Part shown: one piece after another, positions 1 to 44,862 of the stretch
Layout of the letters: each line of letters opens with the position of its first letter
Numbering within the stretch: position 1 is the first letter of the stretch
Source: Komagataeibacter europaeus LMG 18890
GTDB lineage: Bacteria > Pseudomonadota > Alphaproteobacteria > Acetobacterales > Acetobacteraceae
Direction of reading: 5' to 3'
Assembly (NCBI RefSeq): GCF_000285295.1
Contig: NZ_CADP01000021.1
Coordinates: forward strand, 1 to 44,862
Length of the DNA: 44,862 nt
The notes under the pieces: generated by a model
Told to the model about the DNA's origin: nothing
What the model saw: only the letters and a program-made list of their open reading frames with translations
Databases searched by the model: none
Translations under genes and position numbers: made by a program

Positions 1-44
1 TCATAATCCCTTGGTCGGCGGTTCAAATCCGTCCACCGCTACCA
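1..44 (+). tRNA. attL inside the 3' part of tRNA-Met (CAT)
   Basis: This is the 3' portion of an elongator tRNA-Met gene. The CAT anticodon is at 2-4, followed by the 3' anticodon stem, a T-arm with loop TTCAAAT, the acceptor strand CACCGCT, discriminator A and an encoded CCA. The same 44 bases recur exactly at 44819-44862, so this segment is the left attachment core. The repeat reaches the first base of the window, so the true core may be longer on the left. Integration here restores the tRNA 3' end, as is common for tyrosine integrases. The 5' half of the tRNA cannot be seen. Confidence 0.93.
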
Positions 45-105
45 TCACGTTAGGGTTTATCCTCAAGGACTTAGACAACTTTTCTACGGCTTGGCCGGTA
101 TCGTT

Positions 106-115
106 GTTAGTCACT
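106..115 (+). repeat. Candidate integrase arm-type site, copy 1
   Basis: The 10-mer GTTAGTCACT occurs here, at 137-146 and at 44724-44733, all in the same orientation. Two copies lie 31 bp apart beside attL and one lies about 90 bp inside attR. Copies 1 and 2 overlap the last codons of the integrase gene. Short direct repeats flanking both cores are typical integrase arm-binding sites, but that role is inferred from position only. Confidence 0.6.
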
Positions 116-1219
116 TTTTTTCCCCTGTTTAGAAATGTTAGTCACTCCCCTCTTTTCCTGCCGCTGCTCCAGGGCGCGATTGGAGAGCTTGGCGATGGCA
201 TTCACCGCGCGGGTTTTCTGCTCGGCATGACGCACATATACGCTCACGGATGCGGCCGTAGTGTGTCCCGTGATCGACATGATTTCCCGTTCCGTGCATC
301 CCATTTCCGCCAACCATGATGCCGCTGTCGCCCGCAGGCCATGCCACACAATTCCTTTCAGCCCGGCAGACCGGATTGCCTTACTGACAGCGGATTGAAA
401 CTGCCCTAGTTCCCATGGCCTGCCCGGTGCGTACGTCAGGATGGTATCCGCAGTGCGCAGCGTCAACTCCCGTTCAAGGACGCTTTTCAGTTCGGGATGG
501 CAAGGTATCCATACCTTTGCGCCCGTCTTCTCCTGCACGACCTCGATCACGTCCCCATCAAAGGCGCTCCAGGTCATGGCAATCTGGTCGATCCCGCGTT
601 GCCCCGTACCCAGCGCAAGCAGAAGGGGCAGCCGAAACTGCGGCTTTTCCCGCAGGAAGGTCTGAATTTCATCACGCGTCCATGCCCGATAGCCCGGACC
701 GGTCTTGAGCCGTTTGGGACGAAGGGCCGGGTTATCGGAACGCATGCCGATCTCGATGGCGTAGCTCATCAGGATTGAGAGCATCGATACCGTCTTGTTG
801 GCACGACGCGGGCTTGGAATCGGGTCATCCCCTTCTTTCCGGCCGGGGCGGAAAGCGTAGCGATCGCGGACCAGCCTTACGGCTGCCCTGTCCAGTTCAG
901 ACACCAGCGCCATGCCGAAATCATCCTCCAGCGGCTGGAGAAACTTTTCATAGTCCTTCCGCGTGCTGGGCTTGAGCTGCGTCCATTCCGGTGTTCCCCG
1001 ATAACGGGCTATCAGTTCGGCCAGGCTGCCGGGAATAATGCCCGGCCGAGGCCTTTCGCTTTGCTCAAAACGGTTATGGATTTCCTGGTAGGACTTCAGA
1101 AACTCGGGGCTGCCGATCTCGCCCGCGATCCGCAGGCGAACACCATGCCGACGGTAATAAGCGTATTTTTTGCGACGGGCCTGATAGGTATTAACGTAAG
1201 GTAGAACGACGTTGGCCAC
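107..1219 (-). CDS. int: Tyrosine recombinase (phage integrase)
   Basis: Site-specific recombinase expected to catalyse attP x attB integration at the adjacent tRNA-Met. The catalytic set is visible in a 370-aa protein: Arg in GTGQR near residue 208, HGLR (His293, Arg296), GHTT (His319) and nucleophile Tyr328 in VYVRH. The N-terminal part (about 1-170) is arm- and core-binding in character. A GTG start at 1219, four bases after GGAAG, is preferred over in-frame upstream starts because those run through the coding region of the HTH gene at 1191-1499, whose 3' end this gene overlaps by 29 bp. It is the last gene of the leftward operon, and its 3' end contains two candidate arm sites. Its position between attL and the excisionase candidate fits a standard integration module. 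Confidence 0.93.
   Translation of the reverse strand: MANVVLPYVNTYQARRKKYAYYRRHGVRLRIAGEIGSPEFLKSYQEIHNRFEQSERPRPGIIPGSLAELIARYRGTPEWTQLKPSTRKDYEKFLQPLEDDFGMALVSELDRAAVRLVRDRYAFRPGRKEGDDPIPSPRRANKTVSMLSILMSYAIEIGMRSDNPALRPKRLKTGPGYRAWTRDEIQTFLREKPQFRLPLLLALGTGQRGIDQIAMTWSAFDGDVIEVVQEKTGAKVWIPCHPELKSVLERELTLRTADTILTYAPGRPWELGQFQSAVSKAIRSAGLKGIVWHGLRATAASWLAEMGCTEREIMSITGHTTAASVSVYVRHAEQKTRAVNAIAKLSNRALEQRQEKRGVTNISKQGKKSD
137..146 (+). repeat. Candidate integrase arm-type site, copy 2
   Basis: Second GTTAGTCACT copy, 31 bp from the first in the same orientation, inside the integrase C-terminal codons. The third copy is at 44724-44733 near attR. Confidence 0.6.
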
Positions 1220-1499
1220 TGGTCTTCCCTGCTGCCGCTGCAGCAGCAGTCCATGAATTCGTTGTCCGTTTCTGTCCGGGCCTGGCTGAGGCGGCCTGAC
1301 CCTTGATCCGGTCCATCCAGGCATCGAGTTCTTCAATGAACCAGACGACCCGGCGGCCGGAAATATGATGGGGTCTGGGCGCATTGCCTTCGGCCACTTC
1401 TCGCCGCAGCGTCGTGACACTGATGCCACCGGCATACGCGGCCGCCAGTTCCTCGCTCATGGCACGCGGCCAATACGGCAGGCGCGATGCATCCTTCAT
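1191..1499 (-). CDS. AlpA/MerR-like HTH protein, candidate excisionase
   Basis: A 102-aa DNA-binding protein. Residues around 14-60 form a winged-helix pattern: AYAGGISVTTLRREVAEG is a helix-turn-helix, followed by a wing (HISGRRVVWFIEELDAWM) of the type found in AlpA-like excisionases. The ATG at 1499 has GGAAGGA nine bases upstream and overlaps the TGA of the gene before it (ATGA), so it is preferred over the longer ATG at 1532. Placement directly before int and overlapping its start argues for a recombination directionality factor. A purely transcriptional role is possible. The C-terminal third is Ala/Arg-rich and may be disordered. Confidence 0.75.
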   Translation of the reverse strand: MKDASRLPYWPRAMSEELAAAYAGGISVTTLRREVAEGNAPRPHHISGRRVVWFIEELDAWMDRIKGQAASARPGQKRTTNSWTAAAAAAGKTSGQRRSTLR

Positions 1500-1930
1500 G
1501 CCGTGACGTCCTTCCGTTCCTTTGCCATCCATGCCTGCACGCCGCGCGCACGGATCAGCTTCACATTCCCTTCCCTGACCAGCGGCCCACGGAATACAAT
1601 CCGGCAGGGGCTACCGCTTTCGACCACCTGGCCAAGGTACTGACCGGTCCCGTCGCCGTAGATTTCCACGTCATAGATCTCCTGCCCAAACTGGAGACCA
1701 CGCAGGCACGGATGCGCCTGATCGTTCAGGGCATGCGGTTTCAGTCCTTTGGATGCATACGCGGCCGCGATCAGGACATTGGCGGCTGCCCGGCGGTAGT
1801 TCTGCCAGTTGGGCACCAATGTGCCGCCATGGATGGTCTCGACCATGGCGTCAGGACCGCGCGGGTCATTAGAGGATTCGCACAGCGCACGCGCTCCGGC
1901 TTCCACGACTTCGCTGGGAATGGTGCTCAT
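1496..1930 (-). CDS. Hypothetical protein in the int operon
   Basis: 144 aa, not recognised. It begins with a segment rich in Ala/Glu around a conserved-looking EAGARALCESSNDP stretch, the kind found in small phage and plasmid proteins. The C-terminal half looks like beta strands (IYDVEIYGDGTGQYLGQVV). There is no signal peptide or membrane segment. The start codon overlaps the stop of the DUF2786 gene by ATGA, and its stop overlaps the start of the HTH gene, so it is translationally coupled on both sides. Function unknown. Confidence 0.7.
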   Translation of the reverse strand: MSTIPSEVVEAGARALCESSNDPRGPDAMVETIHGGTLVPNWQNYRRAAANVLIAAAYASKGLKPHALNDQAHPCLRGLQFGQEIYDVEIYGDGTGQYLGQVVESGSPCRIVFRGPLVREGNVKLIRARGVQAWMAKERKDVTA

Positions 1931-2640
1931 GGGACATCCCCCGCGATAGCCAGCCGCTGTTCACCTGCCATAGGGGCATGCAGTTGTGCCTTGCGCCCTT
2001 CCCTGTGGCCATCACAGAACGCCTGGTCAGACCGGCGCGAGGGCGGCGCAGCACGTCCTTCCGTCATTTTCTCCATCTCGCCCAATGCCGTGTCCTCATA
2101 ACGCAGCAGCAGCTGCTCTTCCTCGGGCGAGATGACAAGGCGCTGCGCCTTGCTGCGCACGGCAAGGATCCAGCCCTCGGCAAAGTTATCGGCCCGGCTG
2201 ATCTTGGTGGTGCGTTTGATGCGTTTGTTCTGCGCCCCCAAGAAGTCAGCACGCGCCTGGCGCAGCTGGCGGCTGAGCACATCGCACGTATAGGCTGCGA
2301 TCTCGGCACGGTCTGTCAGGCCGTAGAAACGGATCTGGCCAGATCCTTCCATAAAGACCGATCTTACCCCGAAGACGGCATTGATCATTGACCACAGACG
2401 GGTCTGGTATCTGGTCGGCCGGGTCTTCGCGCCCCACGTGAAGCGGCACGCAAAATCCCCTATATTCGACAGGACCAGATCATCCTCGGTGATCTGGTGT
2501 TCGTGCATGAGCTGCTGCGCGCGCGCCAGTGCGGCGGCGGCTTCGTGCGCGTTGCTGGACCTGGACAGCGCCAGCAGCTTCTTGAGGCGCTCCATGACTG
2601 CTTTCTGGCTCATGCCCTTTCCGGTAGTTGTCCCGGTCAT
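1927..2640 (-). CDS. DUF2786 domain protein
   Basis: 237 aa. Residues about 10-55 match the DUF2786 pattern: a basic helix (MERLKKLLALSRSSNAHEA) followed by AAALARAQQLMHEHQI. A middle region (about 65-200) with RTTKISRADNFAEGW resembles the domain that usually follows DUF2786 in phage and plasmid proteins. The biochemical role of this family is unknown to me; it is common in temperate phage early regions. The ATG at 2640 is ATGA-coupled to the stop of the upstream gene. The last 40 residues are basic and Ala-rich. Confidence 0.8.
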   Translation of the reverse strand: MTGTTTGKGMSQKAVMERLKKLLALSRSSNAHEAAAALARAQQLMHEHQITEDDLVLSNIGDFACRFTWGAKTRPTRYQTRLWSMINAVFGVRSVFMEGSGQIRFYGLTDRAEIAAYTCDVLSRQLRQARADFLGAQNKRIKRTTKISRADNFAEGWILAVRSKAQRLVISPEEEQLLLRYEDTALGEMEKMTEGRAAPPSRRSDQAFCDGHREGRKAQLHAPMAGEQRLAIAGDVP

Positions 2641-2891
2641 GATTGGCCTCCCACTTTCCGAGGCATGCTGTAGGTCGTGACGAAGCTGCCCCGGTCGTCG
2701 TACCCGGACTTGGCCAGCATGCCGCTGCGCACCAGGTCGTTGAGGATCCGCGTGACGTGGCTCTGCCGTTTCAGGCCGGGCATGAAACGGCGTACGGTGG
2801 TGGCCGGGACGGCAGGCGCATGGGTGTAGCGGATGGCGTCGCGGTGGGCGTCCAGCACCTTCTGGCGCATGCCGATGTGGACTGTCTTCAT
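2637..2891 (-). CDS. Small winged-helix-like hypothetical protein
   Basis: 84 aa. The core (residues about 12-70) reads like a winged helix: TTVRRFMPGLKRQSHVTRILNDLVRSGMLAKSG then a beta wing (GSFVTTYSMP). This is typical of small DNA-binding or regulatory proteins that sense strand opening, but no named family is recognised. The ATG at 2891 is chosen because it has GGAG at a spacing of eight and overlaps the stop of the 41-aa membrane protein gene (ATGA). The longer version starting at 2930 would run through that small gene. Confidence 0.65.
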   Translation of the reverse strand: MKTVHIGMRQKVLDAHRDAIRYTHAPAVPATTVRRFMPGLKRQSHVTRILNDLVRSGMLAKSGYDDRGSFVTTYSMPRKVGGQS

Positions 2892-3013
2892 GGCAGGCAC
2901 TCCAGAATGATCAGCCCCAGGCAACCCCATACGACGAAGAAAAACAGCACATGCGCGCCGACTTCCTGCGCTGTTGGCAGGTTGAGCCGGACGTGTTCAG
3001 GCAGGTGGATCAT
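2888..3013 (-). CDS. 41-aa single-pass membrane protein
   Basis: A small gene of 42 codons. The N-terminus is polar (MIHLPEHVRLNLPTAQEVGA), followed by one hydrophobic helix of about 20 residues (HVLFFFVVWGCLGLIILECL) at the very C-terminus. Both ends are coupled: its ATG overlaps the TGA of the gene at 3010-3324, and its own TGA overlaps the ATG of the next gene. The unbroken overlap chain and the clean helix support a real gene. Function unknown; a small inner-membrane early protein. Confidence 0.6.
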   Translation of the reverse strand: MIHLPEHVRLNLPTAQEVGAHVLFFFVVWGCLGLIILECLP

Positions 3014-3324
3014 GCCGACACCTCTTTGCAGCGTGCCCGGTTCTCATCCCTGACGGCCAAAATATATGGCCCCAGATGCTCACCGATCTCGCCCTGCATA
3101 TCGATGCCCATGTCCACCAGTTCGACGGCGATACGTGCCGCCTGCTTCCCCAGCAGCGGGAGCACCTCCACGCCCTGCAGTTGCGCAATATCCGGGCCAG
3201 AACTGAAATGGGTTCCTAACGGAAACAGGCATTGAGGAAATTCGGCGGCTTCATTGAACGCCTTTACGGCCTTCCGATACTGCTCACGGATCTGCAGTGC
3301 CCGATCCAGACCACGAAGCTTCAT
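3010..3324 (-). CDS. Hypothetical early protein
   Basis: 104 aa, not recognised. The N-terminal third (KLRGLDRALQIREQYRKAV) looks helical and basic. The rest contains IAVELVDMGIDMQGEIGEHL. No membrane segment is seen. ATG 3324 overlaps the TGA of the upstream gene, so it is preferred over the long upstream extension, which is only a shadow of the neighbouring genes. It is one of a chain of six small coupled genes with no visible domain; such chains are common between the immunity region and integrase of temperate phages. Confidence 0.65.
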   Translation of the reverse strand: MKLRGLDRALQIREQYRKAVKAFNEAAEFPQCLFPLGTHFSSGPDIAQLQGVEVLPLLGKQAARIAVELVDMGIDMQGEIGEHLGPYILAVRDENRARCKEVSA

Positions 3325-3617
3325 GACGCCACCTTCCCCGCCTTTCGGCGCGCGGCGAAAATGGTTGCTTCGATCTCGCCACTGGCGTTGTCGATGGGGG
3401 CTGCGCGCAGCAGCAGGCTTTCCATGTCCATCCAGCGGGCATCGGCCTGACTGGTGGCGTGGCGGCAGGCCTGCTCGATGCCTTCGGCCTTTGCCTGCTC
3501 GGCATCGATCATGAATCGGTTGTGCTGGTGCAGCAGGTTCATGGCGACGGACTGGTTGGTCAGGGTCGAGCGCGATGCCAGATCGCGCGGCGCCATGGGG
3601 CGGAAAATGTCGGTCAT
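3321..3617 (-). CDS. Hypothetical early protein
   Basis: 98 aa, predicted largely alpha-helical (LTNQSVAMNLLHQHNRFMID, then AEQAKAEGIEQACRHA). No family is recognised. ATG 3617 forms an ATGA overlap with the upstream stop, and its TGA overlaps the start of the downstream gene. The helical, Ala/Gln-rich composition without Cys motifs gives no functional clue. Confidence 0.65.
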   Translation of the reverse strand: MTDIFRPMAPRDLASRSTLTNQSVAMNLLHQHNRFMIDAEQAKAEGIEQACRHATSQADARWMDMESLLLRAAPIDNASGEIEATIFAARRKAGKVAS

Positions 3618-3886
3618 GCTGCAGCGTCCTTCTTGTTCGGAACATGGCTTGCCACGCGGTGGCAGCCGATCTGCTGGGTGATGATATCCTCGGCATCCAT
3701 GGCGCGGGTGAGCAGCGCCATGCACTGGCGGATGCGCCAGCGTTCGGCGTGGGTGAGGACAATGCCGGGAGCGGGATTGGTGCACAGCGCCAGGCGCAGC
3801 TGGCGTTCGCATTCCTGCCGGCGCAGGACCGCGGTCTGCAGGTCACGCGCCTCACTGGCGGCAATCTCGGGGAGCGGAATGGTCAT
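3614..3886 (-). CDS. Hypothetical early protein
   Basis: 90 aa, mainly helical, with a central ERQLRLALCTNPAPGIVLT segment and a long C-terminal helix. No known domain is recognised. ATG 3886 is ATGA-coupled to the stop of the preceding gene, and the stop is coupled to the next. Composition and GC content match the neighbours, so it belongs to the same ancestral early operon. Confidence 0.62.
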   Translation of the reverse strand: MTIPLPEIAASEARDLQTAVLRRQECERQLRLALCTNPAPGIVLTHAERWRIRQCMALLTRAMDAEDIITQQIGCHRVASHVPNKKDAAA

Positions 3887-4245
3887 TTCCCCTCCCCCAT
3901 GCCTGCGACCTTCTCGGCAAGGATCGCGGCCAGCAATGTCTCCCATTTCCTATGGATATCGATGACAGCCCCGGCTTCCATTTCCGATGCATGGGAAGGC
4001 TGGCCGCTGAGGGCGATAATCAGATCGAGCGTTTTTTCCCGCCGGGTGCTGCGGAGCACATGGATACGGAACGGCCTTTCATCGCGCAGGTCGGACCGTT
4101 CGGCATCGGCGATCAAGGCGCGGGCACGGGTCTCATCCGCTGCGGTAAAGGCAACGTAGGGTTCGAGGCGGGAGCCATCCAGACGCATGGTGCGCAGCTC
4201 GATGACCTTTTCCGGCGGCTCGATGCGGGACAGGTCACCGCTCAT
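3883..4245 (-). CDS. Hypothetical early protein
   Basis: 120 aa. The middle looks like an alpha/beta fold with alternating strands (KVIELRTMRLDGSRLEPYVAF, RPFRIHVLRSTRREKTLDLI) and a C-terminal helix (HRKWETLLAAILAEKVAGM). No family is recognised. ATG 4245 overlaps the TGA of the 160-aa gene (ATGA). It carries no signal peptide. Confidence 0.65.
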   Translation of the reverse strand: MSGDLSRIEPPEKVIELRTMRLDGSRLEPYVAFTAADETRARALIADAERSDLRDERPFRIHVLRSTRREKTLDLIIALSGQPSHASEMEAGAVIDIHRKWETLLAAILAEKVAGMGEGK

Positions 4246-4724
4246 GACTGTGCACCCATCTGCTGGAGCACCTGCGCCATGCGGGCGCATACGCCCTCCA
4301 CATAGGCACGATCCCGGTAATCCCCACGCGGGCTGTGCCGCTTCATCTGAGCAAATACCGGTTTAAGATCACCCCAATGCCCGCAATCGAAGCCAAGCCA
4401 CCATACGGTGTCGGGCTCGCCGTCGTCAGGGATATGGCAGATCGACGTGGCTTCATCGCCATGCGAACAGCCGCCGGTAAATGTCAGACCGCCATGCGCT
4501 GCCTCATGAACAGCGTCCGGCATGTCATCATACGTCAGGCCATAGAGCGGATGCTGGGGCGGAATGCCCACATATCCGCACAGGATCCCGAGCTCCGGAT
4601 TTCGCTTGATCAGGCACGGCAGGCCAGTCGCCTTGTCCTGCCATTGAGTCTTGTCGGGCTCATTGTCCCAGGGACCGGGGCCAAACGGTTGTTTGTCCAC
4701 CGTGTGGTATTCACGGGTCTGCAT
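4242..4724 (-). CDS. Conserved phage/plasmid protein of unknown function
   Basis: 160 aa. It contains the motif order LCGYVGIPPQHPLYG, VHEAAHGGLTFTGGC and WWLGFDCGHWGD, an arrangement I recognise from a conserved family in phages and plasmids of alphaproteobacteria. That family has no known function. The conserved His, Cys and Asp residues suggest metal binding, which is inference. ATG 4724 has GGAGG eight bases upstream. This is the first gene of the leftward operon, and its ribosome binding site lies inside a perfect 10-bp hairpin (4731-4755). Confidence 0.8.
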   Translation of the reverse strand: MQTREYHTVDKQPFGPGPWDNEPDKTQWQDKATGLPCLIKRNPELGILCGYVGIPPQHPLYGLTYDDMPDAVHEAAHGGLTFTGGCSHGDEATSICHIPDDGEPDTVWWLGFDCGHWGDLKPVFAQMKRHSPRGDYRDRAYVEGVCARMAQVLQQMGAQS

Positions 4725-4730
4725 AAAGAA

Positions 4731-4755
4731 CCTCCATCGCGGGTGGCGATGGAGG
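4731..4755 (-). promoter_or_regulatory. Leader hairpin covering the ribosome binding site of the leftward operon
   Basis: A perfect inverted repeat: CCTCCATCGC (4731-4740), loop GGGTG, GCGATGGAGG (4746-4755). In the minus-strand RNA the 3' arm contains the GGAGG that serves the gene starting at 4724, so folding would hide it. The minus strand continues with TTCTTT, a weak U-tract, so the hairpin could also be an attenuator or terminator for the repressor transcript. Confidence 0.6.
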
Positions 4756-4758
4756 TAG

Positions 4759-4773
4759 TTTCATTTAATGAAA
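4759..4773. promoter_or_regulatory. Operator-like palindrome O1
   Basis: TTTCATTTAATGAAA, two TTTCAT/ATGAAA half sites around a TTA centre. A near copy is at 4792-4806 and a related half-site pair at 5223-5233. All lie around the two HTH regulator genes, so they are probable binding sites of the repressor or the Cro-like protein. On the minus strand a TTGACT (4785-4780) lies between O1 and O2 and may be the -35 of the leftward promoter; its -10 is not clear. Confidence 0.65.
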
Positions 4774-4791
4774 GTATCTAGTCAAGAATAA

Positions 4792-4806
4792 TTTCATTTA
4801 GTGAAA
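4792..4806. promoter_or_regulatory. Operator-like palindrome O2
   Basis: TTTCATTTAGTGAAA, differing from O1 in one base, with centres 33 bp apart (about three helical turns). It lies just beyond the 3' end of the repressor gene and upstream of the leftward operon. Confidence 0.62.
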
Positions 4807-4809
4807 CTG

Positions 4810-5160
4810 TCATTTCGTGGACATCGCTTTTCCTGTTTTGATCCAGATATCCAATTTCTCCGAATCCAATTCATTAGCCAGCTCAGCGATTTCCTTATAA
4901 CGCGCGGCTTTTAGGCTTTCTTTTGGATCAAATAACAATTGCTCGGGGGTGGCTTTTAACAATTCCGCCACCCTTACGAATTGCGACAACGTCATATTTA
5001 CCTTACCATTCAGCCACTTAGAGACAGATGGTTCGGACATCCCAAGTCCCTCAGCTAGGTGTCGCTGAGTCACGCCACGCAAGCGCATCCAAGGTCGAAC
5101 GAACCGCAACGTGTGGCAGTTCAGCTCTACTTCTTCGGGTGTGAGATGCTTGTCGCTCAT
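4810..5160 (-). CDS. XRE-family regulator (candidate prophage repressor)
   Basis: 116 aa. An XRE/Cro-CI helix-turn-helix occupies about 18-75 (MRLRGVTQRHLAEGLGMSEPSVSKWLNGKVNMTLSQF), with an unusual N-terminal extension. The C-terminal 40 residues (KAARYKEIAELANELDSEKLDIWI) are a short helical tail that may dimerise. There is no LexA/CI-type serine peptidase domain, so release from lysogeny cannot use RecA-stimulated self-cleavage of this protein. It is transcribed leftward, divergent from the Cro-like gene at 5253, with TTTCA/TGAAA palindromes on both sides. The region is less GC-rich than its surroundings. Which regulator maintains lysogeny is inferred from layout. Confidence 0.8.
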   Translation of the reverse strand: MSDKHLTPEEVELNCHTLRFVRPWMRLRGVTQRHLAEGLGMSEPSVSKWLNGKVNMTLSQFVRVAELLKATPEQLLFDPKESLKAARYKEIAELANELDSEKLDIWIKTGKAMSTK

Positions 5161-5172
5161 GGCGAAACGGTG

Positions 5173-5194
5173 CCACTACACGTGCACATAGTGG
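5173..5194. promoter_or_regulatory. Inverted repeat upstream of the repressor gene
   Basis: CCACTA (5173-5178) and TAGTGG (5189-5194) separated by ten bases, flanked by the weaker match GGTG/CACC. It lies 12 bp before the repressor start codon on its upstream side and differs from the TTTCA family, so it may bind a different regulator or form a 5' leader hairpin. Confidence 0.4.
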
Positions 5195-5216
5195 ATGCCA
5201 CCACATGAAAACTTTC

Positions 5217-5245
5217 TTGACCTGAAAGTTTCATCTGAATAAATC
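5217..5245 (+). promoter_or_regulatory. Rightward early promoter with embedded operator
   Basis: The -35 is TTGACC (5217-5222), then a 17-bp spacer and a -10-like TAAATC (5240-5245). The spacer contains the palindrome TGAAAGTTTCA (5223-5233), built from the half sites seen at 4759 and 4792, so a bound regulator would block polymerase. The start point would fall at about 5252, one base before the ATG of the Cro-like gene. Confidence 0.62.
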
Positions 5246-5252
5246 TCGGTGC

Positions 5253-5486
5253 ATGAGCTTACGTGTCTTCCTTAAGCAGGCCGACCTGACCCAACGGCAA
5301 CTGGCAAAAATCGTGGGTGTTAGCGAACCCACTGTTTCTCGCTGGATCACGGGAACTGCTCTGGTACCGACGGAAAAGCTCAGAACTGTCGCCGATACAT
5401 TGGGGATATCGATCGAAGAATTGGTCCCGAAAAGCCCTGTTCCATCGTCTTTGACCGATATCTTCGAGCAGAGGGGGGCGGCATGA
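5253..5486 (+). CDS. Cro-like XRE-family regulator
   Basis: 77 aa. An XRE helix-turn-helix spans about 8-62 (LTQRQLAKIVGVSEPTVSRWITG), followed by a short tail. Size and divergent orientation from the repressor match Cro-type proteins, which promote the lytic programme. No Shine-Dalgarno precedes the ATG at 5253, and the predicted transcription start is within a base or two of it, suggesting a leaderless mRNA. It is the first gene of the rightward transcript, which would read through the oppositely oriented gene at 5507-6703 before reaching 6748. Confidence 0.82.
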   Translation: MSLRVFLKQADLTQRQLAKIVGVSEPTVSRWITGTALVPTEKLRTVADTLGISIEELVPKSPVPSSLTDIFEQRGAA

Positions 5487-5506
5487 ATATGATCCCCGCC
5501 CAAGAC

Positions 5507-6703
5507 CTAACTCTGCGTTCTGCGTTGCCAGAGATATTCTCCTATGTCGGGAATCGTCTGTCGTGTCTCTGCGTCCACTGCGGCCGTGATTCGGTCGATC
5601 TTGAACTGCCTGTCGTCCTTAACCCCCTCGCAGTATGCGTAAAGATCGACGACCTGGTGGGTATCCTCGGCAGGGCACAAAAACCCGATGCGGTGCGGGA
5701 CAACAGTCCGAGAGGTTTTGGTGCCGCTTATCTCGGTATAATCAATATTTATTGGGGCCGATTTCACATAAGCATCTTCCGGCGTCTCACGTCGATCGCG
5801 CACGATCTCTTTGACGGAAGTAGTGATGGACTGCAGGAATGCGACCAGCCCTGCGCTGTCGAGTACTTCGCCAGTATCCGGCAGCCATGCTTTTTCAATA
5901 TTGGTGAAAAGAAAAGCACGGCGTCCATCCCTCAGTTCGCAAAACGCATTAATGTTGGCGATCTGATCACATCCGGTTTTCCTATTTACGTAGACTGTAT
6001 AAGACGTAATGCAAATAGTTCTTTCGGTTCGACTATAGCCATCATTGTTATAGATGATTGTGATACGCTCTTTTTTTGTATTGCATCGTTTATAATCATC
6101 ATTCCAAAGGATGTCGGCTCTCGGAATTTTTTGTATTTCTGGCTCTTTATCAGAAGAAATTACTGTGTTTTGGGGGCTAACAGGTTCCACATTACGCGGC
6201 TGGGTATCGTTCCATATTCGCCGAAGCCACAGGTATTTCCCAATGTTTGGGATATCTTCTCCGGTTTCGGCATCAGCAGCTCCCTTGATCCGGCTGTATT
6301 TGAACTGGCGCGGAGCCTTCCGCAATTCGCAGTAGGCATGAATGTCTGTGATGATGACCACGTCATCCTTGTTGACGTAGAAATCGAGCTTCTGCGGCAC
6401 GATGGTGCGCTGGGTCGCGTCCCCTGCCCCATCCTGATAGTCGATGATGATTCGTGTCTTCTGGATCTCGACCGTGGAGATTTCCTGTTTGGCGCGGCGA
6501 CGTCGCGGATTGGGCGGTTCGACCTCAGCCGTGTTCCAGTCATGGAGGGCCTTCTTCGCGCCCGTTCTGGCAAACAGGACATGGATCATGGCTATCGGGA
6601 ACAATACCCAGCCGTAGATCAGCCATGGAAAGAAGGATCGGCCCTTCATCGCGGCAATAATGCCGGGCAGAGAGGCCACAAGAATAATGGCGATAATAGT
6701 CAT
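5507..6703 (-). CDS. Membrane protein with three tandem WYL-like repeats
   Basis: 398 aa. The N-terminus has two hydrophobic segments (about 2-18 and 24-45), then a basic linker (RRRR at 67-70). Three homologous units follow at about 82-162, 211-290 and 315-396. Each reads I-x-I-x-Y, then R-T-I/V, a short strand, AYCELR/AFCELR/AYCEGV, R-x-F and an I followed by T-G or T-R; units 1 and 3 also share IP(N/D)IG(K/E)YLW(L/Q)RR. The pattern resembles WYL domains, which sense ligands in defence and transcription regulators, but no HTH is present. A membrane-anchored WYL array beside the immunity genes suggests a lysogenic conversion or superinfection-exclusion function; this is inference. It is convergent with the Cro-like gene and less GC-rich than the head and tail genes. 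Confidence 0.72.
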   Translation of the reverse strand: MTIIAIILVASLPGIIAAMKGRSFFPWLIYGWVLFPIAMIHVLFARTGAKKALHDWNTAEVEPPNPRRRRAKQEISTVEIQKTRIIIDYQDGAGDATQRTIVPQKLDFYVNKDDVVIITDIHAYCELRKAPRQFKYSRIKGAADAETGEDIPNIGKYLWLRRIWNDTQPRNVEPVSPQNTVISSDKEPEIQKIPRADILWNDDYKRCNTKKERITIIYNNDGYSRTERTICITSYTVYVNRKTGCDQIANINAFCELRDGRRAFLFTNIEKAWLPDTGEVLDSAGLVAFLQSITTSVKEIVRDRRETPEDAYVKSAPINIDYTEISGTKTSRTVVPHRIGFLCPAEDTHQVVDLYAYCEGVKDDRQFKIDRITAAVDAETRQTIPDIGEYLWQRRTQS

Positions 6704-6747
6704 TGTTTAATCTGTTCTTTTCCTGAAATCAGCCGCTGGGGGAGAGC

Positions 6748-6933
6748 ATGAGCATCACCCTGTCCATCCAGAAACGGGAAAAATATGTCGCTCAATTTTT
6801 TGGGCTTCCCGAGGACATGTTTTCGCAGATGTCCCTTCCCGTGGATGAGCTGGAAGAGCGGCTGCTTGAGTGGGAGTGCAATGCACGCAGGATCGCCTCC
6901 TGCGTGAAATCTGACCGACGGAGTGCAGCATGA
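6748..6933 (+). CDS. Small hypothetical early protein
   Basis: 61 aa, helical and acidic/basic mixed (VDELEERLLEWECNARRIA). GGGGGAG lies just before the ATG. Its stop overlaps the ATG of the next gene (ATGA), so the two are coupled. No family is recognised. Confidence 0.6.
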   Translation: MSITLSIQKREKYVAQFFGLPEDMFSQMSLPVDELEERLLEWECNARRIASCVKSDRRSAA

Positions 6934-7943
6934 AAATCGACATGCTCGGTTTCCGGGTCGATGAATGGGAAATTTCCAACGCCGACCCGGATCAGACCTG
7001 TGCCATCAGCCCCCGGCAACTGGTTGCCCTGCTGAAGGCGCTGGAAAATGCGTGTGAAGATAGGAACAGGCCGACGCAATCCAGTCCTCTGTCGTCGTGG
7101 CTGGAAGGGTTTGAAGCCGGATGCGAATTGTCACGGAACCGTCAGGGAGTATCGCTTTCCTCTCTCCCGCCCCTCCTGCAAGCGGCGGCAGCGTTTTCGC
7201 CTGCATGGGGCTTAACTCCATCTCAACCTGAAATGCCTGTTTCGTCTCCTTCAGGTCGTGGAGAATCGACAGCTTCACAAGCCTTATCTGATTCGGATCA
7301 AGGTTCATCGGATTCCTCTCCATCGTTGTGTGTGGTAGCCGACAAGGTAGAGGATACGGGGGATGACGTCATGTCATCCCCCGGCACGACAGCCATTCCT
7401 GACGGGATCACCGCCGCCCGGTCGCAGCACGCCGGTACGAAAAAAAGCCAGGTGTCTCACCTTGTGGACTTTCTCGTTTTCCATGGGATGGCGACCGATG
7501 CCGAGGATGCACGCTGCCTCATCCGAAAGGGTTCGGTCAGTATCAACGGTGTTGCTGTCAGCAGTGAGCATTGCCGCCTGTTTCCGGGTGACGTGATTAC
7601 GCGGGATTTCGCGTGGCATCCGCCTTTCTGTGCCCCCCTTGTCGATGGAATCCCGGTCAAGCCGCGTGATCCCATCACGGTTACGGTCGATGCCGATTTC
7701 GACGCGGTGCTGGCCCAGCGCCACGGTGAAAGGCTGGAAATCGTGACCGGGCAGAGTGGCGTGTCCGGTTTCATGAACGGCATTCGTCCCCCCACTTTGG
7801 CAGATGCCCAGAACACGCACGCGATGGTCATGCGTCTTTTTGCCAATGCGCGGCGGCTCAACGCGAAAATCAAGGCATTGCGGGGGGCGACCACCGGCGC
7901 TGCAGGTAGCAAGGCAAGGCAGAAGGGGCAGCCCCGTGGCTAA
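6930..7943 (+). CDS. S4-like RNA-binding domain protein
   Basis: 337 aa. Residues about 175-227 resemble an S4 domain: HLVDFLVFHGMATDAEDARC, then IRKGSVSINGVAV and FPGDVI, the conserved helix-helix-GxVxVNG order found in ribosomal protein S4 and RNA-modifying enzymes. The N-terminal 45 residues look folded, 46-170 are Ser/Pro-rich and probably disordered, and the C-terminus is basic (KARQKGQPRG). The ATG at 6930 has GGAG eight bases upstream and overlaps the preceding stop. No catalytic domain is visible, so binding of RNA or nucleoprotein is the most that can be inferred. An open frame of 105 codons lies opposite 7006-7323 in the low-complexity part. Confidence 0.6.
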   Translation: MKIDMLGFRVDEWEISNADPDQTCAISPRQLVALLKALENACEDRNRPTQSSPLSSWLEGFEAGCELSRNRQGVSLSSLPPLLQAAAAFSPAWGLTPSQPEMPVSSPSGRGESTASQALSDSDQGSSDSSPSLCVVADKVEDTGDDVMSSPGTTAIPDGITAARSQHAGTKKSQVSHLVDFLVFHGMATDAEDARCLIRKGSVSINGVAVSSEHCRLFPGDVITRDFAWHPPFCAPLVDGIPVKPRDPITVTVDADFDAVLAQRHGERLEIVTGQSGVSGFMNGIRPPTLADAQNTHAMVMRLFANARRLNAKIKALRGATTGAAGSKARQKGQPRG

Positions 7944-8223
7944 AGCGCCAATGCCGCCACGCCCCCGCCATCGCGACACGGAGCCAGTCGTTCCGATGGT
8001 CCCCGGATTCTGGTGCGCATTGCTCATGCCGTGGAAGTGGCCCGCGCGCAGGCGCGGCCTGCTGCGGCGCGAATGCATATCGCGCGCCCAGAATGTCGGG
8101 CTGCAGGACCCGCAAGAAATCGTCAAGGCAGCATGCATTTTCGAGCAGTACCTGTCCGGAATGCTGCCTTCCGAGGTGCGCGATGAAGACGCGGCACCAT
8201 CCCCGTTTCCTCCAACTGTCTGA
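7936..8223 (+). CDS. Hypothetical protein, paralogue of the next gene
   Basis: 95 aa from a GTG at 7936 with AGGGG seven bases upstream; it overlaps the previous stop by 8 bp. The C-terminal 55 residues (ARRRGLLRRECISRAQN, then QEIVKAACIFEQYLSGMLPSEV) align with residues 10-56 of the protein at 8240, so the two are probable products of duplication. They share a W-x-x-P-x-x-R-R start, a helix, and a final (Y/D)Y-(L/I)-(S/M)-(G/T)-G-like turn before P-S-E/V. No function is recognised. Confidence 0.6.
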   Translation: MAKAPMPPRPRHRDTEPVVPMVPGFWCALLMPWKWPARRRGLLRRECISRAQNVGLQDPQEIVKAACIFEQYLSGMLPSEVRDEDAAPSPFPPTV

Positions 8224-8239
8224 ATAGGAAATTGCCCCT

Positions 8240-8860
8240 ATGGGTAAAAAAACTGACTACTGGACGCATCCCCAGAACAGGCGCGCGGCGTGCCTGGCCA
8301 TGGCCATCCGGCATGCCGATGCGGCCGACTACACTTATGAAGCCGAGGACGTAATCGAGCATGCGGCTATGTTCGGTGATTACATCATGACTGGAGAAGT
8401 GCCGTCGGTGGATGACGACACGGACATGGGCAATGGCGCATCTGAGCCGGTTGTCGGTCTCAATGCCGGTCTGGGCACGCTTGATAATGAACCGTTGCTG
8501 GACACGCCTGTGGGGAAGGCTGCTGACGAAGCTGATGCGAAGCCGACCGGGACTGCCCAGGACAAGGCAGCTTACGACATCGAGCGCGAAAAGCGGAATG
8601 TCGAAGTCGCGTTGGCTACGGCTGCCCGGTGTGGCCTGAACGTGAAGCGTATCGATGTGAAGAACGGTCGGCTGGTCGCTGACTGGAGCGTCCCCTTTCA
8701 GATCAGTCCGTTCCAGGCAATCGCCTGTGAAATTGCTTGTGATGCGATTACTCGCAGCCTGCAGGAAATTTACGGCCATGGGCAGATCTGCAGCATCCGT
8801 TATGACCGGAGTAGTTTTCCGTGCGTGTCGTGGTCGTCGGCAGTAGGCGCGGCGGCCTGA
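8240..8860 (+). CDS. Hypothetical early protein
   Basis: 206 aa. Residues 8-56 match the conserved unit of the upstream paralogue (RRAACLAMAIRHADAADYTY, VIEHAAMFGDYIMTGEVPSV). An acidic linker follows, then a second alpha/beta region (about 120-195) with a helix containing EIACDAITRSLQEIYGH. No known domain is recognised. The start at 8240 lies 16 bp after the preceding stop. The stop overlaps the next ATG (TGATG). Confidence 0.65.
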   Translation: MGKKTDYWTHPQNRRAACLAMAIRHADAADYTYEAEDVIEHAAMFGDYIMTGEVPSVDDDTDMGNGASEPVVGLNAGLGTLDNEPLLDTPVGKAADEADAKPTGTAQDKAAYDIEREKRNVEVALATAARCGLNVKRIDVKNGRLVADWSVPFQISPFQAIACEIACDAITRSLQEIYGHGQICSIRYDRSSFPCVSWSSAVGAAA

Positions 8861-9069
8861 TGACCCGTCGTTCACCCACCGCCACGACCAGCGGCGCAAC
8901 CTGCCAGTGGATCGAGGGGACCGTGCGCCATGGCGTGCGGCCCGCGTTCTGCGGCAGGCCTGCGTGCGTGCGTCGTGTGTGGTGTGGTGAACATGCGGTG
9001 CGTGTGTTCGCGGCCCCTGCACGGGCTGCGGACCTGGGCAATCCTGAACAGAATGAGGTGTCAGCATGA
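8860..9069 (+). CDS. Small Cys-containing hypothetical protein
   Basis: 69 aa from the ATG that overlaps the previous stop (TGATG). It carries four Cys residues (CQWIEG, FCGRPACVRR, VWCGEHA); the last three, together with a His, could form a zinc-binding knuckle. That is inference. An in-frame GTG at 8821 would lengthen it by 13 residues but lies inside the upstream gene. Confidence 0.55.
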   Translation: MTRRSPTATTSGATCQWIEGTVRHGVRPAFCGRPACVRRVWCGEHAVRVFAAPARAADLGNPEQNEVSA

Positions 9070-9205
9070 TGGTGGCATCAGGTCTGACGCAGCACATGCC
9101 CCGTCCCTCACCCGCGATGGCTGGGACATGCGCTGCTTCATATAGACCCCTTTCCTACCCGGTCCTGATCTCACTTGTTGCTGAGAGAGATCATGGAGGA
9201 AACGG

Positions 9206-9493
9206 GTGGGAAAGAATTGGTCAAATTGCACTCAGAAGATTCATTTTATGACGGCCGCTGTTTACCGCGACACGGTCCGGGGCGTGTTGACGCGCCAGTA
9301 CGGACGGATCCGGAACGGCGCCAAGCTTCTGGCCGGCCGGATCGATACCAGTCCGCGCACCGTGCGCAACTGGCTGGATGGTGTCTCCGCCCCGCGTGGC
9401 GAAGAACTGATGAAACTGATGATCGAGTGCGACGAGCTACGCGACGAAATTTTCCGTCTGGTGGATGAAGGTAGGCAATGCCCAAACGAATAA
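9206..9493 (+). CDS. HTH DNA-binding protein
   Basis: 95 aa. Residues about 30-75 form a helix-turn-helix (AKLLAGRIDTSPRTVRNWLD, then GVSAPRGEELMKLM), which looks like an XRE-related regulator or origin-binding protein. The GTG at 9206 has GGAGGA six bases upstream. An ATG at 9248, giving 81 aa, is the alternative start and keeps the whole HTH. It lies directly upstream of the replication gene block. The 136 bp before it contain no convincing gene. Confidence 0.65.
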   Translation: MGKNWSNCTQKIHFMTAAVYRDTVRGVLTRQYGRIRNGAKLLAGRIDTSPRTVRNWLDGVSAPRGEELMKLMIECDELRDEIFRLVDEGRQCPNE

Positions 9494-9750
9494 AACTGCC
9501 ACGGGGCATCTCTTTTGACTTCGGGCGCGGGTTTGGGCTGCGGCTGGACCGTGGAAGCTACTTTCCGTCCCTAAGCCTGTTCCTGACCCGAATCTATGCG
9601 CTGCCTGATGGCCTGACGGGCATCGTCACCCACCTGATCGCAAACCGACAGGCATTGCGGCTGGCGACGGACGAACTGGAGCGCCTGCGCGCCCGGTGCG
9701 CGGACTGTCCGCACCAATGTCCGCCCCAAGACGAGGAAGGCGACGCATGA
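9478..9750 (+). CDS. Hypothetical protein upstream of replication gene
   Basis: 90 aa, overlapping the HTH gene by 16 bp. The N-terminal half is strand-rich (GISFDFGRGFGLRLDRGSYF), the middle is a helix, and the C-terminus has CADCPHQCP, a three-Cys cluster with a His. The stop overlaps the ATG of the replication protein (ATGA). No family is recognised. Confidence 0.62.
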   Translation: MPKRIKLPRGISFDFGRGFGLRLDRGSYFPSLSLFLTRIYALPDGLTGIVTHLIANRQALRLATDELERLRARCADCPHQCPPQDEEGDA

Positions 9751-10949
9751 CAACCCTGCCAACAGTTGCCGATTTCGACGCCGAGGCCGTGCCGCCGTGG
9801 TCCATGATCCGCACCATGCCGGCCGAGGCGCGTGGCGTGGCACATTCCCTGATCGATACCCTCAAGGCCAACCGGATGATCGTGCTGCGCAGCGGCACGC
9901 ACATGCTGACGGATGCCGAGGTTGCGACGTTCATAAGCGAAAGCCCGGATGTGCTGGCCCACACGCTGCCCATGATCGAGCAATGGGGCTTTGCCGCGCG
10001 GGATGATGATGGCGCGCTGTACAGCCCCCATCTGCTGCAGCGCGAGATCCGCCGGCAGGAGCGTGCGCGGCGGCGTGCCCAGCGGGACGAAAACCTTCGC
10101 CGCTTTGAAGCAGCACAGGCCGCTGGGGAAATCCCGGCCGGAGATACGCTCAAGGCACAACAGGCACGCAAAAACGGGATGCTTGGTGGCCGTCGCCGCA
10201 ATGGAGAAACGATAGAACAGGCCAAAGCCCGTCGTCTCCAGGCAGCCGAGGAAGCCGTACGCCAGCGGCATCTCGCGCTGATGGTCTCCGTTCCCTCCAC
10301 CCAATCGGCAGAAACCGAAAACCCAAACCAAAACCGAAATCGGTTTTCGGTTTCCGGTGGTTCGGTTTCCCCGGTCGGTTCTTCGGTTCCGTTAGGTATA
10401 GATATAGAATTAGATAATTATCCTATTTCTACACCTACACCTGACGAAACCGACCAAACCCAAAACCCGGCACCTGCTGCGAAAGCCCCTGTCCCCCAGG
10501 CCGTCCTGACCGACACGGTGGAAAGAGTGATGGAGATAGCGGATTTCACGGAAGGCAAGCGGCAGCAATACCCGGCAATCCGCAAATGGCTGTCCGAAGG
10601 CTGTCCGCCGCACATCCTGATCGAAGCCGTCAGGGCGCATAAGCAGGTTCTGACCGCCCGACCCAACCACATGGGCGCATTCCAGGGTCCGATCCGGGCT
10701 GCGTGGGAACAGTATCAGGTGCAAGCCCCTGATCCGATGCCAGAACCGGTCATGGAGGAATGGGAAAAGCAGGCCCGCGCGGATCTGGCCGAAGACCGGC
10801 GCAAATGGTCTGACCTGATGCAGCAACTGGGCGACTACGGCCGCGCCAAGCGGGAATGGGCACAGACTGCCGCCAGCCTTGGCAGACCAACGGAACTGAC
10901 CCTTGATGCCTATCTGGATGCCTACCGCCCGCAGGACGTGGCGGCATGA
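9747..10949 (+). CDS. Replication initiator-like protein (lambda O / DnaT-like organisation)
   Basis: 400 aa. The N-terminal 90 residues look like a winged-helix module (LTDAEVATFISESPDVLAHT, MIEQWGFAARDDDG) of the type found in phage replication proteins with DUF1376-like starts. Then come a basic coiled-coil region (100-185), a low-complexity Asn/Ser linker (about 189-230) and a conserved C-terminal helical region (DFTEGKRQQYPAIRKWLSEG). The DNA of the linker holds an iteron-like repeat array and an AT-rich stretch, as lambda ori lies inside gene O. No helicase or primase motif is visible, so it would load host replication proteins. ATG 9747 is ATGA-coupled to the gene before. Confidence 0.62.
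   Translation: MTTLPTVADFDAEAVPPWSMIRTMPAEARGVAHSLIDTLKANRMIVLRSGTHMLTDAEVATFISESPDVLAHTLPMIEQWGFAARDDDGALYSPHLLQREIRRQERARRRAQRDENLRRFEAAQAAGEIPAGDTLKAQQARKNGMLGGRRRNGETIEQAKARRLQAAEEAVRQRHLALMVSVPSTQSAETENPNQNRNRFSVSGGSVSPVGSSVPLGIDIELDNYPISTPTPDETDQTQNPAPAAKAPVPQAVLTDTVERVMEIADFTEGKRQQYPAIRKWLSEGCPPHILIEAVRAHKQVLTARPNHMGAFQGPIRAAWEQYQVQAPDPMPEPVMEEWEKQARADLAEDRRKWSDLMQQLGDYGRAKREWAQTAASLGRPTELTLDAYLDAYRPQDVAA
10312..10431 (+). other. Candidate phage replication origin (iterons plus AT-rich element)
   Basis: Within the replication gene, 10312-10390 holds repeated AAACCGAAA/TTTCGGTTT motifs: two in one orientation (around 10312-10320 and 10330-10338) and three TTCGGTT copies in the other (around 10346-10352, 10361-10367 and 10382-10388), plus a variant at 10445. 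Just downstream, 10393-10431 is a strongly AT-rich stretch (TATAGATATAGAATTAGATA and onwards) in an otherwise GC-rich genome. Iterons beside a DNA-unwinding element inside the initiator gene copy the lambdoid arrangement. Confidence 0.6.
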
Positions 10950-11149
10950 ACATGCGGCGGCACAAGCATGTGCGCGAACTGATCGCGCGTGCTCGTGCCA
11001 AAGGCTGGCGCGGCAGCCTGACCAGCAAGGGGCATATCCGCCTGATGCATGATCGTGCGGCGCAGTTTGTCATCGCGCCTGGCACGCCATCGGACTACCG
11101 GTCATGGAAAAACACGCTGGCGCAGATGAACCGGCTGGTACCGGCCTGA
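10946..11149 (+). CDS. HicA-like small dsRBD-fold protein
   Basis: 67 aa with HKHVRELIARARAKGWRGSL, then TSKGHIRLMHD and IAPGTPSDYRSWKN. This order (basic helix, SKGH strand, PGTPSD turn, final helix) resembles the HicA-type double-stranded RNA-binding fold common in phages. There is no adjacent HicB, so a toxin role is doubtful and it may be a nucleic-acid-binding accessory of replication. The ATG overlaps the stop of the replication gene (ATGA). Confidence 0.6.
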   Translation: MNMRRHKHVRELIARARAKGWRGSLTSKGHIRLMHDRAAQFVIAPGTPSDYRSWKNTLAQMNRLVPA

Positions 11150-11208
11150 TCCCATGTGGATTATTTCGCGGTCTGTGGCGGTCCGCACCCATTAAAACTG
11201 GCGGAAAA

Positions 11209-11272
11209 CAGGAATTGGCGACTCGGCTACTGACCTGTGTACAAAAGGGGGATATATTGTGGCCAATTCCTG
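11209..11272 (+). promoter_or_regulatory. Promoter enclosed by a perfect 11-bp inverted repeat
   Basis: CAGGAATTGGC (11209-11219) and its exact complement GCCAATTCCTG (11262-11272) flank a promoter with -35 CTGACC (11230-11235), a 17-bp spacer and -10 TATATT (11253-11258). The downstream arm sits at the expected transcription start. The arrangement suggests an operator pair for looping repression, or a 5' stem. The promoter would drive the gene at 11327. Confidence 0.6.
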
Positions 11273-11326
11273 GCCGCTGATCGATCCTGCCTGATGCCCA
11301 GATGCAGCAGGTTCCGCAAAGAGACG

Positions 11327-11908
11327 ATGACGCCGGGAGTCCTGCTTACTGAAAGGCTTCGCGTGTCAGTCGCCGCCCTTTCCCGTCGTCGGGCACAGTC
11401 GCCCGATCAGTCCGCCTACCGTCCCGACTTCCGTCCGTCGGAGACACGTATCGCCCACCATGACCTTGCGCTGGTGGATGTCGAGATCACCAGGAAATCC
11501 CGCCCTGTCGAGGTCTGGCGTCGGTGCGCCGGGCTGTATGGCCTGTTGCGTTCCAAGGCGATTACCGAAGGTCAGGTCCAGTCTGCCCAGTTCTGGGCAA
11601 CCGATTACGAAATCAGCGCCCTTGGTGGAACCGATCCGAAAATGGAACACGGTGCAAAACGCGGTGACATTCATGACGCCATGATCGGGCGTATGGGATC
11701 TGCCGCGCGCCGTGACTACATCCGCCAGCGCATCGGTGCGCGCGGCGAGCAGCTGCTGGTGCTGCTGATGATCGATGGGCTGTCCCTCAATGACATGGCG
11801 GCACGGCTGAAACAGGACAAACGCAACACGTCAGGTGCGCTGTGTTTTCTGCTGGAACAGCTTTCCGAACATTATGACGGGATGCCGGGACCTTTATGGA
11901 AAGGTTGA
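11327..11908 (+). CDS. Sigma-region-4/DUF6456-like HTH protein, possible late regulator
   Basis: 193 aa from the ATG at 11327, preceded by AAAGAGACG. The C-terminal 65 residues (QRIGARGEQLLVLLMIDGLS, then LNDMAARLKQDKRNTSGALCFLLEQL) look like a sigma-70 region 4-type HTH, as in the DUF6456 domain of alphaproteobacterial regulators. A longer GTG start at 11237 is unlikely because it lies upstream of the predicted -10. It has its own promoter and is followed by a strong terminator (11951-11985). Standing between early and structural genes, it could activate or antiterminate late transcription. That role is inferred. Confidence 0.6.
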   Translation: MTPGVLLTERLRVSVAALSRRRAQSPDQSAYRPDFRPSETRIAHHDLALVDVEITRKSRPVEVWRRCAGLYGLLRSKAITEGQVQSAQFWATDYEISALGGTDPKMEHGAKRGDIHDAMIGRMGSAARRDYIRQRIGARGEQLLVLLMIDGLSLNDMAARLKQDKRNTSGALCFLLEQLSEHYDGMPGPLWKG

Positions 11909-11950
11909 CGTGCCACCGCTTTTAAGTCATTTGTGGCAAACTATCGTTAT

Positions 11951-11985
11951 GCGTGGGTCCAGAGAATGGACGCCACGCTTTTTTT
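11951..11985 (+). terminator. Rho-independent terminator
   Basis: A hairpin of GCGTGGGTCC (11951-11960) with GGACGCCACGC (11968-11978), one bulged base, then seven T (11979-11985). It ends the transcript of the possible late regulator. Confidence 0.85.
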
Positions 11986-12021
11986 ATGCCCGCTCGGGCG
12001 TTCCCAACATAGAGCCATCAG

Positions 12022-12429
12022 ATGAAATCACAGCTGCCGACCCTGTCGCGCGGCGACATTGTCCTGCGCGGTAACCGGCACGGCATTGTCGTGACCCTGA
12101 CAAACCGGCGCATGTTGGTCGTGCCGCTGGAATGGAGACCGTTCCCCCGTCATCGGGCTGATGTCGGAATCGGGACACTGGCGTCGCAGGTCATGTTCCA
12201 TGATGCGGTTGCGCGGTGCGGAGATAGCCAGTGGGTAAGCCGGGAAGCCCAGCGTTTCGTTGGGCGCGTGTCCCCTGTTGTCGTGACGGCAGTTGTGAAC
12301 GCCATCCGCCGGGAAGAAATAGACCGTCAGAGTGAGCAGTTTCCCGCCGGCCTGGTCAAATCGACATTGGCCTTCGGTCCCATGATGGGCAGTCGCGGGC
12401 GGCGCGTTGGCGCGCCTTCGCTGGGATGA
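12022..12429 (+). CDS. Hypothetical protein with SH3-like start
   Basis: 135 aa. The N-terminal 45 residues (LSRGDIVLRGNRHGIVVTLT, then RRMLVVPLEW) look like a small beta-barrel reminiscent of PemK/MazF-like folds. The conserved catalytic features of those toxins are not evident and no antitoxin is adjacent. The rest is helical. The start at 12022 lies after the terminator with a weak ribosome binding site. The stop overlaps the start of the small membrane protein gene. Confidence 0.6.
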   Translation: MKSQLPTLSRGDIVLRGNRHGIVVTLTNRRMLVVPLEWRPFPRHRADVGIGTLASQVMFHDAVARCGDSQWVSREAQRFVGRVSPVVVTAVVNAIRREEIDRQSEQFPAGLVKSTLAFGPMMGSRGRRVGAPSLG

Positions 12430-12605
12430 GCGGGGGAAAGTTCACCGCCAAGGTTGCAGCGCGAATTAGTTTCGGTGGCATTATCGGCGGCCTGGCCATG
12501 AATGCTGCTCATGACATTGCGGGGCATAATGCTGGAACGGCGCTTAGCATCGCTTTAGCGATCAGCGCGGCAGCCGCTGTCCTGTCAGTGATCGGGGACA
12601 TGTAG
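12426..12605 (+). CDS. 59-aa two-helix membrane protein
   Basis: Sixty codons. Two hydrophobic segments (FGGIIGGLAMNAAHDIAG and ALSIALAISAAAAVLSVIG) are separated by a short polar loop. The ATG overlaps the stop of the upstream gene (ATGA) and the next gene begins 4 bp after. Small size and two helices recall holin-like or phage membrane effector proteins, but the lysis cassette candidates lie elsewhere. Function unknown. Confidence 0.55.
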   Translation: MSGGKFTAKVAARISFGGIIGGLAMNAAHDIAGHNAGTALSIALAISAAAAVLSVIGDM

Positions 12606-12609
12606 ATCG

Positions 12610-12912
12610 ATGAGCGATAGCATTGGCGGAAAACCGCCGGTCCCGAGGAAATATCTAGAAGCAGTGGCCAACCAGAAAGCCGGGATCATCAATGCCGGCC
12701 CTCTGCGCAGCTTCCGCTTTTTGGCACGTCGGCCGGATGGCATTGAGTTCATTTTCTGGGTGAAAGCACACGACAGCGCAGGCGCGGCGGATCTGGCTGC
12801 CGTTTATTGCATGCACCACGGCTATCACGATTGTGGCCGTGTAGTCGGCAACAGGAGCGCATTCGACCGCGCAGCAGCCGAAGCGACCCACCGGTTAGGG
12901 ACGAAACAATGA
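12610..12912 (+). CDS. Hypothetical protein
   Basis: 100 aa, an alpha/beta protein with the pattern FRFLARRPDGIEFIFWVKAH then a helix and HHGYHDCGRVVG. No family is recognised and no membrane segment is seen. Its stop overlaps the ATG of the next small gene. No good ribosome binding site is visible, so translation may depend on coupling to the gene 4 bp upstream. Confidence 0.55.
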   Translation: MSDSIGGKPPVPRKYLEAVANQKAGIINAGPLRSFRFLARRPDGIEFIFWVKAHDSAGAADLAAVYCMHHGYHDCGRVVGNRSAFDRAAAEATHRLGTKQ

Positions 12913-13031
12913 TCGATCTCATCCATGCACTGAGCGCAATGCCGATCGTCCGGTTCTTCGATCTGCTCATTCTCGCGGGCTGGATCGTGGCGCAGCCCAT
13001 GCTGTGCATCGCCATCTGGCGCGCCCCATAG
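12909..13031 (+). CDS. 40-aa single-pass membrane protein
   Basis: Forty residues. A polar start is followed by VRFFDLLILAGWIVAQPMLC and a short IAIWRAP tail, one predicted transmembrane helix. The ATG overlaps the stop of the upstream gene. With the 59-aa protein, it makes two tiny membrane proteins in a coupled four-gene set just before the second recombinase. Confidence 0.5.
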   Translation: MIDLIHALSAMPIVRFFDLLILAGWIVAQPMLCIAIWRAP

Positions 13032-13135
13032 CCGCAAGGATAACTCAAAGTTATCTGGCAGCGCCGGATCGGGCATCCGCAAGATAACCCCATGCAGGGG
13101 CCTGATAGCCGCAAGATAACACCAGTTATCTGGCG
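13032..13135. repeat. Three CCGCAAG-GATAAC repeats, two with GATAAC/GTTATC symmetry
   Basis: CCGCAAG(G)ATAAC occurs at about 13032-13044, 13077-13088 and 13109-13120. The first and third are completed to palindromes GATAAC-(4-5 bases)-GTTATCTGGC (13039-13055 and 13115-13130). The array lies directly upstream of the second tyrosine recombinase and its TATAAT. The sites could be operators, or binding or crossover sites for that recombinase. Confidence 0.7.
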
Positions 13136-13164
13136 GATTTCAGGGGGGCTTAACCACCCCGTTT

Positions 13165-13170
13165 TATAAT
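13165..13170 (+). promoter_or_regulatory. -10 element TATAAT of the second recombinase gene
   Basis: Consensus TATAAT, with no recognisable -35 at the usual distance (a G-run lies there). The transcription start would be near 13177, leaving a short leader with GGAG (13188-13191) before the ATG at 13200. Lack of a -35 next to the repeat array suggests dependence on an activator or control by proteins bound to the repeats. Confidence 0.5.
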
Positions 13171-13199
13171 GAAATCATATGGTTAGCGGAGACCGCGCC

Positions 13200-14054
13200 A
13201 TGCCGTCCACTGATGAGGCCCCAAAAGCCCCTCAGAACTCGGCCGACAATCTGCTGATCAAGACATGGCTTCACAACCGTGGTGCGAACACGCGCCGCGC
13301 GTATGAAAGCGATGTCCGCGCCTTCCTTGCGCATGTGGGCAAACCGCTGGCGCAGGTGACGGCGGCCGACCTGCAAAGCTGGTACGACAGCCTGACGGGA
13401 GCGGACGCCACGCGACGGCGGAAGCTGATGGCCGTCAAGTCGCTGCTGTCCTATGGCGCTGCCATGGAAATGCTGCCCCGCGATGTGGGGCCTGCCGTCC
13501 GTGTGCCGAAGATGCGCGACAGCCTTCATGAGCGGATCCTTACGCAGGAACAGGTGCGCGACCTCATTGATGGGGAAACGGACCCGCGCAGGCGGACAAT
13601 GCTGCGCGTCCTGTATGCCACCGGCCTGCGTATCTCCGAGCTTTGCGCCATCCGGTGGAAAGACCTCAAGCGCCGCCAGCAGGGCGGCGTCGCCCATGTG
13701 TTCGGCAAGGGCGGCAAGAACAGAACCGTCGAGATCCCCGCCAAGGTGTGGAAGGAGATCGTGGCGCTGCGTGTTGATAGTCGGCCAGAAGCGCCGATGG
13801 TCCCCGGCCACGATGGCGGTCCGCTTAGCGTCGATGCGGTCCACCGCTCCGTTAAGCGGGCCGCGAAGCGCGCAGGCCTGCCATCGCAGGTTTCCGCGCA
13901 CTGGCTGCGCCACGCGTACGCCAGCCACATGCAGGACAACGGCGCGCCGGCGCATGTGGTGCAGCAGCAGCTGGGCCACACATCGCTGGCGACCACGACA
14001 CGATACAGCCACGCACGCGAAGGCGCGGGCGCTGGGAAATTTCTGGACCTGTAG
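13200..14054 (+). CDS. Second tyrosine recombinase, XerC/D-like
   Basis: 284 aa from ATG 13200, which has GGAG eight bases upstream; an ATG at 13179 would add seven residues. It has an N-terminal SAM-like core-binding domain (RGANTRRAYESDVRAFLAHV) and a complete catalytic domain. Numbered from the longer start: Arg151 in ATGLRISEL, Lys177/180 in GKGGKNRT, His241 and Arg244 in HWLRHAYASH, His267 in LGHTS and Tyr276 in TRYSH. All catalytic residues are intact, so it should be active. It lies in the middle of the prophage, far from the att sites, with its own promoter and a GATAAC repeat array. It might resolve multimers, invert a segment, or act on host dif-like sites; none of this is shown. 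Confidence 0.88.
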   Translation: MPSTDEAPKAPQNSADNLLIKTWLHNRGANTRRAYESDVRAFLAHVGKPLAQVTAADLQSWYDSLTGADATRRRKLMAVKSLLSYGAAMEMLPRDVGPAVRVPKMRDSLHERILTQEQVRDLIDGETDPRRRTMLRVLYATGLRISELCAIRWKDLKRRQQGGVAHVFGKGGKNRTVEIPAKVWKEIVALRVDSRPEAPMVPGHDGGPLSVDAVHRSVKRAAKRAGLPSQVSAHWLRHAYASHMQDNGAPAHVVQQQLGHTSLATTTRYSHAREGAGAGKFLDL

Positions 14055-14098
14055 CGTCACGCACGCCGGTCCCCTCACCCGTGAAGCAAGGAAGCCTC

Positions 14099-14278
14099 AT
14101 GAAGCCGAGCCGCAAGCCGCGCCAGCCCGCAACGGATGTCACTGTCTGGGAGCGTGCCGCCGCGCATTATCGTCGTATTGCGGGCCGTGACCGTCGCCCT
14201 GGCGTGAAGATCTGGGCCAGCGACCGCGCGGCGGAATGCGCGGCCAACATGCGGCGTGCGCAGCGGGAGGCCGCATGA
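14099..14278 (+). CDS. Small basic hypothetical protein
   Basis: 59 aa, rich in Arg (RRIAGRDRRPGVKIWASDRA), with no membrane segment. AGGAAG lies five bases before ATG 14099, which is preferred over a GTG at 14081. The stop overlaps the start of the DUF3164 gene. It may bind nucleic acid, judging only from charge. Confidence 0.55.
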   Translation: MKPSRKPRQPATDVTVWERAAAHYRRIAGRDRRPGVKIWASDRAAECAANMRRAQREAA

Positions 14279-14883
14279 TGGTGCCCGAAGGCTACATGCA
14301 GGATTCAGGCGGTCGCCTTGTGCCCCGTGACAAGGTCAAGCCTGAACACCTGATGGTGGATGAGCTGGTGCGCGAGACGTTCACCGGCGCAGCGGAACTG
14401 CGAAAGGCGCTGAGTGGGTTTCGCAAAAAAGCCTTCGAGGACATCCGCACCGTCCTGGCGCTCATTGCCGAGAAGTATGGCACCACATATGGCGGCCAGA
14501 AGGGCAACATCACGCTGACCAGTTACGACGGGCTGAAAAAGATCACCATCGCGATGGGTGATTCCATTTCGTTTGGGCCAGAACTGCAGGCTGCCAAGTC
14601 GCTGATCGACAGCTGCCTGGGGCGCTGGTCCAAGGGCGCTGACGAGAACCTGCGCGTCATCGTCACGGATGCGTTCGAAGTCGGCAAAGAGGGCAAGATC
14701 CGCACGGACAAGATCCTCAGCCTGCGCCGCCTCAATATCGATGATGAGGAATGGCTGCGCGCGATGCAGGCCATTTCCGACAGCATCCGCATCGATGCAA
14801 CCAAGGCTTACATCCGTTTCCATGAGCGCGCGCGGCCGGAAGATGACTTCCGCCAGGTGCCGCTGGATATCGCCCGGGCTTGA
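14275..14883 (+). CDS. DUF3164 family phage protein
   Basis: 202 aa. It matches the DUF3164 pattern through most of its length: VPRDKVKPEHLMVDELVRE, AELRKALSGFRKKAFEDI, YGGQKGNITLTSYDGLKKI, AAKSLIDSCLGRW and DSIRIDATKAYIRFHER. DUF3164 proteins are typical of the early regions of Mu-like phages and have no established function to my knowledge. Its occurrence here, with a Mu-type tail further on, is consistent with mosaic ancestry. ATG 14275 is ATGA-coupled to the small gene before; a second ATG follows directly at 14278. Confidence 0.85.
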   Translation: MMVPEGYMQDSGGRLVPRDKVKPEHLMVDELVRETFTGAAELRKALSGFRKKAFEDIRTVLALIAEKYGTTYGGQKGNITLTSYDGLKKITIAMGDSISFGPELQAAKSLIDSCLGRWSKGADENLRVIVTDAFEVGKEGKIRTDKILSLRRLNIDDEEWLRAMQAISDSIRIDATKAYIRFHERARPEDDFRQVPLDIARA

Positions 14884-14912
14884 CCCCCGTCCTCTCATCA
14901 CAGGAAATCGTA

Positions 14913-15596
14913 ATGCACCCCACGCACCATGTGCATATCAGCACGGGCTTCATGTTCGTGTGCCTGCTGTTCATTGTCGTCATCGTTGCGCTGTTCGTAT
15001 GGCTGTCCTGGTCGGATCGGCGTGCCAAGCTGATCAAGATGCAGATCGATCAGCGGCACGCAGAACAGATGGAGCGGATCCGGCGTGGACATGATGACCA
15101 GATTGCCCGGGCCGTTGCCGCTGATACCCGACAAAAGGCTGAGACGAATGACGCAAACCCTAAGCCTGCTTTCGCAAGCTGCATTGCGTCCGATGGTAGT
15201 CGTCTCGGGGATCGCACTTATGGCGATCCTTCTGACCCGTTTGGACGACGTGCGCGGCGTGATCGCGCCCCGGTCTGCAATGACAGCACCCCAGCAGCCC
15301 CCGTCATAGTCAATACCGGTTCCGGTCGTTCGGGTGGGTCTGACTTTGTCGAAGGTGCGCTCCTGGGCGGTATCGCCGGATCCATGATGGGCGGCCGCGA
15401 CCATGACACCGTCATCGAACGCGATGTCAGCGCACCGGCAGCAGCTCCCGCGCCTGATCCATTCGCAGGCAGTGGTAACGACGCCGGATCCAGTGGCGGT
15501 GGTTTCGACTACAGCAGCGGTGGCGGCGATAGCGGTGGGGGCTTTGACTGCGGCGGCAGCAGCGGCGGGTTCGATAGCGGTGGCTGCGACTTCTGA
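14913..15596 (+). CDS. Membrane-anchored coiled-coil protein with Gly-rich tail
   Basis: 227 aa from ATG 14913 (AGGAA six bases upstream). An N-terminal transmembrane helix (about 13-34: FMFVCLLFIVVIVALFVWLS) is followed by a charged helix (QIDQRHAEQMERIRRGHDDQ), a proline-rich middle, and a C-terminal run of Gly/Ser/Asp with FDYSSGGGD, FDCGGSSGG and FDSGG repeats. The residues about 80-130 look out of character and coincide with an embedded frame (15148-15309). Type II topology is likely. The function is unknown; spanin-like anatomy was considered but there is no partner lipoprotein here. Confidence 0.6.
   Translation: MHPTHHVHISTGFMFVCLLFIVVIVALFVWLSWSDRRAKLIKMQIDQRHAEQMERIRRGHDDQIARAVAADTRQKAETNDANPKPAFASCIASDGSRLGDRTYGDPSDPFGRRARRDRAPVCNDSTPAAPVIVNTGSGRSGGSDFVEGALLGGIAGSMMGGRDHDTVIERDVSAPAAAPAPDPFAGSGNDAGSSGGGFDYSSGGGDSGGGFDCGGSSGGFDSGGCDF
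15148..15309 (+). CDS. Embedded 53-aa membrane protein frame
   Basis: Wholly inside the 14913-15596 gene in another frame. It has a clean hydrophobic helix (LRPMVVVSGIALMAILLTRL) between polar ends. The overlapping residues of the outer frame look like low-quality protein, so this frame may be the one under selection there. The ribosome binding site is weak (GAG five bases before ATG). Confidence 0.35.
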   Translation: MTQTLSLLSQAALRPMVVVSGIALMAILLTRLDDVRGVIAPRSAMTAPQQPPS

Positions 15597-15598
15597 CC

Positions 15599-16228
15599 AT
15601 GGGTGATTTCAGCATCACGCTGGATACATCACGCATCCAGCGTGATCTGTCAGACATGCAGAAGCAGATCCCGTATGCGACGTCCACCGCCGTAAACAGC
15701 CTGGCCTTCGATGCCATGCGACTGGAGAACAGCGCGATGTCGGAAATCTTCGATCATCCGCGCCCGTTCACCACACGCGCCACGCAGGTGGACAAGGCGA
15801 CGAAAAGCAACCCGACTGCGGTGGTATCGCTGCGGGACCAGCAGGCGAAATACCTGACGCCATACGAGACCGGCGGCGACCACTGGGTCGGCGCAAGGGA
15901 TGGCACGGGTGACCTTCTGGTGCCAGTGGATGGCAGGACGGACGCATACGGCCAGATCCCACGTGGGCTGATCAAACGACTGCTGGCGCGCCCTGACGTG
16001 TTCGCGGGCACCGTCCGTGGCATCCGTGGCATCTGGCAACGTCCGACAGCACGGGGCGCACGCCGCAACGCAGCCCCCGCGAAGCTGAAACTGCTCTACA
16101 TGTTCAGGGCCAACAAGGCAGTGGACAAGCATCTCGACTTCGAGCAGCGCGCGGCGGAGATGGTCCAGCGTGAAGGCCCGAAGGCCATCGAGGCGGCGAT
16201 CCTGAAAACCATCCGCACGGCCCGCTGA
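15599..16228 (+). CDS. Phage protein resembling minor tail/completion protein Z
   Basis: 209 aa. The pattern TSTAVNSLAFDAMRLENSAM, RPFTTRATQVDKATKSNPTA, then a GGDHW turn and a long basic C-terminus resembles phage tail completion or gpZ/gp10-like proteins, which sit near the head-tail interface. The similarity is from memory of the pattern and is not strong. It is the last gene before the packaging region and lies 2 bp after the preceding stop. A late-stage morphogenesis role is plausible. Confidence 0.5.
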   Translation: MGDFSITLDTSRIQRDLSDMQKQIPYATSTAVNSLAFDAMRLENSAMSEIFDHPRPFTTRATQVDKATKSNPTAVVSLRDQQAKYLTPYETGGDHWVGARDGTGDLLVPVDGRTDAYGQIPRGLIKRLLARPDVFAGTVRGIRGIWQRPTARGARRNAAPAKLKLLYMFRANKAVDKHLDFEQRAAEMVQREGPKAIEAAILKTIRTAR

Positions 16229-16250
16229 CCCACGGGCGGCCCAGATGCAC

Positions 16251-16378
16251 GGGAGGGTCGCCCTCCCCGCGTAGGGAATGCCTTGGGTCCTTCCTGCGAC
16301 TTTTCGCATCGCGGGGTTGCGCGAGCCCGTACGATCTCTAGCTGAGATAAAATTTTCAGGTTGCAGTTGCAGTTGCAC
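16251..16378 (+). other. Candidate cos/packaging region upstream of TerS
   Basis: A perfect palindrome GGGAGGG-TCG-CCCTCCC (16251-16267) is followed about 90 bp later by three tandem TTGCA-containing repeats (GGTTGCAGTTGCAGTTGCAC, 16359-16378), directly before the small terminase gene. The lambda cos region has the same order: a symmetric nicking site, then terminase-binding repeats, then Nu1. There is no T-run after the palindrome, so it is not a typical terminator. Confidence 0.5.
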
Positions 16379-16383
16379 TTTCC

Positions 16384-16968
16384 GTGAAAAAACCCTCGAT
16401 CAGCCATAGTGAGGCCGCGCGCCGCGCAGGCGTAAGCCGTGCGGCAATTCAAAAACATCTAGCTTCCGGCAGGATTGTTTCCGACGGCAAGCGCGTGGAT
16501 GTCGCGTCGTTCGAGGAATGGCTTGCCGAGCGCACGGACCTGCAACCCGACCTGCAACCAGAGGTGCAACCCGGGTTGCAGGTTGCAGATGAGGTTGCAC
16601 CCATCAATGAGCTGCGTCCGGACCTGATACCGGACGAAGCGTGTCAGCAGATCGAGAAAGGACTGGCTCCCTACACGACGCAGGAAGCCAACCGGATTGA
16701 GAAGAACTACAAGGCGCTCATGCGCAAGCTGGAATACGACCTGAAAGCTGGAAAGGTCGTTGAAAGTTCGAAGGTGGTCGAGACCGTTGGCGAGGAATAC
16801 GCCCGCGTGCGCACCAAGCTGCTCGCCATGGCCGCCGAGAAAGCCCCGTCCCTGCACCGCTGCAAGACCGTAGCCGAAGTGCAGGACCGTCTGACCACGC
16901 TAGTGACACGCGTCCTGGAAGAACTGACTGCGGATGGCGATCCTATCACCGGGCAGCAGCCTCTATGA
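16384..16968 (+). CDS. Terminase small subunit (Nu1-like)
   Basis: 194 aa, GTG start at 16384. The N-terminus is a winged HTH like lambda Nu1 (SHSEAARRAGVSRAAIQKHL, then ASGRIVSDGKRVDVASFEEW). A Leu-Gln-Pro/Val repeat follows (DLQPDLQPEVQPGLQV, residues about 55-70), then a helical region ending in a conserved-looking AEVQDRLTTLVTRVLEEL. It should recognise the packaging site and recruit the large subunit encoded next, whose start overlaps this gene by 35 bp. TGCAACC/GGTTGCA repeats lie both just upstream of and inside this gene. No Shine-Dalgarno is visible before the GTG, which is odd. Confidence 0.82.
   Translation: MKKPSISHSEAARRAGVSRAAIQKHLASGRIVSDGKRVDVASFEEWLAERTDLQPDLQPEVQPGLQVADEVAPINELRPDLIPDEACQQIEKGLAPYTTQEANRIEKNYKALMRKLEYDLKAGKVVESSKVVETVGEEYARVRTKLLAMAAEKAPSLHRCKTVAEVQDRLTTLVTRVLEELTADGDPITGQQPL
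16541..16599 (+). repeat. TGCAACC/GGTTGCA array inside TerS gene
   Basis: Three TGCAACC copies at exact 12-bp steps (16541, 16553, 16565) followed by three GGTTGCA copies (16574, 16581, 16593). TGCAACCCGGGTTGCA (16565-16580) is a perfect 16-bp palindrome. The same TTGCA units precede the gene at 16359-16378. The array encodes the LQP repeat of the protein. Likely TerS-binding sites (cosB-like) or a repeat expansion. Confidence 0.7.
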
Positions 16969-18955
16969 GCGGGGGCTGAAGCTATTCCGGGCTGAACTGG
17001 CGCGCGTGCGCCGGGAGACACTCAAGCCGCCGCCGCGCCTGACCCTGAGCCAGTGGGCGGCAAAGTATGCCGTCCTCTCTCGTGAATCGAGCGCGGAGAC
17101 AGGCCGTTTCGAGGCATTCGCCTACCAGAACGGCATCATGGATGCCTTCACGGATCCGGCTGTCGAGCGGATCTACGTCAAGAAGTCCGCCCGCGTCGGT
17201 TACACGAAGATCCTCGACCACGCTGTCGGCTATTACCTGCAGCAGGACCCCTGCCCGATCCTTCTGGTGCAGCCGCGTGAAACGGATGCCGAGGACTACA
17301 GCAAGAGCGAAATCGCTCCCATGCTGCGGGACACGCCCGTCCTGGCAGCCCTGACGGGTGATCCCAAGTCGCGTTCGTCGTCCCAGACGCTGCTCAAGAA
17401 GACCCTGCTGAACGGGTCATCGCTGACGCTGGTGGGAGCGAACAGCCCGGGCGGCTTCCGTCGTATCACGGCCCGCATCGTGCTGTTCGACGAGGTGGAC
17501 GGCTACCCGGTCAACGGCGCGGGCAGCGAAGGCGACCAGATCGCGCTGGGTGCCAAGCGGTCGGAGACATTCTGGAACCGCAAGATCGCGGCCGGATCCA
17601 CCCCGACCATCGCGGGCCTGAGCCGGATCGAGAGCCTGTACGAGCTGGGCGACCAGCGGCGCTACTACGTGCCGTGCCCCCATTGCGGGGAAAAGCAGCC
17701 TCTGGAATGGGGTGGCCCCGACACGGCCCACGGCATCAAGTGGGACAAGGACCAGGACGGCAACCATCTGCCGGAAACCGCACATTACGTGTGCCGGCAC
17801 AATGGTTGCATCATCGAGGAGGCCGACAAGCCCGGCATGATCGATGCCGGGGAATGGGTAGCGCATGCCCCGTTCAAGGGCATCGCCTCTTTCCACATCT
17901 GGGCAGGTTACTCCCTGTTCCCGAATGCCAGCTGGACCAAGCTGGTAGCAGAATGGCTGGACGTCAAAAACGACCCGCTCAAGCGCCAGACCTTCATCAA
18001 CCTGACGCTGGGCGAGGCTTACGAAGATCGCGGCGACGGTGCGCTGAATGAAATCAGCCTGGCCGCCCGCGTGGAAGTCTGGCCCGGGGAAGTTCCGGAC
18101 GGCGTAGCCATACTGACAGCCGGCGGCGACACCCAGGACGACCGTGTCGAACTGGAGATCGTGGGCTGGGGCCGGAATGAGGAACGCTGGTCCATCGCCC
18201 ATATCGTCATCGAGGGAGATCCGGACGGCCCCGAACTGTGGGAACGAGTGGACGAGGTTCTCAAGCGGCAGTGGTATCGCGCCGATGGCCGCCCGTTCAC
18301 CCTGGCAGCTGCCTGTATCGATTCAGGCGGCCATCATACGCAGAAGGTCTATGAGTTCTGCCGTGCCCGTCTGGGCCGCAAAATCTGGGCCGTGAAGGGT
18401 GAGTCGGCGCGTGGCGGGGCCAGATCCCCCGTCTGGCCGACAAAGCGCCCCAGCGCGCGCAACAAGGCGGCTTTCCGCCCTGTCATCATCGGGGTCAACG
18501 CGGCGAAGGATGTGATCCGCAGTCGCCTGCACCTGCCCCAGCCGGAACCCGATGAGCCATCGCCGGGCTACATGCATTTCCCGGCTGACCGCGACATCAA
18601 CTACTTCGCCCAGCTGGTGGCAGAACGGTCCGTACGAAAGACCAAGGGCGGCCAGACATACCGGGTCTGGGAAAAGATACCCGGCCGCGCGAACGAGGCG
18701 CTCGACCTTGCGGTCTACAGCTACGCCGCCCTGTGCGGCCTCCTGTATCTCGGTCTGCGGCTGAACAAGAAGGCCGATGACATCGCGGCCGAGAAAGTCG
18801 AGCACCCGCCGCCACCACCTGCCGAACCGGTGCAGGAGGACGGCAGCCCGCTGCATGACGGCATGGCGGTACAGTCGCTCACCGTCACGCGCCGGGATCC
18901 GCAGTCAACTGACGGATCCAAACGCAAACGATCATGGGCGGAACGCCTGCCCTGA
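16934..18955 (+). CDS. Terminase large subunit, GpA family
   Basis: 673 aa, about the length of lambda gpA. The ATPase has a Walker A-like VKKSARVGYTKI (82-93), the same variant P-loop as lambda, and Walker B IVLFDEVDGY (182-191). A zinc ribbon follows (CPHC at 248-251, C287 and C292). The nuclease part has acidic motifs GGDTQDDRVE and IDSGGHH. The protein packages DNA into the prohead and cuts the concatemer with TerS. It overlaps TerS by 35 bp and is followed by a gpW-like gene. A proline-rich C-terminal tail (HPPPPPAEP) should contact the portal. Confidence 0.96.
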   Translation: MAILSPGSSLYERGLKLFRAELARVRRETLKPPPRLTLSQWAAKYAVLSRESSAETGRFEAFAYQNGIMDAFTDPAVERIYVKKSARVGYTKILDHAVGYYLQQDPCPILLVQPRETDAEDYSKSEIAPMLRDTPVLAALTGDPKSRSSSQTLLKKTLLNGSSLTLVGANSPGGFRRITARIVLFDEVDGYPVNGAGSEGDQIALGAKRSETFWNRKIAAGSTPTIAGLSRIESLYELGDQRRYYVPCPHCGEKQPLEWGGPDTAHGIKWDKDQDGNHLPETAHYVCRHNGCIIEEADKPGMIDAGEWVAHAPFKGIASFHIWAGYSLFPNASWTKLVAEWLDVKNDPLKRQTFINLTLGEAYEDRGDGALNEISLAARVEVWPGEVPDGVAILTAGGDTQDDRVELEIVGWGRNEERWSIAHIVIEGDPDGPELWERVDEVLKRQWYRADGRPFTLAAACIDSGGHHTQKVYEFCRARLGRKIWAVKGESARGGARSPVWPTKRPSARNKAAFRPVIIGVNAAKDVIRSRLHLPQPEPDEPSPGYMHFPADRDINYFAQLVAERSVRKTKGGQTYRVWEKIPGRANEALDLAVYSYAALCGLLYLGLRLNKKADDIAAEKVEHPPPPPAEPVQEDGSPLHDGMAVQSLTVTRRDPQSTDGSKRKRSWAERLP

Positions 18956-18981
18956 TCCGGTCAAAAAGGAGATGCCCCTTT

Positions 18982-19278
18982 ATGATGGGCAGTCCCTACC
19001 CCTTCCTGCCGCAGGCTACCTACAACCCTGCAACCAGCATTCTGGCAGGTATGTCGCAGGCTCAGCTGCAGGCGGCACTGAGCACCGCGCAGCAGACCCT
19101 TATCGCCCTCCAATCCGGGCAAAAGGTGGTATCGGTCAGCTATGCGCAGGGCGATGGCAGCCGGTCGGTTACCTACAATCAGGCCTCCATTTCCAACCTG
19201 ACCATGCTGATCCAGCAACTGCAGCGCCAGCTGGGTATCCCCGGCGTGCGCCGCAGGGCACTGAGGCCTGTATTCTGA
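18982..19278 (+). CDS. gpW-like head-tail connector protein
   Basis: 98 aa. QLQAALSTAQQTLIALQSGQ, then VVSVSYAQGDGSRSVTYNQA and LTMLIQQLQRQLG follow the gpW/gp25 fold pattern (helix, beta hairpin, helix). gpW completes the head by binding the portal. AGGAG lies about ten bases before the ATG at 18982. Its TGA shares a base with the ATG of the portal gene (TGATG). An N-terminal extension from 18934 would overlap terminase and has no ribosome binding site. Confidence 0.85.
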   Translation: MMGSPYPFLPQATYNPATSILAGMSQAQLQAALSTAQQTLIALQSGQKVVSVSYAQGDGSRSVTYNQASISNLTMLIQQLQRQLGIPGVRRRALRPVF

Positions 19279-20927
19279 TGGGCGTTGGTGATTTCATCCG
19301 CAGGGTGGCATCGCCTCTGGTTCCGAAATCTGGCCCCGGGCGGCGCATCCTCAACGCGCTGACCTCGCCGTTCGGCACACCGTATGATGCGGCCGACATG
19401 TACGGCCAGCGCATGCAGGGGTGGCAGCCTTACCTGGGGTCCGCTGATACGGAATTAAGCCCGTATCGTGACCGGATCGTCAGCCGCGTGCGTGACCTGG
19501 TCCGCAATGACGGCTGGGCATCCGGGGCGGTTACACGGACACTGGACAATGCCATCGGCGTCAAGCTTCGCCCCATATCGAAGCCTGACTACCGTGCCCT
19601 TGCCCGCCTGAGCGGCACCACCGCTTTCGATGCGGTCTGGGCGAAGGAGTATGCGCAGGCCGTGGACGCCCACTGGCGCACATGGGCGGACGATCCGCTG
19701 CGCTACAATGATACCGAGCGCATGCTGACCTTTGGCCAGCAGATGCATCTGGCCTTCCGTCACCTGATCGTGGATGGCGATGCCCTGGCGCTGCTGCCAT
19801 GGATGGAGGACCGCGTCGGCCTTGGCGCCGCGCAATATGCCACGACCGTCCAGATCATCGATCCGGACCGCCTAAGCAACCCGCAGCAGACCTTCGACCT
19901 GAAGAACCTGCGCAACGGGGTCGAGATTGACCCGAACAGTGGCGCGCCGATTGCCTACTGGATCCGCAAGGCCCATCAGGCGGACTGGTACAGCGCGGCC
20001 GACACGGTCACATGGGACCGTTACGAACGGGAGACCGGCTGGGGCCGTCCCAATGTCGTGCATATGTTCGAGCATCATCGCGGCTCCCAGCATCGCGGCG
20101 GTGCCGGCATCCTGACGCCCGTCCTGCAGCGCCTGAAAATGCTGATCAAATACGACGGGACCGAACTGGACGCCGCGATCATCAACGCGACGTTCGCAGC
20201 CTACATCGAAAGCCCGTTCGATCCCGCCATGACGGCCGAGGGTCTGGAAGGTGGCGACGAGCAGCTCGCCTATTATCAGGACCAGCGCATCGCCTTCCAC
20301 CAGCATCGGAACATCTCGCTTGCGGGATCCCGCATGCCGATCCTGTTCCCGGGCGAGAAGATCAACACCGTCTCGGCAGCCCGACCGGCCAGCAACTTCC
20401 GCGACTTCGAGCGCGCGGTGCTGAACAACGTCGCCAGTGGCGCGGGCCTCTCGCCCATGCAGGTCAGCAATGACTGGTCGGACGTGAACTATTCGTCCGC
20501 CCGTGGATCCCTGCTGGAAGCATGGAAGACCATGAAGCGCCGGCGCGATGATTTCAGCATCGGCTTTCCGACCCTTATCCGCCTGTCCTGGCTGGAAGAG
20601 TCCATGGAAGAGGATGCCCTGCCGCTGCCGCGCGGCGCGCCACCGTTCATTCAGGCGCGCGCAGCCTATGCCCGTGCCATCTGGCTTGGCCCCGGCCGTG
20701 GCTGGATCGATCCGGTGGCGGAGAAACAGGGTGCCGTGTTGGGCATGGATGCCGGCCTCTCCACCCTTGAGACCGAATGCGCGGAGAACGAAGGCGCGGA
20801 CTGGGAGGAAACCCTCGATCAACGCGCCATCGAAGTGCAGGCGTTCAAGGACCGCAACCTGCCCACCCCGGAATGGGCCGGGCAGAACCTTGCATCGAAA
20901 ACCGACAGGAAACCGGAAGCAGAATGA
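19278..20927 (+). CDS. Portal protein, lambda gpB family
   Basis: 549 aa, typical for the lambda-type portal. Recognisable stretches include ARDLVRNDG-type sequence (RVRDLVRNDGWASGAVTRTL), WAKEYAQAVDAHWRTWADDP, IIDPDRLSNP, HMFEHHRGSQHRG and VSARPASNFRDFERAVLNNV. It forms the dodecameric DNA entry channel at the head vertex and the docking site of the terminase. The ATG overlaps the gpW stop, and its own stop overlaps the ATG of the protease gene, so head genes are strictly coupled. Confidence 0.95.
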   Translation: MGVGDFIRRVASPLVPKSGPGRRILNALTSPFGTPYDAADMYGQRMQGWQPYLGSADTELSPYRDRIVSRVRDLVRNDGWASGAVTRTLDNAIGVKLRPISKPDYRALARLSGTTAFDAVWAKEYAQAVDAHWRTWADDPLRYNDTERMLTFGQQMHLAFRHLIVDGDALALLPWMEDRVGLGAAQYATTVQIIDPDRLSNPQQTFDLKNLRNGVEIDPNSGAPIAYWIRKAHQADWYSAADTVTWDRYERETGWGRPNVVHMFEHHRGSQHRGGAGILTPVLQRLKMLIKYDGTELDAAIINATFAAYIESPFDPAMTAEGLEGGDEQLAYYQDQRIAFHQHRNISLAGSRMPILFPGEKINTVSAARPASNFRDFERAVLNNVASGAGLSPMQVSNDWSDVNYSSARGSLLEAWKTMKRRRDDFSIGFPTLIRLSWLEESMEEDALPLPRGAPPFIQARAAYARAIWLGPGRGWIDPVAEKQGAVLGMDAGLSTLETECAENEGADWEETLDQRAIEVQAFKDRNLPTPEWAGQNLASKTDRKPEAE

Positions 20928-21751
20928 AGAGCCTCGCGCTTGCCCAGAGGATGCTGGGCCGCCCGCTCGCCCTCACGCCTGACCGCATGGAGGTCGTGCG
21001 GCACCTGCTGGCGCATGGTTCGGACGATATGGCCATGTTCGGCCCCGTTCAGGAAAAGGCGGACCGAGACCCCGTGCTAGGCACAGTGATTTCCGATGTG
21101 GCCGTCATCCCCGTTTCCGGCGTGCTGCTGCCCGGTGAAAGCCCCGGCTGGTGGTGGAGCGGGGCGACGTTCTACGAGGACATCAATGTCGCCTTCCAGC
21201 AGGCCATCAATGATCCGTCCATCAAGGCCGTTGTCCTCCTGGTCGACAGCCCCGGCGGAACGGTCGCCGGCTGCTTCGATCTGGCCGACCGCATTTACGA
21301 AGGACGCGGGGCAAAGCCCATCGTCACGATCGTAAACGAAAGCGCCTATTCCGCCGCCTATGCCCTCGCCAGTTCGGCCGACACGATCATCGTGCCGCGC
21401 ACGGGCGGGGTCGGCTCGATCGGTGTCGTCGGCATGCATGTCGATATCACCGGCGCGCTGGAACAGGCCGGCATCAAGGTCACGACCTTCCAGTTCGGCG
21501 ACCAGAAAACAGATTCCTATCCCACGACCACCATGTCGGAAGAGGCCGCCAAACGGTTTCAGGCCGACATCGATGCGATGGGTGAACTGTTCGTCGCCAC
21601 GGTTGCACGCAACCGCGACATTCCGGCCGACCGTGTGCGCGCCACACAGGCCGGAACCTTCCTCGGCCAGCGCGGCGTCGATGCCGGCCTGGCCGATGCC
21701 GTGATGGGGGCAGAGGCGGCATTCCGCGAACTGCTCGACACGATCGGCTGA
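20924..21751 (+). CDS. S49 head maturation protease (gpC-like)
   Basis: 275 aa. It has a ClpP/SppA-type fold with VVLLVDSPGGTVAGC (oxyanion region), a nucleophile Ser143 in NESAYSAAYALAS and the general base Lys195 in FGDQKTDSYP. Lambda gpC-type proteases cleave portal and scaffold during prohead maturation. It is shorter than gpC (439 aa) because the scaffold portion is a separate gene here (21775-22359). The ATG overlaps the portal stop. Confidence 0.92.
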   Translation: MKSLALAQRMLGRPLALTPDRMEVVRHLLAHGSDDMAMFGPVQEKADRDPVLGTVISDVAVIPVSGVLLPGESPGWWWSGATFYEDINVAFQQAINDPSIKAVVLLVDSPGGTVAGCFDLADRIYEGRGAKPIVTIVNESAYSAAYALASSADTIIVPRTGGVGSIGVVGMHVDITGALEQAGIKVTTFQFGDQKTDSYPTTTMSEEAAKRFQADIDAMGELFVATVARNRDIPADRVRATQAGTFLGQRGVDAGLADAVMGAEAAFRELLDTIG

Positions 21752-21774
21752 TTTCTCCCTTCTGGAGCCATTAC

Positions 21775-22359
21775 ATGTCCGCACCGCGCAAACCCGGCGC
21801 CAGCGCATTTGCACACCTCAAGCCCCGTGCCGAGGGTGACGACAAAGACGACAACAAGACGACCACCGACGGCAAGAAGGCCGAAGGTGACGACACCAAC
21901 GAAGACCCCGAGGACGAGGGCACCAACGGCAAGAAGGCGGGCAAGAAAGCCGGCAAGAAGGCCGACGACAAGGAAGATGATCCCTGCTGCGAAGATGGTG
22001 ATGACGACAGCGACAAGGAAGACGAGAAGGACGACGCCAAGGCATCCGCCCGCGCGCGTGAGCGTGGCCGCTGCGCCGCGATCTTCATGTCTCCCTCTGC
22101 TGCCGTGAACCCGGCCGCCGCCGCTGAACTGGCGTTCGGCACGAACCTGCCCCGCAGCAAGGCCATCGGCATCCTCGACGCCACCGTCGCATCGATGCCC
22201 GCGCCTGCGCCGCAGGCAACCGTGCAGCGTGAACCGTCCCTGCGCAGCCGCATGCGCGGCAATGCCGTGGCACCCGCCACGCAGGACGCATCGGAAAACC
22301 AGAACCGCCCCGGCGCACGCCTTGGCGCGTCCCTGCGCCATGTGCGCGGCGATCGATAA
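21775..22359 (+). CDS. Scaffold-like charged head protein
   Basis: 194 aa. Residues 20-95 are a highly charged Asp/Lys/Glu repeat region (GKKAGKKAGKKADDKEDD). The rest has ARARERGRCAAIFMSPSAAV, AAAAELAFGTNLPRSKAIGI, which matches a segment seen at the C-terminus of phage protease-scaffold proteins. In lambda the scaffold Nu3 is the in-frame end of gpC. Here the two functions appear split, with a 23-bp gap. It is expected to be removed during prohead maturation. Confidence 0.7.
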   Translation: MSAPRKPGASAFAHLKPRAEGDDKDDNKTTTDGKKAEGDDTNEDPEDEGTNGKKAGKKAGKKADDKEDDPCCEDGDDDSDKEDEKDDAKASARARERGRCAAIFMSPSAAVNPAAAAELAFGTNLPRSKAIGILDATVASMPAPAPQATVQREPSLRSRMRGNAVAPATQDASENQNRPGARLGASLRHVRGDR

Positions 22360-22371
22360 GGAGAACGGCTG

Positions 22372-22779
22372 ATGTCCGGTTCCCTCAACAGCTACGGCTT
22401 CTATCCGCAGGCCCGCTCGGCCCTGTTCGTCCCTGACCAGCTTGTCGCGGGCAACATGAAGCTGGTCACGCGCACCGTGACCTTCGGTGCCAGCCAGACC
22501 CTGCCGCGCGGCGCGGTCGTCGGCCGCGTAACGGCGACGGGTCAGTATATCCTGTCCGTGGCCACGGCCACCGATGGCAGTGAGACGCCCTGCGGTATCG
22601 TGGTCGATGCCGTGGAAACGGCGGCTGGCGCGACCCAGACCGGGGCCATCTACGAGATGGGCGAGTTCAACTCGAATTACATGACGTATGACGCGAGCTG
22701 GACCCTCGACACCCTGACGCAGGCGCTGCGCCAGTGGGCCATCTTCATCAAGACGGGCCTCTCGAACGACATCGTCTGA
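22372..22779 (+). CDS. Head decoration protein (gpD-like)
   Basis: 135 aa. LVTRTVTFGASQTLPRGAVV, GIVVDAVETAAGATQTGAIY follow the lambda gpD pattern: beta-rich, with Gly-rich turns. Decoration trimers stabilise the expanded capsid. It sits between scaffold and major capsid genes as in lambda. GGAG lies nine bases upstream of the ATG. Confidence 0.85.
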   Translation: MSGSLNSYGFYPQARSALFVPDQLVAGNMKLVTRTVTFGASQTLPRGAVVGRVTATGQYILSVATATDGSETPCGIVVDAVETAAGATQTGAIYEMGEFNSNYMTYDASWTLDTLTQALRQWAIFIKTGLSNDIV

Positions 22780-22814
22780 TCGTTCGCTCTTCCATAGAAA
22801 TCAAGGATTACACC

Positions 22815-23927
22815 GTGGCAGGTTCTGTTACCGGTAGTGCTGGCGTTCAGGGGTCCCTGAACGCCATGCTCGGCGCGTACGACATCGCCGAGTTGGTTTA
22901 TTTCGTGCGTAACCTCAAGACGGCGCAGAGCTTCCTGCTCGACCACATGTTCCCCAACATGGTGGAATCGGACGCCCCGGAAGTTGCGATCGACGTCGAT
23001 GTCGGTAAGCGGCGTCTGGCCCCCTTCTGCTCTCCGCTGGTCGAAGGCAAGCTGGTGGAAAGCCGCCAGTGGCAGACCAACCTGTTCAAGCCGGCCTACA
23101 TCAAGGACTGGCGCAACCCCGACCTGCTCAAGCCCGTGCGGCGCGCAATCGGCGAGCGTCTGATGGGCGGCATGTCGCCTGCGGAACGGCTGGAAGCCAA
23201 TCTCGCATGGGAAATGGCCGATCAGATGGACATGATCCTGCGCCGGCAGGAATGGATGGCGGCCAATGCGCTGGTCAGCGGCAAGATCACCGTCGTCGGC
23301 GAAGGCTACCCTGACCCGATCGTGGTGGATTTCCAGCGTGACCCGGCCCTGACCGTGGCCCTGACCGGCACCGCGCAGTGGGGGCAGACCGGCGTTTACC
23401 CGTCGGACTACATCACCGCCTGGGCTGCGCTGGTCCTGCAGAAGTCCGGTGCCGCACCCACCGAGGTCATCTTCACGAATTCCACCTGGAACGCGTTCAA
23501 GAACGACCCGAAGGTGCTGAATGCCATCGTGTGGCCCGGCCGCACCGGTGATTCCAGCGCGGATCTGGGTGGCCGCGTCGTGAAGGGGGCCATGTATATG
23601 GGCCGCTGGGGTCAGTTCGACCTCTACCTTTACAACGACTGGTACGTCGATCCGGTGACGGATGTCGAGGAACCGATGATCGCGGATGGCACCGTCATCC
23701 TTGGCGGTCCCGGTGTGGAAGGCACGCGCGCCTATGGCCTGATCATGGATCCAGCCTTCAATTATGGCCCGCTCGCCTACGCCCCCAAGCTCTGGTACAA
23801 GGAAAACCCGGCGACCATCAACCTGCTGATGCAGTCGGCACCCCTTGTCATCCCGTCGCGAGTCAACGCCTGCATGGCGGCCACCGTCATGGCTGCCGGC
23901 GCTGACGTTCCCTCCCCGACCCTGTGA
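22815..23927 (+). CDS. Major capsid protein, gpE family
   Basis: 370 aa from a GTG at 22815 with AAGGA seven bases upstream. It fits the lambda gpE length (341) and pattern: FLLDHMFPNMVESDAPEVAI, PVRRAIGERLMGGMSPAERL, MDMILRRQEWMAANALVSGK, GRWGQFDLYLYNDWYVDP and PAFNYGPLAYAPKLWYKENP. It has the HK97 fold by family membership and forms the head shell. The longer in-frame extension to 22734 would overlap the decoration gene and is rejected. Confidence 0.95.
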   Translation: MAGSVTGSAGVQGSLNAMLGAYDIAELVYFVRNLKTAQSFLLDHMFPNMVESDAPEVAIDVDVGKRRLAPFCSPLVEGKLVESRQWQTNLFKPAYIKDWRNPDLLKPVRRAIGERLMGGMSPAERLEANLAWEMADQMDMILRRQEWMAANALVSGKITVVGEGYPDPIVVDFQRDPALTVALTGTAQWGQTGVYPSDYITAWAALVLQKSGAAPTEVIFTNSTWNAFKNDPKVLNAIVWPGRTGDSSADLGGRVVKGAMYMGRWGQFDLYLYNDWYVDPVTDVEEPMIADGTVILGGPGVEGTRAYGLIMDPAFNYGPLAYAPKLWYKENPATINLLMQSAPLVIPSRVNACMAATVMAAGADVPSPTL

Positions 23928-23936
23928 GGCTGACAG

Positions 23937-24230
23937 ATGGCTGACGACAAGAAGAACAATGGGATCGAGGTTCTTACCCTGATCCCGGTTTACCCTGAAC
24001 CGGGCAAGGCCCCCTATCCGATTGGTACCCGCCTCAAGGTTCCCCTTGAGACGGCCGCATTCTGGAAGGGACGCGGCATCGCCCGTTTCGCCAATGACCC
24101 GCGTGAAAACGCCGCGACCGTGTCTGCCGGCATTGCCGACCACGTCAAGAATGCGCCGCTGCCGCCCGCGCCCGTCATGACGCCGCCGCCTGCATCCATG
24201 CAGCAGGGCTTCACGCCCCCGGCTGCGTGA
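23937..24230 (+). CDS. Small head-tail region protein
   Basis: 97 aa. An N-terminal compact part (EVLTLIPVYPEPGKAPYPIG, FWKGRGIARFANDP) and a Pro/Ala-rich tail (PLPPAPVMTPPP). The position between capsid and joining protein matches lambda gpFI, a DNA-packaging accessory, but the sequence alone does not prove this. The stop overlaps the GTG of the next gene. Confidence 0.6.
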   Translation: MADDKKNNGIEVLTLIPVYPEPGKAPYPIGTRLKVPLETAAFWKGRGIARFANDPRENAATVSAGIADHVKNAPLPPAPVMTPPPASMQQGFTPPAA

Positions 24231-24574
24231 GCATCGATTTCGGGCAGCTTGTCCTCGGTCCGTGCCTGGACGCCTTCGCCAATCCCTACCCGTGGCAATC
24301 CCAGTCCCTATCCGGTCCGGTAATCATCAACGGCATATTCGATGATGGTTTCAGGGGACTGGATCCACAGGGGGATTTCCCTGGCACGACGCCTGTGGAC
24401 ATCACCACCAGCCTGCCCCGCCTTGGTGTCAGGCTGTCGGACTTCCCGATGCCACCTGCCCAGGGCGATGAGTTCGTCATCAATGGCCAGACATACAGCA
24501 TCCGCGAGGTCCAGCCGGACAGTCACGGCGGTGCGTGTCTGGAACTGAACCTTGTGGACATCAATACGACATGA
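24227..24574 (+). CDS. Head-tail joining protein (gpFII-like)
   Basis: 115 aa, GTG start overlapping the previous stop. The beta-rich pattern GPVIINGIFDDGFRG, RLGVRLSDFPMPPAQGDEFV and INGQTYSIREVQPDSHG resembles lambda gpFII-type head-tail joining proteins, which cap the connector before tail attachment. The stop overlaps the next ATG. Confidence 0.75.
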   Translation: MSIDFGQLVLGPCLDAFANPYPWQSQSLSGPVIINGIFDDGFRGLDPQGDFPGTTPVDITTSLPRLGVRLSDFPMPPAQGDEFVINGQTYSIREVQPDSHGGACLELNLVDINTT

Positions 24575-25095
24575 CGCTTTACCGCGTGCAGCTGCGCGAT
24601 GCAGCCGTGCAGGCGCTGATCGCAGCCAAGACGCTGGTCGGCGCGAATGTGCTGGTCAACCGCAGCCTGCCGCTGCCGATCGCAAAACTGCCTGCCATCC
24701 TCGTCACCGCCCCGCGTGATCAGGGCACAACGACAGGGCGCAACCAGCCTGGCTTCACGCGGGTCACCACGCTGGCCATCCGGGGTCAGCTGTGCGGTGC
24801 GTCCCCTGAACAGGTCGCCATGGATCTGGACCAGCTGGCGGAACAGATCGAGCTGGCCATCATGCTCGATGTCGGGCTGCAGGCGATGATCACCCAGGTC
24901 ACCTCGCTGAATACCGAGTTGATCGTGAACAGCGAGACCCGCGAACATACCGGCGAAGTCCGAATGCTGTTCGGTCTGGAATACATCGAATACTACCCCC
25001 CTGCGGGCACGCCGCTGACCGAGGTCACCGGACAGATGCAGGCGAACGGCAATTCCGATTTCGCCGACATGCAGGTGCCGATCACCCTCAACTGA
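24571..25095 (+). CDS. Tail terminator/completion protein
   Basis: 174 aa. An alpha/beta protein with LRDAAVQALIAAKTLVGANV, RVTTLAIRGQLCGASPEQVA and a Leu/Glu-rich helix (LDQLAEQIELAIMLDVGLQA), the pattern of gpU-like or Mu gp37-region tail terminators that stop tube polymerisation. It is placed between head-joining and sheath genes as expected. ATG 24571 overlaps the preceding stop; an upstream ATG at 24535 lies inside the joining gene. Confidence 0.65.
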   Translation: MTLYRVQLRDAAVQALIAAKTLVGANVLVNRSLPLPIAKLPAILVTAPRDQGTTTGRNQPGFTRVTTLAIRGQLCGASPEQVAMDLDQLAEQIELAIMLDVGLQAMITQVTSLNTELIVNSETREHTGEVRMLFGLEYIEYYPPAGTPLTEVTGQMQANGNSDFADMQVPITLN

Positions 25096-25105
25096 GGTCC
25101 CCCAC

Positions 25106-25345
25106 ATGTTTGTAAAACCCGCCCCGGGCCGCTCAGTGCGGTGGCCCGGCACCATGCGGCTGCTCAAGGCTGCGGGTGAAACCGTGCCCGAAACAGGCTT
25201 CTGGCTGCTGTGCCTGCACAACGGTGACGTGGTGAAGGCCACGCCGCCCGCCGCATCGGCCGCGCCTGTTTCGCCCTCTCCTTCGCCCGCGCACCTGTCC
25301 GGTGGCGCGGCGGCCATCCCTGAACCCGCCGAGGCCCACGCATGA
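25106..25345 (+). CDS. DUF2635 family protein (Mu gp38-like)
   Basis: 79 aa. MFVKPAPGRSVRWPGTMRLL, then GETVPETGFWLLCLHNGDVV is the DUF2635 signature seen directly before the sheath gene in Mu-like phages. The C-terminal half is Pro/Ala-rich. Its stop overlaps the sheath ATG. The biochemical role is not known. Confidence 0.85.
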   Translation: MFVKPAPGRSVRWPGTMRLLKAAGETVPETGFWLLCLHNGDVVKATPPAASAAPVSPSPSPAHLSGGAAAIPEPAEAHA

Positions 25346-26829
25346 GCGGCTCCATCACGGTGCCGGGTTACCCGACCAACAACCGGGTGCCCGGCTTTTA
25401 TTTTGCCCTGGACAATTCCAGGGCAAATACCGCGTCCTACGGCCGCCGCGTGCTGATCATCGCGCAGACCACGACCGGCGCGGCCCTTGCGGGCACCGCG
25501 CGCCTGTCCGCCGGGATCAGCGATGCGCAGGGCCTGTATGGCATCGGCTCACAGGCCGCGATCATGGTGGCGCAGTATTTCGCCCTCGACCCGCTGGGCG
25601 AGGTCTGGGTGCTGCCGCTGGCCGATGATGCAGCAGCTGCTGCCGCCAAAGGCTCATTCGCCATCGCAGGCCCCGCGTCCGCATCCGGAACGCTGTGCCT
25701 GTATGTGGGTGACCAGCTGATCCCCACGCTGGTCACGGCGGGCGACACGGCAGCCACCATTGCCGAGAACGTCATCACCGCTGCCGCCGCCGTCACCGGC
25801 CTGCCGGTCTCGCTGGCAGTCGATGACACCGTGGCAGGACAGATCAATGTCACGGCGCTGAACAAGGGGCTGTGCGGCAACGACATCGGGCTGGGTGTGG
25901 ACCTGCTGGGCACTGCTGGCGGGCAGTCCCTGCCCACGGGCGTGTCGGTCACGCTGGGCCAGATGACGGGCGGCACGCAGAACCCGACCACGCTCGCCAC
26001 CGCACTCGCCACGCTGGGTGACCGTGTGTACGACCTGTTCATCCATCCCTACACCGACACGGCCAGCCTGACGGCGTTCAAGACGCTGTTCAACAACACC
26101 GATGGCCGCTGGGCACCGATGAACCAGCTGTATGGCCACGGCATCACCGCCTACCGGGGCACGTATGGGGAAGCCACCACGTTCGGCCTGACCCAGAACG
26201 ACCCGCACACCACGGTCATGCCGGTATCGGACAGCCCGTCCAGCCCCATGGTCTGGGCGGCACAGGTCGGGGCACTGGTCGCAGCCAGCATCCGGACCAA
26301 TCCGGCAATCCCCGTGACAGGCGTTGCCCTGACCGTCATGCCGCCCACGGATGCCGGGCGCTTCACGCTGGCCCAGCGCAACAGCCTGCTGCATGACGGC
26401 ATCAGCACTTTCACGGTGGATGACAGCGGCACGGTCAACATCGAGCGCCTGGTCACGACCTATCAGGAAAATGCCGAGGGCGTGCCCGATAACAGCTACC
26501 TCGACATCGAGACGCTGATGACGGCCATGATCTGCCTGCAGGACATGCGCATCTATCTGGCCTCCATGTTCGGCGGCTTCATCCTCGTGGCTGATGGCAC
26601 GAAGATCCCGGCGGGGGCCAAGGCCACCACGGCCCAGCTGATCGGCAAGGCCTGCGCCGCCCGCTACCGCTGGCAGTGCACGCAGCTGTGGGCGCAGAAC
26701 GCTGCCACCTTCGCCACCAACCTGCAGGCGCAGAATCAGGGTGGCGGGCAGGTCTTCCTGCTCATGCCCTATGACTTCGCCAACCAGCTGTGGGTCATCG
26801 CTGGCAACTGCCAGTTCGTGAAATCGTAA
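25342..26829 (+). CDS. Contractile tail sheath protein (Mu gpL-like)
   Basis: 495 aa, as for Mu gpL. It starts with ITVPGYPTNNRVPGFYFALD and ends with QVFLLMPYDFANQLWVIAGN, both typical. The interior has a Val/Ala/Thr-rich insert domain and PYTDTASLTAFKTLFNNTDG. The sheath contracts around the tube to drive DNA delivery, so this gene shows that the phage is a myovirus in spite of its lambda-type head. Confidence 0.95.
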   Translation: MSGSITVPGYPTNNRVPGFYFALDNSRANTASYGRRVLIIAQTTTGAALAGTARLSAGISDAQGLYGIGSQAAIMVAQYFALDPLGEVWVLPLADDAAAAAAKGSFAIAGPASASGTLCLYVGDQLIPTLVTAGDTAATIAENVITAAAAVTGLPVSLAVDDTVAGQINVTALNKGLCGNDIGLGVDLLGTAGGQSLPTGVSVTLGQMTGGTQNPTTLATALATLGDRVYDLFIHPYTDTASLTAFKTLFNNTDGRWAPMNQLYGHGITAYRGTYGEATTFGLTQNDPHTTVMPVSDSPSSPMVWAAQVGALVAASIRTNPAIPVTGVALTVMPPTDAGRFTLAQRNSLLHDGISTFTVDDSGTVNIERLVTTYQENAEGVPDNSYLDIETLMTAMICLQDMRIYLASMFGGFILVADGTKIPAGAKATTAQLIGKACAARYRWQCTQLWAQNAATFATNLQAQNQGGGQVFLLMPYDFANQLWVIAGNCQFVKS

Positions 26830-26838
26830 GGAGCCGCC

Positions 26839-27222
26839 ATGTCCGGAACCGTCTATCGCGGGCCGCTTGGCGGCACCGCGACCCTCACCCTCAACGGCAT
26901 CCCCTTCAACGTCGTGGGCGAAGGCCAGTGGCAGGCCTCTGGCCCGGTCAACGAGACCGCCAAGGGCCAGTCTGCCGTCGAGGGTTTCACCCAGATGCCT
27001 GGCCAGGGCTTCATCAGCGCCACCTGCCGTGACCGCAGGGACTACCCGGTCAGCAGCCTGCAGGGCGCGTCCGACCTGACCGTCGTGCTGGTCTGCGCCA
27101 ACGGCAAGGTCATTACCTGCAACACCGGCTGGCAGACCGAAAACATCACCGTCAACACGCAGGAAGGCACGTTCGAACTGCATGTCGAAAGTGACACCGT
27201 GACCGAGGATATCGTTTCGTGA
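26839..27222 (+). CDS. Tail tube protein (Mu gpM-like)
   Basis: 127 aa. YRGPLGGTATLTLNGIPFNV, FISATCRDRRDYPVSSLQGA, and DLTVVLVCANGKVITCNTGW match the Mu-type tail tube. The beta-barrel rings stack to form the tube inside the sheath. GGAG lies upstream of the ATG. The stop overlaps the GTG of the chaperone gene. Confidence 0.92.
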   Translation: MSGTVYRGPLGGTATLTLNGIPFNVVGEGQWQASGPVNETAKGQSAVEGFTQMPGQGFISATCRDRRDYPVSSLQGASDLTVVLVCANGKVITCNTGWQTENITVNTQEGTFELHVESDTVTEDIVS

Positions 27223-27893
27223 GCCATCACCACAGACAGCCCACCGATGAAGAAGTCATGGCCATCGTGATTTCTGCTGGTGATGACGTGGAACAGGAAG
27301 ATGACGGGGACCGCACCCTCGTCATCGATCTGGACCCGCCGCTTGAGGTGAAAAAGGCCGGCACGTTCGAGGCGCTGCGCCTGCATGAACCCAACGTGTA
27401 CCAGATCCTGTGCGCGGCGCAGGCCATGGGCCGGCAGATGACACCGGAATCGGTCTACAATTCCCAGATCGGTCTGGTCGCACGCATCTCCGGTGTGCCG
27501 GAACGGGCCATCATCGAACTGCCCAGCACCATCCTCGACCGTGCTGTCGTGTTCGTCACGGGGTTCGAAGAAGACGCGCGGCGCAGGCCCGGTGAAGAAC
27601 CTGACACCGCCCCGTCCTTTTCTTTAATTTTCCCCGACCCGATCGAGGCCACCGGCCGCACATTCAGCGATATGGCGCTGCGTGAGCCAACGGTGCGCGA
27701 ACGCCGGATCATGAAGGCGGCGGAAGCAAAGGGCACGCCGGAAGCCTTCCTGCAGGCGGAAATCGCCCTGGTCGAGGCAGTCAGCGAATGGCCCAAGGCC
27801 GCCGTCCTCAAGATGCCGATCAGCAGGTTTGCAAAAGCTGCCGACTACCTGACCGGTTTTTTTATTTCTGGCCCGGCAACTGGGAACGTCTAG
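27219..27893 (+). CDS. Tail assembly chaperone (G-like product), duplicated domain
   Basis: 224 aa, GTG start overlapping the tube stop. Two homologous units lie at about 41-117 and 141-214. Each begins with (P)xE-(V/A)-x-(K/G)-x-(G/R)-TF, then L-R-(H)EP-(N/T)-V and a helix, and ends with a VxGFE/LTGF segment. Mu-type gp41 chaperones usually have one such unit, so this looks like a fused duplication. It binds the tape measure during tail assembly. The second unit ends at a run of seven T that allows a -1 frameshift (see 27219-28042). Confidence 0.82.
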   Translation: MSHHHRQPTDEEVMAIVISAGDDVEQEDDGDRTLVIDLDPPLEVKKAGTFEALRLHEPNVYQILCAAQAMGRQMTPESVYNSQIGLVARISGVPERAIIELPSTILDRAVVFVTGFEEDARRRPGEEPDTAPSFSLIFPDPIEATGRTFSDMALREPTVRERRIMKAAEAKGTPEAFLQAEIALVEAVSEWPKAAVLKMPISRFAKAADYLTGFFISGPATGNV

Positions 27894-28042
27894 GCGCGGA
27901 CCTGTGCCGGTTCTTCACCGGCTGGTCACGCCATGACGTGGAAACGCTGACCGGCACCGACATGGTCGACGCGATCGAGACCGCCAGCCAGATCGCGGCG
28001 GAACAGAAACGGGAGGCCGAACGTGCCAAACGCAGGCGTTAA
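27219..28042 (+). CDS. Frameshifted tail assembly chaperone (G-GT-like product)
   Basis: Predicted join of 27219-27863 and 27863-28042. In the zero frame the codons read GGT TTT TTT ATT. The heptamer T TTT TTT (27857-27863) is a perfect -1 slippery site, after which the frame continues TAT TTC TGG. The product has 215 chaperone residues plus 59 more (WERLGADLCRFFTGWSRHDV and a basic helical end), 274 aa in all. Without slippage, translation ends at 27893. G/GT-type frameshifts before the tape measure gene are near universal in long-tailed phages. Confidence 0.85.
27857..27863 (+). promoter_or_regulatory. Programmed -1 frameshift slippery heptamer
   Basis: Seven T in register T TTT TTT with the chaperone frame. 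Both A- and P-site tRNAs re-pair perfectly after slipping back by one. The downstream sequence is GC-rich (GGCCCGGCAACTGGG), but no clear pseudoknot can be assigned by eye. Confidence 0.85.
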
Positions 28043-30242
28043 GGTTGTCATCAGCGCGGCCGACCGGGCCAGCCAGACGATCGAGCGGATCAATACCCGC
28101 ATCGCCCGCATGCAGGCCCCCGTCCGCCGCGTGCAGGCGGCCTTTGGCCGCTTTGCCAGCCTGTCGGGCCTGTCCCGCCTGAATAATGGCATCGTCGGCG
28201 TCGGCCGGTCTGCCCTGGGTGCGTTCCAGTCGCTGGGCCAGATTGTCCCCGTGCTCGGCACGCTGACCGGTGCCGCCAGCGTGGCGGGCGTGTACCGCCT
28301 TGCCAGCGCGTGGGCACAGGTCGGCACAGACCTGCGCACCACATCGCGCACCATGGGCATGGCGCCGCAGAAACTGCAGGCCATGCAGAACGCAGCCAAG
28401 CTGGCTGGCGGCTCGGCTGAATCCATGACCGGTGCGCTGCAGCAGCTGTCCCAGACCAGCTGGGCTGCATCCCATAATCAGGACCCGGCCGCTGCCGCCC
28501 AGTTTAGGGCGGTCGGCGTATCCATGAAGGAACTGCAGACCCTCACCCCGGACAAACTGTTCCAGCGCGTAGCCGCACGCCTGCGCGAGATCCGCAACCC
28601 GGCCGCGCAGGCTGTCGCGGCAACCACGTTATTCGGTGGTGCTGCACAGGGTCTGATGCCCATATTCCAGCAGACCGGGCGCGAGTTTGAACGCAACCTG
28701 CAGCTGGCAGAACGCTATGGCGTGATGAACCAGAAAGGCGTGGATGCAGCAAATCGCATGCGGCAGGCCCAGCAGCAGCTTGGGCTGGCTGTGGAAGGCT
28801 TCGGTAACAGTCTGGCGCAGACGCTGGAACCCGCCATCACACCGGTTCTGCAATTCATGGCGGAGTGGATCGCAGTCAACGGCAAATGGATCTCGCAGGA
28901 CATAGGAAAATACGTCGGGCAGTTCGTCACATGGATGCGCACGGCCGGTTGGAAGCAGATCAAGGGCGATATCAGCAGCACCTATCAGGCCATAAGCAAT
29001 GTTGTGGACCGCCTGGGAGGTTGGAAATCAGCCGGACGCGATGCGCTGATCGCCATTGCCGCCCTTTATGCGATGCCAGTCCTTACAGGCCTCGCCTCCA
29101 TTGCGGCGGCGGCCGTCACGATCGGCACAGCACTCGCCGCCATCAGCCTGCCCGTAGCAGCTGCGATCGCCGCTGTCGCGGCACTCGGGGTGGCCGGGTA
29201 TGAACTGTGGTCCCACTGGGGCGGCATCAGCAAGCGGTTCGCCGGCATGTGGAATGGCCTCAAGGGCATATTCCAGAACAATACCGGCTATGTCCGCACC
29301 CTGACGGAAGCCCTGTTTCCGGTGCCCGCAATGATCATCAACCACTGGGGGCATCTGGGAAAGTTCTTCTCGGATATGTGGGACGGGATCAAGGACGCGT
29401 TTTCGTCGGCCTGGAGCTATATCTCGCCCATCGTGGACAAGATCTCGCAGTCCATCGATGCGGTATCCAACAGCTGGATCGGCAAGAAGATCGCAGCGGC
29501 TGCTGGCGCTGTGGAACAGACGGTCATGTCCGGCGTCAGCGCCGTAGGCAGCTACGACCGTAAGGGCATGGACTGGTATGCCGGGTATGTCGATCGCATA
29601 ACCGGATACCGGTCGCCCCGGCTTGCGGCCCCGATACAGCAGGCGGGGATCGCGGCGGCCCAGCGATATGGCCTTGACCCGGACCATTACCTGGCACTCC
29701 TGCGCACGGAAGGCGGCGGCTACAACAACGTCTCCAAGGCCGGGGCCTTCGGTCCCGGGCAGCTCATGCCGGCAACGGCGCGCGGGCTTGGAGTGGCGGA
29801 TTCGATCAATGCCCCGGATTATGACTGGCGCAAGAACCTTGATGCCAGTGCACGGCTATATAGCCAGCTGCTGAAACGGGCCGGCGGCGATTATGCTGTG
29901 GCGGATGCATCCTACAATGCAGGGCCATACAGCAGGTCCGTGTCCCGGTTTGCCCAGACACATGACCTGTCCGTCCTGCCAAAGGAGACGCAGGATTATG
30001 TCGCCACGATCGCGCGTGACAGCCGTTCGGCACCGGCAATGAGCGTTCCCCCCGGGACAGCAGCCGGAACGGCGGCGACCCCGCAGGGTGGAAGTGGCCA
30101 GCCCCAGTCCATGACCGTTCACGTCAGGGCGGATCCGGGGACACAGGGCCGTGTGACCCGATCCACACCGGGTACGCGCGTCGTCAACCAGATGCCCGTC
30201 CAGCAGGCCATGCCGCCCGCGCTCACACCCGTAGGAAACTGA
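28023..30242 (+). CDS. Tape measure protein with lytic transglycosylase domain
   Basis: 739 aa from a GTG at 28023, overlapping the chaperone gene by 20 bp. The N-terminal half has long amphipathic helices (INTRIARMQAPVRRVQAAFG). A hydrophobic stretch at about 340-395 (VLTGLASIAAAAVTIGTALA and onwards) could span a membrane. Residues about 536-660 are an SLT-type transglycosylase: GLDPDHYLALLRTEGGGYN with catalytic Glu563, GPGQLMPATARGLG and DASYNAGPYSRSV. The protein sets tail length and, with its enzyme domain, would open the murein during DNA entry. A proline/glycine-rich end follows. Confidence 0.93.
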   Translation: MPNAGVKVVISAADRASQTIERINTRIARMQAPVRRVQAAFGRFASLSGLSRLNNGIVGVGRSALGAFQSLGQIVPVLGTLTGAASVAGVYRLASAWAQVGTDLRTTSRTMGMAPQKLQAMQNAAKLAGGSAESMTGALQQLSQTSWAASHNQDPAAAAQFRAVGVSMKELQTLTPDKLFQRVAARLREIRNPAAQAVAATTLFGGAAQGLMPIFQQTGREFERNLQLAERYGVMNQKGVDAANRMRQAQQQLGLAVEGFGNSLAQTLEPAITPVLQFMAEWIAVNGKWISQDIGKYVGQFVTWMRTAGWKQIKGDISSTYQAISNVVDRLGGWKSAGRDALIAIAALYAMPVLTGLASIAAAAVTIGTALAAISLPVAAAIAAVAALGVAGYELWSHWGGISKRFAGMWNGLKGIFQNNTGYVRTLTEALFPVPAMIINHWGHLGKFFSDMWDGIKDAFSSAWSYISPIVDKISQSIDAVSNSWIGKKIAAAAGAVEQTVMSGVSAVGSYDRKGMDWYAGYVDRITGYRSPRLAAPIQQAGIAAAQRYGLDPDHYLALLRTEGGGYNNVSKAGAFGPGQLMPATARGLGVADSINAPDYDWRKNLDASARLYSQLLKRAGGDYAVADASYNAGPYSRSVSRFAQTHDLSVLPKETQDYVATIARDSRSAPAMSVPPGTAAGTAATPQGGSGQPQSMTVHVRADPGTQGRVTRSTPGTRVVNQMPVQQAMPPALTPVGN

Positions 30243-30243
30243 C

Positions 30244-31542
30244 ATGGCCGGAATCATCACGACCCTTGCGGAAGAATACCTGCAGGGGTCGTTCCGTGGC
30301 GTCCCCTTTGTGGTTGTCGGCAGCGGCGGCAGCAACGGGCGCAATTTCCAGATCCACCGTTACCCGTTCCGCGACCAGCCATGGGCTGAGGATCTGGGAC
30401 GCGCCCCGCGTTCCTACCGGATCCGTGGCTTCCTGATCGGCCCCGAATGCCTGGTGCAGCGTGACCTGCTGGTCATGGCGGCTGAAACACAGGGGCCGGG
30501 CACGCTGATCCATCCCACGGTGGGCGCGCTGCAGGCCGCCCTCACCCGCTTCGAGTGGTACGAACGCGACGGGGTGATGGGCATCGTCGATATCGAGATG
30601 GAACTGGTCGAGGTCGTCAATTACCTCGGCTCGGTCATTACCCTGGCGCTGGACGCCGCCATCGGGGTCGCGGCCGTGGCGTTCGGCGCATCTGCGTCAT
30701 CCGACTACACCGCCAGTACGCTGACCCCGTATTCCTACGGGCGCTCCGTCCTCGGTGCCGGGCGTACCGTCGCCAGTCTCTGGGGCGCGGGTGCCGTCAC
30801 GGCCATCCGTTCCCCCAGCGCATGGCAGGCCTCGCTTGGCGTCCTGCCAGGCAACCTTGGCCGGTATGTGGGTGGTAATGGCGCCGCCACCGATCCCGAT
30901 GCGACCGAGGCCAGCGTGCTGGAAGACCTGACCACGAACGGGCAGGTCGTCAGCGCCAATGTGGCAGGGCTGGCGGATGCGGCAGACGCCACGGCGCTGG
31001 CCACCGGCATCCTTGCCGTGCCGGAATCGGTCCGCTCGGCCATCGCGGATCCGGCGGGACAGATCGCGGTCCTGACCCCGCTGGTGTCCTGCGATGCCAC
31101 GGTGATGGCCTCCAGCGCACCGATCGGCGGGGCCATTGCAACGGCGCAGGCCGCGACTGCAACGCTGTGCCGGCAGGCTGCCCTGCTGTCGCTGGCCCGC
31201 GCCTGCGGGGACTGGCAGCCTTCATCCGCCGAGGACGCGCAGGCCATGCGCCTCAAGGTCGGCACGCTGCTCGATGATGAAGCCATCACGGCGGCCGACA
31301 GTGGCAATGACGCCAGCTTTCAGGCCTTGCGGTCGCTGCGCGCACAGGTGCTGCAGGATCTGGCTGACCGGGGCGCGCGCCTGCCGGACATGATCACCGT
31401 CACCCGCAACGCCGCCCTGCCCGCGCTGGTGCTGGCCCAGCAGCTCTATGCCGACGGATCCCGCGCGCCCGACCTGATCCGGCGCGCCGATCCCATCCAT
31501 CCCGCTTTCATGCCAACCGCATTCGAGGCCCTGTCATCATGA
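30244..31542 (+). CDS. DNA circularisation/baseplate protein (Mu gpN-like)
   Basis: 432 aa. The N-terminal 120 residues (LQGSFRGVPFVVVGSGGSNG, RNFQIHRYPFRDQPWAEDLG, RIRGFLIGPECLVQRDLLVM) are the conserved DNA_circ_N domain of Mu gpN. The remainder is Ala-rich and helical. In Mu-like phages this protein binds tail and baseplate and has been linked to DNA protection. The stop overlaps the next ATG. Confidence 0.9.
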   Translation: MAGIITTLAEEYLQGSFRGVPFVVVGSGGSNGRNFQIHRYPFRDQPWAEDLGRAPRSYRIRGFLIGPECLVQRDLLVMAAETQGPGTLIHPTVGALQAALTRFEWYERDGVMGIVDIEMELVEVVNYLGSVITLALDAAIGVAAVAFGASASSDYTASTLTPYSYGRSVLGAGRTVASLWGAGAVTAIRSPSAWQASLGVLPGNLGRYVGGNGAATDPDATEASVLEDLTTNGQVVSANVAGLADAADATALATGILAVPESVRSAIADPAGQIAVLTPLVSCDATVMASSAPIGGAIATAQAATATLCRQAALLSLARACGDWQPSSAEDAQAMRLKVGTLLDDEAITAADSGNDASFQALRSLRAQVLQDLADRGARLPDMITVTRNAALPALVLAQQLYADGSRAPDLIRRADPIHPAFMPTAFEALSS

Positions 31543-32759
31543 GTGGTGCGCTGACTGCCCTGTCCGACTTTCTGGGATGGAATAACGCCCCGTCGGATCA
31601 GGTCTCGATCGTGGTCACGACCGGTGGTGCGTCGCGCCAGATCACCAACTGGACGTCGGCCGTGCTGCGGCTGGGGATCGAGATCATGCCCTGGACGGCA
31701 ACGCTGGGCATGACAGCCGCCCACGCGTCCGCCACCGGGGCCGGCACTCTCAACCCGGGCGATACCTGTCAGGTCTATATCGGGGCTGATCTGGTATTCA
31801 CCGGATACGTCATCACCGTGGTGGATGACCTCGGGCCGGAAGATCACATGATCGAGGTGCAGATCGCCTCGAAATCCGTCGATCTGGTGGAGTGCGCCGC
31901 CGAGTTCAGCACGTTCCAGATGAACAGTACCAACGTGCTGGCCATCGCGCAGGCTGTTGCCAGTCGCATGAACATTGACGTGATTTCCGTCAACGGCGCA
32001 GGCGATACCGACATCCTCGCCTTTTCCGTCATCCTGACGGAAACCGCCTATGAGGTGATCGAGCGCGTCTCCCGTCTTGCCGCCGTGCTGTTCTATGACC
32101 GGCCGGACGGCAATATCTGCATGTCAGCCGTGGGCACGCGCCGCGCGGCCAGCGGTTTTACGGTGGGTCAGAACGTCGAACGCATCCAGACCGTACGCAG
32201 CCTTGGCGGTCGGTATTCCAAGGTTATCGCCATAAACCAGAATACCGTATCCCTATTCACCGATCCGCATGTCGATGCGCTGGCAAGCCAGATGAGTGCC
32301 CTGACCGTAGGCATTGAGGCGACGGACAGTGGCGTGCCGCGTACGCGCATCATGTTCATTCCGGTAGAAAACGGAGACGAGAACAATAAGGTCTGCCAGC
32401 AGCGCGCGCAGTGGGAGGTCAACCGCCGGTATGGTCGCGCCTATCCCGTCACGCTGACGGCCGACAGCTGGCGCGACGCGGCTGGACAGCTATGGCTGCC
32501 CAACACGCTCGCCCCCGTCACCGCGCGCGACGGCACGGTCTCGGACCTGCTGATCGGGGAACTGACCCTGCGCCAGACGGTCGAGGACGGAACCCATGCC
32601 GATGTCGTACTGATGCCCCCCGGCGCCTTCTCGCCTGAGCCTCTGCTTAACCCGGCACTAGCCGATAAATTCCTTCAGGTCATGAACAGTGCGCAGAACA
32701 GCGTGGACACATCCATCCAGACCGAGGACTTGGCTGCCCCGAAGAATACCACATCATGA
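31539..32759 (+). CDS. Baseplate hub protein (Mu gpP-like)
   Basis: 406 aa. It contains GYVITVVDDLGPEDHMIEVQ, IASKSVDLVECAAEF and RVSRLAAVLFYDRPDGNICM in the order typical of Mu gpP, a gp27-like hub. It connects tube to spike. The ATG overlaps the upstream stop, and its own stop overlaps the spike gene start. Length is usual for the family (379 aa in Mu). Confidence 0.9.
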   Translation: MSGALTALSDFLGWNNAPSDQVSIVVTTGGASRQITNWTSAVLRLGIEIMPWTATLGMTAAHASATGAGTLNPGDTCQVYIGADLVFTGYVITVVDDLGPEDHMIEVQIASKSVDLVECAAEFSTFQMNSTNVLAIAQAVASRMNIDVISVNGAGDTDILAFSVILTETAYEVIERVSRLAAVLFYDRPDGNICMSAVGTRRAASGFTVGQNVERIQTVRSLGGRYSKVIAINQNTVSLFTDPHVDALASQMSALTVGIEATDSGVPRTRIMFIPVENGDENNKVCQQRAQWEVNRRYGRAYPVTLTADSWRDAAGQLWLPNTLAPVTARDGTVSDLLIGELTLRQTVEDGTHADVVLMPPGAFSPEPLLNPALADKFLQVMNSAQNSVDTSIQTEDLAAPKNTTS

Positions 32760-33259
32760 CCGCGCCCCTTCTGCGCACCGCGCGCCGTGTGATGATGGCG
32801 CTGGGCATCGGCCGCCAGACCGCCAACACGAACGAAACCCCCAACACGCCCACCGTGCAGGCCGCACTGGCGGCGGGGGAGATAAAGGCCGACCTGCCGA
32901 TCATGCAGGAATACGGGCTGGCCAGCCGGCCGGTGCCGGGGTCCGACCTGGTCATCGCCTTCATCGGCGGCGACCGCACGCGTGGCGTGGTCATCGCCAC
33001 CGGCGACCAGCGCGGCAGGCCGAAAGACCTGCAGCCCGGTGAGGTCTGCCTGTTCCATCCTTCCACCGGCAGCCGGATCTGGCTCATGGCGGACGGGTCG
33101 ATCGCCCTGAACCCGGCCAATAACAAGGTCACCACCCCCGGCGATTTCACGGCCGGGGGCACCATCACCGGCAATGAGGTCGTGGCGCAGGGCAAGAAGC
33201 TGTCCAGCCACGAACATTCCAACGGTAATAATGGCGCGGATACGGGACCGCCCGTCTGA
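32756..33259 (+). CDS. Baseplate spike protein (gpV / Mu gp45-like)
   Basis: 167 aa. An OB-fold-like part (LPIMQEYGLASRPVPGSDLV, GVVIATGDQRGRPKDLQPGE) is followed by a beta-helical part (FTAGGTITGNEVV) and a C-terminal HEHSNGNNGADTGPPV. The last segment resembles the histidine-containing apex that binds iron in membrane-piercing spikes. It forms the trimeric tip of the tail. Confidence 0.92.
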   Translation: MTAPLLRTARRVMMALGIGRQTANTNETPNTPTVQAALAAGEIKADLPIMQEYGLASRPVPGSDLVIAFIGGDRTRGVVIATGDQRGRPKDLQPGEVCLFHPSTGSRIWLMADGSIALNPANNKVTTPGDFTAGGTITGNEVVAQGKKLSSHEHSNGNNGADTGPPV

Positions 33260-33262
33260 TGC

Positions 33263-33463
33263 TTACTCCGCCGCGATCCCATGGACCGGGCGAGACGTGC
33301 GCTCGCGCACATCAAGGACCTCGATGCCGATCAGCCCGCCATCGGCATCGTAATCCAGCATCACGCCGGGGGAGACTTCGCGGGTTTCCACGGATTTTGC
33401 CCCTTCCGGCCCAACCCAGATGAACATGGCGTCGGTCTCGGGATCGTAGCTGGTTTTTATCAT
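33263..33463 (-). CDS. DUF2283 protein, candidate antitoxin
   Basis: 66 aa. KTSYDPETDAMFIWVGPEGA, VSPGVMLDYDADGGLIGIEV is the DUF2283 pattern. It is coupled by ATGA to the DUF4258 gene upstream, a pairing proposed as a toxin-antitoxin module by others. It lies opposite to all surrounding tail genes with only 3 bp to the spike gene, so the pair is an insertion (moron) in the structural operon. Confidence 0.8.
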   Translation of the reverse strand: MIKTSYDPETDAMFIWVGPEGAKSVETREVSPGVMLDYDADGGLIGIEVLDVRERTSRPVHGIAAE

Positions 33464-33720
33464 GACCTTGCTCTCCGCTTCTCTGCATCCCGGTCAGGGA
33501 AAACAGTCAGTACGACTATATCAGAACCCTCGGGCCAATGGACAACACGAAGAATGCGCCCTCCAAGTTCCGGTATGGCGCGATATGAGCGCGTACGCTC
33601 GGGATGGATGGGGTCCGCTTCGGTCCATTCCGAGTGCAGGACCGTGTCCGTTACCCATTCAGGTTCGATGCTGCGGCGCTCCATCGCCTCGCGGGCATGC
33701 GGTTTGAAAATCAGCGGCAT
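33460..33720 (-). CDS. DUF4258 protein, candidate toxin
   Basis: 86 aa. FKPHAREAMERRSIEPEWVT, HPERTRSYRAIPELGGRILR and VVHWPEGSDIVVLTVFPDRD are the DUF4258 features, with the H-A-x-x-R-M-x-x-R-like start related to RelE/BrnT-type folds. The start at 33720 has a weak ribosome binding site. A 12-codon frame (33748-33710 region) with GGGGAG lies just upstream and might act as a leader peptide. The toxin role is inferred from family and pairing. Confidence 0.75.
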   Translation of the reverse strand: MPLIFKPHAREAMERRSIEPEWVTDTVLHSEWTEADPIHPERTRSYRAIPELGGRILRVVHWPEGSDIVVLTVFPDRDAEKRRARS

Positions 33721-33821
33721 GGCCGGGCCTGTGCTGTGTCTGTGTTCATGCTGCTCCCCTGCCCGGCAGGCATAGCACACAAGACGGCGGCCTCCACGCC
33801 CTTCGATCTCACGGAAACATA

Positions 33822-34322
33822 ATGGATATCGCAATCACCTGGAACGTCCGCGAAGCCCGCGGCGACTGGCCCATCGTGTCCAGTGATCTGGCGCTGGACA
33901 ACCCCCTGAAATCAGCGGTCATGGTTTCGCTTTTCACAGACCGCGTGGCACCGCAGCAGCCATCATCCGATGACACTGCCGTCGGCATCCAGTCCCCTAC
34001 CGGCCCGACGGGTGCTGCCTCGGCCGACCGGCGCGGCTGGTGGGGCGACGCCTTTGCCGACCTGCCCATCGGCTCTCGCCTGTGGCAGCTCAGGCGCGCG
34101 GTCAAGGTCGGCACGCGGGCCATCCCGCGCGAGATCGAGGACATCTGTTCCGAGGCCCTGCAGTGGCTGGTCGATGACGGTGTCGCGACCTCGGTGGATG
34201 TCGCGGCCTGGTGGAACCCCACCGTGCGGACCATGGCCGAATTCTCCATCACCATCACCGAGCCGGGCAACAGCACGCCCCGGGTGTTCAAGTTTTCATG
34301 GGCCTGGGAGGGTCTGACCTGA
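33822..34322 (+). CDS. Phage GP46 family baseplate protein
   Basis: 166 aa. RRGWWGDAFADLPIGSRLWQ, LRRAVKVGTRAIPREIEDIC is the characteristic gp46 signature of Mu-like baseplates, related to T4 gp25. It initiates sheath attachment at the baseplate. The 101 bp between the toxin start and this ATG probably carry the divergent promoters; none was clear by eye. Confidence 0.92.
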   Translation: MDIAITWNVREARGDWPIVSSDLALDNPLKSAVMVSLFTDRVAPQQPSSDDTAVGIQSPTGPTGAASADRRGWWGDAFADLPIGSRLWQLRRAVKVGTRAIPREIEDICSEALQWLVDDGVATSVDVAAWWNPTVRTMAEFSITITEPGNSTPRVFKFSWAWEGLT

Positions 34323-34323
34323 C

Positions 34324-35439
34324 ATGGCCTATCCACGCCCGACCCTGTCACAACTGCGCCAGCAGGCCCTGCAGGATGTCATAAGCGGCGGCATCCCCGG
34401 CGTGACCGCCGTGCTGCGCTTCTCGGTCATCTACGTGCTGTCCATGGTGCTGGCGGGCCTGTCATGGCTGCATTACGGCTATATCGACTGGGTCGCCATG
34501 CAGTCGGTGCCCTGGACCGCCACGGGTGCGTATCTGGCCGCCTGGGGCGCGCTCAAGGGTGTGTATCGCAAGGGGGCCACGGCCGCCAGCGGCACGGCCA
34601 CCTTCACCGCCACCGGCACGGCCGTCATTCCAGCCGGCACGCAGTTCGCCCTGCAGGGCGGCCTGCTGGCGACGGCGTCGGCTGATAGCGTGACGGCCGA
34701 CGGGATCACCACCGTCAGCTGGACCGCCAGCAGCACCGGCACGGCAGGCAACGTCACGCTGGGCACCATCGTCACCCTGTCCAGCCCGGTGCCGGGCATC
34801 CAGACCACGGGCACCGTCACCGACATCACCGTCAGCGGCGCGGATATCGAGGACGATACCGATTTCCGCACCCGGGTCATGGACGCCTACCAGGCGCAGG
34901 GACAGGACGGGAAAGCCGATGATTACGTCGGCTGGGCCGAAGCCGTGGCCGGCGTTACCCGGGCGTGGGTGGTCGGCAATGGTGCCGGTGCCGGCACGGT
35001 GGTCGTCTACATCATGCTGGATGAGGCCAACGCGGACAACGGCGGTTTCCCCAACGGCACGAATGGCGCGGCCACCGGGGACGACCGCTACACCACCGCG
35101 ACCGGCGACCAGCTGACGGTGGCCAACGCCATCCAGCCCAGCCAGCCGGTCACCGCACTGGTCATTGTCTGCGCCCCCATCGCGCAGCCCACGGATTTCA
35201 TCATCACGGATCTGGGCACCGGCAACACCACGGCCAACCAGAAACTGATTACCGAAGCCTTGACCGACATGTTCGTGCGCCTGTCAGCCCCCGGGGGCAC
35301 CATCAACCCGAACGACTGGGAGGAAGCCATCGGCGCCATCGGGCTGGACAGTTTCGAGGTCCAGTCCCCGACCGGGCCGGTCACGGGTGCCAATGCCGGC
35401 ACCATGCCGACCCTTGGCGCCATAAGCTTCGCGGCGTGA
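34324..35439 (+). CDS. Baseplate J-like wedge protein (Mu gp47)
   Basis: 371 aa. LRQQALQDVISGGIPGVTAV and LKGVYRKGATAASGTATFTA, AVIPAGTQFALQGGLLATAS, DIEDDTDFRTRVMDAYQAQG, DDYVGWAEAVAGVTRAWVVG are typical for baseplate protein J. It is a wedge component, like T4 gp6. It follows the gp46 gene by 1 bp, as usual. Confidence 0.94.
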   Translation: MAYPRPTLSQLRQQALQDVISGGIPGVTAVLRFSVIYVLSMVLAGLSWLHYGYIDWVAMQSVPWTATGAYLAAWGALKGVYRKGATAASGTATFTATGTAVIPAGTQFALQGGLLATASADSVTADGITTVSWTASSTGTAGNVTLGTIVTLSSPVPGIQTTGTVTDITVSGADIEDDTDFRTRVMDAYQAQGQDGKADDYVGWAEAVAGVTRAWVVGNGAGAGTVVVYIMLDEANADNGGFPNGTNGAATGDDRYTTATGDQLTVANAIQPSQPVTALVIVCAPIAQPTDFIITDLGTGNTTANQKLITEALTDMFVRLSAPGGTINPNDWEEAIGAIGLDSFEVQSPTGPVTGANAGTMPTLGAISFAA

Positions 35440-35442
35440 TCC

Positions 35443-36033
35443 ATGGCAGCACCCAGATACTCGGTGGCGGATTTCCGCACGGCGCTTCTCAACCTGCTCC
35501 CACGCGGGCGCATCTGGTCGCGTGACCCGGATGGCATGCCCTACCAGATGGCAGGCGTATGGGCGCCGTCGTTCCAGCGTAGCGCCCAGTCGGCCGGTGA
35601 CCTGATCGATGACGCCTTCCCCTCCACCACGGTCAACCTGCTGCCGGAATGGGAGGCCACGCTGGGCCTGCCGGATCCGTGTGCGGGCGAAAGCCCGACC
35701 GTGGAACTGCGCCGTGCCCAGGTGGTGGCGCGCCTGACCGATAACGGCGGCGCGTCGGTCGACTACTTCGTCGCCTTCGCCAGGGCCCTTGGTTACGACA
35801 TCACCATCACCCAGTTCGCGCCCTCGCGGTTCCGCCGCAAGTTCGGCACGCCCTTCGGCGGCGATGCATGGGCCTATACCTGGCAGGTCAACTGCCCGCA
35901 GCTGACCATCAACCGCCTGAAATTCGGCCAGTCCTTCGGGAACCCGTGGGCGACATGGAGCAATGCGGTGCTGGAATGCGAGCTGAACGCCCGCAAGCCC
36001 GCGCACACCATCCTCATTTTCAACTACAGCTAA
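35443..36033 (+). CDS. Baseplate/tail protein (Mu gp48, DUF2313/YmfQ-like)
   Basis: 196 aa. LLNLLPRGRIWSRDPDGM, DLIDDAFPSTTVNLLPEWEA, LGLPDPCAGESPTVELRRAQ match the YmfQ/gp48 family that links baseplate and fibre. The family start, with RG-R-x-W, is intact. Only 3 bp separate it from gp47 and 9 bp from the fibre gene. Confidence 0.9.
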   Translation: MAAPRYSVADFRTALLNLLPRGRIWSRDPDGMPYQMAGVWAPSFQRSAQSAGDLIDDAFPSTTVNLLPEWEATLGLPDPCAGESPTVELRRAQVVARLTDNGGASVDYFVAFARALGYDITITQFAPSRFRRKFGTPFGGDAWAYTWQVNCPQLTINRLKFGQSFGNPWATWSNAVLECELNARKPAHTILIFNYS

Positions 36034-36042
36034 GGAAAACCG

Positions 36043-37593
36043 ATGGAACTGATCATCGGCACCGGCACCGTTGTCGAGGCTTCACGCGACACGATGCCCG
36101 CCACCGGCACGCCGGGCTGGGCGACTGACGGGGATCCGGCCGCCACCATCCCGGCCACGGATTTCCCCGCCTCCCATTACAACATGCTGGTGGCCGAGGT
36201 GGTGCAGGTCATCCTTGATTCCGGCCTGACGCTGGATCGAACCAATTGGGGGCAGCTCTCGGCCGCCATCCAGAAACTGATTGCCAGTCCCTTCGGGGGG
36301 ACCGCCTTCACCCCGGTCCAGCAGGGCGGCGGTTATGACCAGGTAGCGGGCAAGGTGTTTCTCGGTCGGGATACAACTTATCCGGGGCTTCGTTATTCCT
36401 ACGTTGGCACGGATGGCAAGACCATTACCGGCGGCGGATACCTGATCTCAAGCTATGGCCCGGAAAGCGGTGGCGCATCCGGCTACGCGCAGATTGGTGA
36501 CATTTCGCAGGATGGCGATGGCCGCATGGCGTGGCGTCCGCCCTCGCTGGGGACGTCCTATTCCATCGGCGCGCTCCTGTCCGATGTGACGGCGGAAACC
36601 GAGCGTGCCGAGGCGGCCGAGGCAACGCTGGTGTCGGGCACCCTGTCCATGGCCGCCACGGATTATCAGGCATACGGACTACACTGGTCCACCAGCCTTG
36701 GCGCCCCGATGCTGGTTTACGGGGCGGCCATATCATCTGCGACGGTCGTGCAGCTGGCAAAATACAGTGACGTCACTGCGGAAACCACACGCGCCGAGGC
36801 CGCAGAGGCAAAGCTGGTTTCCGGCACGCTGGCTATGGGAACAAGCGACTATCAGGGACAGGGTGTGCATTTTAACTCCGTTGGTCGGGCGGTCGGTGTT
36901 TACAACGATGGTGACGCCTCGCATTACCCGGTCCTGGCCAATTACGCTGACATCACACGAATACCGACAACATACATATCCAGCGGGTCATTCACCGTTC
37001 CAGCCGGAATATTCCTACTGATTGTCACGCTGGTCGGTGGTGGCGGCTCGGGCGGTTCCTGCAAGGGTACGGATCTTACCAATTCAGTAATAGCGGCAGG
37101 CGGTGGTGCGGGTGGTTACCTCAAGGCATATATATCCGTCTCGCCTGGGGACGTGGTCGCGTTCACCGTTGGCGGTGGCGGGGCATCCCCCGACAGCACC
37201 ATCGGTGTCCAGAACAATGGCGGGGATTCCTACATAACGGTCAACGGCACCGAAGTGGCCCGATGCACGGGGGGGGCCGGTGCGCTGTGGGTGAACACCA
37301 ACAGTTCCGCCGGCGGCGCTGGCGGCGAGCCGGAAGGGAAAAATGGGGCGGCATCCATCGAATGGTCCAACGGAACCGATGGCGGTGACGGGCAGAGCAA
37401 TGGCCAGCAAATCGGTGCTGGCAATGGCGCTCCCGGTCCCTGGGGCGGCGGTGGCCGTGCCGGGGCCGAAGGCGGGGAGGACGGGATGGGCTTTGGCGCG
37501 GGCGGGGGCGGCGCTTATGACCCGAACTATTCCGATACATTCTATAACGGCGGCGCAGGGTATCAGGGCTGCGTCATTGTGGAGATGCGGTAA
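36043..37593 (+). CDS. Tail fibre / glycine-rich adhesin
   Basis: 516 aa. The N-terminus (about 1-90) has the usual baseplate-binding part with DFPASHYNMLVAEVVQVILD. Two repeat units of 35 residues lie at 181-215 and 243-277 (DVTAE-T/T-RAEAAEA-LVSGTL and on). Residues 318-516 are extremely Gly-rich (VGGGGSGGS, GGGAGGYLK, GPWGGGGRAGAEGGEDGMG), recalling the polyglycine sandwich domains of T-even gp38 adhesins. It should determine host receptor binding. The internal duplication and Gly-rich end are regions where variation between relatives is expected. Confidence 0.85.
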   Translation: MELIIGTGTVVEASRDTMPATGTPGWATDGDPAATIPATDFPASHYNMLVAEVVQVILDSGLTLDRTNWGQLSAAIQKLIASPFGGTAFTPVQQGGGYDQVAGKVFLGRDTTYPGLRYSYVGTDGKTITGGGYLISSYGPESGGASGYAQIGDISQDGDGRMAWRPPSLGTSYSIGALLSDVTAETERAEAAEATLVSGTLSMAATDYQAYGLHWSTSLGAPMLVYGAAISSATVVQLAKYSDVTAETTRAEAAEAKLVSGTLAMGTSDYQGQGVHFNSVGRAVGVYNDGDASHYPVLANYADITRIPTTYISSGSFTVPAGIFLLIVTLVGGGGSGGSCKGTDLTNSVIAAGGGAGGYLKAYISVSPGDVVAFTVGGGGASPDSTIGVQNNGGDSYITVNGTEVARCTGGAGALWVNTNSSAGGAGGEPEGKNGAASIEWSNGTDGGDGQSNGQQIGAGNGAPGPWGGGGRAGAEGGEDGMGFGAGGGGAYDPNYSDTFYNGGAGYQGCVIVEMR

Positions 37594-37594
37594 A

Positions 37595-38086
37595 ATGAGC
37601 GGAACAACCACCTCTACGGCACAGGTCTATGCGGTCTACCTGACGGCGGCGTCGGGGGGCAATCCTGCGGGCTGCGTCGTCAATAATGTCCTGTGGGACG
37701 GGACGGCGTCATGGACACCGCCTGCGGGCACTGCCGCCATAGCTGATCCGGGGCGCAGATACCCCATCGGTAGCGGCTACGGCACGACCACGGATTATGT
37801 CCTGACCGGGCCGGATACGGCGGTTGCGGCGGAACCCGTAACGCTGTCCCTGAAACCCGGCGGCAGCGGGCCGCAGGCCGATGTCACGGTCACGCTGTCC
37901 GATGGCGGCGCGGGTGGCACGTTTTCATCCGGCACGGTCACGTTTGGCGCGGACGTGAATACGACCCGGACCGTGACCTATACGCCCAAGGCGGCAGGGA
38001 CGGTCACGATCAGCGCCACAAACAATGGCAGCCTGACCAACCCCGCCAGCCTGACCGTTACGGTGGCGGCTGCCGCCACGTCCTGA
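37595..38086 (+). CDS. Ig-like domain protein, fibre partner
   Basis: 163 aa. The C-terminal 85 residues (VTLSLKPGGSGPQADVTVTL, GTFSSGTVTFGADVNTTRTV, GTVTISATNNGSLTNPASLT) form one bacterial Ig-like (Big) domain. The N-terminal part is a small strand-rich unit with Gly and Trp. Phage Ig domains are found on virion surfaces, and this gene follows the fibre gene directly, so it may be a carbohydrate-binding accessory. Confidence 0.75.
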   Translation: MSGTTTSTAQVYAVYLTAASGGNPAGCVVNNVLWDGTASWTPPAGTAAIADPGRRYPIGSGYGTTTDYVLTGPDTAVAAEPVTLSLKPGGSGPQADVTVTLSDGGAGGTFSSGTVTFGADVNTTRTVTYTPKAAGTVTISATNNGSLTNPASLTVTVAAAATS

Positions 38087-38112
38087 CCGGCCCTGACAAT
38101 CCGAGCCTGCCC

Positions 38113-38137
38113 CACCGCCCATTGAGGCGGTTTTTTA
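38113..38137 (+). terminator. Rho-independent terminator
   Basis: CCGCC (38115-38119), loop, GGCGG (38126-38130), then six T. It ends the tail operon and sits only 16 bp before the next start codon. Confidence 0.8.
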
Positions 38138-38152
38138 TTGCCTGGAAACCTG

Positions 38153-38461
38153 ATGTTCATTCTGTGGAGACTGCTGGGGTTCGGTGAAGATCCCCAGCTG
38201 CGTGACCGGCTGGTCCGTGTTGAAACCAAGGTCGAAGCGACCGAGACGGATCTGCGCGCCCTGCGGGTCGAGGTCCGCACCCTGTCGACCGAAATGCGCG
38301 AATGCATGGGCCAGCTGATCGGCGGCATGAAAGCGGTCAAGGCGATCGGTACGGCCATCGTGGGCCTGATCACCGTCATCGGCACCGTGGCGGCCGCCCT
38401 GTTCGCCTATCCGCCCTTCTGCGACTGGGTCACGCATCTCCTGCACGGTGGCCATCCATGA
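38153..38461 (+). CDS. Coiled-coil membrane protein, holin-like (XhlA-type layout)
   Basis: 102 aa from ATG 38153. The first part is a charged helix (RDRLVRVETKVEATETDLRA, LRVEVRTLSTEMRECMGQLI), followed by one hydrophobic helix (AIGTAIVGLITVIGTVAAAL) near the C-terminus. The coiled-coil-plus-one-helix layout is that of haemolysin XhlA-like lysis proteins. The stop overlaps the ATG of the lysin candidate. The lysis role rests on layout and position. Confidence 0.65.
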   Translation: MFILWRLLGFGEDPQLRDRLVRVETKVEATETDLRALRVEVRTLSTEMRECMGQLIGGMKAVKAIGTAIVGLITVIGTVAAALFAYPPFCDWVTHLLHGGHP

Positions 38462-38934
38462 CCGCGGGCAATGCCCCGAACAAGGAACATGACGATATGA
38501 GCGAAAAGCTCCCGCGCGGGATCCGCAACAACAACCCCGGCAACCTGAACTATGTGGGCCAGCCCGGCGCGCATCTGGAAACGGGCGTGCCCTGCCCCCG
38601 CTTTGCGGCCTTCTCCACCATGGCGGACGGCATCCGCGCGCTGCGCGACCAGCTGCTACGCTACGGTGAGCGGGGCCTGACCACGGTACGTGCCATCATC
38701 TCCGTGTATGCGCCCCCCAGCGAGAACCCGACCGGGGCCTATGTTTACGCCCTGTGCAACCATATGGGCGTGCAGCCCGATACCGTGCTGAACCTGCGCG
38801 ATCCGGCCACGCAGCGGTCGCTGATCGCGGGCATCACGACCGTGGAGAACGGGCCGGGCCATATCAGCATGGCCCAGATCGACCAGGCGCTGCAGACCAC
38901 TCCTGCCGTGCCCCATCCCGTCAGCGAGGCCTGA
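38458..38934 (+). CDS. Endolysin candidate (PRD1-P5/P7-type, RGIRNNNPGN motif)
   Basis: 158 aa. LPRGIRNNNPGNLNYVGQPG, FAAFSTMADGIRALRDQLLR, GLTTVRAIISVYAPPSENPT and GAYVYALCNHMGV follow a family annotated as phage structural or transglycosylase proteins with murein-degrading activity. No signal peptide is seen, so export would need a holin from the flanking genes. ATG 38458 overlaps the previous stop; an in-frame ATG at 38497 (MSEKLPRG) is another possible start. Confidence 0.7.
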   Translation: MTAGNAPNKEHDDMSEKLPRGIRNNNPGNLNYVGQPGAHLETGVPCPRFAAFSTMADGIRALRDQLLRYGERGLTTVRAIISVYAPPSENPTGAYVYALCNHMGVQPDTVLNLRDPATQRSLIAGITTVENGPGHISMAQIDQALQTTPAVPHPVSEA

Positions 38935-38935
38935 T

Positions 38936-39274
38936 ATGGATCCTGTCTCCATCATGCAGGATGTCCTGTCGATGATGCCGGCCCAGTATGCCGGCGACAT
39001 CGTGGTCATCGTGTCGTTCCTGATATCGACCTGCGCCCTGATCGCACGGTTCTGGCGGCCGCCTGACCCAACCTCGAAATGGGTGCTGGTCTGGACCCTT
39101 GTCACGGCCATCGCGCAGGCACGCGGCTGGAACCTGCCCGCCTACCAGCCGGGCAAGAAGGCCGCGATGGTTCCGGCCACCGTCCCGCGCAGGGAGGTCG
39201 AAGAGCGCCTTGACGTGCCGCCCGGTTCCACCCGGCCGGGCAAGCCACCGGTGCGCGCTGCCCCGCCGGCCTGA
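38936..39274 (+). CDS. Membrane protein, holin-like
   Basis: 112 aa with at least one strong helix (about 20-38, DIVVIVSFLISTCALIARFW) and a second weaker one (WVLVWTLVTAIAQARGW). A Pro/Lys-rich cytoplasmic tail follows (RREVEERLDVPPGSTRPGKP). This is consistent with a class II holin located after the lysin gene. It starts one base after the previous stop. Confidence 0.6.
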   Translation: MDPVSIMQDVLSMMPAQYAGDIVVIVSFLISTCALIARFWRPPDPTSKWVLVWTLVTAIAQARGWNLPAYQPGKKAAMVPATVPRREVEERLDVPPGSTRPGKPPVRAAPPA

Positions 39275-39382
39275 CTGCTACAGCCCCGGCCCCGTGGTTG
39301 GATGGCCGATAAAGGCCGGGACTGCGCGCGCAGGATACGCAACCAGAGCGCGCATTTGTGTAACAAAACACAACCCAAGGTA

Positions 39383-39406
39383 ACCGCCAGCGAGGCGGTT
39401 TTTTTT
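39383..39406 (+). terminator. Rho-independent terminator
   Basis: CCGCC (39384-39388), AGCGA loop, GGCGG (39394-39398), eight T (39399-39406). It is nearly identical to the terminator at 38113 and lies 15 bp before the next start codon. Confidence 0.85.
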
Positions 39407-39421
39407 ATGGAGATGCCAGAC

Positions 39422-39748
39422 ATGGCCGAAGACACCACCACCAGCACCGCGATCCCCGCGCTGGAAAGCCTGCTCGAAACCGCGCTGGGCAAAAAGGATA
39501 CGGCCGCAACACAGGCGGACATCCAGCTGGCCGGCACCGTGCTGCAGCTGCTGATCCCCGTAATTGTCGAACGCGCGGCCCCGAACCTCGATCTGGACGG
39601 CGTCGATGCCGCCATCACGAAGATCGTGGGCGGGGTCACGGACCTGAAAACCGCGATCGAGGCGAAGCCGGCAACAGTGGCCGCCACGGTCGCGCCCGCA
39701 AAGGTCGAGGCCCCGCACCCGGTCGTGCCCGGTCAGCCGATCCGCTGA
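39422..39748 (+). CDS. Hypothetical protein after lysis cassette
   Basis: 108 aa from ATG 39422 with GGAG nine bases upstream; ATGs at 39407 and 39413 are alternatives. Helical N-terminus (LESLLETALGKKDTAATQAD), a hydrophobic stretch (LAGTVLQLLIPVIVERAAPN) that is short for a membrane helix, and a Pro/Ala/Val tail. The role is not recognised. The start abuts the U-tract of the terminator. Confidence 0.6.
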   Translation: MAEDTTTSTAIPALESLLETALGKKDTAATQADIQLAGTVLQLLIPVIVERAAPNLDLDGVDAAITKIVGGVTDLKTAIEAKPATVAATVAPAKVEAPHPVVPGQPIR

Positions 39749-39764
39749 TCTGTCAACCTGATCC

Positions 39765-39784
39765 GGCCGGTCTGTAAACCGGCC
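39765..39784. other. Perfect hairpin GGCCGGT/ACCGGCC
   Basis: Seven-base arms at 39765-39771 and 39778-39784 with loop CTGTAA, in the 159-bp spacer between 39748 and 39908. No T-run follows. It is possibly a processing or regulatory structure. Confidence 0.4.
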
Positions 39785-39835
39785 GCCGGGCTTCCTGCAT
39801 CCCGCCACCTGTAAACTGGTCCACCTGCATCACGC

Positions 39836-39860
39836 AAAAAACGCCGGATTTCTGCGGCGT
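39836..39860 (-). terminator. Minus-strand terminator
   Basis: On the minus strand ACGCCG-CAGAAATC-CGGCGT is followed by six T (39841-39836). It would stop leftward transcripts from the 40671-42240 gene group before they enter the lysis region. Confidence 0.6.
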
Positions 39861-39907
39861 TGTGGCGAAGGTGGACTATTTTCGCATCAAGACTGGAAAA
39901 CTGGTCC

Positions 39908-40537
39908 ATGACCCAGCGTGTAAACTTCGTCGCCATTGATGGCAGCCGCCGCCGTTTCCTTGGCATGGGGCTGCTGTCAGCGGCCGGCATCGCCGCCACC
40001 GCGATGCTGCCCGGGTGCAAGAGCACCACAACCGGCAATGTCACCACCATCACGATCAACGTGGCCGAGATCAAGGATTACGGGCAGGCTGGCCTGAACG
40101 CCGTCACCACCGTCCTGAGCATCGCGGCCGTCGCCAGTGCGATCGGTACGCCCGCCGTGGGCATCATCGGCCTGGCGGACACGGCGCTGTCCACCGCCCT
40201 GACCGACTTTTCCACGGCGGCCGGCTCCACGCTGATCATCACCTATGACGACACAAACTGGAAAACCCGGGTGGACAGCGTCCTGTCTGCGCTGACCAAG
40301 GTGGAAAGCGACCTGAGCGCCGCGATCACCGGGGTCTCGACCAAGGTCAGCAGCACCGACCTGTCCAACGCCAACACGGCCCTGAACGCGCTGAGCACCA
40401 TCGTGTCGGCCTTCAAGGCCCTGCTGGACAGCGTGGCTACGCGCCGGAATGTCGGGGCACGCCTGTCGGGTTCTGCCGCTGCACCGTCCCAGGCGCAGGT
40501 GCAGCAGGCGCTCCAGGTGCTGGGGGTGACGGCATGA
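39908..40537 (+). CDS. Twin-arginine-type lipoprotein
   Basis: 209 aa. The N-terminus has SRRRFLGMGLLSAAGIAATA and then MLPGC: a Tat motif (S-R-R-x-F-L) followed by a hydrophobic core and a lipobox with Cys near residue 37. The mature part is Thr/Ser/Ala-rich with a coiled helix (DLSAAITGVSTKVSSTDLSN). A folded, lipid-anchored envelope protein is predicted. Tat-dependent lipoproteins are unusual in phages. Superinfection exclusion or surface modification is possible. The stop overlaps the start of the 44-aa membrane protein. Confidence 0.7.
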   Translation: MTQRVNFVAIDGSRRRFLGMGLLSAAGIAATAMLPGCKSTTTGNVTTITINVAEIKDYGQAGLNAVTTVLSIAAVASAIGTPAVGIIGLADTALSTALTDFSTAAGSTLIITYDDTNWKTRVDSVLSALTKVESDLSAAITGVSTKVSSTDLSNANTALNALSTIVSAFKALLDSVATRRNVGARLSGSAAAPSQAQVQQALQVLGVTA

Positions 40538-40668
40538 CGCCCTTTATGCAGGGCGTCATCTCCGGTGCGGGCGGCGTTGTCGTCCTCATTGGGCTGCTGG
40601 TCACGATCCCGCTCAAGCTGCATGCGCTTTATGTGGCAACACAATTGCAAAACCGTGGGATTGAATAA
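40534..40668 (+). CDS. 44-aa single-pass membrane protein
   Basis: Forty-five codons. One clear helix (ISGAGGVVVLIGLLVTIPLK) and a short polar tail ending NRGIE. It starts at an ATGA overlap with the lipoprotein stop. It may act with that lipoprotein at the envelope. Confidence 0.55.
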   Translation: MTPFMQGVISGAGGVVVLIGLLVTIPLKLHALYVATQLQNRGIE

Positions 40669-40670
40669 TG

Positions 40671-41045
40671 TCAGACTGAACGCAAGACGGAAGGACGTTT
40701 ATCGCCATGACGAAGATAGTTAATAATCTCATTAGCAATGACATTCCGAGGATCAATAGATCTTTGAATAAATGAATTTCCTTTGGTAGATACAAAATTT
40801 CCTGAAGGGGTCGTATATTTATCAAGCCATTGAATTATATCATCTCTATCGCTAACATTATCGTAATAAATATTTATATCTATGTGAGTATCTCTCCCCA
40901 ACTTATCTCTCCGTATGTCTGCATCCAATTCAGCAGACACGGTACAAGATGCTCCATAGGCCAATGATATTTTACCGGTAGGATTGGTTTTCAGAAGATC
41001 TACACTAACCAATACACTTCCACCATTATCACTAAAGAAAGTCAT
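40671..41045 (-). CDS. AT-rich accessory protein, unknown
   Basis: 124 aa, not recognised. Beta-rich start (GGSVLVSVDLLKTNPTGKIS, LAYGASCTVSAELDADIRRD), then HIDINIYYDNVSDRDDIIQW and a helical end. The gene is clearly more AT-rich than the neighbouring phage genes and runs opposite to them, 2 bp from the converging 44-aa gene. Recent acquisition as lysogenic cargo is likely. Confidence 0.6.
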   Translation of the reverse strand: MTFFSDNGGSVLVSVDLLKTNPTGKISLAYGASCTVSAELDADIRRDKLGRDTHIDINIYYDNVSDRDDIIQWLDKYTTPSGNFVSTKGNSFIQRSIDPRNVIANEIINYLRHGDKRPSVLRSV

Positions 41046-41096
41046 ATTTTATTTACCCCATACGTTAATTGAAAATATTTAATTATAGAATTACAT

Positions 41097-41564
41097 TCAT
41101 AACACAACGGAATTGAGAATATTATTTTTCATATCCGTAGAAACCAATATCTCGACCGTGGGCTGTCGCCCCAGTTCATGCAATGCTGCTTCAATACGCC
41201 CGATCTTGCTTTCATGTAATAGATCCCGCATGCGTCGCACGGACGATTCAGCCACGCCCAGACGGCGCGCCAGTTCTACATTGCTGATCCTGTTCTCCAG
41301 CATGGCCGTATGCAGCGCCAGCTTGGCGGCTTCCAGCATGGGCACATAGACCAGAGGGCGACCATTGGCCGCAGGCGGCACGGGAACGGCCGCACCGTCA
41401 TCCACATAGATGGACAGCGATGTGACCAGCAGGTCCTGGGCCTCGCGCAGGGCTTCCTCCCGGGTTGCGCCCTCGGTTGCCCCCGGCAGCCCCTCGAATG
41501 AAGCCGTGATGGTGCCGTCCGGATTGGTCTCCAGATCGACCGGGTAAGCGTAAAGCATCCTCAT
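41097..41564 (-). CDS. hicB: HicB-type antitoxin without HicA
   Basis: 155 aa. The N-terminal half is the HicB fold (LYAYPVDLETNPDGTITASF, EGLPGATEGATREEALREAQ, DLLVTSLSIYVDDGAAVPVP), a degenerate RNase H-like domain. The C-terminal half is an HTH (NVELARRLGVAESSVRRMRD). HicA is normally encoded just upstream, but the 62 bp before this start hold no HicA, so this is an orphan. A recruited regulator or anti-toxin against host HicA is possible. The downstream end is AT-rich. An ATG at 41558 is an alternative start. Confidence 0.85.
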   Translation of the reverse strand: MRMLYAYPVDLETNPDGTITASFEGLPGATEGATREEALREAQDLLVTSLSIYVDDGAAVPVPPAANGRPLVYVPMLEAAKLALHTAMLENRISNVELARRLGVAESSVRRMRDLLHESKIGRIEAALHELGRQPTVEILVSTDMKNNILNSVVL

Positions 41565-41626
41565 ACCGCCATATGCGAGTTCTCTGCCAGAGCCAGCAGA
41601 TGATTGAGAAGGATATGGCGTCCGCG

Positions 41627-41968
41627 CTATTCTGCCGCCACATCCAGCGCCCGGCGCGCCGCATCTGGTTCTCGCCCCAGAATACGCAGCAGCGCCTGCA
41701 CGGCCGGATCCAGTGCTACACGCCCCTGCTCCCAGTTGCGCCATGTCGCCACAGGGATGCCGGTTAGATCCGCGATCTGTTTCTGGGTCATGTGCAGGGT
41801 TTTCCGCACGGTTGCGGGTGTCGGGTATGGGGCGGACAGATGGCTTGTATCATCCGTGCCGTCCTCACGTGCCTGACGGTCGATATCATCCTCTGTGGTG
41901 GCATTCACCTTGTCCCGGTCGATGGTTCCACCGTGCCGGGCGATCTGGCTCAATGTCATCCTTGCCAT
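41627..41968 (-). CDS. BrnA-like HTH antitoxin
   Basis: 113 aa from ATG 41968, overlapping the toxin gene by 13 bp. MARMTLSQIARHGGTIDRDK is followed by an acidic linker and an XRE HTH (MTQKQIADLTGIPVATWRNW, then ALDPAVQALLRILGREP). This is the arrangement of antitoxins paired with BrnT-type toxins, encoded second. It should bind the palindromes at 42244 and 42278 and repress the operon. Confidence 0.8.
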   Translation of the reverse strand: MARMTLSQIARHGGTIDRDKVNATTEDDIDRQAREDGTDDTSHLSAPYPTPATVRKTLHMTQKQIADLTGIPVATWRNWEQGRVALDPAVQALLRILGREPDAARRALDVAAE

Positions 41969-42240
41969 TTCTTCCACTCCTTGTCGTGCATGCGGCGCGC
42001 GGAGATGATCCACGTAACATCGCCGCGCCGTGTGTAGACGACCATGTAACGGCACCCTTCGATCATCCCGACTGCCTGAATCCGTGTCTCACCGTAATCC
42101 TTGCGGGTGTCTTCCCGTTCGATCACTTCTCCAAGAAAAATGCGGGCGGCGTATATGAAATCGAAACCACGGATGGAGAGGCACGCTGCGCTTTTTTCAT
42201 CATGCCAGTCAAAGGCGTGGTGTGTTGCCGTCATAGGCAT
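41956..42240 (-). CDS. brnT: BrnT-like toxin
   Basis: 94 aa. FDWHDEKSAACLSIRGFDFI, YAARIFLGEVIEREDTRKDY, GETRIQAVGMIEGCRYMVVY, TRRGDVTWIISARRM matches BrnT, a RelE-related ribonuclease. The first ATG (42240) directly follows the predicted -10. The second (42234, MTATHHAFDW) is near the predicted transcription start, so a leaderless start there is likely. The conserved R-x-I-S-A-R-R end is intact. The toxin is encoded before its antitoxin, as usual. Confidence 0.88.
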   Translation of the reverse strand: MPMTATHHAFDWHDEKSAACLSIRGFDFIYAARIFLGEVIEREDTRKDYGETRIQAVGMIEGCRYMVVYTRRGDVTWIISARRMHDKEWKKWQG

Positions 42241-42294
42241 TTTATACGCTGGAAGCGTATCAGTCGCAAGGGAAATAATACGCTAACAGCGTAT
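42241..42294 (-). promoter_or_regulatory. brnT promoter with two ATACGCT/AGCGTAT operators
   Basis: On the minus strand: -35 TTGCGA (42269-42264), 17-bp spacer, -10 TATAAA (42246-42241). Two perfect 17-bp palindromes, ATACGCT-3-AGCGTAT, lie at 42244-42260 (over the -10 and spacer) and 42278-42294 (just upstream of -35), 34 bp apart. They are the likely binding sites for autoregulation by the HTH antitoxin. Confidence 0.82.
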
Positions 42295-42332
42295 TTCCGA
42301 TCAGAACAATCAATCGTATTGCGTAACCACGA

Positions 42333-42358
42333 GGCGGCTCTCCGGAGCCGCCTTTTTT
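42333..42358 (+). terminator. Rho-independent terminator
   Basis: GGCGGCTC (42333-42340), TCCG loop, GAGCCGCC (42345-42352), six T. It lies 12 bp before the start codon of the next gene, the third such case in this region. Confidence 0.85.
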
Positions 42359-42370
42359 ATTGGAGCCAGC

Positions 42371-43171
42371 ATGAAAAATCGCAAACTGGGCTGCCGCCCG
42401 GCCGAACGCCGTCCCAATCAGCCCCATCTATCCGCCATGCGTGGCTTCTGTGCGCGGCAGGCCCCTGCCCGGCTCGACCGCAGCGGTCTCAATCCCGCAC
42501 CGCTGATGCTGGGCAATGATGTGCTGGGGGACTGCACCAGCGCGGGCATCGGCAATCACCTGCGCGCTACGGCGGCGCTGGCAGGCTTCCAAATTGCCGT
42601 CACCACACCTGCCGCCGTGCAGTTCTATTCCCGCTCCACCGGCTACGTGCCCGGCAATCCCGCCACGGACAACGGCGGCGTGGAGGTGGACGTACTGACG
42701 ACGGCCCTGCGCGACGGCTATGCGTTGACAGACCAGACCCTGTTTCCGATCTGGGGCAGCGCCGATCCGGGCGACCTGAACGGGATCCGCAACATCACCG
42801 CAGGCCTGTCTGCCGCCTATCTGGGTGTGCAGCTTGCCACGGCGGATATGTGGGAGGACCAGGACGGCAACCTGCCGCCAGTATGGGATACGGACAGTCC
42901 GGCTGACCATGGCGATCCGACGCCGGGCAGCGCGGGCGGCCACTGCCTGCTGCTGTGGGATTACGCGGGCACGGCTGACACCGACCTTGTGACGCTCCTG
43001 ACATGGGGTAGCAAGCAGAAAGCAACATGGCGCTGGGTCAGGTCGCGCATCATGGAGGTGCACGGTCTGGCGTGGGGGCAACTGCACGCGCCCGGTGGTC
43101 TGTATCCGGCTGGTGATGACTGGGCTGCGCTGGTCGCGGCGAATGAAGCATACTTGCGCGGTGCGGCATGA
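42371..43171 (+). CDS. Papain-like cysteine peptidase-type protein
   Basis: 266 aa. The order LMLGNDVLGDCTSAGIGNHL (Cys55), PGSAGGHCLLLWDYAG (His191) and LLTWGSKQKATWRW is that of a papain-like family found in actinobacteria, proteobacteria and phages: GNDxxGDC, GGHA/C and TWG. Both candidate catalytic residues are intact. No signal peptide is seen. As a gene between terminators at the cargo end, it may act on host proteins or murein peptides; this is inference. The stop overlaps the lipoprotein ATG. Confidence 0.65.
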   Translation: MKNRKLGCRPAERRPNQPHLSAMRGFCARQAPARLDRSGLNPAPLMLGNDVLGDCTSAGIGNHLRATAALAGFQIAVTTPAAVQFYSRSTGYVPGNPATDNGGVEVDVLTTALRDGYALTDQTLFPIWGSADPGDLNGIRNITAGLSAAYLGVQLATADMWEDQDGNLPPVWDTDSPADHGDPTPGSAGGHCLLLWDYAGTADTDLVTLLTWGSKQKATWRWVRSRIMEVHGLAWGQLHAPGGLYPAGDDWAALVAANEAYLRGAA

Positions 43172-43794
43172 ACCGGGGCGACCGCGCGGCATTCCTATTC
43201 GCCTGCATGGTCGGACTGTCGGGATGTGCTATTCATCCCGCCAAGGTCAGCACAACCATTCCGCAGGCCATGGCAGGCATCCAGTCCAGTCTGGCACAGG
43301 CCGGAGTGGTATCGGTATCGCACGCGGGCGATTGGACCCCGGCGCAGGATGCGCTGTTCGTCCGCGCCATCCGGGCGGCACAGTACCGTCAGGACCGGCC
43401 CGACCCGGTGGTGGGAACGATTGCGGGCGATGTGACCCTGCAACTGTCTGGGCAGTTCACGCAGGGCGGACAGTTCAGCGTGGAGGCGATCACGACCGCG
43501 CCCACCTTTGGCATGCAGGCCGATGCCAGCCGGGTGCGCGGACAGACGGTCAGCCTGCCAGTGGCCTATGCGCCCCTATCATCCATGCCCGATGTGGAGA
43601 TGGGACGGCAGCTTGGATATGAGACTGAGATGTTGGCACAGAACGATGATACCCGGCATACCGAGGCTGCCCGGCTAATCGCCAACCGGGAAGCATTGCA
43701 GAGCCGGGTGCGAACAATGATTAATAGCTGGAAACAACGAAATTGTATCGGGGCTGCACCGACAGCCCCTTTTGTTGGAAGAACAAAACCCTAG
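43168..43794 (+). CDS. Lipoprotein
   Basis: 208 aa. Signal peptide AAFLFACMVGLSGC with lipobox LSGC (Cys at about residue 20). The mature part has VTLQLSGQFTQGGQFSVEAI and a long helical C-terminus (EAARLIANREALQSRVRTMI). The family is not recognised. The last 15 residues are encoded across a terminator hairpin (43750-43773). It is coupled to the papain-like gene, so both may act in the envelope. Confidence 0.65.
   Translation: MNRGDRAAFLFACMVGLSGCAIHPAKVSTTIPQAMAGIQSSLAQAGVVSVSHAGDWTPAQDALFVRAIRAAQYRQDRPDPVVGTIAGDVTLQLSGQFTQGGQFSVEAITTAPTFGMQADASRVRGQTVSLPVAYAPLSSMPDVEMGRQLGYETEMLAQNDDTRHTEAARLIANREALQSRVRTMINSWKQRNCIGAAPTAPFVGRTKP
43750..43773 (+). terminator. Terminator inside the 3' end of the lipoprotein gene
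   Basis: GGGGCTG (43750-43756), CACCGA loop, CAGCCCC (43763-43769), TTTT. A second hairpin TAGGAG-GGTAT-CTCCTA lies at 43792-43808. Together they separate this operon from the converging Ntn hydrolase gene. Confidence 0.7.
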
Positions 43795-43817
43795 GAGGGT
43801 ATCTCCTAACGTCTTGA

Positions 43818-44558
43818 TTATCCTTTAAAAATTTTATCTAGAACTGTATGTAGTTCTTCAACTTCTTGAGGTGCCCACTCACGATACATCGCCTCGCAAG
43901 GCGCAGATGGGGCGAGCGCTCCCGATGAAACCTGATCCAGCACCTGCTGCACCTTTGCGTCGTTCGCCGCCGCCTGGACCACCGGAATTTCCTTCGCTTT
44001 TGGGTCCGAATACATAACCTTCCCCTTTGTCTTGAGGGCTACCGCTGTATCGTGCAAGGTAGCCGTCTCATTCAGATTATTCGTTCTGTCCGAGAAAGCA
44101 AGATACCTAGTGCTTCCTCCGCTATAACGATCAGATTGCTGCGCCGTTGCCACTGCCTTAATAGCATCACGGTTTGCTGACCAGCAGTTATATGCATAAA
44201 GACCGCCGGATCCTGCGAAATAAGCTTCTTCACCATATTGCCGAGCTGTTCCATGAAAGAACTCGAGCTTGCTAGTTGTAATGTTGGCGATATGTAGAGC
44301 TATGCTATTCGTGTTCGCACCGGTACCCACCGAAACAGGGGGAATTTTCCCTCGGGTCGTTGGGTCTGACCCAAGCCACCTCTTCCATGCCTCGATTAAC
44401 GCACCGTTGCCGGCAAAAACGAAAGCCCAATTTCCAACGACGGAAATTTTTTCAAACCCGGTGTCATCAACAAACACTATAAAGCCCGGCCCGTCAACAG
44501 ACCACCGCGTGTCACAAGCCAACTGACCAGCGTCAAGGTCGATCACATTTGTTGTCAC
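43818..44558 (-). CDS. Proteasome-like Ntn hydrolase (stand-alone)
   Basis: 246 aa, GTG start with GGAAGAAG upstream. Removal of Met would expose Thr2 (TTNVIDLDAGQLACDTRWS). The proteasome beta/HslV pattern continues: Asp16 in ACDTR, Lys37 in FEKI (Lys33-equivalent), WAFVFAGNGALIEAWKRWL, GSGG (Ser117, equivalent to Ser129) and SDRYSGG (Asp143, Ser146; the DxxSGG motif). All active-site positions are present. The last 80 residues are an added helical domain (PVVQAAANDAKVQQVLDQVS, EEVEELHTVLDKIF-like). No HslU-like unfoldase is nearby. It is less GC-rich than the phage core and is next to attR on the minus strand, a typical cargo position. Function unknown: host takeover or anti-phage defence are options. 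Confidence 0.72.
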   Translation of the reverse strand: MTTNVIDLDAGQLACDTRWSVDGPGFIVFVDDTGFEKISVVGNWAFVFAGNGALIEAWKRWLGSDPTTRGKIPPVSVGTGANTNSIALHIANITTSKLEFFHGTARQYGEEAYFAGSGGLYAYNCWSANRDAIKAVATAQQSDRYSGGSTRYLAFSDRTNNLNETATLHDTAVALKTKGKVMYSDPKAKEIPVVQAAANDAKVQQVLDQVSSGALAPSAPCEAMYREWAPQEVEELHTVLDKIFKG

Positions 44559-44818
44559 GTCGACTTCTTCCGCCCCCGTAAAGTTTTGGGGCTTATATCG
44601 ACATGATCTTATCCACGGAAGACCCAGTTTAGCGAATATCGTTCATGCAAGATATGTTACCATCTATCCCATAATAGGCAAATATGACGCAGGCACGTGT
44701 GAGAATTTCGAATCGGAACAATCGTTAGTCACTCTTTGAACGACTCGTGATTTTTCCGTGCGCCATCTATGGGCATTTTCTGACCAACCGCATTGATATT
44801 ATTTGAAAAACAGGAAAA
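44559..44818. other. Non-coding attR-proximal region
   Basis: 260 bp without a gene. It contains the upstream region of the Ntn hydrolase gene (minus-strand TATAAG at about 44600 is a possible -10) and the third GTTAGTCACT repeat at 44724-44733. The stretch is AT-rich, as expected of an integrase-binding arm. Confidence 0.5.
44724..44733 (+). repeat. Candidate integrase arm-type site, copy 3
   Basis: Exact GTTAGTCACT, same orientation as the two copies near attL (106-115 and 137-146), 85 bp inside attR. Confidence 0.6.
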
Positions 44819-44862
44819 TCATAATCCCTTGGTCGGCGGTTCAAATCCGTCCACCGCTACCA
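44819..44862 (+). repeat. attR, 44-bp copy of the tRNA-Met 3' end
   Basis: Identical to 1-44. It is preceded by AT-rich phage sequence (TTTGAAAAACAGGAAAA) and not by a tRNA 5' half, so it is the displaced copy. The repeat pair defines the prophage as 44.8 kb. Confidence 0.93.

Follow-up and report, generated by a model that had tools for sequence, protein, structure and literature searches.

The DNA analysed here, referred to as the window, is 44,862 bp long and is exactly one prophage, bounded by a 44-bp att repeat that was detected as successive 40-mers. Its ORFs encode a terminase, a portal protein, capsid E, a tail sheath, a Mu-like baseplate and an integrase (Pfam). The last gene before attR, 260 bp away from it, is a minus-strand ORF of 246 open codons (44,558 to 43,818), convergent with the phage late genes; the GTG at 44,558–44,556 is the earliest start in its frame. 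It encodes a proteasome-like N-terminal nucleophile (Ntn) hydrolase. The features around this gene and at the window ends are as follows.

1–44, plus strand: attL, 44-bp exact repeat
107–1435, minus strand: tyrosine integrase (domain scans)
43,791–43,809, minus strand: terminator-like hairpin, directly past the stop of the Ntn gene (four terminator-like sites in the region versus a shuffle mean of 1.3)
43,818–44,558, minus strand: proteasome-like Ntn hydrolase gene, very probably RPC-type, 246 aa, GTG start, predicted N-terminal nucleophile Thr2 (ORF, alignment, AlphaFold2, Foldseek)
43,818–44,015, minus strand: proposed nested gene from an internal ATG at 44,015–44,013, 65 aa, M182–G246 (codon tests; free homologue P0003)
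43,821–44,084, minus strand: C-terminal extension, residues 159–246 (AlphaFold2 model)
44,018–44,027, minus strand: Shine-Dalgarno-like tract AAGGGGAAGG within K-G-K codons (pairing and codon tests)
44,085–44,555, minus strand: Ntn core, residues 2–158, with Thr2, Asp16, Lys37, Ser117, Asp143 and Ser146 (model; border set by eye on secondary structure)
44,724–44,733, plus strand: GTTAGTCACT, possible integrase arm-type site on the 5' side of the Ntn gene (repeat search)
44,819–44,862, plus strand: attR, 44-bp exact copy of attL, resembling a tRNA 3' end by eye

Position of the gene in the prophage

A preliminary description of this DNA had placed the gene beside attR, opposite to the phage genes and in a typical cargo position, and had called it less GC-rich. 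The orientation and the distance to attR agree with this, the att repeat confirms the att-side position, and the GC content of the gene is 50.5% versus 61.9% for the window, a value equally low in 39 of 883 sliding 741-bp windows. In the circular phage, the integrase gene and the Ntn gene come to lie 366 bp apart by arithmetic. The Ntn gene is probably a one-gene transcript, because a terminator-like hairpin follows its stop. Rfam gives no match within 43,500–44,862.

Further copies of GTTAGTCACT lie at 106–115 and 137–146, at the left window end. The window has three matches, each close to one of its ends, against 0.67 expected (at most one mismatch), and three are reached in 1 of 100 shuffles; the pattern was picked after the repeat had been seen, and these statistics are post hoc. 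The copies could be integrase arm sites.

Elsewhere in the window, a second tyrosine recombinase (13,179–14,054, plus strand; Pfam E 1.5e-32) overlaps with its 3' end an opposite-strand tRNA-Val call at 14,044–14,119 (ARAGORN), and the stretch 13,179–14,119 is possibly a nested element or an old att site. The Komagataeibacter phage phiKM1 and the Acetobacter phage phiAP1 cover 7% and 5%, respectively, of a 24.9-kb window query, a resemblance that makes an acetic-acid bacterium the probable host. The stretch 39,382–41,571 is about 80% identical to a part of phiKM1 annotated with RelA/SpoT-type and HicBA-like genes, and the ORF at 40,671–41,045 (minus strand) has a sub-threshold TNT match (E 0.0012).

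Active site, fold and family

Translation confirms the 246-aa ORF and, at the positions previously assigned to them, Thr2, Asp16, Lys37, Ser117 and the D143–G148 motif, which reads D143-R-Y-S-G-G148. The preliminary description had tied its reading to the conservation of Thr2, Asp16 and Lys37 and to an Ntn fold. The three residues prove invariant wherever present among 24 aligned members, and the proteasome-like fold is borne out by an AlphaFold2 model from the 24-member alignment (pLDDT 93.5, pTM 0.90). In the PDB, where a BPH–epoxomicin structure is the top match, Foldseek places BPH (5ovt, E 3.8e-5), yeast and mouse 20S beta5 and HslV (1m4y) nearest to the model, and in BFVD the nearest entries are phage proteins, some of them named proteasome beta or HslV. 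The profile PHROG 1040 ('peptidase HslV family') matches residues 1–178 with E 5.4e-15; Pfam, NCBIfam and phmmer against the PDB give no match for the window protein.

The core of the model has helices at 52–63, 119–129 and 132–142; after helix 52–63 strands follow until 119–129, and the second helix is absent. The extension consists of a helix (168–178), a strand (180–183) and four helices (193–199, 201–212, 222–225 and 230–244), so that the helical C-terminus noted earlier is recovered in the model, and an extension is found in 24 of 24 rows of the alignment (A5). This alignment has 24 rows including the window; three broken copies, L059 (stop at codon 40), L094 (frame shift) and L057 (degraded), were left out of it and of the codon tests below. 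Thr2 is present in all 23 rows that cover the N-terminus (L076 starts at a contig end), and Asp16, Lys37, Gly116, Gly118, Asp143 and Gly147 each in 24 of 24. Position 117 varies between Ser (18 rows) and Thr (6), and so does position 146 (15 and 9, respectively). The Ser/Asp/Ser group (Ser117, Asp143, Ser146) presumably has a role in the active site. Over six related pairs, 10 of 12 dN/dS values were computable, and these lie at 0.02–0.15 in core and extension alike, several of them with saturated dS; the relatives are under purifying selection.

The claim that this is not a recognised system does not hold. Fuchs, Alva and Lupas described 22 new proteasome homologs in 2021, RPC among them (PMC8665760). 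As far as the available text of that survey goes, RPC has a group I core with Thr/Asp/Lys, whose roles are assigned by proteasome numbering (equivalents of Thr1/Asp17/Lys33), lacks helix H2 and ends in a C-terminal domain with no known structural match. The family is restricted to Proteobacteria there (representative WP_140207863, KEGG OC.1493145), Table 1 gives it no phage mark, and neither a function-suggestive genomic context nor an AAA+ partner is reported. The window protein shares the Thr/Asp/Lys core, the loss of H2, the unmatched C-terminal domain and the absence of a visible AAA+ partner, and very probably is RPC, by its match to the published description rather than to the sequence of WP_140207863. 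It differs in the phage and lysogeny setting and in the internal start found here, which the 2021 description, in its available text, lacks; the words integrase, lysogeny, internal or alternative start and Shine-Dalgarno do not occur in that main text. Among the later papers listed as citing PMC8665760, none is on RPC by title, and a search of the literature on phage and proteasome-like peptidases, with most subscription journals outside its scope, found no study of this prophage gene.

Other homologs are less close. PPH is likewise phage-borne, with a Thr-type active site, and PHROG 1040, which presumably covers PPH, matches the window protein; PPH, however, has about 140 residues, in contrast to 246 aa with a C-terminal domain here. 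BPH and HslV are among the nearest solved folds, but their identity to the window protein is 16–18% and they are without such a C-terminal domain, according to PMC8665760. Unlike HslV, which is encoded with HslU, the window gene has no AAA+ unfoldase in sight around it.

The earlier statement that no ATPase partner lies in the window stands, with one qualification concerning the host. There is no AAA+ unfoldase among the 25 of 33 Pfam families listed over 87 window ORFs of at least 90 aa, and the other eight families are no better than about E 6e-8, because they are ordered by members and then by E-value. On another contig, the host genome carries an HslV gene of its own beside an HslU-like ORF (named by eye), so a host unfoldase probably exists.

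The search for relatives gives 27 distinct loci including the window (25 from an IMG/VR scan plus L056 and L057), that is 26 further ones, 24 of which lie on viral contigs. Alignments of two and then five rows were used as queries, since single-sequence searches were nearly blank and returned the window's copy alone; the IMG/VR scans gave 5 and then 25 loci, window included, and in nearly all of them the match runs from residue 1 to about 240. The handles L062 and L075 denote a single contig, and both L058 and L082 stand for the window. Host names are attached to two relatives in all, both from a scan of genome contigs: a full-length copy in a Paraburkholderia MAG (L056, 37% identity) and a degraded copy in an uncultured Rhodospirillales bacterium (L057). 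Pairwise identity among the 24 open copies goes down to 22%. The broken copies are L059:1–735 and L064:958–1692, which carry an in-frame stop at codon 40 and are identical in sequence (L064 comes from a genome of the same family), L094 from 3568 (frame shift) and L057 from 3881 (decay).

Beyond the window's own copy, a single-sequence search finds none in 100 relatives' genomes or in 385 of the class, and of 398 genomes of the phylum the 24-row profile matches five: the window's own in full, and four others weakly over part of the core. The gene is thus sparse among genomes, which suits mobile cargo. Plasmid records hold no match for the query P0002 or for L080; the window protein (P0001) has one there, to its C-terminal part alone. 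A same-genus genome has another PHROG 1040 gene (L045:1408–1938), shorter and without the extension by eye.

Codon usage at an internal ATG

Gly179, which ends a predicted helix, is invariant and is preceded by Arg in 17 of 24 rows and by Lys in 5. Three codons past it (column 212), 22 of 24 rows have a Met, which stands one codon earlier in L061 and L085. The Shine-Dalgarno codons in which this Gly and its neighbour are mostly written, within AAGGGGAAGG in the window, stand six bases before the conserved ATG, and a core 4-mer precedes the ATG in every row except L061 (23/24). The C-terminal ORF from the conserved Met spans 63–78 residues across rows, 65 in the window. L059 and L094 still have this ORF open, to which no weight is given because both lesions lie upstream and an open ORF would often be expected by chance.

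A first pairing-energy test on the 24 rows was modest, with a mean p of 0.35. It was followed by the whole-gene scan and the codon tests; they use 222 columns and 19 clusters at 60% identity, the clustering being the sole correction for relatedness, and the held-out sets omit the five rows from which the idea was formed. For excess anti-Shine-Dalgarno pairing against synonymous shuffles, columns 211–215 are the top five of 222, with the ATG at 212; in the held-out set of 14 clusters, column 212 is third, after the overlapping columns 213 and 214. By raw pairing energy the site is fifth of 222, after 174–176. Scrambled pyrimidine-rich baits also put the site second or third of 222 in three of three cases, and a purine bait puts it last, so the signal is one of Shine-Dalgarno-type purine richness rather than of exact order.

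The preference is visible at the level of synonymous codons. Gly179 is GGA or GGG in 15 of 19 clusters versus 127 of 344 elsewhere (p = 3.5e-4), and the Arg before it is AGA or AGG in 9 of 12 versus 43 of 194 (p = 2.7e-4). Eight further columns have Gly in 12 or more clusters, and there GGA or GGG is used in 4–7 of 13–19; at the invariant Arg of column 17, AGA or AGG is used in 2 of 19. Within-gene codon resampling gives 24 Shine-Dalgarno codons of 31 where 10.4 would be expected (p = 5e-5, the lowest value that 20,000 draws allow), and 17 of 24 versus 7.7 in the held-out set (p = 1e-4). By sequence, the gene has a conserved in-frame start codon before which codon choice favours a ribosome-binding site, and an internal translation start in the RPC gene is likely. 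Synonymous-site conservation gives no proof of such a start: over 12 related pairs, synonymous differences near it are fewer than in the rest of the gene in 6 and more numerous in 6.

A free-standing module occurs in 1 of 72,556 plasmid records. P0003 is a 69-aa protein of an Acetobacter pasteurianus plasmid (L003:5974–6183, NZ_CP039845.2) that matches the C-terminal part alone, 40.7% over 54 aa. Its annotated start is the matching Met, GAGGAG precedes it, and the distance from this Met to the AARDA motif is by eye equal in P0003 and the window protein, and one residue shorter in L059. The gene of P0003 follows an autotransporter-like gene and is itself followed by a RES-family gene and an AbiEii-type toxin gene. 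The genome G994 was recovered through the P0003 query. That the last 60 residues form a widespread free gene was considered and set aside: besides the single plasmid record, 7 of 249 Acetobacteraceae genomes matched; two of these matches are RPC loci, the other five are weak, and the two weak ones that were inspected (L066, L067) look like chance by eye. Modelled alone, the module reaches pLDDT 80 and pTM 0.41, below its confidence inside the full protein, and has no PDB match on this model of moderate confidence; the module alignment (A6) has 20 of the 24 rows, L073, L076, L061 and L093 being left out.

Setting of the relatives and possible function

Genes of lysogeny lie beside many RPC copies. 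An integrase ORF is found within 0.6 kb at six loci, confirmed singly for L076, L079 and L083 and named by eye for L056, L060 and L080, in keeping with the 7 integrases that the domain scans give below. A CI-type repressor lies within 0.5 kb in L077, L084, L091 and L092 and within 1.6 kb in L074. A tRNA lies within 0.5 kb in L064, L079 and L083 (tRNA-Ser in the last two), and in L056 a tmRNA is 2.1 kb from the RPC copy with the integrase between them. The window, L059/L064 (tRNA-Phe) and L062/L075 (where an amidase-like gene, by eye, adjoins) have the gene at a late-gene or att edge, and at 9 of the 25 IMG/VR-scan loci it is outermost, less than 700 bp from the contig end. The lysogeny-neighbour reading covers loci other than L061, L073, L078, L085–L090, L093 and L094. 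Among 145 neighbour ORFs (set A7, 145 of 149 chosen, four of L094 being left out and none coming from L059 or L061) there are 7 integrases, the window's own included, 7 with an S24 peptidase domain and one HEPN_AbiV; these are ORF counts, not gene counts, because the ORF caller includes spurious ORFs.

The reading preferred here, with a probability of roughly 0.6, is a lysogen-expressed, self-sufficient peptidase whose gene also yields its C-terminal part separately. In this scheme, a temperate phage of an acetic-acid bacterium would have the RPC gene as lysogenic cargo beside attP, the cargo role in itself being quite likely. Removal of Met would turn Thr2 into the nucleophile, the subunits would self-assemble like the nearest solved relatives, and the assembled peptidase may cleave unfolded or specific proteins without ATP. 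The codon data strongly suggest a second ribosome-binding site inside the gene, from which the last 65 residues would be made as a separate small protein. The locus would then give rise to two products, the peptidase and a free copy of its C-terminal part, much as Cas11, a small subunit, is translated separately inside a larger gene (PMC11899642); the proteins are unrelated, and the likeness is one of genetic layout alone. The small protein would probably bind the complex, where it may set stoichiometry, act as a cap or recruit substrate. No enzyme of the proteasome family is known to us to have a regulatory subunit nested in its gene.

Four readings compete with this one. Rather unlikely is a single-product RPC peptidase with no small protein, in which the AAGGGGAAGG tract signals a pause where core and extension meet or is a structural by-product. 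The tract does lie at the predicted helix end and the start of the extension strand, so the residues around Gly179 have a structural reason to be there; the preference for purines does not depend on the exact anti-Shine-Dalgarno order, and the pTM of 0.41 for the module alone also points this way. Structure, however, fixes amino acids and not synonymous codons, the codon shift occurs at this one conserved Gly column, and the tract stands at start-codon spacing from a near-invariant ATG, at which the free homologue P0003 begins. A remnant decaying without function is very improbable: broken copies are known (L059/L064, L094, L057), but they stand against 24 diverged open copies, an invariant active site and low dN/dS.

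It is unlikely, slightly more so than a single product, that the enzyme serves the phage itself, acting in the phage decision or the lytic cycle, for example by clearing a repressor or host factor. CI-type repressors adjoin several RPC copies and more distant relatives are annotated in isolated phages, but the Ntn gene runs against the direction of the late genes and has a terminator-like hairpin of its own, and 50,697 phage records hold no match for P0002 (E up to 0.1) or for L080 and L091 (E up to 0.01). The window protein matches 13 records there, none of them more than weakly (best E 0.05); six are short matches in Caulobacter phages, and two carry the annotation nucleophile aminohydrolase or HslV family. 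A protein ligase or amidase of high specificity, conferred by the extension, has its precedent in connectase, a highly specific ligase of the same superfamily (PMC8665760, section 3.3), and would suit a gene near which no partner unfoldase is seen; with ring peptidases as the closest solved folds, it is quite improbable.

For the self-sufficient peptidase with a separate C-terminal part, the benefit would lie with the lysogen, as protection or adjustment. As to function we can guess: superinfection defence has somewhat less than an even chance, other lysogen physiology a slightly smaller one, and control of the prophage is doubtful. More speculatively, RPC loci may be two-product prophage machines, in which a peptidase and a separate C-terminal subunit that assembles with it or restrains it guard the lysogen without an ATPase. 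The family name has been known since 2021; new here are the 26 further loci, mostly on viral contigs and often beside an attachment site, integrase or CI repressor, and the apparently conserved internal translation start. The prophage-edge setting beside lysogeny genes gives RPC a testable context, and the internal start predicts a precise 65-aa product. If the scheme is true, a self-compartmentalising peptidase would be controllable without an unfoldase.

PADLOC gives no match for the window protein, and over six proteins its sole match is P0002 to AbiEi (E 0.006). Two neighbours of other copies are recorded in their own right. The HEPN_AbiV match among the 145 neighbour ORFs has E 5e-28; L087:33–683, an ORF upstream of RPC that looks AbiV-like by eye, is possibly its source. 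In L090, a neighbour ORF (4632–5243) resembles another proteasome-type N-terminus by eye and has a weak PHROG match to a terminase family (E 1.7e-5).
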